Part shown: positions 1 through 38,497 of the stretch, piece after piece | Numbering within the stretch: the first letter of the stretch is position 1 | How the letters are laid out: each line of letters starts with the position of its first letter | Notes under the pieces: model-generated | The model's input: only the letters and a program-made list of their open reading frames with translations | Told to the model about the DNA's origin: nothing | The model's database searches: none | Program-made: the position numbers and the translations under genes | Source of the DNA: a virus | DNA length: 38,497 nucleotides | IMG/VR virus record: IMGVR_UViG_3300025704_000053 | Coordinates: 1 to 38,497 of that record | Direction: 5' to 3' (one strand)

Positions 1-487
1 GAGGTGCCCAAAACGGCTCAATGAAGTTTGCATGATAATGATCTGATCCATCTGTTAATCCTAAACCTAGATCATGATTGATTACACCATATGCAACATC
101 TAATGCTCTTTGCCAACTGTCTGGCTCTGTGGGTTCATCGCTTCTACCATCGCAATACCAACTAAATTGACACATGCCTTTTACAGGATTGTAAATTCTT
201 TCACTGTCTGGTAAATGATCAAACCTTGCTGTTTTCCAACTTTCGTATACTGGACCTTGATACACTACTTCGCATACTGTATTAGGATATGATATACTTT
301 TAACTCTGTTAATAGTTACATCTGCTACTGCCCACATACCAGCAGTTCTTTCACTTCTTGCTTCGTGATAGATATTTAATGCTAGGCACTCTATTTCTGC
401 ACCTAAATCAATAGGTCCGGTAAAGGGCAATTGGTTAGCATGTGTTGTAGATGACAATGCCAGAATCAAACATATTATTCTTTTCAT
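1..487 (-). CDS. SleB-type cell wall hydrolase, secreted (partial, runs off left edge)
   Basis: Read on the minus strand from ATG at 487, this frame stays open to the window edge (162 codons), so the C-terminus is missing. Residues 1-18 form a Sec signal peptide: KR, a hydrophobic core (IICLILAL), then a likely cut after THA. What follows matches the SleB/CwlJ hydrolase family (Hydrolase_2): ECLALNIYHEARSE with the conserved Glu, then AVADVTINRV, YPNTVCEVVYQ and CQFSWYCDG. In phages this family cleaves peptidoglycan, so this is probably the endolysin or a lysis helper that uses the host Sec system. A ribosome site (AGGAAG) lies just upstream, and a strong sigma70-like promoter sits at 515-542. 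Family call confident; role in lysis inferred. Confidence 0.85.
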   Translation of the reverse strand, partial: MKRIICLILALSSTTHANQLPFTGPIDLGAEIECLALNIYHEARSERTAGMWAVADVTINRVKSISYPNTVCEVVYQGPVYESWKTARFDHLPDSERIYNPVKGMCQFSWYCDGRSDEPTEPDSWQRALDVAYGVINHDLGLGLTDGSDHYHANFIEPFWAP

Positions 488-514
488 ACACTTCCTAATT
501 AAAACATATACTAT

Positions 515-542
515 ATTATAGCATATTTTTAGTTAAAGTCAA
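515..542 (-). promoter_or_regulatory. sigma70-type promoter of the SleB-type gene
   Basis: On the minus strand the -35 is TTGACT (537-542) and the -10 is TATAAT (515-520), 16 nt apart. The predicted start near 508 gives a leader of about 21 nt containing AGGAAG before the ATG at 487. It abuts the stop codon of the upstream gene (543), so the hydrolase can be expressed by host polymerase independently of that gene. Confidence 0.8.
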
Positions 543-839
543 TTATTTGACTATCTGTATACTGGATACTGACTGTGTGTATTGATCTGCTATGTCTGAT
601 GATGTAATTGCATATCCTAAGATATTACATCTATTTAGCGAAATATCATCAGTGTTTGTTGACATTAACCATGGGATAAGCCTAATGCCACTGCCATCTG
701 GTGCCATCGCTAAGACTACTGCTTTATTCAGTTCGAATGTATCATCGTCATGCGATTTTACTTTAGCAATTATTTCTTCGCCTGATCCTAGTTTGAATGA
801 GACTACTTCGTTTTTAAATTTCGAATTTTCTTTTATCAT
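543..839 (-). CDS. Small Sm/Lsm-fold-like protein (paralogue of 29539-29832)
   Basis: A 98-residue protein. Residues 11-58 (VVSFKLGSGEEIIAKV, then a DDD turn, FELNKAVVLAMA, IRLIPWLM) follow the strand-turn-strand pattern of small phage Sm-like proteins: a Gly-Glu-Ile-Ile-Ala strand, an acidic turn, then hydrophobic strands ending in a Pro-Trp/Tyr. A second copy of the same plan (NGVEIIA and LALIPYIF) is encoded at 29539-29832. Related small proteins are common in T4-like marine phages with no assigned function; RNA binding would be a guess. The ATG at 839 lies 5 nt after an ATTAAATA late box (845-852), so its message may be leaderless. It ends one base before the next gene's -35 element. Confidence 0.7.
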   Translation of the reverse strand: MIKENSKFKNEVVSFKLGSGEEIIAKVKSHDDDTFELNKAVVLAMAPDGSGIRLIPWLMSTNTDDISLNRCNILGYAITSSDIADQYTQSVSSIQIVK

Positions 840-844
840 GCATC

Positions 845-852
845 TATTTAAT
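845..852 (-). promoter_or_regulatory. late promoter box, leaderless type (before 839)
   Basis: Minus-strand ATTAAATA ends 5 nt before the ATG at 839 (spacer GATGC). It is a one-base variant of NATAAATA but has the same 5-nt spacing seen at eight other starts in this window. Confidence 0.45.
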
Positions 853-894
853 TACTTTAAGTTTAAGGTATCTAAAATAATGGTATAACTTAAA

Positions 895-1082
895 ACGATG
901 CTAAAAACAACCTATTTCTTTATGGTTTTAGTATCATTTGTTAAATATTAACGTTGGACAGATAATATTTCAGTCTAACAGTAATGATAAAATTGCCTCC
1001 CTCTTAGGATAGGCTATATAGAGCAGGAGAACTGCAAATGACTGTTCCAACATTGAACAAAGGAAAAACTGGCGCCAGTTGA
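895..1082 (+). other. Intergenic region with several hairpins; possible structured RNA
   Basis: The 253-base gap 840-1092 between two minus-strand genes holds four short inverted repeats: 897-906/926-935 (10 bp with one G-U), 995-998/1011-1014 extended by CC/GG, 1043-1047/1055-1059, and a perfect 14-base palindrome AACTGGCGCCAGTT at 1067-1080. The last two lie within or at the end of a 14-codon plus-strand ORF with a good ribosome site. I see no clear promoter. It could be a small RNA, a leader-peptide element or a bidirectional terminator region. Confidence 0.3.
1038..1082 (+). CDS. Possible 14-residue peptide (MTVPTLNKGKTGAS)
   Basis: ATG at 1038 is preceded by CAGGAGAACTGCAA, an AGGAGA ribosome site at good spacing, and the frame closes with TGA at 1080-1082. 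The stop overlaps the end of a 14-bp palindrome. It is a plus-strand island between minus-strand genes. The ribosome site is the only positive evidence; a peptide this short cannot be classified, and it may be a leader peptide or chance. Confidence 0.3.
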   Translation: MTVPTLNKGKTGAS

Positions 1083-1092
1083 CCTTCTAAAA

Positions 1093-1728
1093 CTAATCTA
1101 GTTTAGCAAGAAATAATTCCTTATGCTTGTTATAAAACTTATCGTGCCACGATTTATGTATGTGGCCTATTTCTGGTTCGTCTAATACACCAGTCACAAC
1201 ATCTGAATAATCTACAGGACATGCTTCTCTAATTATATTAAAATGATACTTTGTAAACCCTGTAAATAAGTTAGGAAGTATTACGCATGGGCGTTTTTCT
1301 GCACTATGTAAAATTGATTCAGCAATTATCCGGTCTTTACTTTCAGCAATTTTAAAATCAAAGTATGTGTCTACTAACTCAGCAGTCAATTCTCCTTGAG
1401 CCAATCTATCATGAACTGCCCAAGATGTTATATCTTTATTTTTAAAATGTTCGTAAGTAATTACCTCATTGACAGACGTATTATTTTTTTCTATCCTATT
1501 AGGTGCAGTTAATACAATTAAGATTTTATTAAATTTGTAATTCTTAAATGCGTATTCGAGTTGGTGCCATATGTTAAAATTACTGGCTCCTGTGATAGCA
1601 AGATTGATAGGTTGGCTGTCACTGTCTTTTGCTAATCGATTCCACCATGCCCATTCACAATGTTTGCCGTTGTCTTCTGCAACAAAACTGTCACCGATTA
1701 TGAGGAGGTTGCTATTGCTTGTTGCCAT
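1093..1728 (-). CDS. SGNH/GDSL-type hydrolase-like protein
   Basis: A 211-residue protein opening with NLLIIGDSFVAEDNG: the GDSF at 12-15 is the nucleophile block of the SGNH family. Later blocks are visible: ITGASNFN (G47/N50 region), a strand ending in TAPNR (N77), and a C-terminal segment with several His (HIHKSWHDKFYNKH), where the catalytic Asp-x-x-His would lie in a degenerate form. Members are esterases, lipases or acyl-hydrolases; similar small SGNH proteins occur in marine phages near sugar genes. The start overlaps the end of uvdE by 31 bases, so the two are translationally coupled and share the uvdE promoter. Substrate unknown; the degenerate block V makes activity uncertain. Confidence 0.6.
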   Translation of the reverse strand: MATSNSNLLIIGDSFVAEDNGKHCEWAWWNRLAKDSDSQPINLAITGASNFNIWHQLEYAFKNYKFNKILIVLTAPNRIEKNNTSVNEVITYEHFKNKDITSWAVHDRLAQGELTAELVDTYFDFKIAESKDRIIAESILHSAEKRPCVILPNLFTGFTKYHFNIIREACPVDYSDVVTGVLDEPEIGHIHKSWHDKFYNKHKELFLAKLD

Positions 1729-2756
1729 AACTGCTCACTTGCTAAATTTTTTGCTTTTGCCTCACATTGTATATCAAACTGATCCCAGAAACTAAGTGCC
1801 CAGTCATTTGCTTCAACGTTAGGATAGTAATCTGAATGTGCTCTAAGTTTTTGTTTCTTAGCACCTGCCTCTAGTAGTGCCGGTAAGTCTTGCATTTTGC
1901 TGTGGTTAATTTCTTCGCCTTCTTTCAGTGCCATTGCTAGACCATGGTCTCTACTGTAACTGTAATGTAGTGTAGGCCTAACACCTCGCCAACTGTCTAT
2001 AATCATTTTAATTCTACTATCGGTAGGACTAATATATTCTTCGTCTCTAATCCAATGATGGTGTATGTCTAATACAAGTGCCACATGCTCACGCAATTTA
2101 AGACTCTCATCTAAACCCCAACACATCTCGTCATTCTCAATAGCGATTGTGTTACGAGCCTCAGGGCTGAGTCTATCTAACATGTTTATAATACCTTGAT
2201 GGCCTTGTCTACCTGATATATGAACGTTACATTTAAAGTCCATAAACTCTTTACCAAACCCCATCCAACGTATCATGTCAGCATGGTATTCAAACTCATC
2301 TAAACTACGTTCAACAACATCAGGTTTGTCACTAGCAAGGACAGTAAATTGTCCAGGATGGAAACTTAGTCTTACATCATTGAGTCTTGCAACATCACCC
2401 ACTTTACCAAAGCCACGTTCAAGTTCCTTGCGAACTGTAGCATCTTCGAATACATAACGCCAATTGGGCTCAGTAGCCATTGGTATAAGACTGCTAGACA
2501 ATCTAACCATACGCCTTTCTGCAGGTAGTGTTCCTACATACTCAACTAAGTTATAAGCGGCCTGCATATTGTGTGTAACAATATCTAAGAGTCTTTCTTC
2601 TGCTACTGCCTTGTCCTGTCTATTGCACCAAGCCACAGTAGTAGATCTATCTGTGTAGGGTTGCTGTAATTCTTTAAGGACTTTAGGCTTTTGTGTCTGA
2701 TCGGAATCAAGATACTTGCAACAGAAACCTATACGTTTTACATTATTATCGAACAT
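1698..2756 (-). CDS. uvdE: UV damage endonuclease UvdE/UvsE
   Basis: A 352-residue TIM-barrel endonuclease that incises DNA 5' of UV photoproducts and other lesions, starting alternative excision repair. The N-terminus KRIGFCCKYLD is the family's typical first strand. Metal-site blocks follow in order: LSFHPGQF (about 133-140), a VERSLDEFEYHADM helix, VHISGRQGHQG, IAIENDE, LVLDIHHHW and LHYSYSRDH, supplying the His/Glu/Asp residues of the three-metal centre. Length fits the family (about 300-370). A consensus sigma70 promoter (2763-2791) places the transcription start on the A of its ATG. It overlaps the SGNH gene downstream by 31 bases. For a phage of sunlit surface water a light-damage repair gene makes sense; the T4 analogue is the unrelated DenV. 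Confidence 0.93.
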   Translation of the reverse strand: MFDNNVKRIGFCCKYLDSDQTQKPKVLKELQQPYTDRSTTVAWCNRQDKAVAEERLLDIVTHNMQAAYNLVEYVGTLPAERRMVRLSSSLIPMATEPNWRYVFEDATVRKELERGFGKVGDVARLNDVRLSFHPGQFTVLASDKPDVVERSLDEFEYHADMIRWMGFGKEFMDFKCNVHISGRQGHQGIINMLDRLSPEARNTIAIENDEMCWGLDESLKLREHVALVLDIHHHWIRDEEYISPTDSRIKMIIDSWRGVRPTLHYSYSRDHGLAMALKEGEEINHSKMQDLPALLEAGAKKQKLRAHSDYYPNVEANDWALSFWDQFDIQCEAKAKNLASEQLWQQAIATSS

Positions 2757-2762
2757 GTATGT

Positions 2763-2791
2763 ATTATACTGTATTGTTTAGTCGTTGTCAA
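2763..2791 (-). promoter_or_regulatory. consensus sigma70 promoter of uvdE, leaderless geometry
   Basis: Minus strand: TTGACA (2786-2791), 17-nt spacer, TATAAT (2763-2768), all consensus. Exactly 6 nt (ACATAC) separate the -10 hexamer from the ATG at 2756, so the standard +1 is the A of the start codon. No Shine-Dalgarno can be transcribed from it. The -35 lies inside the last codons of the upstream gene. Confidence 0.85.
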
Positions 2792-3077
2792 TACTTTTAT
2801 TCAATATATCTAATGCTTCTTGTAAATCTTCTTTAGTGTTTGAATTGTTTTTAGTCTCAAATATAGCATCTAGTTCATCTAAATCAACAACTTCTTGCGA
2901 TATTGCTTGTATCATATGTGCTAAATCGCTAATTAATTCTTCTTTAGATTCACCATATGGATCAATTGAGTTAGTAGTATAACTAACTGGTTCACCATTA
3001 TCATTGTAAAAAATTTCTCTAATGCCGTAACCTTGCTCTATATCTGACGGTCTGTATGTTATTCTATAGTTCCACAT
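2778..3077 (-). CDS. Conserved small marine-phage protein, unknown function
   Basis: A 99-residue acidic protein: MWNYRITYR, then a strand-rich part (GIREIFYNDNGEPVSYTTNSIDPYGES) and two predicted helices. The pattern 'IREIFYN..G..VSYT...I.PYGES.EEL..DL' resembles small uncharacterised proteins I recall from cyanophages and marine bacteria, but no function is known to me. It is divergent from the structural operon at 3166, and the 88 bases between them hold the late promoter for that operon. Upstream on its own strand only a weak TATAAG is seen, 7 nt from the ATG. Confidence 0.6.
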   Translation of the reverse strand: MWNYRITYRPSDIEQGYGIREIFYNDNGEPVSYTTNSIDPYGESKEELISDLAHMIQAISQEVVDLDELDAIFETKNNSNTKEDLQEALDILNKSIDND

Positions 3078-3119
3078 ACAACTACTTATACAGTATTGTT
3101 TTTTTTGTTATGCAGATTT

Positions 3120-3152
3120 GATAAATACATTTGTAATTACAAAAAATTTATC
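3120..3152 (+). promoter_or_regulatory. late promoter with palindrome, before structural operon 3166
   Basis: GATAAATA (3120-3127) is a T4-type late box. Its +1 would fall at about 3133, inside a perfect palindrome TTTGTAATTACAAA (3130-3143), and GATAAAT/ATTTATC (3120-3126 and 3146-3152) form an outer arm. A leader of about 33 nt with TGGAGA precedes the ATG at 3166, so this is the leadered late class. Confidence 0.7.
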
Positions 3153-3165
3153 TCTGGAGATATAA

Positions 3166-3768
3166 ATGGCTACAGTCAAAAAATATAACTTAGCAGGCGT
3201 TAGCACTAATGTTGAACTTGGTAAACAAGGTTCATATTTAACAGGTAATGCCAGTGCTATCGGATTTTATACATCAGGTGATGCCCTTCAAAAGATTGCT
3301 ATTGCAAACGCAACAGCGGCTTCACATGCTGTAACAAAAGCACAATTAGATGCTACATCAAGTGATCTTGTTCAACATATCACAGTTGATGTGGAACACG
3401 ATTCAGGTGCTGTAAACTTTGCAAACATAGGTGCAGGAACAAGAATTATTTCTGTTACTGTTGATGTTCCTGTTGCTTGGACAAGCGGCGGTTCAGGTGA
3501 CTATATTGAAGTTGGTGATACTAACAATGCAAGTAGATTTATGAGAAGTGGCGATATGGATGTTACTGCAACAGGCCAATACCACTCACAATACCAATAT
3601 GAATACACTTCACCAGGACAATTAAGATACAATGTTGTTAATGGAGCCTCAAGTGATGGCGATGCAACAATCAGTGTTCTAGTTGCTAGTGATAGTGTAA
3701 CAGTTACCGATTATGGTTCTATTCAGAATGCACAGAATAGTAATAGTGATCTTGGTAATATTGCTTAA
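3166..3768 (+). CDS. Putative virion structural protein A (paralogue of 3784-4314)
   Basis: A 200-residue Gly/Ser/Thr-rich, Cys-free protein with a beta-rich character typical of phage surface proteins. Residues 1-60 (KKYNLAGVSTNVELGKQGSY ... GFYTSGDALQKIAIANATAASHAVTKAQLDA) align with the N-terminus of the next gene, giving a shared attachment-like module. The C-terminal 130 residues (VNFANIGAGTRIISVTVDV, YIEVGDTNNASRFM) look like a beta-sandwich. The pair matches tandem fibre/decoration-type proteins of T4-like marine phages. It is the first gene of a late operon with a strong ribosome site. Exact virion location cannot be told from sequence. Confidence 0.6.
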   Translation: MATVKKYNLAGVSTNVELGKQGSYLTGNASAIGFYTSGDALQKIAIANATAASHAVTKAQLDATSSDLVQHITVDVEHDSGAVNFANIGAGTRIISVTVDVPVAWTSGGSGDYIEVGDTNNASRFMRSGDMDVTATGQYHSQYQYEYTSPGQLRYNVVNGASSDGDATISVLVASDSVTVTDYGSIQNAQNSNSDLGNIA

Positions 3769-3783
3769 TAGGAGTATAATAAC

Positions 3784-4314
3784 ATGGTAGATTCAGTAAA
3801 AAATTATGGAATAGCCGGTGTCTCAGCCAATGTCCAATTAGGTAAGGCTGGTCCTATTATAGTAGGTAGTGATAGTTCACAAATTAGTTTTACAGACAAA
3901 GATGGTGCAATTGAAAATATATCTATTGGTTCTGGTTCACAAGCCGATCATGGTGTAACAAAAACACAGTTAGATACAATTGAACAACCAAAACTCCAGT
4001 ATAAAAAAACAACTGTCACATATAACGGCGGAACTGTAGCACTAGGAACTGCAAGTGCCGGAACATGGATTCATCAAATAGTAGCAGAAAAAGATGCTAC
4101 ATGGACCGATGCTAATAATGTAACAAATATAACAGTAGGTGATAGTGGAGATGTAGATAGGCTATTTGCAGAGTTTGATGTTAATACACAAACTAAAAGT
4201 GCGCCTAAATATAAGTATCTATCAGACACAGTTGTAAATGCGGTTGTAACCACAGGAACTGCAAGTGCCGGAGATGCTATAGTTACTGTATATTACTCCG
4301 GAAAATTCGAGTAA
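3784..4314 (+). CDS. Putative virion structural protein B (paralogue of 3166-3768)
   Basis: A 176-residue protein whose first 60 residues (VKNYGIAGVSANVQLGKAGPI ... DGAIENISIGSGSQADHGVTKTQLD) repeat the N-terminal module of protein A. Its C-terminal beta domain (ASAGTWIHQIVAEKDATW, ITVGDSGDVDRLFAEFDV) also follows the same order of strands, so the two arose by tandem duplication. Spacing is 15 bases with AGGAG, so they are co-translated from the 3120 promoter. A direct repeat GGAACTGCAAGTGCCGGA occurs at about 4049 and 4256 within the gene, encoding GTASAG twice. Confidence 0.6.
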   Translation: MVDSVKNYGIAGVSANVQLGKAGPIIVGSDSSQISFTDKDGAIENISIGSGSQADHGVTKTQLDTIEQPKLQYKKTTVTYNGGTVALGTASAGTWIHQIVAEKDATWTDANNVTNITVGDSGDVDRLFAEFDVNTQTKSAPKYKYLSDTVVNAVVTTGTASAGDAIVTVYYSGKFE

Positions 4315-4315
4315 G

Positions 4316-5440
4316 ATGAAACTAACACAGATAGAGGGCAAAAGTCCACACAAAAAAGGCTCAGCAAAATATAAGAAACACATGGCGGCCAAACATGCAT
4401 CTATGAGTGAAAAAGTAGATGAAATGAAAAGTCTTATTGAACGTGCAAAGCATGTAAGAGCAAACTCTAAAAAACCTAAGATAGTAAAACCTAATACAGG
4501 ACATGAGAGTCCACATCCTTATGATAATGCAGGATTTGTAGGAGAAGCAGAACTAGATGAAATATCTATGCAGGATATTAAGAAAGGTGCTAAAGTTGCC
4601 GCAGTAACAGGTGCTATTGCTTTAGGTGGAGCAGGCATTGGAAAAGTTACAGACTACATGAATCAAAGTTCATATAATTATAGCATTCAACTTCCCCAAC
4701 TAGAAATGTATTTAGACTATGCTGAAGCACAAAAAGATCAAAGAATGATCAAGCAATTAAAAACTCGTATTAGAAACCACGAAGGTAGACTTTCAATGGG
4801 CAAGGGTGATGTCGACGGCAGAGACGGAACTCCAATGAGTTTTGAAGTTGTATACGATAAAGAAAATCCAAACTTTGATCCTTTAGGTGATCCCATGCAA
4901 TTAAACAAAAAGTTTAAAGATGCGAGGGATAATATGCCAGAATCAAAAAAGCCTGAACTTCCAAAACAAAATAATCCCGTGGCAAAAAATTCACGCAACA
5001 TGAGTGGAGCAGGTGCTCACAAGTCACCAAAAGATTACGATAGAAAAAATAAAAAATCAGAAATTAAAGCACAAATGGACGAAGCGGCATATTCTGCAGA
5101 TAAGATAACATTGCTAAAAGCAGTAATAGATGAAATAGAAGACAAAGCACAGGACGAGGACGGAATAAAGTTTTTAAAAAAACTTGCACAATTAGTAGGC
5201 AAAAGGATTTATAAAAGAGATAATGGTAAATTAGCATTAGAAAGTCCTATTCCATTTAACAAATGTCCAAGTTGCGGCGGTGATATACATCACATAGATG
5301 AAGCAGAAGGCAAAAAAGATGCCTGTTATCACAAAGTAAAAAGCAGATATAAAGTATGGCCAAGTGCCTACGCCTCAGGCGCTCTAGTTCAATGCAGAAA
5401 GAAAGGTGCTAAGAATTGGGGCAACAGCAAGGGTAAGTAA
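4316..5440 (+). CDS. Large charged protein with YKVWPSAYASGALV C-terminal module
   Basis: A 374-residue Lys/Glu-rich protein. It opens MKLTQIEGKSPHKKGSAKYKKHMAAKHASM, very basic, then has a Gly/Ala-rich hydrophobic stretch at about 93-112 (AAVTGAIALGGAGIGKV) that may be a membrane or buried helix, and a long low-complexity middle. The C-terminus carries CPSCGGDIHHIDEAEGK and then CYHKVKSRYKVWPSAYASG, a compact module I recall from many marine phage and giant-virus proteins (DUF5872-like, from memory). It follows protein B after one base, and the next gene starts two bases after its stop, so it belongs to the late operon. Function unknown; a packaged or head-associated protein is possible. Confidence 0.5.
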   Translation: MKLTQIEGKSPHKKGSAKYKKHMAAKHASMSEKVDEMKSLIERAKHVRANSKKPKIVKPNTGHESPHPYDNAGFVGEAELDEISMQDIKKGAKVAAVTGAIALGGAGIGKVTDYMNQSSYNYSIQLPQLEMYLDYAEAQKDQRMIKQLKTRIRNHEGRLSMGKGDVDGRDGTPMSFEVVYDKENPNFDPLGDPMQLNKKFKDARDNMPESKKPELPKQNNPVAKNSRNMSGAGAHKSPKDYDRKNKKSEIKAQMDEAAYSADKITLLKAVIDEIEDKAQDEDGIKFLKKLAQLVGKRIYKRDNGKLALESPIPFNKCPSCGGDIHHIDEAEGKKDACYHKVKSRYKVWPSAYASGALVQCRKKGAKNWGNSKGK

Positions 5441-5442
5441 TT

Positions 5443-6081
5443 ATGCTTATCAAAGAAATCACAACAGGCAACTTTGGTGGAGTCATCTATCCAAAACTGC
5501 CACATGAAGAAGTATTAGATGCTATCAGTTCCTGGGAATACAGTGACACACCTATTGAACTTAGCAATGGCTATGTAATAAATGCCAGAGAAGAAGGCTA
5601 CAACGAAGACGACAATGCTTGGGTATTATTAGACCCACAGGGCAAAATAGTTGATGCTGGTGAAGGCTCTATAGAAGATGTAATGCAAGACTTCACACCA
5701 ATAGCAATAGAAGAAGAAACAATTGAAGAAAAGGCAACCATACCTGTAAAAGGATATACCGATGCAGAAGAATTTATAAATGATTTTTGGTTCTATGGTC
5801 ATAATCCAAGCGAAATGGTAAGTCACACTGGGCCCAGAGCTAGACCAACGTGGATCGGTATAGAAGATCCAAAGCATTCACAATTAAACAAGTTTTTAGA
5901 TGCCAACGAATTGACCCAAAGTAAACTATACGACGACGAACTTGAGGTTGTATTATGGTTGGCTAAACAAATGAACATTAGTCCTATGACAGTTTTACGT
6001 TATGGTAGTGATGCAATTAGATTTAACACTGATACTATTAAAGCAGTAAAACAAATAGTAGCAAAATCAAAAGGAAAATAA
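5443..6081 (+). CDS. Acidic protein of unknown function, late operon
   Basis: A 212-residue acidic protein. The N-terminus MLIKEITTGNFGG resembles the short amphipathic openings of other proteins here (MLINEVIQKV at 37497-37838). The middle is Glu-rich (EEETIEEKA), followed by a more regular helical domain (GYTDAEEFINDFWFYGHNPSEMV ... ELEVVLWLAKQMNISPMTVLRYG ... IKAVKQIVAKSKGK). No family recognised. It lies 2 bases after the preceding gene and 1 base before the next, so it is certainly co-expressed with the virion-type genes. Confidence 0.5.
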   Translation: MLIKEITTGNFGGVIYPKLPHEEVLDAISSWEYSDTPIELSNGYVINAREEGYNEDDNAWVLLDPQGKIVDAGEGSIEDVMQDFTPIAIEEETIEEKATIPVKGYTDAEEFINDFWFYGHNPSEMVSHTGPRARPTWIGIEDPKHSQLNKFLDANELTQSKLYDDELEVVLWLAKQMNISPMTVLRYGSDAIRFNTDTIKAVKQIVAKSKGK

Positions 6082-6082
6082 T

Positions 6083-6340
6083 ATGTATTGGTTATTAATA
6101 TTATCACTAAAGGCTATACTATCTAGTATTATAGGTAGTAGTTTTTATCAGTGGTTTAAAAACACCAAAATGGGTGTATGGTTTCAAGTAAAAATGGATA
6201 ACACAATGGAGTGGGTAGCAAAGCGATATGATTTAGAAATTGCTAGTCGCGAAGACAAATGGTTAGCACAATATCCTAGACTAGCAGACAGAATAGTTGC
6301 ACTTGAAAAAGAAGTATCAAAACTTAAAAAGAAAAAATAG
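6083..6340 (+). CDS. Small membrane-anchored coiled-coil protein
   Basis: An 85-residue protein with an N-terminal hydrophobic helix (residues 2-23, YWLLILSLKAILSSIIGSSFYQW) and a charged helical tail ending in DRIVALEKEVSKLKKKK, a short coiled coil. This layout recalls phage spanin- or holin-accessory-like membrane proteins, but nothing specific identifies it. It starts 1 base after the previous stop with AAGGAAAA as ribosome site. It is followed within 9 bases by another small membrane protein, making a two-gene membrane pair. Confidence 0.5.
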   Translation: MYWLLILSLKAILSSIIGSSFYQWFKNTKMGVWFQVKMDNTMEWVAKRYDLEIASREDKWLAQYPRLADRIVALEKEVSKLKKKK

Positions 6341-6349
6341 GAGAATACT

Positions 6350-6523
6350 ATGTTAAACGTAGCAAAAGCATGGGTCAAAGACAGACTCGGAGAAAGAACA
6401 TCATTAGACGGAGTAGCCTTAGTTGCAGTCTGTGGTTCTATAATCATGTTTGGTGGAATAGTTAAAATCGCCGCATGGGCAGGATTAGGATACGGAATAT
6501 ACACATTAGTCCAAAAAGGCTAA
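6350..6523 (+). CDS. 57-residue membrane protein
   Basis: ATG at 6350 has a strong TAGGAGA site 6 nt upstream. The product has an amphipathic basic start (MLNVAKAWVKDRLGERTSLDG) and a long hydrophobic stretch (VALVAVCGSIIMFGGIVKIAAWAGLGYGIYTLV) that could be two short membrane helices. The 'KDRLGERTSLDGVALVAVCG' pattern seems familiar from cyanophage small proteins of unknown function. Size and topology would suit a holin-like or membrane-organising role, but this is a guess. Confidence 0.6.
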   Translation: MLNVAKAWVKDRLGERTSLDGVALVAVCGSIIMFGGIVKIAAWAGLGYGIYTLVQKG

Positions 6524-6534
6524 AATTCAAATTA

Positions 6535-6584
6535 TTTTTCTCCTGTTTGAACTAAATAAAGTATAGTTTTAACCAGGAGAAAAA
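6535..6584 (+). promoter_or_regulatory. late promoter in the loop of a ribosome-site-blocking hairpin
   Basis: TTTTTCTCCTG (6535-6545) is perfectly complementary to CAGGAGAAAAA (6574-6584), which contains the AGGAGA ribosome site and the A of the ATG of the 6584 gene. The loop holds ACTAAATA (6551-6558), a late box. Read-through RNA can therefore hide the ribosome site, while RNA started from the box (about 6564) lacks the anti-Shine-Dalgarno arm. Confidence 0.7.
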
Positions 6585-6793
6585 TGCCAACAAAATTCAA
6601 ACCATCGCAGACTACATTAGTCAAAGGTCAAGGAATAGTAACCAATCATTACTACATTAAGAATACCCCTAAAGAAGAACTAATCAAATACATCAATGAT
6701 GGGCAGAAGCCTAAGATCAAACAAAAGTGTTCCAATGAACTTGTAAGACGTGGTGTTAAGATAATTTGGGTATCTAAAGAAAATGATAAATAG
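6584..6793 (+). CDS. Small basic conserved phage protein
   Basis: A 69-residue basic protein (MPTKFKPSQTTLVKGQGIV ... HYYIKNTPKEELIKYINDG, then KPKIKQKCSNELVRRGVKI). The order 'MPTKFKPS ... YYIKNT...EL..YIN ... KPK.KQKC.NELVRRG' resembles a small protein I recall from T4-like cyanophages, without known function. Basic charge would fit nucleic-acid binding. Expression is probably strictly late through the promoter-in-hairpin at 6535-6584. Its last codons GAT AAA TAG form the late box of the next gene. Confidence 0.6.
   Translation: MPTKFKPSQTTLVKGQGIVTNHYYIKNTPKEELIKYINDGQKPKIKQKCSNELVRRGVKIIWVSKENDK
6785..6792 (+). promoter_or_regulatory. late promoter box, leaderless type (before 6799)
   Basis: GATAAATA overlaps the final codons of the upstream gene (Asp-Lys-stop) and ends 6 nt before the ATG at 6799, so a T4-like start would fall one base before the A of the ATG. 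Only a weak AAAGA is seen upstream as ribosome site. Confidence 0.55.
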
Positions 6794-6798
6794 TTGTT

Positions 6799-8874
6799 AT
6801 GCAATTAAATGACTTCAATAATATACAGAAAAAATTAATCGAAAGTGTCGAAGGATCAGGATCAGGATTTAAAGATCCTGATGAGTCAGGCAATCCAATA
6901 AACGAATCATTAAAAGCACTGGCAGAACATGTAAAGAAACAGGTTCCATTATGCGATAGCCTTTTCAGATATCAAAGTGAAGCCTACTTTGATACATTCA
7001 AATATGCCAAACAATTACGTGAAGCAGGTTCACTGCCTGAGTTAGATTGGGAAAGTGAAGAAATGCTTGGCACCGACATAGGCGAAAGTGTTGAACTAAA
7101 AGGTGTAGGTCGTGTTTGGTTGGATGTTCCATATCTGAATGAAGATGAATCTATTGAAGAAGCAGAAGAGGGAATGATTGGTGAGCCTGATGATTACTAT
7201 GATGCCGAAGAACGCAAAGAAGCATACGATGATTTACAGACTGCTTTAGATGGTGTTAGGAACGATTGGGAAAAACAAAGTGTTATAGATGGTGTATGTC
7301 CAGAGTGTAGCGGATCGTCATACATGGACGGTGACTATGACAATGATGAAGACAGTTGTTATGGTTGGGGCAACTACGGTTGTGATCAAGGAGAGATGGA
7401 AAATGCCAGTTGGGTAGAAATCATTAAGTTTGATCAACAAAATGTAGACAGACAACAGGCCAAAGACAATTACCCAGGTGACGAAGAAGTTATAAAACAG
7501 GCCGCAAAAATGATGCCTAACATGGACGATCCTAGAATGATAGTCCAACAACTTAGAACAGACTACCCACAACTAGGTAGAGCAAAGGCTTCAGATTTAG
7601 CCGCTAAGGCAAAACAGATAGCATTTCCAAATGAAAATATTGATGAAGATTCAAACAAAGAAGAAAAAGAAGTAATGCAGATGCTAAAATATTTGCATAA
7701 TGAATATGTTAAATCAGGTAAAAATAATGTATTTGATTTACCTTCTATACTACGACAACAAATGCCTGAACTAGACAAAGCAAAAACTAGAGAGTATTTT
7801 TCCAAATTTTTAGATAGCGGCTTGTATGAAGAAGATAGTAGTTCTGCACAGGCAGATGAGGCCGCGGTGGCTAAAATGATTGCTAAGGCATTAGGCGATG
7901 AAAATCGCTGGACTGAAATGTCAGCACATGAATTGTATGCAGAACTAGAAAGTGAAAATTCAGAACTAGCAGATGTTATTCAACTTACTGCTAAAATGTT
8001 ATACGATGTGAGATTAAAAGAAGGCAGTGGCCATCCTCATTTACAAATGAACTTAGCAAAAAGTCCTATAAGTCATTTAAAAGATTGCCCACTTTGTAGT
8101 GGCGGTGGAATGGATGCTGACGACATGGGTATACCTACAGGAAGAAACATACGTGGTGATGCAATTTGTCCTAGTTGTAATGGTTTTGCAAAAATAGGTG
8201 TCGTAGACTATGCAAAAGAATTACCAGCATTCCAAAAGAAAGATACAATAGAATTTTTGAAACAAAACTTTAAACAGAGTTTTGAACCAGGTAATCCACG
8301 TTCAGTTAATGATGCAATGTTTGAAGGTCAAGAAAGAAGTATTATACGTGACGCAATGGTAGACTACATTACAAATCATTTTAGAGGAAACGAACATATT
8401 TACAGCACATCAGATGAGATAGAAAATTCTATAGCATCAACATTTAGTGTCGCAAGTTTACGAGATTTAGGTTTAGATGAGAAAGAAGATGGAGGCCAAT
8501 TAATTAGTGACTTCACTAGTAATCCTAGTGATGTTTTAAGTCTTAATGATGTTACAGAAAAGGTATTGGCTCAATTAGATGTTTCTCATATTAAAGAAGC
8601 AGAATATCAAGGTAAGAAAGTAGAACTTAATAAACCTAAAAGAGGTGGTAGCAAGAAGTATTACGTCTATGTCAAGAACCCTAAAACAGATAGAGTTAAA
8701 AAAATATCATTTGGTGATGTTACAGGTTTAAGAACAAAGGCAGGTAACAAAAAGAGAGCCAAATCATTTGCGGCCAGACATAATTGTGAAAAGAAAAATG
8801 ATAAAATGAAAGCCGGTTACTGGGCATGTCGCTTACCACGATACGGTTTAGTAAAAGGCGGCAAGTGGTGGTAA
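6799..8874 (+). CDS. Large acidic protein with Cys-pair zinc motifs and GYWxCRLPRY C-terminal module
   Basis: A 691-residue acidic multidomain protein. About residues 167-195 hold CPECSGSSYMDG plus two more Cys, and about 430-460 hold CPLCSGGG and CPSCNG, paired CxxC knuckles resembling the DnaJ zinc-finger pattern. Between are helical acidic repeats (for example EEVIKQAAKMMPNMDDPRMIV). The last 85 residues switch to strongly basic: KRGGSKKYYVYVKNPKTD, then KSFAARHNCEKKND and AGYWACRLPRY, a module I recall at the C-termini of many marine phage proteins. It ends GGKWW. Function unknown; an acidic body with a basic tail would suit a packaged or scaffold-associated protein. Confidence 0.5.
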   Translation: MQLNDFNNIQKKLIESVEGSGSGFKDPDESGNPINESLKALAEHVKKQVPLCDSLFRYQSEAYFDTFKYAKQLREAGSLPELDWESEEMLGTDIGESVELKGVGRVWLDVPYLNEDESIEEAEEGMIGEPDDYYDAEERKEAYDDLQTALDGVRNDWEKQSVIDGVCPECSGSSYMDGDYDNDEDSCYGWGNYGCDQGEMENASWVEIIKFDQQNVDRQQAKDNYPGDEEVIKQAAKMMPNMDDPRMIVQQLRTDYPQLGRAKASDLAAKAKQIAFPNENIDEDSNKEEKEVMQMLKYLHNEYVKSGKNNVFDLPSILRQQMPELDKAKTREYFSKFLDSGLYEEDSSSAQADEAAVAKMIAKALGDENRWTEMSAHELYAELESENSELADVIQLTAKMLYDVRLKEGSGHPHLQMNLAKSPISHLKDCPLCSGGGMDADDMGIPTGRNIRGDAICPSCNGFAKIGVVDYAKELPAFQKKDTIEFLKQNFKQSFEPGNPRSVNDAMFEGQERSIIRDAMVDYITNHFRGNEHIYSTSDEIENSIASTFSVASLRDLGLDEKEDGGQLISDFTSNPSDVLSLNDVTEKVLAQLDVSHIKEAEYQGKKVELNKPKRGGSKKYYVYVKNPKTDRVKKISFGDVTGLRTKAGNKKRAKSFAARHNCEKKNDKMKAGYWACRLPRYGLVKGGKWW

Positions 8875-9158
8875 ACCCATATATCCAAAAGGACATTGCT
8901 CCTAACAAATTTGAAAGAATATTTAGAGAACACACTGACGAGTCAGAGTTAGTATGGCACAGAGACAGAAAAAATAGAACCGTTAGAATTATAGAATGCA
9001 ACGGTTGGAAGTTTCAAAAAGACAATAGATTACCTGTTGAACTTAAAGAAGGCGACACTATACATATTAACGCATTCGAGTATCATAGAATATTAAAAGG
9101 TTCAGGTAGTTTAGTTGTAGAAATTACAGAACATGAACTTAATAAAAACAGAAAATAA
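8865..9158 (+). CDS. Cupin-like small protein
   Basis: A protein of about 98 residues starting at GTG 8865 (AAAAGG at 8853-8858); GTG 8868 is equally possible, and an ATG at 8826 would need a 49-base overlap and has no ribosome site. The sequence NPYIQKDIAPNKFERIF, ELVWHRDRKNRTVRIIECNGWKFQKDNRLP, ELKEGDTIHINAFEYHRILKG has the double-stranded beta-helix rhythm of cupins: a His/Arg/Asp in motif 1, then G(D)TIHIN..EYHR as motif 2. Small cupins of this type occur in T4-like marine phages; they may bind metal or a sugar. It opens a run of oxygenase/cupin-fold genes. Confidence 0.6.
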   Translation: MVVNPYIQKDIAPNKFERIFREHTDESELVWHRDRKNRTVRIIECNGWKFQKDNRLPVELKEGDTIHINAFEYHRILKGSGSLVVEITEHELNKNRK

Positions 9159-9765
9159 ACTCAATCCTCGTAGATCATGGGGAACAGCAATCGATATAGG
9201 ATACATTCCTAACAAAAATGATCTCAAACATTTTGATCAAAATGGTTATGATTTAACGCCATTAGAAAAGATGTATGCTGAAGTTAATAGCGGCTATGTT
9301 AAAAATACTAGATGGCGAGATAGTCTTAAACAAGATTGGTTTGTAGATCGTGATGAAAGCACCAAAGGTGTCCATCTTAATCATGCTGACTTATACGAAC
9401 GTAAAAGTTATCACGGATACGCTCTAGAACAATTAATGGCTCATGCAGAAGGGTTACCTTTAATACATAAAATTACACAAATGCGTCCTAAATGGGGCAT
9501 AGATATTAGCATAGACTATGTAGACTATCCGCATGTATTCGAAGTATTTCACTTTGAATGGGACGATTTTGACTACGAAACTGTAGCCGCAAAACAAGAA
9601 AAAATAGAAAAAATTGTGTTAAATACTGATTGGGACGATGCCGCACAGACACTTATCAAAAGAAAGGATGAATGGCATGGGCTCGACTTTTTTGCACAAA
9701 GCAAATGGAAGTCAGATTTTTTTGGAGTTGAACCGGAACAGTTTAAAATGGTTGCATGGAATTAG
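9133..9765 (+). CDS. Unknown protein, 210 residues
   Basis: Not recognised. The sequence is rich in aromatic and acidic residues (EVFHFEWDDFDYETV, DDAAQTLIKRKDEWHGLDFFAQSKWKSDFFG), contains a His-rich part (VHLNHADLYERKSYHGYALEQLMAHAEG) and has no Cys and no signal peptide. It overlaps the cupin-like gene by 26 bases and the next gene by 10 bases, so it is made together with the oxygenase-fold proteins. Either a partner of these enzymes or a virion protein is possible. Confidence 0.5.
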   Translation: MNLIKTENKLNPRRSWGTAIDIGYIPNKNDLKHFDQNGYDLTPLEKMYAEVNSGYVKNTRWRDSLKQDWFVDRDESTKGVHLNHADLYERKSYHGYALEQLMAHAEGLPLIHKITQMRPKWGIDISIDYVDYPHVFEVFHFEWDDFDYETVAAKQEKIEKIVLNTDWDDAAQTLIKRKDEWHGLDFFAQSKWKSDFFGVEPEQFKMVAWN

Positions 9766-10313
9766 TTGAATTTGCAGACGAAATAGATACTCATCAAATT
9801 TGGCAGGATTTATATCCTGTTCTTGTCGAGTATAATTTACTTAACGAAGATCAAATATCTTTGACAAGCATATCTGGTGATAACGATTGGAAATGCAGTA
9901 TTGGAAAAATGAAAGACTTGCAATATCCAGAACGTTATTATTCTACACTTAATAAAGCATTCGAAAATACAAGTATAGATTTATTAGTTCAAAAATATCC
10001 TCAATTTTATCGATGGAGGCTATTAAGAGTTGCACCAAAGCAAACATATAGTGTTCACCAAGATAGTCTAGGTGAAAAAAATAATATTAGAATACATATT
10101 CCTGTAAAAACAAATGAGAGAGCATTTTTAGCCTTTTATTTGCAAGTGCCTTTAAACACAAAAGAAACAGGCGTAAAACATTATCATTTAGAAGAAGGCA
10201 AAAGTTATTTTGTAAACACATCAGGTTTTCATACAGCAGTAAATTATGGAGACGATAACAGATACCACATAGTAGGAGTAAGATATGAAAATAGCACTGA
10301 CAGGGCACACTAG
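9756..10313 (+). CDS. Aspartyl/asparaginyl beta-hydroxylase-like oxygenase
   Basis: A 185-residue protein with the signature of the AspH-type Fe(II)/2-oxoglutarate fold: YSVHQDSLG (H101-x-D103), RIHIPVKTN (R112, H114), FLAFYLQVPL, then GKSYFVNTSGFHTAVN (H159) and NRYHIVGVRYE (R169). The HxD...H triad plus the basic residue for 2-oxoglutarate are all present, so it is probably active. Family members hydroxylate Asp/Asn/Pro side chains in proteins or peptides; phage targets are unknown. It overlaps both neighbours and is one of four oxygenase-like genes in this window. Confidence 0.7.
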   Translation: MELVEFADEIDTHQIWQDLYPVLVEYNLLNEDQISLTSISGDNDWKCSIGKMKDLQYPERYYSTLNKAFENTSIDLLVQKYPQFYRWRLLRVAPKQTYSVHQDSLGEKNNIRIHIPVKTNERAFLAFYLQVPLNTKETGVKHYHLEEGKSYFVNTSGFHTAVNYGDDNRYHIVGVRYENSTDRAH

Positions 10314-10824
10314 CGGAATAGGAAAAGCACTATATGACATGCTGTCGCAAGAACATGAAGTTGTATGCTTTAGTCGTTCAAACGGTTACGATATACAAGA
10401 AGATAGTGCTATAGAAAGGATAGTGCAAGAATCATTAGACTGTGATGTGTTTATCAATAATGCATATTACAGTTTAGCACAGGTTTATATTTTAAATAGA
10501 TTATGGCACTTCTGGAAAAGAGATAAGACTAAAACCATTGTAAATATTTCAAGCCTTAGTAAATATCCTGGTATGAGTGGAAATACAACCGGTTATTCAG
10601 CACACAAGGCCGCTCTATCACATCAGGCATTCTTGCTGATGTTTAAAGGTAGTAGAAAATGTAGGGTGATCAATGTAAATCCTGGGTATGTAGAATCAAA
10701 AATGACCGAAGGTGTAACTGCAAACATGCTTACTGCTCCAGAATGTGCTGAACAAATTGCACATGCAATAAATTTGCCACAACATATTGAAATAGGCGAG
10801 TTAAGTTTATGGCGACCTTATTAA
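10285..10824 (+). CDS. Short-chain dehydrogenase/reductase (SDR)
   Basis: A 179-residue NAD(P)-dependent SDR. The Rossmann motif TGHTSGIG lies at 6-13, NNAY at 58-61, the catalytic Ser at about 90 (NISSLS), and YSAHK (Y104, K108), followed by NVNPGYVESKM. All catalytic residues are present, but it is shorter than the usual 250, with a trimmed middle helix and C-terminus. It starts inside the end of the oxygenase (29-base overlap, GGAGTAAGAT ribosome site) and is followed directly by another oxygenase. Possible role is nucleotide-sugar or surface-sugar reduction. Confidence 0.85.
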   Translation: MKIALTGHTSGIGKALYDMLSQEHEVVCFSRSNGYDIQEDSAIERIVQESLDCDVFINNAYYSLAQVYILNRLWHFWKRDKTKTIVNISSLSKYPGMSGNTTGYSAHKAALSHQAFLLMFKGSRKCRVINVNPGYVESKMTEGVTANMLTAPECAEQIAHAINLPQHIEIGELSLWRPY

Positions 10825-11430
10825 ATGACAACAATTTATATTAAGAATGCATTATCACAAGATGTTATTAATGAACTTGTAGAGGTCTACGACTCTGCTG
10901 ATGAATATGATACTGCTAGTATGAAAAAAGCAAGTGGACTGGGTGCAATAAATGTTTTAAAACAAGTAAACTCAATAGACACAGATAGAATACGAGTATG
11001 TCATTTTTATAAACACAAAACACCTTACTATCCTCATTCAGATTTCCATAATGTAGAAAAAGACAATGTTGTTATACCATTAAGAGTTATAAATGGATTA
11101 AATCCATACCTTATAGTTTTTGATCAGTCATGGGCAGGCGATGGTATTACATGGACAAACAATGAAAAGATAAAATTTAAATTTAACGAAGGTGTTAGTG
11201 GCCGTCCTTATGATTACGATATAGATAATAAAACAGATCAACCAATCCCAAACTATCTATACAATAGATATTTAAATTGGCAACCAAAAGACTTTTGGTT
11301 TGGACTGTCTGGAACACCATATGAGTTTATGCCTGGAAATTTAATACAGTTTGATTCTAAAGTATTACATGCTACAAGCACAATGCATTGTGAAGAAAAA
11401 CTTGGACTTACTATAAGGTATAAAATTTAG
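10825..11430 (+). CDS. Fe(II)/2-oxoglutarate oxygenase-like protein
   Basis: A 201-residue protein with HSD (H71-x-D73) in YYPHSDFH, the distal His in LIQFDSKVLHATST (H182) and GLTIRYK with the 2-oxoglutarate-binding Arg (R198). This order is the core of the prolyl-4-hydroxylase-like superfamily. The insert between (LIVFDQSWAGDGITW ... NYLYNRYLNW) is not recognised. It follows the SDR with zero spacing. Its stop codon TAG is part of an inverted repeat enclosing the late promoter of the next gene. Substrate unknown. Confidence 0.65.
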   Translation: MTTIYIKNALSQDVINELVEVYDSADEYDTASMKKASGLGAINVLKQVNSIDTDRIRVCHFYKHKTPYYPHSDFHNVEKDNVVIPLRVINGLNPYLIVFDQSWAGDGITWTNNEKIKFKFNEGVSGRPYDYDIDNKTDQPIPNYLYNRYLNWQPKDFWFGLSGTPYEFMPGNLIQFDSKVLHATSTMHCEEKLGLTIRYKI

Positions 11431-11443
11431 ATAAATACTAAAT
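11425..11443 (+). promoter_or_regulatory. late promoter in hairpin loop, leaderless type (before 11444)
   Basis: ATTTAG (11425-11430) and CTAAAT (11438-11443) are perfect complements enclosing ATAAATA (11431-11437) as loop. The ATG at 11444 follows the stem directly, 6 nt after the box. No Shine-Dalgarno is seen. Confidence 0.6.
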
Positions 11444-13339
11444 ATGAAAAAGGTAGTTATATATCCAGGCAGATTTCAACCTATGCTTTCACATCATGTA
11501 AAAGTATACAGAGCCATTGAGCAAATGTTTCCAGAAGCAGATGTATATATTGGCACCTCAGATAAAGTAGAACCAGGTAAATCACCATTCAATTTTGAAG
11601 AAAAAAGACAGATTGCTAAAGCACATGGCATAGATCCAAGTAAAGTTTTACTTGCACCTAGGCCTTATCATAATATGGATTATGAAGCAAATTTCAGTAA
11701 AATGAGTGATAATTTTGATCCAGAAAAAGTAGAAATCTTTTTTGCAGTTGGAGAAAAAGATGTTAGAGAACGTTTTCCAATGAATAATGTAGATGCAAAG
11801 ACTGGACTAGATATGAAAGTCCGCGGAGAACCTGGTCCAAAGTATTATCAGATGATAAATACTTATAAGAAGGATCCTCAACCAATGAGTGTAAGAGGTT
11901 ACATTGCTCCGATAGAGAATGTAATGGATGATATGGAAGAGGTTTCTAGTGCAAGTGCTTTTAGAGTATCACTTAATAATGCACCTGATATAGAATCAGC
12001 AAAACAAATTTTTACTAGACAATTCGGTGAAATGAATAACCAAGTATTTGATTTAGTATATAAAAAAATAGTAGGCGAAAAAATGAGCGAAGATTTAAAT
12101 ATTTTAAGAAGACTAGCAGGGATGGATGTTCAAGAAGATGCACCTGTAGAATTCGAAACAGAAATTAATCCTGGTAAAGTAATGTTTTTAGAACCAGGCA
12201 AAAGTTCTGCACAATACAGTATTGCAAACAGATTTCCAGAAGGATCAGATCCAAACGATCCAGAAGTTAAGAAAGAACAATTTATTCAAGCATTATTAAA
12301 ATCACCTGCTAATCTATTATCAGAAATAAATGAAAGAATAGATCCTAAAGATGAAAATAGTCTAGCAGTAAGCACTAAACTTAGTAAAATAATTGATACT
12401 TTAACAGATAGATATAAAGAAGGCAGTTTATTGGCACTTGAAGATGATGACAAAAAGTTTGCTATGAAAGTTGTCCAAGTTGCAATTAAAGATATGGATT
12501 TAGTAGCAGGAGACGACAGTGAACCTGAAGATGATATGAAACCTGAGCCAACAGAATTAGATGCTTTAGATAATATTACAAATCCAATGGATAGAAAAGA
12601 ATCTGTGGACTTATCAGACATTAGATCAGACTACGGTGTTGATGAAGGTAGAGTAAAAGATTCAGGAATGGATGCCGCAGAAGCATTTTACGATAAAGTT
12701 TCAAAATATGTAGATGACCAAAATGATATAGAACAAGCAATAATTAGTGCTTGGGAAGATAGTGACGATAATCCACCAGACTGGGCACTTGATGATGAGA
12801 CTAAAGATATATTAGTTCAGAACAACCTTATAGAACCAGAAATGGAAGAACCAGAAATGGAAGAAAGTTTTGACGCAAGTGCAGAACAAAGCCGTGAAGA
12901 AGAAGCATACAATGAATTAATTATTGCATACGAAAATGGTGAAGAAGACTTAGCAGAAGTTTTAGGTTTAAGTATGCAAGAACTTGATCAGGAAATGACT
13001 GAGTATGCAATGGATCATAACTTGCACATGGACGATGACAGAGATGAAGTAGTTCATGGTTACATAGAACAAGTAGTTGATAATGCAGATTGGAAAGATC
13101 ATGGCGAGCCAGACCAAGAACTAACAGACGATCTAAATAGATTGCGTAAGTTATCAGGTTTAGACGAGCAATCTACTAAAACAGTTAATGGCATGACAGT
13201 AATGAGCGACGGTAGTCCACTAAGTTTTTCAGATTGGAGATCAGAGACAGAAAGAGAAACAGGTCGACAAATGAAACGTTCACCGGAAGATCAAAAAAGA
13301 GATTACAATATGTATCTTAACAGGTGTAAAAACAGTTAA
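11444..13339 (+). CDS. Nucleotidyltransferase fused to long acidic tail
   Basis: A 631-residue protein. Residues 1-210 form a cytidylyltransferase/NMN-adenylyltransferase-like domain: VVIYPGRFQPMLSHH (the GRFQPxHxGH block, here with HH), FNFEEKRQIAKAHG, and SSASAFRVSL (variant of ISSTxxR). The rest is acidic, Asp/Glu-rich and low in hydrophobics, with short helices. Two copies of a small motif occur in it: DLNILRRLAGM (about 219-229) and DDLNRLRKLSGL (about 562-573), also found in the 14589 gene. A repeat PEMEEPEMEE lies at about 464-475. The domain could make or salvage NAD-like cofactors; the acidic tail suggests packaging or scaffolding. Confidence 0.65.
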   Translation: MKKVVIYPGRFQPMLSHHVKVYRAIEQMFPEADVYIGTSDKVEPGKSPFNFEEKRQIAKAHGIDPSKVLLAPRPYHNMDYEANFSKMSDNFDPEKVEIFFAVGEKDVRERFPMNNVDAKTGLDMKVRGEPGPKYYQMINTYKKDPQPMSVRGYIAPIENVMDDMEEVSSASAFRVSLNNAPDIESAKQIFTRQFGEMNNQVFDLVYKKIVGEKMSEDLNILRRLAGMDVQEDAPVEFETEINPGKVMFLEPGKSSAQYSIANRFPEGSDPNDPEVKKEQFIQALLKSPANLLSEINERIDPKDENSLAVSTKLSKIIDTLTDRYKEGSLLALEDDDKKFAMKVVQVAIKDMDLVAGDDSEPEDDMKPEPTELDALDNITNPMDRKESVDLSDIRSDYGVDEGRVKDSGMDAAEAFYDKVSKYVDDQNDIEQAIISAWEDSDDNPPDWALDDETKDILVQNNLIEPEMEEPEMEESFDASAEQSREEEAYNELIIAYENGEEDLAEVLGLSMQELDQEMTEYAMDHNLHMDDDRDEVVHGYIEQVVDNADWKDHGEPDQELTDDLNRLRKLSGLDEQSTKTVNGMTVMSDGSPLSFSDWRSETERETGRQMKRSPEDQKRDYNMYLNRCKNS

Positions 13340-13356
13340 GCCACTCTAATTACTAA

Positions 13357-13379
13357 TATTTAAACATTCGGTTTAAATA
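13357..13379 (+). promoter_or_regulatory. late promoter inside perfect inverted repeat (before 13385)
   Basis: TATTTAAAC (13357-13365) and GTTTAAATA (13371-13379) form a perfect 9-bp inverted repeat with loop ATTCG. The right arm is the late box TTTAAATA (13372-13379), ending 5 nt before the ATG at 13385. No Shine-Dalgarno is present. Confidence 0.55.
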
Positions 13380-13384
13380 CTACT

Positions 13385-14584
13385 ATGACAATCAATATTT
13401 ATAATGAATTTTTCGGCTCAGAAGATTCTAGTCCGGACAAAACAGTTTGGGGACAACTTAAACGTTATAAACTAGAATATTGTATACCAGATGAAGATAT
13501 TCGTTTTACATATCAGTCTGATAAGTTTAAGAACACCATTTATTTTTTATCATTAGATGCAGTATCTAATTTAGATAACGGGCATTTGAATTTTATTTCT
13601 TCAGAAATGGTAAGACTAGACGGCTCGTGTTCAAGTTCGATACTTATTATAGATACGACACTTGAAGACTTTGTAGGATTAAATTATTATCTACTACTAC
13701 ATCAAATGGCTATGAGAGGCATCCCTGCAGACAGGGTAAAGATTATTACATCACAATCAGCAGTAAATAATTTCAAAGAAGAATTTTATTGTCCTTTTGA
13801 AGTAATCAATTATGATATGTTTGCTTCAGCATACCATTGGCATGCAACAGATGATAACTTGTTTAGAGAAATAAAGCCTCGTAAACTTGAAAAACATTTG
13901 ATTTGTTTTATGAAAAGACCAAGACTACTAAGAGTTATTGCTAATGGCTTTTTGAGATCTAAAGGATATGATAAGCAGTCACATTACTCTTGGCATTTTG
14001 ATGTAAATGAAACTAGGAACTTCTATGACTTTACTGAAACTGTTTCTCAAATAGCAGATGATATATCTTATGTGTTTAACGATGAGTATATTACAAAAGA
14101 GATCTATGATAGCATAGATGGTAATAAGGAATGGAGATTTGATACTCATGTTACTGATACTGGAGGCATAAACATGCCTATGGAAACACATAGAAGATTA
14201 GATTCTGGTTGTATGTTTGATGAGAATTTAAAAATATTAGATAACTCTTTTTTAACAGAAAAAACATATAAGAATTTTGTGTATGGTGTGCCATTTATAG
14301 GATTCGGTATACCTAATTATTCATCTATGCTATCAAAATTAGGTTATCATTGTTGGGATGAATTTTTTGATACAGTAATCGATAATAGTTCGTATAAAGC
14401 ATGTGTAATTAGTTACTTTAAACTTATAGATGAGATATGTGCTATGCCCTTAGAACAACTACAAGACCGTTTAAACAGCAAAGAAAGTCTAGATATGCTC
14501 GAGCATAACCAATCATTATTCAATCAAAGAAATGAAATAAAATTGCTTATAAAGAAATTAAATAATCTGCTTGAAGATAAATAG
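13385..14584 (+). CDS. Putative glycosyltransferase-like protein
   Basis: A 399-residue protein without signal or membrane segments. The segment at about 285-325, SFLTEKTYKNFVYGVPFIGFG followed by IPNYSSMLSKLGYHCWDEFFD, matches the acceptor-end motif 'SEKT.K....G.PF...G....L..LGF.TF..F.DESYD' of GT-like proteins common in marine phages and resembling the C-terminal block of fucosyltransferase-type (GT-B) enzymes. The N-terminal half (LLHQMAMRGIPADRVKIIT, HLICFMKRPRLLRVIANGFL) fits a Rossmann-like half-domain. Expression would come from the box at 13372. Its terminal codons GAA GAT AAA TAG supply the late box of the next gene. Confidence 0.5.
   Translation: MTINIYNEFFGSEDSSPDKTVWGQLKRYKLEYCIPDEDIRFTYQSDKFKNTIYFLSLDAVSNLDNGHLNFISSEMVRLDGSCSSSILIIDTTLEDFVGLNYYLLLHQMAMRGIPADRVKIITSQSAVNNFKEEFYCPFEVINYDMFASAYHWHATDDNLFREIKPRKLEKHLICFMKRPRLLRVIANGFLRSKGYDKQSHYSWHFDVNETRNFYDFTETVSQIADDISYVFNDEYITKEIYDSIDGNKEWRFDTHVTDTGGINMPMETHRRLDSGCMFDENLKILDNSFLTEKTYKNFVYGVPFIGFGIPNYSSMLSKLGYHCWDEFFDTVIDNSSYKACVISYFKLIDEICAMPLEQLQDRLNSKESLDMLEHNQSLFNQRNEIKLLIKKLNNLLEDK
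14576..14583 (+). promoter_or_regulatory. late promoter box, leaderless type (before 14589)
   Basis: GATAAATA overlaps the Asp-Lys-stop end of the upstream gene and lies 5 nt (GTTAC) before the ATG at 14589. A TTG at 14571 could extend the frame, but the box-ATG spacing favours 14589. Confidence 0.55.
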
Positions 14585-14588
14585 TTAC

Positions 14589-14972
14589 ATGAACGATATA
14601 GAAAGAATACAAAAATTAGCAGGCATTGTAACCGAAAAAGATGCAGGGTCAGTTGAGAAACTTGCAGTAGGCCATGTTGATAACGAAAGAGACATGGTTA
14701 GGCGAGACATTTATCAAATAGGCAAATATGCTGTAGAACTTTTTAAAATGTTAGATGAACTTCCTGATTCTGACTTTCCACATTGGTGGCAGGCTAAGAT
14801 TACTAAAAGTAAAGGATACATTAGTGATGCAAAACATTACTTAGAAAACTCTTTAGAAGTTCCTGCATTACCAGATACTGCTGGTCCACAAGAAGTAGAG
14901 ATTGATGGTATGTCTGATAAAGACTTTGACGACGAAATGCAGAAGGATCAAGACCCTTCAGGTGTAAGTTAA
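14589..14972 (+). CDS. Small acidic protein with IxRIQKLAGI motif
   Basis: A 127-residue protein starting MNDIERIQKLAGIVTEKDAG. The opening carries the same LxRLxxLAG motif as two sites in the 11444 gene. The middle (MVRRDIYQIGKYAVELFKMLDELPDSDFPHWWQAKITKSKGYISDAKHYLEN) is a helical domain I recall from other marine phage proteins without function. The C-terminus is acidic. The ATG at 14589 is preferred over an in-frame TTG at 14571 because of the late-box spacing. Possibly an internal or packaged protein. Confidence 0.55.
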   Translation: MNDIERIQKLAGIVTEKDAGSVEKLAVGHVDNERDMVRRDIYQIGKYAVELFKMLDELPDSDFPHWWQAKITKSKGYISDAKHYLENSLEVPALPDTAGPQEVEIDGMSDKDFDDEMQKDQDPSGVS

Positions 14973-14974
14973 AA

Positions 14975-14991
14975 GTAAGTTAAATACTTAC
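14975..14991 (+). promoter_or_regulatory. late promoter in hairpin loop, leaderless type (before 14992)
   Basis: GTAAG (14975-14979) and CTTAC (14987-14991) enclose TTAAATA (14980-14986). The ATG at 14992 follows the stem immediately, 5 nt after the box. This is the same plan as at 11425-11443 and 29518-29538. Confidence 0.55.
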
Positions 14992-15765
14992 ATGCACGGA
15001 TTCTTTACTTTCTATATTCCATGGAGCAACCTTTCAGGTGCTTACGTCCCAGAAATATACGAACAATATACACAAGACTATATTGATTTGTCTGTTAAAA
15101 AGCATAAAGAGTTAGCAGATTACTTTGATAGCGATTACAAATTTGTAAACGATACTAAGTATTGCAAACAACTATTTTCTAAATACTCTATGCCTATGTT
15201 GGGACATAACGATATATTTAATATTAAGTTTATGTTGTTCGAAGAGTATTTTGAAACATATGATCAACTAACATACATTGACTTTGATGTAATTCATAAA
15301 GGTATGCCTAATCAAAAATTAAAAGAAAATTTTTTAAATGTAGAATGTGCAATACATTATACTAAGCCTTTACCAGGTAAAGGAATACATAATAAAACAG
15401 AAAAATTATGTGAAATATTTAATGTTGCACCTAATAGAATGATATGGCAAAACAATAATGGTGTGATAACTTTAACAAAAGATGTATGGAAGGAAATGGA
15501 TTACTTAAACACAATCAAAGAAGTATATAGTAAAGCAGGTAACTTTGCATTAGAAATATGTGACGAAACAATGTTTAATTTTATCACAATATATAAAGGT
15601 ATAGATGTTGCTAGATATCAACCAGAGTTTAATACGTTAGTGAGAAACAGAGAAGAATTTGAACGTTGTGATGATAGTGATTTTAGAATGTTTCATTTTA
15701 CAAAGCACACAGGTAAAGAAGTATTAAACGAAGAACTAAGAAATCCAAATAGTATTCTTTACTAA
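14992..15765 (+). CDS. GT-A-fold glycosyltransferase-like protein
   Basis: A 257-residue protein. LTYIDFDVIHKG at about 93-104 is a DxD-type metal/nucleotide-sugar motif after a hydrophobic strand, as in GT-A enzymes of the GT8-like group. Supporting features are an early aromatic strand (FFTFYIPW), NNNGVITLTKDVWKEM (the usual 'N.G.......W' region) and DETMFNFI (acidic base region). It probably transfers a sugar; donor and acceptor unknown. Its end overlaps the end of the convergent GH6 gene by 30 bases. Confidence 0.55.
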   Translation: MHGFFTFYIPWSNLSGAYVPEIYEQYTQDYIDLSVKKHKELADYFDSDYKFVNDTKYCKQLFSKYSMPMLGHNDIFNIKFMLFEEYFETYDQLTYIDFDVIHKGMPNQKLKENFLNVECAIHYTKPLPGKGIHNKTEKLCEIFNVAPNRMIWQNNNGVITLTKDVWKEMDYLNTIKEVYSKAGNFALEICDETMFNFITIYKGIDVARYQPEFNTLVRNREEFERCDDSDFRMFHFTKHTGKEVLNEELRNPNSILY

Positions 15766-16593
15766 TTCTTCAGCCATCTCACCCCAAAACCGTCCTGCTC
15801 GAGGTCCACCATTTGATTTGCCATCACTCTCGCCTGGCACTTTTGCCCATACAAAAGCATCACATTTTTCGTGTCCTGTATCACAAGTAGGAGGTGTTCC
15901 TAATGCTCTTCCTGGAGGATTACACCAATCATTACCATGAGGACCGTTACCATTGCGACTTGTATCTATAACAAAATAGTCATTACTTCTATACTCGCAT
16001 ACCTTTAAACTCCAATTTAAAGACTCCTTAGACGTTCTGTAGTTGCTTACATTGACTGCAAAGCCTCTTACATGCTCATTTGTAACAGAACTTATTAAAT
16101 TACTTGCTTCTAAAGGAGATAACCAATTGCTGTGACCAATATCAATATAAACATGGGCCTTAGACAAACGTGTAAGTATTTCTAATCCTTCTTTCATTAG
16201 TTCAATTCTAAATGCTTTATCTTGGTCTCCCATTTCTCCTAAATGAGGTAAAGCATCTGGTTCAAAAATTATCATTGGCGACAATTCTCCGATACCTTTT
16301 GCAAAACTTTCTATAAAGTTTAGATAACTTTCTTTTGTTTTTGCACCACCTTTGCTATACTGGCCAATGTCTCTATTAGGTAAATTGTAGATTACTAGTA
16401 TAGGTAAACAAGGCAAAGTTCTTCTAAAAAGTCTTTTAAGACTTTTGTCTAAATCTTTCATTTCTCTGCCGTTACGTTCACCATACCAGAATGCTGTAGG
16501 ATATTCGAATATCTTACTTACTAAAGGGTATTTTTGTTTATAGTCTCTGACTCTATCGAAGTCATTAACCCAGAATGGATAATTAAGACTCAT
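15736..16593 (-). CDS. Glycoside hydrolase family 6 (cellulase-type) enzyme
   Basis: A 285-residue protein (from ATG 16593; TTG 16599 is an alternative) with nearly the full set of GH6 signatures: VIYNLPNRDIGQYS (69-80, D75), IIFEPDAL (D113, catalytic acid position), YIDIGHSNWL, GFAVNVSNY, VIDTSRNGNGP, WCNPPGRALG and WAKVPGESDG. GH6 enzymes are inverting beta-1,4-glucanases/cellobiohydrolases. There is no signal peptide and no carbohydrate-binding module, so it acts in the cytoplasm, leaves at lysis, or is part of the virion. It overlaps peptide deformylase by 11 bases. A GH6 in a T4-like phage is unusual; cellulose-like exopolysaccharide may be the target. Confidence 0.93.
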   Translation of the reverse strand: MSLNYPFWVNDFDRVRDYKQKYPLVSKIFEYPTAFWYGERNGREMKDLDKSLKRLFRRTLPCLPILVIYNLPNRDIGQYSKGGAKTKESYLNFIESFAKGIGELSPMIIFEPDALPHLGEMGDQDKAFRIELMKEGLEILTRLSKAHVYIDIGHSNWLSPLEASNLISSVTNEHVRGFAVNVSNYRTSKESLNWSLKVCEYRSNDYFVIDTSRNGNGPHGNDWCNPPGRALGTPPTCDTGHEKCDAFVWAKVPGESDGKSNGGPRAGRFWGEMAEELVKNTIWIS

Positions 16594-17122
16594 TTTCAAT
16601 TTTACGCAAGGCTAAATCTGTTTGTAAAATTTTAATTTGCTTATCACGTTTTTTCATCGCACGTTGCAGTTTCATGTCACTAGCATAATCTAAAAATAAT
16701 TTGCCTTGCAAATGATCAAATTCGTGCTGGAAGCATCTTGAATCTATGCCATCTAACCAATCCTCAACTACTTCTTGATCTACTGTTTGAAATCTTACTT
16801 TTACTTTTTCTGGTCTAGTTACTATGAAATATAATAACGGAAATGTTAAACATCCTTCTTCTATACTAACTGTTTCTTTACTAAACTCTAATATTTCAGG
16901 ATTGTAAACACCTATGTTTTCGCCTGTTGACAACGTCATTGTAAACATTCTATGGTTGGTGCCTAATTGAGGACTAGCAAGGCCTATGCCGAACCTATCT
17001 TTCATAAGTTGAAACATTTCTGCTTCACGTTCTTCCCAATTAATATCTTTATCATCAAACGGATTAATGTTTGCAACTGTGTGTAATGCTGTATCTTTTG
17101 GTTCTACTAAATTTATTTCCAT
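16583..17122 (-). CDS. def: Peptide deformylase
   Basis: A 179-residue metalloenzyme that removes the formyl group from the first Met of new proteins. All three motifs are present: GIGLASPQLG (45-54), EEGCLTFP (Cys at about 91) and FQHEFDHLQG (HEFDH at about 133-137), giving the Cys/His/His metal site and catalytic Glu. Phage deformylases are common in marine T4-like viruses. A Lys-rich C-terminal helix (KLQRAMKKRDKQIKIL) extends beyond the short phage forms. It is transcribed from a late box (17128-17135) 5 nt before the ATG and overlaps GH6 downstream. Confidence 0.95.
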   Translation of the reverse strand: MEINLVEPKDTALHTVANINPFDDKDINWEEREAEMFQLMKDRFGIGLASPQLGTNHRMFTMTLSTGENIGVYNPEILEFSKETVSIEEGCLTFPLLYFIVTRPEKVKVRFQTVDQEVVEDWLDGIDSRCFQHEFDHLQGKLFLDYASDMKLQRAMKKRDKQIKILQTDLALRKIENES

Positions 17123-17127
17123 ACTTA

Positions 17128-17135
17128 TATTTATT
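17128..17135 (-). promoter_or_regulatory. late promoter box, leaderless type (before 17122)
   Basis: Minus-strand AATAAATA ends 5 nt (TAAGT) before the ATG at 17122, overlapping the last bases of the upstream SprT-like gene (stop at 17134). No ribosome site is seen. Confidence 0.6.
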
Positions 17136-17565
17136 AATCTAATTTAAGTTCGTCCTTAAAAAATGTTTTGTATAACCATTTTTCGCTACCATAGGCTTCC
17201 ATTTCCCATGGGAGTTTTCTGTATGACACTTCTGAAAAATCTTGTTTATACCAACGGTTCATATTAACACCATGCAATTCACCTTTTAAGAATTGTTTTG
17301 CATGGACTAGTTCATGGCATAATGTTTGTATCATTTCAGAGTATGAATAACGCTCACCATGTGACGTTCTTGCTATCTCTATTTCTGCACCATGCTTATC
17401 TCCAGAACAAAGACCAGCACATTGATCATCACATACTGTAGATACAAATACATCTACAAATTTATTTCTTTTTGTTTTAGGTAAGTAGTCATTAAGTATT
17501 TGTTCTGAAATTTCAGCAATAAGTTTTTTGTTTTTTAATTGTCCAGTTATATCTACCCAAATCAT
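17134..17565 (-). CDS. SprT-like zinc metalloprotease
   Basis: A 143-residue protein with LCHELVHAKQFLKGEL (HELVH at about 84-88) and a downstream LPWEMEAYGSE that can supply the third ligand, the pattern of small SprT/WLM-type gluzincins. Three further Cys (VCDDQCAGLC, about 45-53) form an extra potential metal site. Such phage proteases are frequent in T4-like cyanophages; the substrate is unknown. Its start (ATG 17565) overlaps the preceding gene by 4 bases and has GGAAAC upstream. Confidence 0.7.
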   Translation of the reverse strand: MIWVDITGQLKNKKLIAEISEQILNDYLPKTKRNKFVDVFVSTVCDDQCAGLCSGDKHGAEIEIARTSHGERYSYSEMIQTLCHELVHAKQFLKGELHGVNMNRWYKQDFSEVSYRKLPWEMEAYGSEKWLYKTFFKDELKLD

Positions 17566-17894
17566 TTTTTAAGTTTCCTTTCTATAAAATTATTTAGTCT
17601 TTTTTTATACTTGCCTAAACGTTCTGTAAACGTTATTTCTTCTCTTCCACCGTATTGTTTTTTAAGAGTTAAATAATATTCCTCATTGGATGGAACTATT
17701 TTTACTTCGTTTGGTTTTAATTTATGTCCATTATATTCGCCACCGTTATCACCTGCTGTAATTTTATATCCACCGTGTTTGTAGGTAAGTATTAAACAAC
17801 CATTTTGGGCAAGTATGCTTGAAATAACTTCATACTCTTCTATAGTATTAAAGTCTTCAGCAATTTTATTAATCTTATCTGTGTATTGTCCCAT
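17562..17894 (-). CDS. Small phage protein of unknown function
   Basis: A 110-residue protein from ATG 17894 (MGQYTDKINKIAEDF ...). A GTG at 17912 would extend it by six residues but overlaps the 3' end of tRNA-Glu, so the ATG is chosen; it also sits 5 nt after a late box. Helical start, Gly-rich centre (HGGYKITAGDNGGEYNGHKLKPNEVKIV) and basic helical end (LGKYKKRLNNFIERKLKK). No family recognised. Confidence 0.5.
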   Translation of the reverse strand: MGQYTDKINKIAEDFNTIEEYEVISSILAQNGCLILTYKHGGYKITAGDNGGEYNGHKLKPNEVKIVPSNEEYYLTLKKQYGGREEITFTERLGKYKKRLNNFIERKLKK

Positions 17895-17899
17895 AATAT

Positions 17900-17907
17900 T
17901 ATTTAGT
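17900..17907 (-). promoter_or_regulatory. late promoter box touching tRNA-Glu CCA end
   Basis: Minus-strand ACTAAATA begins on the final A of the tRNA-Glu CCA and ends 5 nt (ATATT) before the ATG at 17894. It separates the tRNA from the mRNA by promoter placement rather than spacer DNA. Confidence 0.55.
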
Positions 17908-17981
17908 GGCACTCCGTAGGAGAGTCGAACTCCTGTTGCCGAGATGAAAACCCGGTGTCCTAACCACTAGACGAACGGAGC
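17907..17981 (-). tRNA. tRNA-Glu (anticodon UUC)
   Basis: Minus strand: acceptor GCTCCGT/ACGGAGT (G1-U72), anticodon stem CCGGG/CTCGG with loop TTTTCAT giving UUC, T arm with GTTCGAC, discriminator G and encoded CCA (17907-17909). A complete cloverleaf. The next gene's late promoter starts at the CCA. An 80-nt structured element lies just 5' of it. Confidence 0.95.
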
Positions 17982-17990
17982 ATAATAAAC

Positions 17991-18070
17991 TGAAAGTATG
18001 CAGTCCACTTAGGGAATTTACAGGACTTTGTCCAACCCAATTTACGAAAGACCATACGTGCATACTTTCA
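17991..18070 (-). ncRNA. 80-nt structured RNA element between dexA and tRNA-Glu
   Basis: TGAAAGTATGCA (17991-18002) and TGCATACTTTCA (18059-18070) are perfect 12-bp complements closing a 56-nt interior. Inside are GGAC-TTT-GTCC (18023-18033), GGG/CCC flanking it (18012-18014, 18036-18038) and a direct repeat AATTTA on both sides. The element fills the gap exactly from the dexA stop to near the tRNA 5' end, so it is transcribed with both on the minus strand. It may be a stable small RNA (compare the T4 tRNA-cluster species 1 and 2 RNAs), a processing signal or a terminator-like barrier. No poly-U follows it. Confidence 0.55.
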
Positions 18071-18610
18071 TTATCTAGGTAGCACTTTGAAGTCCCTATA
18101 GAACTTCTGAACGCATACTGCTTGCCACCTAGAATCTTCTAAAGCATTATGCAAGTTTTCCTGGATATCTTTACGAGGATCTCTTGGCATAAGTTTGAAT
18201 AGTGTTCTGCAATCACTAATCTGCCAGTAGAACCAATTTTTATGATGTCCAAAAGTATCAAAGAAGTTTTCTAATATAACCATATCAAACTGTGGCCCTT
18301 GACACCAAACAGACTCACACCCTGTGAGCCATGCATTTAATTCTTTCATAAACTGAAATACATCAGTTCTTCCAGATTCACCAAATGCATCTTCCTGTAT
18401 TTCAGGATCTTGCTTTGCCCACCAAGCCAATGTATCTTCATTAACTTCGCGGTCTTTTTCTGTTTGTGCATCAACATCGAGACGCCAATGCTTTCCGTCA
18501 AATGGTTCATTGCTATTAAAAGGATCAAACTTAATTGCTCCTACAGACAATATGACTGCATCAGGCTTTGTGCCTAATGTTTCTATGTCTATCATAGCAT
18601 GTGTGGCCAT
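18071..18610 (-). CDS. dexA: DexA-like 3'-5' exonuclease (DEDDh)
   Basis: A 179-residue exonuclease of the DnaQ-like superfamily: MIDIETLG (D8, E10, ExoI), VWCQGPQFDMVIL (D109, ExoII) and HNALEDSRWQA (H154, D159, ExoIII DEDDh). Order and size match T4 DexA, which degrades host DNA or trims ends. It has a consensus sigma70 promoter (18634-18661) and a short leader with TTGGAG, so it is an early gene. It is directly followed by the 80-nt structured element and tRNA-Glu, which may share its transcript. Confidence 0.88.
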   Translation of the reverse strand: MATHAMIDIETLGTKPDAVILSVGAIKFDPFNSNEPFDGKHWRLDVDAQTEKDREVNEDTLAWWAKQDPEIQEDAFGESGRTDVFQFMKELNAWLTGCESVWCQGPQFDMVILENFFDTFGHHKNWFYWQISDCRTLFKLMPRDPRKDIQENLHNALEDSRWQAVCVQKFYRDFKVLPR

Positions 18611-18633
18611 ATGAATACTCCAATTAAGTATAC

Positions 18634-18661
18634 ATTATAGCAGAAAATAGCGTCTTGTCAA
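18634..18661 (-). promoter_or_regulatory. consensus sigma70 promoter of dexA
   Basis: Minus strand: TTGACA (18656-18661), 16-nt spacer, TATAAT (18634-18639); both hexamers consensus. The +1 near 18627 gives a 17-nt leader with GGAG before the ATG at 18610. Confidence 0.85.
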
Positions 18662-18691
18662 CCGCTTTTTTAGGATTTTAAGTTATTGATT

Positions 18692-19537
18692 TTAAAGGGT
18701 AATTATAGTATCATCGGGTAGTTCGTCATCTAATGCTTCTAACTGTCCAGCACCTTTTACACCTTCTGCCCAAACCATTTTTTCAAATGGGTCTTGCTCA
18801 CCTGCTTTTACTTTTTCCCACCAAGTTAAATCACCGTTATTTGTGGCTTCTAAGAACCAAGCAATCTTATGAGCAGTATTTACTCTTGCTTGTTGCATAT
18901 TAGGATGACCAAAGTCTGCAGGATCTTCTGGGTTACCTTCCATATACTTTCTATTGCGGAAAGTTTCGTCATCATTATTACCTGTAATATCTGCTCTGTC
19001 ATGAATAAATTTTACATCTATTCTTTCAAAAATACCTAACATATATGCAATATGACTTAGCCATGCATCGTTCTGTGCATTTTGACTTAGGTGTCCCATA
19101 AGTATAAACCAATCCTTAGGAACAATAGGTAATATAGCATAGGGGTGACCGTCGTGGTTGTCATTAGGTGCAAGTAATTTAAATTGTCCTGTATAGGAGT
19201 TTATTACTTCATCCCAATTTTTTGTTTCCATTAAACAATCATCATTCCAAAAGAACAACCAGTCTCCTGATGCATTTCCGGCCAATGTATTTACATATTG
19301 ATGTAAATTAGTATATCCTAACGGCTTAAAGATGTTTGCTTTTGTTTCAACACCTTTTTCTTGCAATATAGGCCCTAGTTCGTCTTTTACATAGGATATG
19401 ACATCAGTGTCATCTTCATCCATGCCTAACATGATTTCTATTTCTTTTGGTTCTTTAACATTATCTAAAAGAGACATTAGACTTGCTTTTAATACTTCTG
19501 TTCTTCCTCTTGTTGGAAGTAATATTGATATTTTCAT
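18692..19537 (-). CDS. Glycosyltransferase family 2-like protein
   Basis: A 281-residue protein opening KISILLPTRGRTEVLKASLMSLL, the GT2 nucleotide-binding strand. WLFFWNDDCLMETKNWDEV supplies the DxD-type motif (NDD at about 97-99). The middle (PYAILPIVPKDWFILMG) and ERIDVKFIHDR complete a GT-A fold. The C-terminal 70 residues are acidic and atypical. Its ATG overlaps the stop of the upstream GT gene by one base; AGGCAGGATA provides the ribosome site. Likely sugar transfer in the cytoplasm of the infected cell. The 81 bases to dexA contain the dexA promoter. Confidence 0.7.
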   Translation of the reverse strand: MKISILLPTRGRTEVLKASLMSLLDNVKEPKEIEIMLGMDEDDTDVISYVKDELGPILQEKGVETKANIFKPLGYTNLHQYVNTLAGNASGDWLFFWNDDCLMETKNWDEVINSYTGQFKLLAPNDNHDGHPYAILPIVPKDWFILMGHLSQNAQNDAWLSHIAYMLGIFERIDVKFIHDRADITGNNDDETFRNRKYMEGNPEDPADFGHPNMQQARVNTAHKIAWFLEATNNGDLTWWEKVKAGEQDPFEKMVWAEGVKGAGQLEALDDELPDDTIITL

Positions 19538-20487
19538 TATCCTGCCTCTTGACCTCTTCTATGATTATTCTCGCCAGTAAACAGTTTCCTAATGTTTCCT
19601 CTGAATGTATAATGTCCAACATGATTAAGTGCTGTTCTAGGATCTAACCAAACATCACCTCCCATTTCTTGCCAACGTCTACAGAATGTATAATCCTCTG
19701 ACAAGTAACGTCTGCTTTCTGGATCAATAATACAATCAAACAATGCATACATAAATGGTTCAAATTTTTGATCTACATTAATGTCATTAACATATTTTGT
19801 ATCTGGGTGTTTATCAAACATTTGCTGTATGACATCTTTCCTTATACACATAAATCCTGTCCCGGCATCTTTTAGTTTAACTAAGTTGTCAACGACCTGG
19901 ACTTGTGGAGTTGGTTTGCCGTCTTTATCTTTTAAGAAATCAAAGTTTACAACATAGTTTGAACTATGTCCTTCGATTGTTTCTGCATCTTCATTCATAT
20001 CCGGATTTCTTGCGGCTCCTAAGATGCTTGTCCAATTAATTGCTTTTTTAGGATATGCACCAACAACAATTGGCTTATCGTATGCAACCATTCTAAGTAT
20101 ATCTTCAGGATTAAACTCAATGTCAGCATCAATAAAAAATAAATGTGTTGCCGCTGTATTTTCCATAAAGAAACTTGTTAATGTGTTTCTGCCTCTAGTA
20201 ATTAAACTTTCATTTGCTAGTGTGCTAACTGTGTATTGAATATTATATTTGTTACACAAAATAACAAATCTCATCATGCTTCTAAAGTATGGTTCTCCCA
20301 TTGCTCCTCCATAACATGGTGTTGCTATAAAGATATGCTTGTTTCTTAATGTAGAAAGAGGTATCTCAACCTTTGAATCTAATAATTGATACAGGCTATC
20401 TTCTTCTGCCGGAGTTACTGCTTGACTTTTCTGTGATGCTGGAGCAGTTGTGTTCTTTGTTGCTGTGGGTTTTTTCTTTTTAGCCAT
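19537..20487 (-). CDS. GT-A glycosyltransferase-like protein with Lys-rich N-terminus
   Basis: A 316-residue protein. Residues 1-28 are a disordered basic tail (MAKKKKPTATKNTTAPASQK...). The catalytic part starts at about 50 (HIFIATPCYGGAMGEPYF), with THLFFIDADIEFNPEDI as the DxD block, DAGTGFMCIRKDV and SEDYTFCRRWQEMGGDVWLDP as acceptor-side motifs, and HVGHYTF giving the metal-coordinating His. This set resembles a GT-A family I recall from T4-like cyanophages. It lies 6 bases after the preceding oxygenase fusion. The basic tail might keep the enzyme on nucleic acid or on a virion partner. Confidence 0.7.
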   Translation of the reverse strand: MAKKKKPTATKNTTAPASQKSQAVTPAEEDSLYQLLDSKVEIPLSTLRNKHIFIATPCYGGAMGEPYFRSMMRFVILCNKYNIQYTVSTLANESLITRGRNTLTSFFMENTAATHLFFIDADIEFNPEDILRMVAYDKPIVVGAYPKKAINWTSILGAARNPDMNEDAETIEGHSSNYVVNFDFLKDKDGKPTPQVQVVDNLVKLKDAGTGFMCIRKDVIQQMFDKHPDTKYVNDINVDQKFEPFMYALFDCIIDPESRRYLSEDYTFCRRWQEMGGDVWLDPRTALNHVGHYTFRGNIRKLFTGENNHRRGQEAG

Positions 20488-20493
20488 TGTTGG

Positions 20494-21630
20494 TTACCTT
20501 GTGTGTCCTAATAATAAATCTGGATCTTCTTCATTGTTTATATATTCGAAAATCGCATTGATATAGTTTAATTCTGAGTCATTGTTTAAGTATATACTCT
20601 CATCAGCAAAAAGTAAATGGGTATCATTACTTAATGCTAAATTAAATAGATAATCTCGCCTTTCTTTGTCTTCAGTTAATCCTAAAATACTTGGCAAAAC
20701 TATGCCAGTTATGTTAGGGTCTTTTATAAAGTCTTCAAGCATTGGTTCCCAATGACAAAAACTTAATTCTAAAGGATAGTCTACTGGCACAATGCCTACG
20801 TCTTTACAAAACTTGTCCATTTGTATGCTTGTGATAAAGAATGGTGTTGTTTTACAAAAACGACTGTTCATGTCAATGTAGTTAATCCATGTTCTACTTG
20901 TGTCTACATTACTTATAGACTGTCTGTAGTTCCTAAATAGTCTAAAGTAAGCACCTGGTCTACGTCTACCATAGTTGCCGCCTTTAACTAAAATTCTTGT
21001 GTCGAAACTCCAACGTGTAATATCTGTATCGTTGTTTACGTTTCCGTGTATGTGACCTTGTTGGAATAACCAACTTTGTCCTGGAGATGTTGTGCAAGGA
21101 ATTGAATGTTCTAAACACAATGCTTGTATCTCTTGATAACTTAATTGTTCATCATAGGTCTTTTGTGTGATCATTCTACTTTCTTCCCATGGAAGTATTT
21201 GCATAGTGTTTGTGCCCCATGCTTCTGTGAGCGGTGTCCAAATACTATACATGCCCGGGCCATGGCCAAACCAAATACCTTGATGAAAGTTTAATGTTCT
21301 ACCATGCTTTGCTTGGTCAGGTATTACCATACGCAAACCAACTACGTCTTGTATCATAAAATCCTCACCGTCTATCTGTGGGGATATAACATCTTCAAAA
21401 AAGTCATCTAACTTTCTTGCAAACTCTTCTGTTTTACATATACGTTGTATGTTCCAGGCAAAGTCGTTTAAATCTCTTGGATCCATTACTTTGTGAGTAG
21501 TTTCTAATGTTTCAATTTGGGGATATTTTTCTTGAACTGCGTCTAAGAAATACTGACGCCAGTTATGTTTTTCTAAATTGTAATTTACAATTTGATTGTC
21601 CCAACGTGGGTCTAATTTATTTACTTCCAT
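20494..21630 (-). CDS. PhyH-type oxygenase domain fused to sporadic-carbohydrate-cluster domain
   Basis: A 378-residue two-domain protein. Residues 90-215 look like a PhyH-type double-stranded beta-helix: NFHQGIWFGHGPGMYSIWTPL, then NTMQILPWEE and HIHGN (H195) ... ITRWSFDTRI (R207). The proximal motif is HQG (116-118) where hydroxylases have HxD. Residues 262-365 (DKFCKDVGIVPVDYPLELS, GIVLPSILGLTEDKERRDYL, LLFADESIYLNND) follow the LIC12192/TIGR04323-type 'sporadic carbohydrate cluster' pattern as I remember it. In bacteria these two are usually separate neighbouring genes in surface-sugar clusters. Overlaps the next upstream oxygenase by 14 bases. Domain call moderate, reaction unknown. Confidence 0.55.
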   Translation of the reverse strand: MEVNKLDPRWDNQIVNYNLEKHNWRQYFLDAVQEKYPQIETLETTHKVMDPRDLNDFAWNIQRICKTEEFARKLDDFFEDVISPQIDGEDFMIQDVVGLRMVIPDQAKHGRTLNFHQGIWFGHGPGMYSIWTPLTEAWGTNTMQILPWEESRMITQKTYDEQLSYQEIQALCLEHSIPCTTSPGQSWLFQQGHIHGNVNNDTDITRWSFDTRILVKGGNYGRRRPGAYFRLFRNYRQSISNVDTSRTWINYIDMNSRFCKTTPFFITSIQMDKFCKDVGIVPVDYPLELSFCHWEPMLEDFIKDPNITGIVLPSILGLTEDKERRDYLFNLALSNDTHLLFADESIYLNNDSELNYINAIFEYINNEEDPDLLLGHTR

Positions 21631-22177
21631 TTCTATAATCCTTTAAGTGCCAATGATTCTTACCTCTGTGAACCTTACCCCATACCGTTGGGGTATCTGT
21701 TTCTATAAAGCCTAAATATAATGTTATTCTAATAACATCATCTGTTGGAGCAATAACTTTATGGTGTTCTCTTGCTCCATCTAATATAACCATTCTATTA
21801 AACTTGTCCTCTACAAACTCTCCGTCTATTTCTATACCTGAGTTATTGTTTGCATGTGGGTTTAAACAAATAATTACATTTAAAAATTTTGTGTCATCTT
21901 TAAGATTAAAGTCTCTATGGCCTTTTAATTCATCTCCACGCCTATATACATTAATATAGTAGCGGTGCAATTTATTTAGGCTTATATCTAAATGTTGTTG
22001 TAGCCAAGTATCAATTTCAAAAATTTCTATAAGTTGCTTTCTACTTATAACAATTTGTGTGTGAACTGCTCCACCTGGAGTTTCCGCACCGGTATAAGAC
22101 AATGTTGCTTCATTTTCGTAATACTCAATCCATTTGTTTTGGACTTCGTTTGACATTACGTTATCAATTATTTTCAA
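21617..22177 (-). CDS. Fe(II)/2-oxoglutarate-dependent oxygenase
   Basis: A 186-residue protein with all ligands of the prolyl-4-hydroxylase-like fold: GHRDFN (H87-x-D89), NVIICLNPHANNNSGIEID as the jelly-roll centre, EHHKVIAPTDDVIRITLYL (H138 or H139, R150). Related proteins are widespread in T4-like marine phages. It starts just after tRNA-Ala (AAGGAAG ribosome site, ATG 22177) and overlaps the oxygenase fusion downstream, so the two may act in the same pathway. Substrate unknown; protein, nucleic-acid base or sugar modification are all possible. Confidence 0.8.
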   Translation of the reverse strand: MKIIDNVMSNEVQNKWIEYYENEATLSYTGAETPGGAVHTQIVISRKQLIEIFEIDTWLQQHLDISLNKLHRYYINVYRRGDELKGHRDFNLKDDTKFLNVIICLNPHANNNSGIEIDGEFVEDKFNRMVILDGAREHHKVIAPTDDVIRITLYLGFIETDTPTVWGKVHRGKNHWHLKDYRNGSK

Positions 22178-22193
22178 CTATCTTCCTTATAAA

Positions 22194-22269
22194 TGGTGGA
22201 GCCAGGGAGGATCGAACTCCCGACCTCCGCATTGCAAATGCGGCGCTCTCCCGGCTGAGCTATGGCCCC
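22194..22269 (-). tRNA. tRNA-Ala (anticodon UGC)
   Basis: Minus strand: acceptor GGGGCCA/TGGCTCC with the G3-U70 identity pair of alanine tRNAs, anticodon stem CCGCA/TGCGG with loop TTTGCAA (UGC), T arm GTTCGAT, discriminator A and encoded CCA (22194-22196). Complete. It lies between two protein genes with 10-16 bases on each side, so it is processed from a longer transcript. Confidence 0.97.
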
Positions 22270-22279
22270 GGTCTGAATA

Positions 22280-22528
22280 CTAACCTAAATTTCTATTCAA
22301 GTATGCAGTCATTCTATCGCCTACTGCTTTAGAATTTCTTGCGACATTGTTGCCAATTGTTTCAGCATTCTTCATAATATTTTTGCTGATTTCCTCTGCG
22401 TTCTTTTGAACGTTTTCGCCAACTTTAGTCCAATCAAAATCAATTGCTACGATTTTATCTTTCTTAGTTGTTGCTTTTTTAGTAACTTTTTTTGCTACTG
22501 CTTTTTTGGTTGCTTTTGCTTTTACCAT
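22280..22528 (-). CDS. Small Lys/Ala-rich basic protein with amphipathic helical repeats
   Basis: An 82-residue protein. Residues 1-24 are histone-H1-like (VKAKATKKAVAKKVTKKATTKK), followed by a folded-looking part VAIDFDWTKVG and a helix with repeating NVQKNAEEISKNIMKNAETIGNNVARNSKAVG, where an 11-residue rhythm places Asn/Ile/Val on one face. The basic tail may bind DNA or RNA; the helix may form a coiled coil or bind membrane. It sits between tRNA-Ala and tRNA-Thr with an AGGACA ribosome site. No family recognised. Confidence 0.65.
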   Translation of the reverse strand: MVKAKATKKAVAKKVTKKATTKKDKIVAIDFDWTKVGENVQKNAEEISKNIMKNAETIGNNVARNSKAVGDRMTAYLNRNLG

Positions 22529-22570
22529 TTTTGTTGTCCTGTTGCTATTGCAACGTTATCATTAAAGTAA

Positions 22571-22646
22571 TGGTGCTGGTAGTCGGGTTCGAACTGACGA
22601 CCTACTGATTACAAATCAGTTGCTCTACCAACTGAGCTATACCAGC
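22571..22646 (-). tRNA. tRNA-Thr (anticodon UGU)
   Basis: Minus strand: acceptor GCTGGTA/TACCAGC, anticodon stem ACTGA/TCAGT with loop TTTGTAA (UGU), T loop TTCGAAC, discriminator A, encoded CCA (22571-22573). The T stem GTCAG/CCGAC has one A-C mismatch where G-C is usual. Upstream, TTAAGTATTACTTAA (22648-22662) is a near-perfect dyad, and minus-strand ATTAAATA (22672-22679) is a weak late box that could start the tRNA transcript. Confidence 0.93.
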
Positions 22647-22683
22647 CTTAAGTATTACTTAATTCAAATAGTATTTAATGATT

Positions 22684-22851
22684 TTATCTTTCTTGGAATG
22701 GTTTTTTTGAAACGAACTCGTTAAGGCGTTCTGCCTCATGTAGCACATCTTCTGTGGTGGGCATGTCTTCTGGATTTTTGGCCTTGGCTTGAAGAATTTC
22801 TCTTGCTTCTTTAACTAAGTCTAATCTAATTTCATAAGGTGTTTTTGACAT
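22684..22851 (-). CDS. 55-residue conserved phage protein
   Basis: ATG at 22849-22851 opens a 55-codon frame: MSKTPYEIRLDLVKEAREIL, QAKAKNPEDMPTTEDVLHEA and ERLNEFVSKKPFQER. It is two charged helices, with the MSKTPYEIRLDLVK start resembling small proteins I recall from T4-like cyanophages. The ATG is 5 nt after a GATAAATA box, so expression looks late and leaderless. No function known. Confidence 0.75.
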   Translation of the reverse strand: MSKTPYEIRLDLVKEAREILQAKAKNPEDMPTTEDVLHEAERLNEFVSKKPFQER

Positions 22852-22856
22852 GCTAA

Positions 22857-22864
22857 TATTTATC
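22857..22864 (-). promoter_or_regulatory. late promoter box, leaderless type (before 22851)
   Basis: Minus-strand GATAAATA ends 5 nt (TTAGC) before the ATG at 22851. CTAAT...ATTAG arms flank it more loosely (13-nt loop). Confidence 0.65.
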
Positions 22865-22889
22865 GATCTGATTAGAAATAATTAAATAC

Positions 22890-23696
22890 CTACTTTGGTA
22901 GTTGTTCGCCGCTGTCATCCATATTAGCAATATACTCATGATATTTGCCCATTGAATGATCTGCAAAACCGTCTATAAGATTAAAAGATTTTAATGCCAT
23001 CCAATGGCCTCTGCATTTATCTTTAAATCGTTGAGCCCATGTCGCCGTTCTGATGTTACCGTATGTATTAATATATCTTAACACACCACCGTGTTTAAAG
23101 AATAACCAACTTGGCGGAACAGCAGTTACTATGTCATTATTATTTCTATATCTATAGTAAGGCACATCCTTTAAACATTTTAAAAATTCTGTGTTACCAA
23201 CTCTTGGTTGACCAAATGTGTGTAGTCCACCGTTTGGTTGTAATTCAGCCGCTACTAAAACTGCCATTGCACCACCTAAACTGTGTCCACATACCCATAC
23301 TGTTTTAGTGCCCTTCTTATCATGTTTTTCTAATGCTTCTTTGATACCAGGAATAACTTTGTTATACTCTGCATAAAAGCCTCGGTGAACTCTACCACCT
23401 AAGTGATGTTTTACAGGAAACATTTTGAGGTCTGCTAAGACATCGTTTAATGCTGTCGGCTCCGTGCCTCTACATGCAATAAGGACATCGTCTTTATCAC
23501 TCATCACATAAGCCTGTGCACCGTCAACGTCTATGTATGTTGGGGGAAGAGGTTTGTTTAAAAATTTTTTGAGAGGTGCCAAGTCTTTAATGCCTGGCCT
23601 TGCTTTTAATAAATCGTTTGGTTCGCAATAGCACTGATGTGCAAACATGCTTAATAGTAAACCGCGTTCGCGGTAATTCATATCTTTTACTGCCAT
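22890..23696 (-). CDS. Class 3 lipase
   Basis: A 268-residue alpha/beta-hydrolase of the fungal-lipase/class 3 type: VLIACRGTEPT (oxyanion strand, about 72-81), VWVCGHSLGGAMAVLVAAEL (nucleophile S139), FGQPRVGN, NNNDIVTAVPPSW (D188), and DHSMGKYHEYI (H247 or H253). The whole triad is visible, so it should be active on acylglycerols or phospholipids. No signal peptide is present, so it may act on the inner membrane from inside at lysis or be carried in virions. It has a perfect late box, a 40-nt leader and AGGAGT. Confidence 0.92.
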   Translation of the reverse strand: MAVKDMNYRERGLLLSMFAHQCYCEPNDLLKARPGIKDLAPLKKFLNKPLPPTYIDVDGAQAYVMSDKDDVLIACRGTEPTALNDVLADLKMFPVKHHLGGRVHRGFYAEYNKVIPGIKEALEKHDKKGTKTVWVCGHSLGGAMAVLVAAELQPNGGLHTFGQPRVGNTEFLKCLKDVPYYRYRNNNDIVTAVPPSWLFFKHGGVLRYINTYGNIRTATWAQRFKDKCRGHWMALKSFNLIDGFADHSMGKYHEYIANMDDSGEQLPK

Positions 23697-23736
23697 GTGT
23701 TGTTACTCCTACCTAACCACAAAATGTATATACTTG

Positions 23737-23744
23737 TATTTATA
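23737..23744 (-). promoter_or_regulatory. late promoter box of the lipase gene
   Basis: Minus-strand TATAAATA, the exact T4 late consensus, followed by a roughly 40-nt stretch to the ATG at 23696 with AGGAGT (23705-23710). Leadered class. Confidence 0.75.
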
Positions 23745-23792
23745 CTATTTGCGGAGTAACCTTACACTAACAATCCATCTAGTTCCTTCTTT

Positions 23793-23800
23793 TATTTATA
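23793..23800 (-). promoter_or_regulatory. second late promoter box upstream of lipase
   Basis: Minus-strand TATAAATA overlapping the stop codon of the small gene at 23796. No ORF begins between it and 23744, so it would add a longer leader to the lipase message. The tandem arrangement is like that at 25614-25659. Confidence 0.5.
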
Positions 23801-23954
23801 TAACTAGGCTTGCTAGTAAAAGTAATCCAGATATTGTTCCTAAGAAGAAAAGTGCTACAAGAAATGCAAATAGAATTATTCGCAAGGGTGTTATTTTAAA
23901 AGATTTTCCTGCTTTGCCTACGCCTATTACAGCCTTTATTGCATTAATAATCAA
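23796..23954 (-). CDS. Small membrane protein (TTG start)
   Basis: A frame of 52 residues from TTG 23954: IINAIKAVIGVGKAGKSFKITPL followed by a hydrophobic helix RIILFAFLVALFFLGTISGLLLLASLVI. No ATG is available; the TTG overlaps the stop of the preceding 60-residue gene, which supports coupled translation. Composition and overlap argue for a real gene. Holin-like size, but a single helix and no other clue. Confidence 0.5.
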   Translation of the reverse strand: MIINAIKAVIGVGKAGKSFKITPLRIILFAFLVALFFLGTISGLLLLASLVI

Positions 23955-24133
23955 AACAAAAACGTATTTAAATACATTACTGCTAACATTAATCCAAATA
24001 CTACTACTTGGATCACTGCTGGTATAACCACAAACATTTGTAATACATCAAAATCACCTTTCATAAAGAAGTCTGTTTTAAACCACTCTGCTTGTTCTTC
24101 GGGTGTTGCGTCTCTTACTTGATCGGGTGCCAT
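23951..24133 (-). CDS. 60-residue membrane protein
   Basis: Acidic N-terminus MAPDQVRDATPEEQAEWFKTD, then two hydrophobic stretches: FFMKGDFDVLQMFVVIPAV and IQVVVFGLMLAVMYLNTFLF, probably one long or two short membrane helices. It overlaps small frames on both sides, forming a cluster of tiny proteins. Function unknown. Confidence 0.6.
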   Translation of the reverse strand: MAPDQVRDATPEEQAEWFKTDFFMKGDFDVLQMFVVIPAVIQVVVFGLMLAVMYLNTFLF

Positions 24134-24183
24134 GGTGCTATCCAGTATTTGTAAATTGTTTTTAAAAGTCGTTTAATGTTCAT
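24115..24183 (-). CDS. Possible 22-residue basic peptide
   Basis: ATG 24183 reads MNIKRLLKTIYKYWIAPWHP, then IK and stop, an amphipathic basic peptide with aromatic residues. It overlaps the 3' end of the 42-residue frame and the 5' end of the 60-residue gene. This could be a membrane-active peptide or simply a coupling ORF; there is no strong ribosome site. Confidence 0.3.
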   Translation of the reverse strand: MNIKRLLKTIYKYWIAPWHPIK

Positions 24184-24301
24184 TTTTAGGTTCCATATAA
24201 TAAGGTGTATTATTAACATCTCGTAAGCCACGTAAAATGCCTGCTATGTTATCAGTCTGTGCGGCAAATAGTAGCATCATGTAACATAAAGTATATCTCA
24301 T
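24173..24301 (-). CDS. Possible 42-residue small protein
   Basis: Starts ATG 24301 within an ATGA overlap with the stop of the 33-residue frame: MRYTLCYMMLLFAAQTDNIA then GILRGLRDVNNTPYYMEPKN and EH. A short hydrophobic start and a polar tail. The ATGA overlap favours coupled translation, but no relatives are known to me. Confidence 0.45.
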   Translation of the reverse strand: MRYTLCYMMLLFAAQTDNIAGILRGLRDVNNTPYYMEPKNEH

Positions 24302-24399
24302 GTTACAGGTGTTAGTGCTACAATACTAACTAAAAAAATACTTATTAATGTAAATAGTTCTGCTCTATCTTTAAGTTTAGAAATGGTATGTTGACTCAT
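24298..24399 (-). CDS. 33-residue single-helix membrane protein
   Basis: ATG 24399: MSQHTISKLKDRAELFTLIS then IFLVSIVALTPVT. One hydrophobic helix at the C-terminal half with a charged N-terminal part. It is the first frame of the tiny-protein cluster, downstream of the TATAAATA at 24535-24542, whose RNA would carry a 130-nt leader. No Shine-Dalgarno is visible. Confidence 0.45.
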   Translation of the reverse strand: MSQHTISKLKDRAELFTLISIFLVSIVALTPVT

Positions 24400-24469
24400 G
24401 TTTATATCTATGTTGTATTACATCTTTATCAAAATCAACTGCACATTGACTAAAAAAATGATTAAAATG

Positions 24470-24478
24470 TAAGGAGGT
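24470..24478 (-). other. 16S anti-Shine-Dalgarno mimic in leader RNA
   Basis: The minus strand reads ACCTCCTTA, identical to the 3' end of bacterial 16S rRNA. It lies in the untranslated stretch between the late box at 24535 and the first tiny ORF. On the plus strand it is a perfect TAAGGAGGT, but no start codon with a usable frame follows within 25 nt. Confidence 0.4.
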
Positions 24479-24534
24479 AATTTTTAAAACCTATATAACC
24501 AAAATAATGATATGTTATATTAGTTTATAAGTTC

Positions 24535-24542
24535 TATTTATA
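24535..24542 (-). promoter_or_regulatory. late promoter box of the tiny-protein cluster
   Basis: Minus-strand TATAAATA, exact consensus. The next minus-strand start is at 24399, so the leader is about 130 nt and includes the anti-Shine-Dalgarno mimic. Confidence 0.6.
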
Positions 24543-24576
24543 CCTGTTTTTAAAAATAGTATAGATTATGACTCAA

Positions 24577-25614
24577 TTAGAAGTCAAAATGGAATCCGTT
24601 AACACATTGGCTGTTAGATTTTTTTATTGCATCTTCAAAACGTTTAGGCAGTTGTTTTGTTGCATCATCGAATTTGAGTTTGAATCTAAAACTTTCTGTT
24701 TTAGTTTTATATGATTGCATAGGTTCGCGATACATTTTGTCATACTGATTATATATTCCGGATTGAATAGCAAGAACTTTTTTTAGCCTTTCAAATCCGC
24801 CTACTTTCATCAAAGTATCAACGTCTCCTGGAAGTATAGAATTCCATACTGCTTTTTTAAATTCTAACATTTCTCTAAACTGTGGCTCGTCTGTGCTGTA
24901 AATAAGGTGTATTTGTTGCTCTTTAACTATGTTTATTTGTTGCTCTAGTATTTGATATACTGCTTGTGGAGAACAATAAGATATGTTTTTAATTAACTGT
25001 ATGCCTTTGTTTTCACAAATATCATGATACGGTTTAATAGTTCCTATAATTGAATCTGGTGTATCCATATTCAAGTAATCTAACCCAACAAATGCACTTG
25101 GATAGATGTCTGATACTCCTCGTCTGCCTTCCCCATAAAGCAAGTATGGCATATCGCCGCCCATTACCAGTTTGCTATTAGAAGGTATATGTCTGTCTAT
25201 AAATTCTAAATGCATTGCTACTTGTGGACTAGAAACACCTAACTTTCTACCCCACTTCATATGATGATTGCCATCATAAAATTCTTTTAAATCAAAATCT
25301 ATAATTTCTAAATCAAGACTAAATTTTTTTGCTACTTCTTGAGCATATATTACATCGTCAGTATTTACAACACCGCCTTTCCAAGTTGTTTTATAAGTAA
25401 TCGGATTAAATTTTATGTTAAAATGTTGAAGCAGTCTTAACATAAATTGACTGTCTGAGCCCCCACTTAACATTAAGGTGCATCCATCAAAGTTTTTTAA
25501 CTCGTTATAATATCTATCTAATAATGTTAAATTATCGTCTGGTTTCTGTATAGTATAGACACACATGTGGTCCTGTAATAAAACAGAATTAGGATGTCCT
25601 AAAGCAAAATTCAT
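24577..25614 (-). CDS. Asparagine-synthase-like PP-loop protein
   Basis: A 345-residue protein. GCTLMLSGGSDSQFMLRLL at about 44-62 is the SGGxDS PP-loop of N-type ATP pyrophosphatases; KLVMGGDMPYLLYGEGRRG supplies the second ATP-site block. This is the asparagine synthase C-terminal fold without the N-terminal glutaminase domain. Such stand-alone enzymes adenylate a carboxylate or a nucleic-acid base and then add ammonia or a thiol. The C-terminus is basic and unassigned. It is divergent from the subtilase, and the 80 bases between carry two plus-strand late boxes. Start ATG 25614 without a clear ribosome site. Confidence 0.65.
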   Translation of the reverse strand: MNFALGHPNSVLLQDHMCVYTIQKPDDNLTLLDRYYNELKNFDGCTLMLSGGSDSQFMLRLLQHFNIKFNPITYKTTWKGGVVNTDDVIYAQEVAKKFSLDLEIIDFDLKEFYDGNHHMKWGRKLGVSSPQVAMHLEFIDRHIPSNSKLVMGGDMPYLLYGEGRRGVSDIYPSAFVGLDYLNMDTPDSIIGTIKPYHDICENKGIQLIKNISYCSPQAVYQILEQQINIVKEQQIHLIYSTDEPQFREMLEFKKAVWNSILPGDVDTLMKVGGFERLKKVLAIQSGIYNQYDKMYREPMQSYKTKTESFRFKLKFDDATKQLPKRFEDAIKKSNSQCVNGFHFDF

Positions 25615-25621
25615 ATAAATA
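25614..25621 (+). promoter_or_regulatory. distal late promoter box of the subtilase gene
   Basis: Plus-strand TATAAATA, exact consensus, overlapping the start codon of the divergent PP-loop gene. Leader to the ATG at 25695 is about 70 nt. Confidence 0.5.
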
Positions 25622-25651
25622 CCAAGTAAGTAAAATTATCTTTATTAATGT

Positions 25652-25659
25652 GATAAATA
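25652..25659 (+). promoter_or_regulatory. proximal late promoter box of the subtilase gene
   Basis: Plus-strand GATAAATA, 35 nt before ATG 25695; the leader carries TTGGAG. With 25614-25621 it forms a tandem pair. Confidence 0.65.
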
Positions 25660-25694
25660 TACTTATAATATCAAACTTACAATTGGAGTTTTAA

Positions 25695-27287
25695 ATGGCA
25701 TCATATATCATCAAAATAGATAAAGCAGTTCACTCTACATCTGATCAATGTAATACTGCGATTACTAATGCCGGTGCAACAATAACTACTAACTATAACA
25801 TGCTTGGTAGTTACAAAGTCGACGGAACGTCGGAGCAAGTAGCGGCAATAAACGGACTTAAAAGCAGTCAATTAGAAACAGACGAGGTTACAAGTAATCT
25901 TTCTGTTGCTACAGTAAACAATACTTTTAGAAAGTTTGCTGGATTAGACGCAAGTAATAACCCTTCATGGAATCCTGTAAGCACAGGAACAAATGCAAAA
26001 GTCTACTTATTAGACACTGGAGTAAATGCTACTCACACCGAATTTGGTAGTTCAACTATCACAAACCTTTATAATACATCTATTGCAACTGGCTTTGCAG
26101 ACAGCAACGGTCATGGAACAGCAATGGCAAGTCTTATTGTAGGCGACAACTTAGGTTCATCGCCAGATGCAACTTTATTTAATGTTAAAATGTTTAACGA
26201 AGGTGCAGGTAATATCTCAATTGGAGAAGTTATTAGTGCTTTAAATCAAGTTTCAACTCACCATTCTGCGAATGATGCCGCAGAGCCAAAAGTAGTTTGT
26301 ATGCCATTTACAATGACAAAGAGTCAATTGATTGATGATACCCTTAATGATCTACTAGATGATGGATTACTTATAATAGCGGCGGCAGGTAATGAAGGCG
26401 GAGAAGTAGATTCTTACTCACCAGGTGGACTTGATACTGTTATTACTGTAGGATCAGTCGATACTGACTACAGAGTTATGGATTTAACTAACAGACCAAT
26501 TGTTAATACATCAGCAAATGTTGATCTAGAAAGAGCAGTTAATAACAATGCTAAATTAGATATTTTTGCAATTGGACAAAACGTAATGATTGCAGACAGT
26601 GGCAATGCTTCAAATTATTTATGGCAAAACGGAACTTCAGTTTCAACTGCAATTACATCAGGTATTTGTGCCCAGTATATAGATATATACGATTCACATT
26701 CTGCAAACCAAATTAAATCAACATTAGTAACTGAAGGCCATATTTACGCAAGAAAATCTTCAGATGCCAGCGGTGCAAATGCTTTATTAAGTTACAGCAA
26801 CCTAACATTTGATGAAGGTAAATCATTAGATTCAGGTAACGTTAGTTTCTCACTTGCTTATGCACCACAAAACACAGATGTATCATTTGCAACTACACCA
26901 TCAGGTAGGTTATTTGATATTGCTTACGGTAGTAGTGCAAATGTAAACATTGGAATAAGTGGATCTGCAAGTAATGTTGCAGTTATTGACTTTAGTCCTT
27001 TATCACCATGGATGACATTCGATATAAGTTCAGGTGTTGTTACAGCAGATACTTCAAACTCAACACTAGCACCAGCAAGTATTACTCCAGGTATTTACAA
27101 CTTTGCTGTTAAAGGAACAGTAGGTAGTAAAACAATAGTTGAAGAATATTCAATTGGTGTTTATGCCGCAGATGGTAGTGCTAATGACTTAAATGTTGCA
27201 GACGAATACTACTATGACGATGATGCAGATGATTACGAAGCAGTGATTTCGTATGCTGTTGCTCCATTGGCTGGTGAAAAACCGTAA
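25695..27287 (+). CDS. Subtilisin-like serine protease (S8)
   Basis: A 530-residue protein with a complete S8 triad: VYLLDTGVNATH (D107), DSNGHGTAMASLI (H140) and NGTSVSTAITSG (S315), plus the oxyanion Asn in AAAGNEG (N233). Residues 1-70 (YIIKIDKAVHSTSDQ ... EVTSNLSV) look like an I9-type propeptide, so autocatalytic maturation is expected. No signal peptide. The last 170 residues are a Cys-free beta-rich domain ending in the acidic YYYDDDADDYE. Late promoters and strong expression fit a virion-associated protease; cleaving host surface or virion proteins are both possible. Confidence 0.92.
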   Translation: MASYIIKIDKAVHSTSDQCNTAITNAGATITTNYNMLGSYKVDGTSEQVAAINGLKSSQLETDEVTSNLSVATVNNTFRKFAGLDASNNPSWNPVSTGTNAKVYLLDTGVNATHTEFGSSTITNLYNTSIATGFADSNGHGTAMASLIVGDNLGSSPDATLFNVKMFNEGAGNISIGEVISALNQVSTHHSANDAAEPKVVCMPFTMTKSQLIDDTLNDLLDDGLLIIAAAGNEGGEVDSYSPGGLDTVITVGSVDTDYRVMDLTNRPIVNTSANVDLERAVNNNAKLDIFAIGQNVMIADSGNASNYLWQNGTSVSTAITSGICAQYIDIYDSHSANQIKSTLVTEGHIYARKSSDASGANALLSYSNLTFDEGKSLDSGNVSFSLAYAPQNTDVSFATTPSGRLFDIAYGSSANVNIGISGSASNVAVIDFSPLSPWMTFDISSGVVTADTSNSTLAPASITPGIYNFAVKGTVGSKTIVEEYSIGVYAADGSANDLNVADEYYYDDDADDYEAVISYAVAPLAGEKP

Positions 27288-27314
27288 CCACTAGTTTATA
27301 AAAACAAATAAAAG

Positions 27315-27340
27315 AAGCACTAAATACTAGTGCTTTTTTT
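27315..27340 (+). terminator. Rho-independent terminator with late box in its loop
   Basis: AAGCACTA (27315-27322) / TAGTGCTT (27328-27335) form a perfect 8-bp stem with loop AATAC and a run of seven T to 27340. CTAAATA (27320-27326) inside it is a late-type box for the gene starting at 27341. CACTAGT (27289-27295) can instead pair with ACTAGTG (27326-27332), a possible anti-terminator arm. Confidence 0.85.
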
Positions 27341-28255
27341 ATGAACTTAATAATTGATACAACAACAGATTCGATAGTTTTTAATCCTTTGTCTGCTCAA
27401 GGACAATGGGTAAACCATAGATTTGGCAAACGTAAAGTTGATTATCAACTTGAATCAAATTCTTTAATAGATTATATTTCTACTTTGGATGACATAGATC
27501 ATGTAGATTTTATCTCAGTATTTGGCGATCCAATGTGTTATACAGACATAGAAAAAGTTGTAAAGTTTTTAACAAATAGTCACATATCCTCTACAATAGT
27601 TACATATGGCATGGGTGATACAATGCTATACGAAAACCTAAGCAATTTAGGTGCTTACTTTGTTTTTAAAACAACGGGAATAGTTGACAAAGTATTTCTA
27701 AATACAGACTGGCATATTCTACAAGATAATTTAAATGCAGTCAAAAATAAACAAATACAGTTTTATAAGTTTAAGCATAATAAAACAGACTTAAAACTTA
27801 TAAACGAAATGTTTGAAAACGTTTTTGAATACCATGGTGACTGTATTGCCGGAGACATGAGTAATATAATCAATGAAGATGGCAAATGGTTATACGATAT
27901 ACATAAAGAAGATTCAAATAAAGTTACCCTAGAAAAAACTACACAAGGTTATCATTATCTTAAGCATTTTGTTAAGAAAGTTAAAGGTAAGAGTATATTA
28001 GACAACCCATTAAATTTAATTTTACCTAATGCACAAATGTTTGAAATGCCACGTGAAGATGACAGATATCTTTCTGTAAGTGGCCATCTTTTTAGTAACT
28101 ACGAAGAAATGCAAATATTTTCAAATGCATTATGTGATGACTGGTCATTACAATCTTTTGATTTGCGTTTTGAGTATGAAAAGAAAGTATATTATGTTCT
28201 GTCTAAAATGATAGGAAGAAAGTTAGACTGTATCAACAGCGGTCTTAGTAATTGA
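27341..28255 (+). CDS. Radical-SAM-like protein lacking the cluster cysteines
   Basis: A 304-residue protein. VDFISVFGDPMCYTDIEKVVKFL (about 55-77), STIVTYGMGD and YFVFKTTGIVDKVFLNTDWHILQDNL mirror the radical SAM barrel order (GGEP strand, 'TNG' strand, then the '..G....h....g.w..i..nl' region), yet there is no CxxxCxxC near the N-terminus. It looks like a non-catalytic homologue. The ATG follows the terminator T-run directly, without a ribosome site. Its 3' end overlaps the true radical SAM gene by 33 bases in convergent orientation. Fold assignment is by pattern only. Confidence 0.4.
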   Translation: MNLIIDTTTDSIVFNPLSAQGQWVNHRFGKRKVDYQLESNSLIDYISTLDDIDHVDFISVFGDPMCYTDIEKVVKFLTNSHISSTIVTYGMGDTMLYENLSNLGAYFVFKTTGIVDKVFLNTDWHILQDNLNAVKNKQIQFYKFKHNKTDLKLINEMFENVFEYHGDCIAGDMSNIINEDGKWLYDIHKEDSNKVTLEKTTQGYHYLKHFVKKVKGKSILDNPLNLILPNAQMFEMPREDDRYLSVSGHLFSNYEEMQIFSNALCDDWSLQSFDLRFEYEKKVYYVLSKMIGRKLDCINSGLSN

Positions 28256-29248
28256 AATATCACTTAGATTATTACAATTAGTTATTGGACAAACAAAGCC
28301 TACTTCAGGCAAGTTCCATTCAGCATCTGATATGTTGCCAAAATTCATTGCACCACACCAACTGCTATACATATCACCATTAGCATCTATGTTTAAACTT
28401 TCAAATCCTAAATGACATCTCATGCCGTAGAACTGATTTAATCCTTCATTTATAATCTGATGATTTTGCACATACCTAGCAGTTCCATCATCATATAAAA
28501 ACTCTGTCATATATGTTTTAGGATCAGGCGCATTTCTCTGCACGAAGTTTTCTTGAGATTGCACACTTTCTTGCGGCTTAATGCCTGGTCTACTTAACAC
28601 TTCCAACTCACTGTTAGTGTATTCCCAATATGTTTCCTGCTTACTACGAGCGCCTAGTAACTTCTTATACATGGTTTTAACACATATACTAACACTATCA
28701 TACCTATTACGATTACAGTCTTTAAACAAGCCTCTAATCTCTTCTACTAACACGCCTAATTCGTCGACTGTGCCGCCTATACCGGCAATGTTGATATCTA
28801 CATGCACAAAGTCCTTAATTTCGTTTAAAACCGCTTTAAAATGCTCTTTATCTTGACTTAAAGGATGGTATGTGTATACAATCGAGTCTAAGTAATACTT
28901 TGCTTTAGACCACCAATTAACTGTTCTGCCGCCATTTGTAAACACTAACGATCTTGATCCGCTTTCTCGTATAGTTCGTATAATGTCTTCAAATCCAGGT
29001 ATTACAGTTACTTCTCCCCCTATTAATTCATAGTCTAAGACTTTGTTTAAGGTCTTGTAGTGTGTGTCTAGGCGTTTTATAGTGTCAATGTATACCTCTG
29101 TATTAAACCAAGGTTTAGAGCCATCGTGTAGTATCGGTGGACAATATTCACACTGATAATTGCATGGATTTCCCATGTTCCATTGAACTCTTAGTGTATT
29201 ATTTGTGCTTCTGGCGTGTGGGCCTCTTACAGATAGTAATTTAGCCAC
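28223..29248 (-). CDS. Radical SAM enzyme with C-terminal Cys-rich domain
   Basis: A 341-residue protein. NPCNYQCEYCPP holds C29-x3-C33-x2-C36, the 4Fe-4S/SAM motif; YELIGGEVTVIPGF is the GGE strand, and SLVFTNGGRTV the next. The C-terminus has five more Cys (MRCHLG, SSWCGAMNFGN, FVCPITNCNN), a SPASM/Twitch-like auxiliary cluster region typical of peptide- or protein-modifying radical SAM enzymes. ATG 29248 is 2 bases after the PAAR stop. Similar enzymes exist in marine phages; the substrate is unknown. A PAAR or other virion protein neighbour could be a target (inference). Confidence 0.85.
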   Translation of the reverse strand: MAKLLSVRGPHARSTNNTLRVQWNMGNPCNYQCEYCPPILHDGSKPWFNTEVYIDTIKRLDTHYKTLNKVLDYELIGGEVTVIPGFEDIIRTIRESGSRSLVFTNGGRTVNWWSKAKYYLDSIVYTYHPLSQDKEHFKAVLNEIKDFVHVDINIAGIGGTVDELGVLVEEIRGLFKDCNRNRYDSVSICVKTMYKKLLGARSKQETYWEYTNSELEVLSRPGIKPQESVQSQENFVQRNAPDPKTYMTEFLYDDGTARYVQNHQIINEGLNQFYGMRCHLGFESLNIDANGDMYSSWCGAMNFGNISDAEWNLPEVGFVCPITNCNNLSDISITKTAVDTV

Positions 29249-29250
29249 AT

Positions 29251-29520
29251 CTACGGAACCTTAACTGTTCCGGAACCTGGTGATACAGCATGGCCGCATG
29301 TTGCAATCGTTCCTTGTTTACATACCATTTTGTTATCTGCAAAAACAGTAGTAGAATAATTTGATGTTAATGTTGGTGCTGAATGCGGAGAATCTCCATG
29401 ACCAGCAATCTTATCATTTTCAAATGACACTCTTTTTCCATCTGCTATGACTGTGGATGAACCTGGCCCAGTGATAATTCCCTGTGCGGTGTCTGTTGAT
29501 ACTCTTGCTATTCCTGGCAT
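29251..29520 (-). CDS. PAAR-repeat spike-tip protein
   Basis: An 89-residue PAAR protein: MPGIARVSTDTAQGIITGPG, VIADGKRVSFENDKIAGHGDSPHSAP, VFADNKMVCKQGTIATCGHAVSPGSG. His in HGDSPH and Cys/His in CGHAV form the metal site that caps the cone. PAAR proteins sharpen the central spike of T4-like tails (as gp5.4 does). The ATG is 5 nt after a GATAAATA box sitting in a hairpin loop. Late expression fits a virion part. Confidence 0.93.
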   Translation of the reverse strand: MPGIARVSTDTAQGIITGPGSSTVIADGKRVSFENDKIAGHGDSPHSAPTLTSNYSTTVFADNKMVCKQGTIATCGHAVSPGSGTVKVP

Positions 29521-29538
29521 ATTAGTATTTATCTAATA
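29518..29538 (-). promoter_or_regulatory. late promoter in hairpin loop, leaderless type (before 29520)
   Basis: Minus strand TATTAG (29533-29538) and CTAATA (29520-29525) are perfect complements around ATAAATA (29526-29532). The box ends 5 nt before the ATG, whose A is the last base of the stem. Confidence 0.65.
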
Positions 29539-29832
29539 CTAATCTTCTGGTTGATTGCCTTCAATAATATTAGTATAATCAGTTGCACTTTGTGGAAGTG
29601 TATTTACCATGGATTGGATTTGTGTGGTCTTAACCATTACTTCTTCTGATGCACCTGTAAAAATATAAGGAATAAGTGCTAGTTCATCATCGTTAATAAC
29701 AATAACTCTAGGTTCGCCTAAATTTACAAGTTCGTTCTTTTCATCAACAGCAAGTAGAGTTGCAATAATTTCAACTCCGTTGGCTAGTTTTATAGATTTT
29801 ATTTTGCCTAAGTCTTCTTTTAAGTTATACAT
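29539..29832 (-). CDS. Small Sm/Lsm-fold-like protein (paralogue of 543-839)
   Basis: A 97-residue protein: IKSIKLANGVEIIATLLAVDEKNELVNLGEPRVIVINDDELALIPYIF. The NG-x-EIIA strand, acidic turn and IPYIF strand follow the same plan as the 98-residue protein at 543-839. The C-terminus is more acidic and unstructured (GNQPED). It lies 33 bases from the nrdB stop and is driven by a perfect TATAAATA 5 nt before its ATG. Function unknown. Confidence 0.7.
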   Translation of the reverse strand: MYNLKEDLGKIKSIKLANGVEIIATLLAVDEKNELVNLGEPRVIVINDDELALIPYIFTGASEEVMVKTTQIQSMVNTLPQSATDYTNIIEGNQPED

Positions 29833-29837
29833 GTTAG

Positions 29838-29845
29838 TATTTATA
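29838..29845 (-). promoter_or_regulatory. late promoter box, leaderless type (before 29832)
   Basis: Minus-strand TATAAATA, exact T4 consensus, 5 nt (CTAAC) before the ATG at 29832. No Shine-Dalgarno can lie between them. Confidence 0.75.
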
Positions 29846-29865
29846 AATGCTTGAATTGTTATAGG

Positions 29866-30981
29866 TTATAAACTGAAACCTTTAAATGTGTCTTTCTCCA
29901 CATCTTGTTTAGTTCCGCCGATAACATAAGAACTAATTTCAGTCTCTTGTGGTGCTACTTGAACACTACCTCCTGCAATCCATTGTTGAGTCCAAGGAAG
30001 AGGATTTGTGCCTGTGTTAAATATTTTTTCTTGTCCTACGGCGTGCATTCTTTTACCAGCAATGTATTCTACATACTGTTTAAGCAACTCAGCATTAAGG
30101 CCAATTATACTTCCGTCTTTAAACAAATATTCTGCCCATGCTTTTTCTTGCTCCACTGCATCTAAAAACATCTGTGTGCATTCTGCATAAGTTTCTTCTT
30201 TTATCTTAGCAAAGTCTTTATCTTCTTGTGGTAATAATTTTAACATTTGCTGTGTGCTGGCTAAATGCACGTTTTCATCACGTGCAATAAGTTTAATAAT
30301 TTTTGCATTACCTTCCATTTTCTTAAGTTCAGCAAATGCCCAACTACAAGCAAATGACACATAGAAACGAACACCTTCTAAAATATTTACACTCATTAAA
30401 CATAACCAAATTGCTTTCTTATGTTCATATTCGCTGTATGACTTATATCCTTTATTTCTAAGTTCGTTTAATTCTATCAATTCATCATATTTTTTAGTAA
30501 TGCTATCTGCACAATTTACAATTTCATCCATTTCTAACATATCGTCAAACACTTTACTAGGATTTGAATATATGTTTCTAATGATATGTGAATAACTCCT
30601 ACTATGGATTGTTTCACTAAACGCCCACGTTTCGATCCATGCTTCTACTTCAGGTAAACTTACTATAGGCAAAAAAGCAAGATTAGGTGAGCGACCTTGG
30701 ACACTATCTAGTAGTATCTGTCTTTTTAGGTTACTAGTAAAAATGTGCTGTTCAAAATCAGTAAGATTTTTAAAATCAGTAGCATCTTTGATAATATCGA
30801 CTTCTTCAGGTCTCCAAAAAAATCCTAACTGTTTGTCTGTAAGTTTTTCAAATTGTTTATATTTGAGAATATCGAATCTCTGCACACCTAGGCCACCATT
30901 TTCGTCAAGAAACATGTTTGCTTTAGTATGATCGGATTTATTTTTTACGTCTAATACACTCAATTTTTTTCTTTTACTCAA
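29866..30981 (-). CDS. nrdB: Ribonucleotide reductase class Ia, beta subunit
   Basis: A 371-residue R2 subunit that carries the di-iron tyrosyl radical for making deoxynucleotides. Visible are the FWRPEEVDI start, EQHIFTSNLKRQILLDSVQG, WAFSETIHSRSYSHIIRNIY with the iron-binding Glu/His, and the second half RDENVHLASTQQM. Length matches E. coli NrdB (376). The start is unusual: TTG at 30979-30981 overlaps the nrdA stop (TTGA), and the first in-frame ATG is 23 codons later, so translation is coupled to nrdA. An early-class metabolic gene. Confidence 0.97.
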   Translation of the reverse strand: MSKRKKLSVLDVKNKSDHTKANMFLDENGGLGVQRFDILKYKQFEKLTDKQLGFFWRPEEVDIIKDATDFKNLTDFEQHIFTSNLKRQILLDSVQGRSPNLAFLPIVSLPEVEAWIETWAFSETIHSRSYSHIIRNIYSNPSKVFDDMLEMDEIVNCADSITKKYDELIELNELRNKGYKSYSEYEHKKAIWLCLMSVNILEGVRFYVSFACSWAFAELKKMEGNAKIIKLIARDENVHLASTQQMLKLLPQEDKDFAKIKEETYAECTQMFLDAVEQEKAWAEYLFKDGSIIGLNAELLKQYVEYIAGKRMHAVGQEKIFNTGTNPLPWTQQWIAGGSVQVAPQETEISSYVIGGTKQDVEKDTFKGFSL

Positions 30982-33272
30982 ATTTTACAACTCTCACAGT
31001 CTTCATCATCTACAATCTCTGTAGAGACAAACATTGGTTGATCTACTTTTTCTTTGTTAATATCTATTTCGCCTTGGCCATCAAATGTGTTATTATAATA
31101 TAGTTGTTTTCCACCATACTTATAAAAGTTAATAATATCGCCAAGCAACACGCTCATCGGAACTCTTTCTTCATCGTAGTGCTCCGGATTGTATGATGTA
31201 TTTACCGAAATGCCTTGGTCAATATATTTTTGTAATACAGCCATAATTTTTAAATAACCTTCTGGCGACTTTTGGTCCCACAGTAGATCATATTTATTTT
31301 TTAATCTTGGGTAACCCGGCACTACTTGTTTTAACACACCATGTTTACTTTGCTTGATGCTAACATAACTACGTGGTGGTTCAATACCATTTGTGCTGTT
31401 ACTAATCTGTGCTGATGTTTCAGCAGGCATAAGTGCCATCAGTGTAGAGTTACGAATGCCTGTTTCTTTAAGTTGCTTACGCAATCCTTTCCAATTCATA
31501 CGTTCTTTATTTTTAACTAATTCGTCAACATCTTTTTTATATGTTTGGTTAGGTGTAATACCGTGTCCGTATTTAGTTTCCATTACACCTGGAATAGCAC
31601 CTTTCTCAATAGCCAAATCTGCACTTGCTTTTATAAGGCCATAACTCCATGCTTCTGTCCATTTGTCGATAAGTTCTAAATTAGGTTGTTGATATGTGCT
31701 ATCATGTTTAGCCATCCAATATGCAAAATTAATTATACCTACACCTAGTGGACGTCTTTTCATTGTGCTAAGTTCTGCCGCTAATACAGGATAACTCTGA
31801 TAATCTAATAACTCATCTAATGCTCTTACAGCCAAGTTACATACTTTTTGCATCTCATCTAAATCTTTTATTACACCCCAATTAACCGCAGATAATGTGC
31901 AAAGCGAAATTTCACCTTCTTCATCATTAATATGCGAAAGCGGTTTAGTCGGTAAATTAATTTCACAGCATAAGTTACTTTGTCTAATAGGTGCTACTTT
32001 CTCAATAAATGCGCCATGTGTATTTGCGTGGTCAACATTCATTAAATAAATTCTACCTGTGTCTTTTCTTTCTGTTACAAACGAACTAAACAATTCAATA
32101 GCAGGAATAGACTTTTTCCTAATACTTGTTTTACGTTCTGCCGCTTCATATAATTCTTTAAATTTATCTTGGTTGGTAAAGAATGAATCATATAAACCAG
32201 GAACATCTTTAGGCGAGAACAATGTAATATTGCCACCACTAATAAGTCTTTCGTACATTAATTTGTTAAACTGTACACCGTAGTCCATGTGCCTTACACG
32301 GTTATCTTCTGTACCTTTGTTGTTCTTTAGCACTAATAAGTCTTCAACTTCTAAGTGCCAAATAGGATAGTATAGTGTAGCCGCTCCGCCTCTTACACCA
32401 CCTTGGCTACAACTCTTAACTGCTGATTGAAATAGTTTATAGAAGGGGATAACTCCTGTATGGGTAGCATCTCCACTCCTAATCTTAGAACCAACTGCTC
32501 TAATGCTTCCTGCACCAATACCAATACCTGCTTTTTGACTTACATATTTAACCACAGCACTTGTGGTTGCATTAATGCTATCTAAACTGTCATCAGTTTC
32601 AATCAATACACAACTGCTAAATTGCCTTTGTGGTGTTCTTACGCCAGCCATAATTGGTGTAGGCAAACTAATTTTAAATGTGCTGATAGCATCGTAATAT
32701 GCTTTTACATACTGTAATCTAGTTTCTGCAGGATACTTTGCAAACAATGTTGCCGCAATCATCATGTATGCAACTTGTGGAGTTTCAAAAATTTCACCTG
32801 TTGCTCTGTTCTGCACAAGATACTTACCGCGAAACTGTTCCATGGCCGCATAGGTTAATACTTCATCTCGGTCATGGTTAATATGTTTATTAAGATCATC
32901 TATCTCATCTTTAGTGTATAGTTCTGTAAACTCTGGATCATAAAATCCTGCGTCTATATTATCTTGTATAATATCACATAAGCAAGGAGGTTTAAATGCA
33001 TTGTATACCTGCTTACGCAAATGATAGTTAATAAGTCTACCTGCTACATACTGGTAGTTTGGTGTTTCTTCTGAGATAAGATCTGCGGCACTTTTAATAA
33101 GTGTTTCTTGAATACTTTCTGTTTTGATTGAATCAAAGAATTGTATCTGACTATTGATTTCGACTTGTGATGCACTAACGCCTGTTATATCTTCACAAGC
33201 ATACATTACAACCTTGTGTAACTTGTCAATGTTTAAGTCTTCTAGTGTTCCGTCTCTCTTTATAACTTGCAT
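30978..33272 (-). CDS. nrdA: Ribonucleotide reductase class Ia, alpha subunit
   Basis: A 764-residue catalytic subunit. It begins with the ATP-cone (MQVIKRDGTLEDLNIDKLHK), followed by the catalytic barrel: FSSCVLIETDD (active-site Cys), NLCCEINLPTKP (radical-site Cys) and MPAETSAQISNSTNGIEPP. The C-terminus DCESCKI keeps the redox CxxC. Size equals E. coli NrdA (761). It is read from a TTGACT-17-TACAAT promoter and is coupled to nrdB. Phages use it to supply dNTPs for genome replication. Confidence 0.98.
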   Translation of the reverse strand: MQVIKRDGTLEDLNIDKLHKVVMYACEDITGVSASQVEINSQIQFFDSIKTESIQETLIKSAADLISEETPNYQYVAGRLINYHLRKQVYNAFKPPCLCDIIQDNIDAGFYDPEFTELYTKDEIDDLNKHINHDRDEVLTYAAMEQFRGKYLVQNRATGEIFETPQVAYMMIAATLFAKYPAETRLQYVKAYYDAISTFKISLPTPIMAGVRTPQRQFSSCVLIETDDSLDSINATTSAVVKYVSQKAGIGIGAGSIRAVGSKIRSGDATHTGVIPFYKLFQSAVKSCSQGGVRGGAATLYYPIWHLEVEDLLVLKNNKGTEDNRVRHMDYGVQFNKLMYERLISGGNITLFSPKDVPGLYDSFFTNQDKFKELYEAAERKTSIRKKSIPAIELFSSFVTERKDTGRIYLMNVDHANTHGAFIEKVAPIRQSNLCCEINLPTKPLSHINDEEGEISLCTLSAVNWGVIKDLDEMQKVCNLAVRALDELLDYQSYPVLAAELSTMKRRPLGVGIINFAYWMAKHDSTYQQPNLELIDKWTEAWSYGLIKASADLAIEKGAIPGVMETKYGHGITPNQTYKKDVDELVKNKERMNWKGLRKQLKETGIRNSTLMALMPAETSAQISNSTNGIEPPRSYVSIKQSKHGVLKQVVPGYPRLKNKYDLLWDQKSPEGYLKIMAVLQKYIDQGISVNTSYNPEHYDEERVPMSVLLGDIINFYKYGGKQLYYNNTFDGQGEIDINKEKVDQPMFVSTEIVDDEDCESCKI

Positions 33273-33327
33273 GTGTGTGAAAAATCCGTATTGTTTTTGT
33301 TTTAAAAAATATATTTACCTGAGTTTT

Positions 33328-33356
33328 ATTGTAATATAAAACTGCACTAAAGTCAA
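33328..33356 (-). promoter_or_regulatory. sigma70-type promoter of nrdAB
   Basis: Minus strand TTGACT (33351-33356), 17-nt spacer, TACAAT (33328-33333). Leader about 49 nt to the ATG at 33272. The -35 overlaps the stop of the upstream gene and is one arm of a 7-bp inverted repeat (33350-33370). Confidence 0.7.
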
Positions 33357-33784
33357 GTATAAATTGACTTTTTTTCAATGGTATGAGTCTGAAACAACGT
33401 GCCTTGTTCTAAGGCTATTTCCTTGGGGACTAATTCCCCGGGGGCAAAATTAAGGAAGTTGTTGTTAAAAGAAAAAACTATACCTGTATTTCCGATCTCG
33501 TTATTACTTATCACAGGTAAAATTAACTGGTCATCTTTTATGAAGTTTTTAAAATCTAATGTTGCAATCATTAGTAAGGTTATACCAGTTTGGCAAAACA
33601 TTCCATCATATAATATAGTAAAGACATTGGGCCAAGTTTTAGGTGTATAGTAATCTAAGTATCTATCTAGGACCTTTATTTTACTAAATTCTTTTACTAT
33701 AATATCTACAGTTAAATCTTCGCGACTGCGAAAGTCTCTCCAAATTCTTTGGCGATCTTGAGGTGTGTGATGCTTTTCAAACAT
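33353..33784 (-). CDS. Baseplate/neck-like small protein, unknown
   Basis: A 143-residue protein: MFEKHHTPQDRQRIWRDFRSREDLTVDIIVKEFSKIKVLDRYLDYYTPKTWPNVFTILYDGMFCQTGITLLMIATL. It seems similar to an uncharacterised T4-like cyanophage protein that I recall near tail genes. It is placed directly after the fibre gene (11 bases). A virion or assembly role is suggested by location only. Confidence 0.5.
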   Translation of the reverse strand: MFEKHHTPQDRQRIWRDFRSREDLTVDIIVKEFSKIKVLDRYLDYYTPKTWPNVFTILYDGMFCQTGITLLMIATLDFKNFIKDDQLILPVISNNEIGNTGIVFSFNNNFLNFAPGELVPKEIALEQGTLFQTHTIEKKSIYT

Positions 33785-33795
33785 GAAATCTTAGA

Positions 33796-36336
33796 TTAAG
33801 ATTTCCACTTACGAACGATGTAATTCATCGTTACGGAAGATGCAGGACTTAAAGTGTTGTTTGCCCTAAGGTCAAACTTGTCTGTTCCTGTTACATAATT
33901 AACATAAAGATCTACGTTACCAACTGATATATTTTGTTTGCTATCTGAATATTGATCGTTTATATATGCTACTTGCTGATCTTTATCTGCACCAAACATT
34001 ACTGAACCTATACGACTGTAATTGATAGATGTATTAGAATTAGTATCTTTCATACTGTATTCCACGAAGAATGTATTATATGCTTCAGGGTCAAGGTTTG
34101 TTAGAATGTTATTACCTGTGCCGTTTGGTATTGCAATAGATTCAGGACTTGCATAGGCTGTTGTAGCCTCACCGGCTTCTAATGCATCTCTTGTAAGTAG
34201 TTCTATGTTGGTTTTAAGATTAAGTAACCCTTTATTATAACCAGTTAATCCTGACTGTTGACTTGTAAAGTATATGTTGTTACATATTTCTGCAAAGTCT
34301 CTTGCCTCTTCGCGTGAACCAAATGTTGCTTCTTTTAAATCTTCGTCGATTGTTAAACTGTAGTTTGTAAAAGTTACAGTAGAACCACCAACAGTTGAAT
34401 TTGAAAATATGCCGGATGCTCCGCCACCTACATATACATTTTTAAAGTAATTAAATCTTGGTTCTTTTGCAAATGCACCAAACAACCAATCTTCTAATTT
34501 TGCTTTTATAGTAGAATCTGTTTTATCATAATTTCCTACTGTTAAACCTAACTTATTTTGCGTAAACGCAGAGTCTGAATGTATTCTAAATCCTTCATAC
34601 CATTCTGGTTGCTTTTGGAATGATTCAGCATGTGTTAAGTATAACTGATTGTCGGAGTTTGGAACTTTGTTTAGTTTAGGCCACTTGTTAAGACCATTCA
34701 CTCTTGCTACAACTGAACCTACATCTGTTCCACTTGTAATTGTTATGTTTGATAAATCTGTTGAAATTACAGGAGTTATCGAAGTAGTTCCGTTTACTAA
34801 TACAGGTGTAATTGTTAATGCTTGATTGCCTGATGTAACTGCTGAAGATGTAGTAACTGAGAATGCGTTTGCACTTGCTTCACAATTACTTGTAACAGCC
34901 ATCGACGAACTAAATTTTCCAAAAGAAGCATCATCTACATTAACATTTTCTGTTTTATCAAATCCATGGTTTACAGAATAAACTATTACGTTACTATTAC
35001 TGTTGCCACCATGTGTTATAAACAAGTTACCTGCACCTATACTTGCTCCTGCTGTTAATCCATTTACTGTAACACTTTTAGTTGCAGGTGTTACTGCTGT
35101 AACAACACCGTTATCTATTTTTGCGTTACTTGAATTATTATTTAAGAATGTTACACCGTCACCTACTGATATTAGATCTGAGTCTTGAACTGTCATTGAT
35201 ATTGTATCAGCATTACCACTATCTTTTGACGTTATAGACCTTGTGTAAGAGGCTGTATTGCTTGGTATAGCAACTGTAAAATTTGTAGAACCATTTACTG
35301 CAACTACCTGCATAACTTTATTATTAATCCAGCCTGTGCCGCCTGATAAGTATGCATAGTTTGTTGGAGCACTTACACTATAACTTTTAATTGTTGGATC
35401 TGCTGTAATTACAACATTACTTCCACTTACAGTAAATGCTTTTGATGTTTCTATGTCGCTGTTTCTACTTACAAAAAGTTTTCCTAATGTTGGACTTGCA
35501 TATGAAATTGTTCCTGGTGTGTATTTAATATCTGTCGACGGGGTTATATGTTTACCAAATTCTAATCCAATATAACCTACACCAGTTGAAGGTGCTACTC
35601 TGATGTTTTTACTGTTTAATTGTCTATAACTTGGAATCTGTTGCCCTGTTAAGTTTGTCCATAAAGTAGCATCGTTATAAAAACTTGTTACACCTGTTAC
35701 ATAATTACCAACGTCAGTATCAGGTGATGTTTTAGATAATGCAGTAATTAATGTTGCATTACCGTAATATGTTAAACCAATTTCTTCAGTTGTTAGCGGT
35801 GCTGATCTAAAACCTAAATTTTGTGAATCACTTGCATTCGTTCCACCTTGCAAGAATGCATAATCTTTGTCTGCGGCTACACTAGCAACGGAACTTGTTA
35901 AGTCGTCGCCTGTTAAGATGACTCCGTCTCTAGTAACGTTTATATCGGTAGATGTAAATTTTTCGTTTGTATCTAAATTAGTAAATACTGTTGCACTTGC
36001 TTTAAATACGTCACTGCCTATCCAAGATGTAACTTTATTAATGCTATTCCATGTAGCATCTCCTTTGGCATAAAATTTACCTGGAACTTCAAATTTAATT
36101 ATTTGTAAATTAGCAATATTTCTTGTGTAGTTAATAGACGATGGTGTTTTTTCAAACTGTGCAACTTTATTAAGTCCAGAGTTGACAAGTAGGTCGGTGT
36201 CGCCGCCTATATAAATTTGTCTTGTATCTGTTGCAAAACCAATCTCCCCTGATCGTAAAGGTTTTGGAAGATCCTGCTTTAGACCACGTCTATTCTGGAT
36301 CCTTGAAATAATTACTGCGTTGTTGCTCGTAGCCAT
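33796..36336 (-). CDS. Tail-fibre-like protein with Mtd-type N-terminus
   Basis: An 846-residue, Cys-poor, Ser/Thr/Asn-rich protein. Residues 8-48 (IISRIQNRRGLKQDLPKPLRSGEIGFATDTRQIYIGGDTD) match the short N-terminal attachment domain of phage tropism determinants and many fibre proteins ('R.G....L..GE.G...DT...Y.G'). The centre is a series of beta-rich repeats with GTTSITPV, SVTVNGLTAG and similar, and the end has a different module (YFTSQQSGLTGYNKGLLNLKTNIELL, then DLYVNYVTGTDKFDLRANN). It is read from a leadered late box at 36362 with AGGAGA. Likely receptor-binding; exact position in the virion not known. Confidence 0.75.
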   Translation of the reverse strand: MATSNNAVIISRIQNRRGLKQDLPKPLRSGEIGFATDTRQIYIGGDTDLLVNSGLNKVAQFEKTPSSINYTRNIANLQIIKFEVPGKFYAKGDATWNSINKVTSWIGSDVFKASATVFTNLDTNEKFTSTDINVTRDGVILTGDDLTSSVASVAADKDYAFLQGGTNASDSQNLGFRSAPLTTEEIGLTYYGNATLITALSKTSPDTDVGNYVTGVTSFYNDATLWTNLTGQQIPSYRQLNSKNIRVAPSTGVGYIGLEFGKHITPSTDIKYTPGTISYASPTLGKLFVSRNSDIETSKAFTVSGSNVVITADPTIKSYSVSAPTNYAYLSGGTGWINNKVMQVVAVNGSTNFTVAIPSNTASYTRSITSKDSGNADTISMTVQDSDLISVGDGVTFLNNNSSNAKIDNGVVTAVTPATKSVTVNGLTAGASIGAGNLFITHGGNSNSNVIVYSVNHGFDKTENVNVDDASFGKFSSSMAVTSNCEASANAFSVTTSSAVTSGNQALTITPVLVNGTTSITPVISTDLSNITITSGTDVGSVVARVNGLNKWPKLNKVPNSDNQLYLTHAESFQKQPEWYEGFRIHSDSAFTQNKLGLTVGNYDKTDSTIKAKLEDWLFGAFAKEPRFNYFKNVYVGGGASGIFSNSTVGGSTVTFTNYSLTIDEDLKEATFGSREEARDFAEICNNIYFTSQQSGLTGYNKGLLNLKTNIELLTRDALEAGEATTAYASPESIAIPNGTGNNILTNLDPEAYNTFFVEYSMKDTNSNTSINYSRIGSVMFGADKDQQVAYINDQYSDSKQNISVGNVDLYVNYVTGTDKFDLRANNTLSPASSVTMNYIVRKWKS

Positions 36337-36361
36337 ACTAATCTATCTCCTAGTTAGTATG

Positions 36362-36369
36362 TATTTATC
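36362..36369 (-). promoter_or_regulatory. late promoter box of the fibre gene
   Basis: Minus-strand GATAAATA, followed by a 25-nt stretch with AGGAGA (36346-36351) before the ATG at 36336. Leadered class. Confidence 0.7.
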
Positions 36370-36380
36370 ACTTTTATAAA

Positions 36381-37052
36381 TTACTTAGAATAGTAATCTG
36401 TAAGTCTATCGGACCATTTATTGCAATATTCAACGAATTCGTCATCTTTAATAGTAAACTCAGCAAAGTTGCCTTCTCTGTCTACCATTAATATAACTAC
36501 TTTTTTAATTTTAGTATTAAACATTTCGTTATGTGCTAATGCATAAGCACAACCTTGCATAAAGTAGTCTTCAATCCACTCACGTTTTTTGATCTTTTTT
36601 GAAGTTTTGAAATCTATAATTGCTTCTTCACCTTCATACATACCGATTGCATCTGATGTTCCTGCGTATAATCCTTGTGCTATAAGTCCGACTTCAACAC
36701 CATATATGGCATCTACTTTACTAAGGCCTTTATCTATCATTTCATTAACCATATTCTTGGCCATTACACTTATATGATTATTTCCTTTAATTTCATATTC
36801 TTCAAGTAGGATATATTTTTCTAAAGCATTATGAACTTTAGTTCCAAGTCCTGCTGACTCTGTGCTTATACGAGTTGCTTCTGCTTCTCCTACACGTTTA
36901 CGCCAGTTAATTAAAGCAGTTTTATCACCTGTTGCTGATAAAATTGTTGTAACACTTGGCACAGGATTATTATCATCACCTGTATATTGGCGTTGACCGG
37001 ACTTTGCTGTAACTCGTTTTAGTTTGGGGTATTCGTATTTTGTTTCTAGCAT
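36381..37052 (-). CDS. PD-(D/E)XK nuclease, RecB/Cas4-like
   Basis: A 223-residue nuclease of the RecB-like family. GLYAGTSDAIGMYEGEEAIIDFKTSKKIKKREWIEDYFMQGCAYALAH holds the D...(D)xK core (IIDFKTSK) and the QGCAYA motif. ESAGLGTKVHNALEKY matches motif I (GxxxH). No iron-sulphur Cys cluster, unlike Cas4. Similar phage nucleases act in recombination or DNA processing. A sigma70 promoter (37083-37110) marks it as early. No helicase is fused to it. Confidence 0.8.
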   Translation of the reverse strand: MLETKYEYPKLKRVTAKSGQRQYTGDDNNPVPSVTTILSATGDKTALINWRKRVGEAEATRISTESAGLGTKVHNALEKYILLEEYEIKGNNHISVMAKNMVNEMIDKGLSKVDAIYGVEVGLIAQGLYAGTSDAIGMYEGEEAIIDFKTSKKIKKREWIEDYFMQGCAYALAHNEMFNTKIKKVVILMVDREGNFAEFTIKDDEFVEYCNKWSDRLTDYYSK

Positions 37053-37082
37053 AAAGTTTATGTCTTTGTGAATGTAATATTA

Positions 37083-37110
37083 CTTATATGAAGTGATACT
37101 AATCTGTCAA
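37083..37110 (-). promoter_or_regulatory. sigma70-type promoter of the PD-(D/E)XK nuclease
   Basis: Minus strand TTGACA (37105-37110), 16-nt spacer, TATAAG (37083-37088). The +1 near 37076 gives a 24-nt leader to the ATG at 37052 without a clear Shine-Dalgarno. Confidence 0.65.
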
Positions 37111-37177
37111 GTAAATTGAAGTCCAAATTTTAAATTATTAAAGTTATTATCTTGTTTGAAGATTTCTTTGAGTTAAT

Positions 37178-37495
37178 CTACCAGGAAATGTTCCATTGTA
37201 GATGTGTATTGGAACTAGGATCTGTAACAATATTTACGCCATATCCTAAATCTTTAAAATATTTTTTAACATAATCTAATTGATCTTTTTTAGTAGCATC
37301 TGTTGTAATACTTTTATGAACATTGTAATATACATTGCTATTAGTCATTGTGGAATTATTAACGTTTGCATATAAAAGACCTGCATCTATATTGGCATAG
37401 ACGGCATTTTCAATTGAAGTAATTTCATTGTGAATTACAGTATTGTTTCTGCTTTTAATTCTGGCATTAGCCGCCGTTACAAATATTCCTGGCAT
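37178..37495 (-). CDS. Small phage protein of unknown function
   Basis: A 105-residue protein: MPGIFVTAANARIKSRNNTVIHNEITSIENAVYANIDAGLLYANVNNSTMTNSNVYYNV, then DQLDYVKKYFKDLGYGVNIVTDPSSNTHLQWNISW. The Asn-rich beta part with an alpha/beta end resembles a small cyanophage virion-region protein I recall. GGAG lies before ATG 37495, one base after the upstream gene. Part of a late-type three-gene block with 37497 and 37840. Confidence 0.5.
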   Translation of the reverse strand: MPGIFVTAANARIKSRNNTVIHNEITSIENAVYANIDAGLLYANVNNSTMTNSNVYYNVHKSITTDATKKDQLDYVKKYFKDLGYGVNIVTDPSSNTHLQWNISW

Positions 37496-37496
37496 T

Positions 37497-37838
37497 CTAT
37501 AACTCCGCTTTTATATCTTTCATTGCTTGGTTACCTGCTAAATCGCCTACTCTATCACTAGGATCTTCTACATCTGTATTAATATCTGCTGGTAATTCAC
37601 CTTTAAGTTTAATGACATCTTTATCTTGGCTACTTGCAAATCCACTATCTTCAACTGCTTTAATTAAATCTTCTATATCTAAATCAAAGTTTAGTTGAGA
37701 AAGTCTCATTTGAAGTTCTTCAGTATCCATTTCGCCATTCTGTTGAACTTCTCCTTTAGATAATTCGTCTTGAATTGCTACAATTAAATCTTCGTAGTAG
37801 GATTCATTTACTTTCTGAATGACCTCATTAATGAGCAT
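37497..37838 (-). CDS. Acidic small protein (MLINEVIQKV start)
   Basis: A 113-residue acidic protein: MLINEVIQKVNESYYEDLIVAIQDELSKGEVQQ, then helices with DIEDLIKAVEDSGFASSQDKDVIKLKGELPAD and an acidic tail. The amphipathic opening is like that of the 5443 gene (MLIKEITTG), and the central helix-turn-strand resembles a small winged-helix-like unit. Function unknown. One base separates it from the next upstream gene. Confidence 0.5.
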   Translation of the reverse strand: MLINEVIQKVNESYYEDLIVAIQDELSKGEVQQNGEMDTEELQMRLSQLNFDLDIEDLIKAVEDSGFASSQDKDVIKLKGELPADINTDVEDPSDRVGDLAGNQAMKDIKAEL

Positions 37839-37839
37839 T

Positions 37840-38497
37840 TTACAACTCTACTGGTGCTCTGCCTAGTGGCTCTTCCTCTGGTCCAGCCGCCGCAGGTTCG
37901 TTAACATCTAAATCCATATCTGCCATTGGGTCAACGCCGTCTGCCGGTGCATCTAATCCCATTGGTTCTTCTGCTTCTAAGTCGCTAGTTCCTAGAGAAC
38001 CAACTCCTGTTATACTTCCTATAAGTCCATCAATTCCTTCTTTAGAACTTTTTGAACTTTGTAAAGCATCGTCTAAGATTTGTTCTGCTTGTTCTTTAAA
38101 ACCTTGTGCTTTTTCTAAGCCAAATTCACTAACCATTGAATCTGATATAGCAGGAATATCTTCGTTTTTCATTCTACCTAATCTTTCAACTTGGTCTTGA
38201 ATGTCGTCTGCTAATGCTCTAACAGCCATAACAACTTCTGCTTCATCAACAGTTGTTCCTTCTATTTCTTCTGCAATCATTTCATCTATAATACTATCAA
38301 ACATACTTTCCTTAGCATCTTGTTTCTTCATTGCTTTTTTAATTGCTTTATCTCTAGCGGCCATGTAATCATCTGAATCTACATCACCGTCATCGTCATG
38401 GTCTTTGCCTTTGTTTTCAAAAGCAATTTGTCCACCAAAATATCTAATACCTGCTTCGACTTTATCTTCTTCTAAACCGTTTAAGAAACCAACAACT
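37840..38497 (-). CDS. Acidic protein with Asp-rich calcium-loop motif (partial, runs off right edge)
   Basis: The frame is open past the internal ATG at 38364 to the window edge, so the N-terminus is missing; 218 codons are visible. The upstream part reads GFLNGLEEDKVEAGIRYFGG then DHDDDGDVDSDDYMAARDKAIKKAMKK. The DxDxDGDVDSDD loop resembles EF-hand/dockerin calcium loops, followed by a basic helix; this pair is a module I recall from several marine phage proteins. The rest is acidic with ADDIQDQVERLGRMK and a Gly/Pro/Glu-rich tail ending GRAPVEL. A scaffold or packaged role is a guess. Confidence 0.6.
   Translation of the reverse strand, partial: VVGFLNGLEEDKVEAGIRYFGGQIAFENKGKDHDDDGDVDSDDYMAARDKAIKKAMKKQDAKESMFDSIIDEMIAEEIEGTTVDEAEVVMAVRALADDIQDQVERLGRMKNEDIPAISDSMVSEFGLEKAQGFKEQAEQILDDALQSSKSSKEGIDGLIGSITGVGSLGTSDLEAEEPMGLDAPADGVDPMADMDLDVNEPAAAGPEEEPLGRAPVEL

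Follow-up and report, generated by a model that had tools for sequence, protein, structure and literature searches.

A marine virus family fuses a PhyH-type oxygenase domain, with glycine at the usual iron-binding aspartate, to a LIC12192-like domain: a candidate sugar halogenase

The DNA analyzed here, referred to as the window, is a 38,497-nucleotide stretch of the IMG/VR virus record IMGVR_UViG_3300025704_000053 (positions 1 to 38,497). Examination of its open reading frames revealed a 378-residue ORF with an ATG start, the bounds of which are exactly those given in an earlier sequence-only reading; its strand, which that reading had left out, is minus. The ORF encodes two domains on one chain and is flanked by a second oxygenase gene and by two glycosyltransferase-like genes:

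18692 to 19537, minus strand: glycosyltransferase family 2-like gene, overlapping the end of the gene at 19537-20487
19537 to 20487, minus strand: glycosyltransferase-like gene downstream of the fusion (phrog_1574; weak Anp1/GT matches)
20494 to 21630, minus strand: fused gene, 378 amino acids, stop codon at 20494-20496
20497 to 20895, minus strand: C-terminal LIC12192/TIGR04323-like domain (residues 246-378), with a predicted serine-recombinase-like fold without the catalytic Ser/Arg
20917 to 21519, minus strand: N-terminal PhyH-type Fe(II)/2-oxoglutarate (2OG) oxygenase domain (residues 38-238), TIGR04324-like
21617 to 22177, minus strand: second, unrelated 2OG-Fe(II) oxygenase gene (2OG-FeII_Oxy_3-like), upstream, overlapping the start of the fusion by 14 nt

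Comparison with NCBIfam models matched residues 38-238 to TIGR04324 (sporadic-carbohydrate-cluster 2OG-Fe(II) oxygenase; E = 6e-22, 78.4 bits) and residues 297-363 to TIGR04323 (LIC12192; E = 1.8e-6, 27.9 bits), in agreement with the two-domain fusion that had been proposed. Both scores lie under the curated cut-offs (150 bits for TIGR04324 and 55 bits for TIGR04323), and the N-terminal half is homologous to TIGR04324 yet outside the family as curated. No match to the window protein was found in Pfam or PHROGs. When 24 diverse viral members were scanned, all of them matched both NCBIfam families, with best E-values of 5.1e-27 and 2.1e-17, respectively.

The viral members were gathered by scanning IMG/VR with the window protein and then with progressively more distant members as queries. 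The sequence-only reading had suggested a search for the same fusion in marine phages, and this analysis revealed a whole marine-virus family of one-chain fusions, which includes tandem paralogues and members with an HKD motif. Subfamily A, to which the window protein belongs, comprises proteins 69-99% identical to it; subfamily B is about 44% identical, and a further, more distant viral group is 36-39% identical. Eight contigs (L017-L024) carry an A and a B copy in tandem with a 4-nt overlap. Where the contig is long enough, these tandems lie near sufC/sufD/sufS, a redoxin gene and a GNAT gene, and a Stf0-sulfotransferase-like gene is located downstream. Neither subfamily was found among 50,697 records of isolate phages; the carriers are a widespread, uncultured marine virus group.

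The residues of the oxygenase domain on which its predicted chemistry depends are as follows:

21277 to 21285, minus strand: H116-Q117-G118, proximal iron motif by alignment, with Gly replacing the triad Asp
21046 to 21048, minus strand: H195, distal histidine ligand of the iron, unchanged throughout the viral and bacterial members
21013 to 21015, minus strand: R206, expected 2OG-binding arginine 11 residues past the distal His, invariant (role by PhyH/PtlH homology)
21001 to 21003, minus strand: D210, invariant in the viral family, aligned with a PtlH Asp that is not an iron ligand

The replacement of HxD by HQG, pointed out in the window protein beforehand, is a conserved substitution across the viral fusions, with HQG in 44 non-redundant sequences and HKD in two (L139 and L140). 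The motif recurs on dozens of independent contigs and its codons vary synonymously only (CAA/CAG and GGT/GGC); chance and assembly error were therefore ruled out. G118 is retained across viral subfamilies down to about 40% identity through this synonymous codon change. The same column is Asp in all 82 TIGR04324-type proteins that were collected, 81 of them cellular and one on a virus contig, and loss of the Asp is therefore specific to the viral fusion. H116, H195, R206 and R212 are invariant in the viral and bacterial groups alike.

A downstream Asp or Glu could in principle complete the iron triad. D210, the sole invariant acid near the 2OG-binding strand of the viral fusions, was considered as such a replacement and rejected: PtlH has an equivalent Asp besides its triad Asp, and the viral HKD members have D210 too. 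Profile alignment placed the viral HQG opposite HQD of PtlH and the viral RWSMDxR opposite RMSMDTR, which is consistent with D210 being an ordinary residue of the PhyH-type fold. No other plausible acid appears to complete the triad, an argument made from sequence.

The bacterial proteins were retrieved by scanning 84,980 species genomes, which revealed 80 loci with a TIGR04324-type gene in Alpha-, Beta- and Gammaproteobacteria, cyanobacteria, Actinomycetota, Myxococcales and others, with SAR11 well represented; these loci, a second copy at one of them and the protein on virus contig L117 make up the set of 82. The query was a TIGR04324-like consensus, which scores 206 bits against the curated model. 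Retrieval was partly biased towards HSD, since 24 of the 82 proteins carry the exact HSD-containing pattern; this bias is limited, because the 56 proteins that could be retrieved only by a motif-free search pattern all read HxD. At 57 loci the oxygenase has a LIC12192 ORF as its neighbor (E < 0.001 against the viral C-domain profile), and in 37 pairs the LIC12192 gene directly follows the oxygenase with a 4-nt overlap. Split, adjacent genes had been anticipated in SAR11, where they indeed occur, as they do in many other bacteria. Extra divergent SAR11 pairs read HxD as well; one of them is a second pair in the SAR11 strain HIMB114 (L187, 12681-13863; motif HSD), whose C protein outscores that of the first pair against the viral profile. 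Some SAR11 LIC12192 domains carry a C-terminal methyltransferase-like fusion (L109 8411-9490, L093 8420-9469 and L071 8414-9475), a domain encoded elsewhere by a separate gene (for example, L048 8811-9476). Matches on an Aminobacter plasmid were examined as a further instance of the pair and turned out to be distant oxygenases.

No fused cellular copy was present among the loci of the 84,980-genome scan. A cellular origin of the fusion was also rejected for the Pelagibacteraceae family, in which 23 of 297 genomes carry a match and none has both domains in a single open frame. BLAST of the window protein (E <= 1e-15) against 385, 386 and 369 further genomes returned one N-domain match only, the empty results being without a positive control. 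In a literature search that was not exhaustive, no paper naming LIC12192 or the sporadic carbohydrate cluster was identified, and the bacterial relatives are functionally uncharacterized as far as we found.

Two viral members carry the canonical motif, and a third copy begins with it:

L139, 517 to 1611: viral fusion with a canonical HxD motif (HKDEW), nesting within the HQG members
L140, 6001 to 7095: viral fusion with a canonical HxD motif (HKDEW), nesting within the HQG members
L017, 2057 to 3150: interrupted B copy that begins HKDE (frameshift or assembly error)

In a tree with a bacterial outgroup, the HKD pair sits inside subfamily B with moderate support (88/99 for B, and 83/87 and 86/88 within it), and no bootstrap tree placed the HQG members as one side of a branch. 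In a viral-only tree built with the motif columns removed, the HKD proteins again fell among B members (clade support 93/96). This nesting suggests an Asp reversal. One loss of the Asp followed by one regain would be the simplest reading, with repeated losses possible; because a very long branch separates the viral clade from the bacterial one, the position of the root in the viral family is uncertain.

Loss of a metal ligand raises the possibility that the fusion is catalytically silent or regulatory, its barrel binding 2OG or a sugar or acting as a scaffold, with the tandem A and B proteins perhaps forming a complex. Besides the missing ligand and the tandem paralogues, the alteration in viruses of E127, K141, K214 and mostly R198 (window numbering), which are strongly conserved in bacteria, speaks for this. 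Several observations speak against it. H116, H195 and R206 never vary in the viral family, in which only about 14% of columns are invariant; the regain of HxD by two members within the HQG tree would be easier if the site were still used; and both copies in the A/B tandems lack the Asp (except in L017), so that neither stands out as the active member of a pair in which the other is dead. Analysis of dN/dS within the viral subfamilies gave values of 0.03-0.13, which is evidence that the protein is maintained, though not of catalysis in particular. Because the distal His and the 2OG-binding Arg do not vary and purifying selection is strong, the gene is unlikely to be a dead relic. Taken together, we regard a silent member as improbable and consider that the fusion is quite probably an active two-histidine Fe/2OG enzyme.

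An AF2 model was built from 55 sequences (pLDDT 93.7, pTM 0.89) and compared with the PDB by Foldseek. The closest match was the CurA halogenase domain (E = 1e-7), followed by ThoJ, the proline hydroxylase H11, GriE, EctD, SyrB2 and PtlH; E-values for CurA Hal, EctD, SyrB2, PtlH and PhyH ranged from 1e-7 to 1e-5. TM-scores were modest (0.3-0.5; target-normalized 0.4-0.5), with the hydroxylases PtlH and GriE reaching 0.51. A profile search also matched PtlH (E = 0.0026) and human PhyH. The model and these matches support the PhyH-type fold expected of this half, and a different fold, which would have undone the initial proposal, was not predicted. The position of CurA among the top E-values, with SyrB2 close behind, counts for a halogenase, and the TM-scores of PtlH and GriE, which equal or beat those of the halogenases, count against one. 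Because halogenases (CurA, SyrB2) and hydroxylases (PtlH, GriE) alike are among its neighbors, the predicted fold does not settle the chemistry.

The C-terminal half had been likened to LIC12192, and alignment of the bacterial LIC12192 and viral fusion profiles by hhalign revealed homology over residues 258-364 (probability 98.7%, E = 1.5e-16). Residues 246-378 were also modeled on their own (pLDDT 85.5), and this model was searched against the PDB; the ten top-ranked entries consisted entirely of serine recombinases and annotated relatives (best E = 1.1e-3, TM up to about 0.6), one of the ten being named only 'putative DNA-binding protein'. When viral structures were searched with the full-length model, a serine recombinase and a resolvase were among the matches, in line with weak Pfam matches to Pox_F16 and Resolvase. 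Sequence support for this likeness is modest: hhalign to serine recombinases gave a probability of 73% with the combined full C-domain alignment versus 16% with bacterial LIC12192 alone. In the aligned register the catalytic residues are not kept, as the Arg68 and Arg71 columns hold other residues and the viral form has no equivalent of Ser10. The modeled C domain is probably a non-catalytic partner that has a recombinase-like fold but serves another purpose than recombination. In fold, the uncharacterized LIC12192/TIGR04323 family as a whole seems to resemble serine-recombinase catalytic domains, while lacking their catalytic residues, which is a first structural idea for this family.

The genomic setting was expected to be sugar-related, and this was supported on both the bacterial and the viral side. 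The bacterial pairs neighbor a PfkB/cytidylyltransferase fusion, an NAD epimerase, transketolase halves and a methyltransferase. In 23 of 32 related contigs the viral A copy is followed by a glycosyltransferase-like gene, which in turn usually precedes another one, and B copies adjoin cytidylyltransferase or GDP-mannose-dehydratase-like epimerase genes, or SufCDS, redoxin, GNAT and tail-fiber-like genes. The upstream oxygenase gene at 21617-22177 was found only in the window and in the near-identical contig L002; a small 2OG-FeII_Oxy_3-like oxygenase gene lies next to the fusion both here and at L161:6225-6755, the two arrangements being unrelated. Elsewhere in the window, an 846-residue protein (33796-36336) weakly matches the Major tropism determinant N-terminal domain, which suggests a tail-fiber or receptor-binding protein. 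A radical-SAM protein (28223-29248) and a PP-loop (Asn synthase/QueC-like) protein (24577-25614) are possibly involved in nucleoside or peptide modification.

This gene context points to a sugar as the substrate of the viral fusion. Phages also use 2OG oxygenases and sugar transferases for DNA hypermodification, the halogenase family AdaV acts on nucleotides, and the window carries ribonucleotide reductase genes, all of which would fit a nucleotide, a DNA base or a phage or host protein as the substrate under any of the chemistries discussed here. Such a substrate seems unlikely to us, given that the bacterial pairs sit within sugar and cell-surface clusters and that the viral neighbors include a cytidylyltransferase, an epimerase and a tail-fiber-like gene family.

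We propose that the fusion would be a viral one-chain form of the bacterial SpoChoClust_2 and SpoChoClust_1 pair that chlorinates a sugar, a reading to which we give a probability of about 0.4 and in which the use of iron, 2OG and halide and the substrate are each predicted. Iron would be held by H116 and H195 alone and 2OG by R206, with the serine-recombinase-like C domain as the putative non-catalytic partner. Because position 118 is without a carboxylate, the open iron site would most likely take up an anion, for which we chose chloride. Reaction of 2OG with O2 would yield a chloro-iron(IV)-oxo species that would abstract hydrogen from a sugar or nucleotide-sugar carbon, and chlorine would rebound onto that carbon. 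The adjoining glycosyltransferases may then pass the modified sugar to a virion or host-surface glycan.

Replacement of the triad Asp by HXG/A is a recognized halogenase signature (PMC11186838), and a D-to-G change was the mechanism-switching step in the evolution of plant DAH (PMC12346261). The window protein has HXG in place of HXD/E and keeps the distal His, as in these enzymes; no match to the chlorinating-enzyme model TIGR01762 (NCBIfam) was detected at E up to 1. The two-histidine site could also serve oxygenation, with water, 2OG or substrate filling the open position and the enzyme hydroxylating, epimerizing or desaturating the same sugar. AspH has an HXG iron site yet hydroxylates, and FIH retains some activity after an Asp-to-Gly change (PMC10947486). 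The structural neighbors PtlH, GriE, EctD, H11 and the epimerase SnoN are in line with this, as is the genomic setting that the HKD relatives share with HQG members, which suggests interchangeable chemistry. Natural HXG hydroxylases are, however, rarer in the literature consulted than HXG/A halogenases, and unchanged chemistry would leave the long retention of Gly over Asp unexplained; we consider oxygenation without halogenation a serious but doubtful alternative. The full form of the preferred reading, a virus-encoded non-heme iron/2OG sugar halogenase with a fused recombinase-fold partner, in a family whose iron-site acid disappeared once and returned one or more times, is rather unlikely to hold in every part.

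Should the fusion halogenate, viruses would possess an iron-dependent halogenase, and one that acts on carbohydrates, in an abundant marine setting where chloride is plentiful, and hydroxylase and halogenase states could be compared among natural relatives. Whatever the chemistry, the Asp/Gly switch is testable, since HQG and HKD enzymes that share 56-66% identity occur naturally as close relatives in the family. Flavin-dependent viral halogenases have been described, and a non-exhaustive literature search identified no iron-dependent one. The cyanophage enzyme VirX1 likewise is a halogenase encoded by a marine phage (PMC8407142), but it is flavin-dependent and unrelated, whereas the viral fusion, if a halogenase, would be Fe/2OG-dependent. 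The Fe(II)/2OG halogenases SyrB2, CurA Hal, BesD, AdaV and DAH have HXG/A, the distal His and the 2OG Arg position in common with the fusion, and SyrB2 and CurA its PhyH-like fold; the fusion differs in its lack of a TIGR01762 match, its extra unrelated domain, its sugar context, its viral origin and its putative activity. AspH shares the HXG...H iron site (PMC10947486) but belongs to another subfamily and acts on EGF-like domains.

The closest relatives are the two bacterial families. TIGR04324 (SpoChoClust_2) has in common with the viral N half about 200 homologous residues, the distal His, the 2OG Arg and an HGN..N..R..S..R signature; the viral form is about 22% identical and fused, reads HQG instead of HxD, and has a two-residue insertion (109-110) before the motif and a glycine-rich loop after it. 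TIGR04323 (SpoChoClust_1, LIC12192) is homologous to the viral C half and is encoded directly after the oxygenase in bacteria, whereas it is fused in viruses, where the bacterial SRPFxGERxPQHxQN stretch is not conserved. The fusion implies that SpoChoClust_1 and SpoChoClust_2 act as one unit. Serine recombinase catalytic domains supplied the ten best PDB matches of the viral C domain; unlike them, it has neither equivalents of Ser10, Arg68 and Arg71 nor a DNA-binding domain and would work beside an oxygenase, and poxvirus F16 is a precedent for an inactivated serine recombinase. The superfamily and the domain pair are known, and the fused architecture and the iron site are new.
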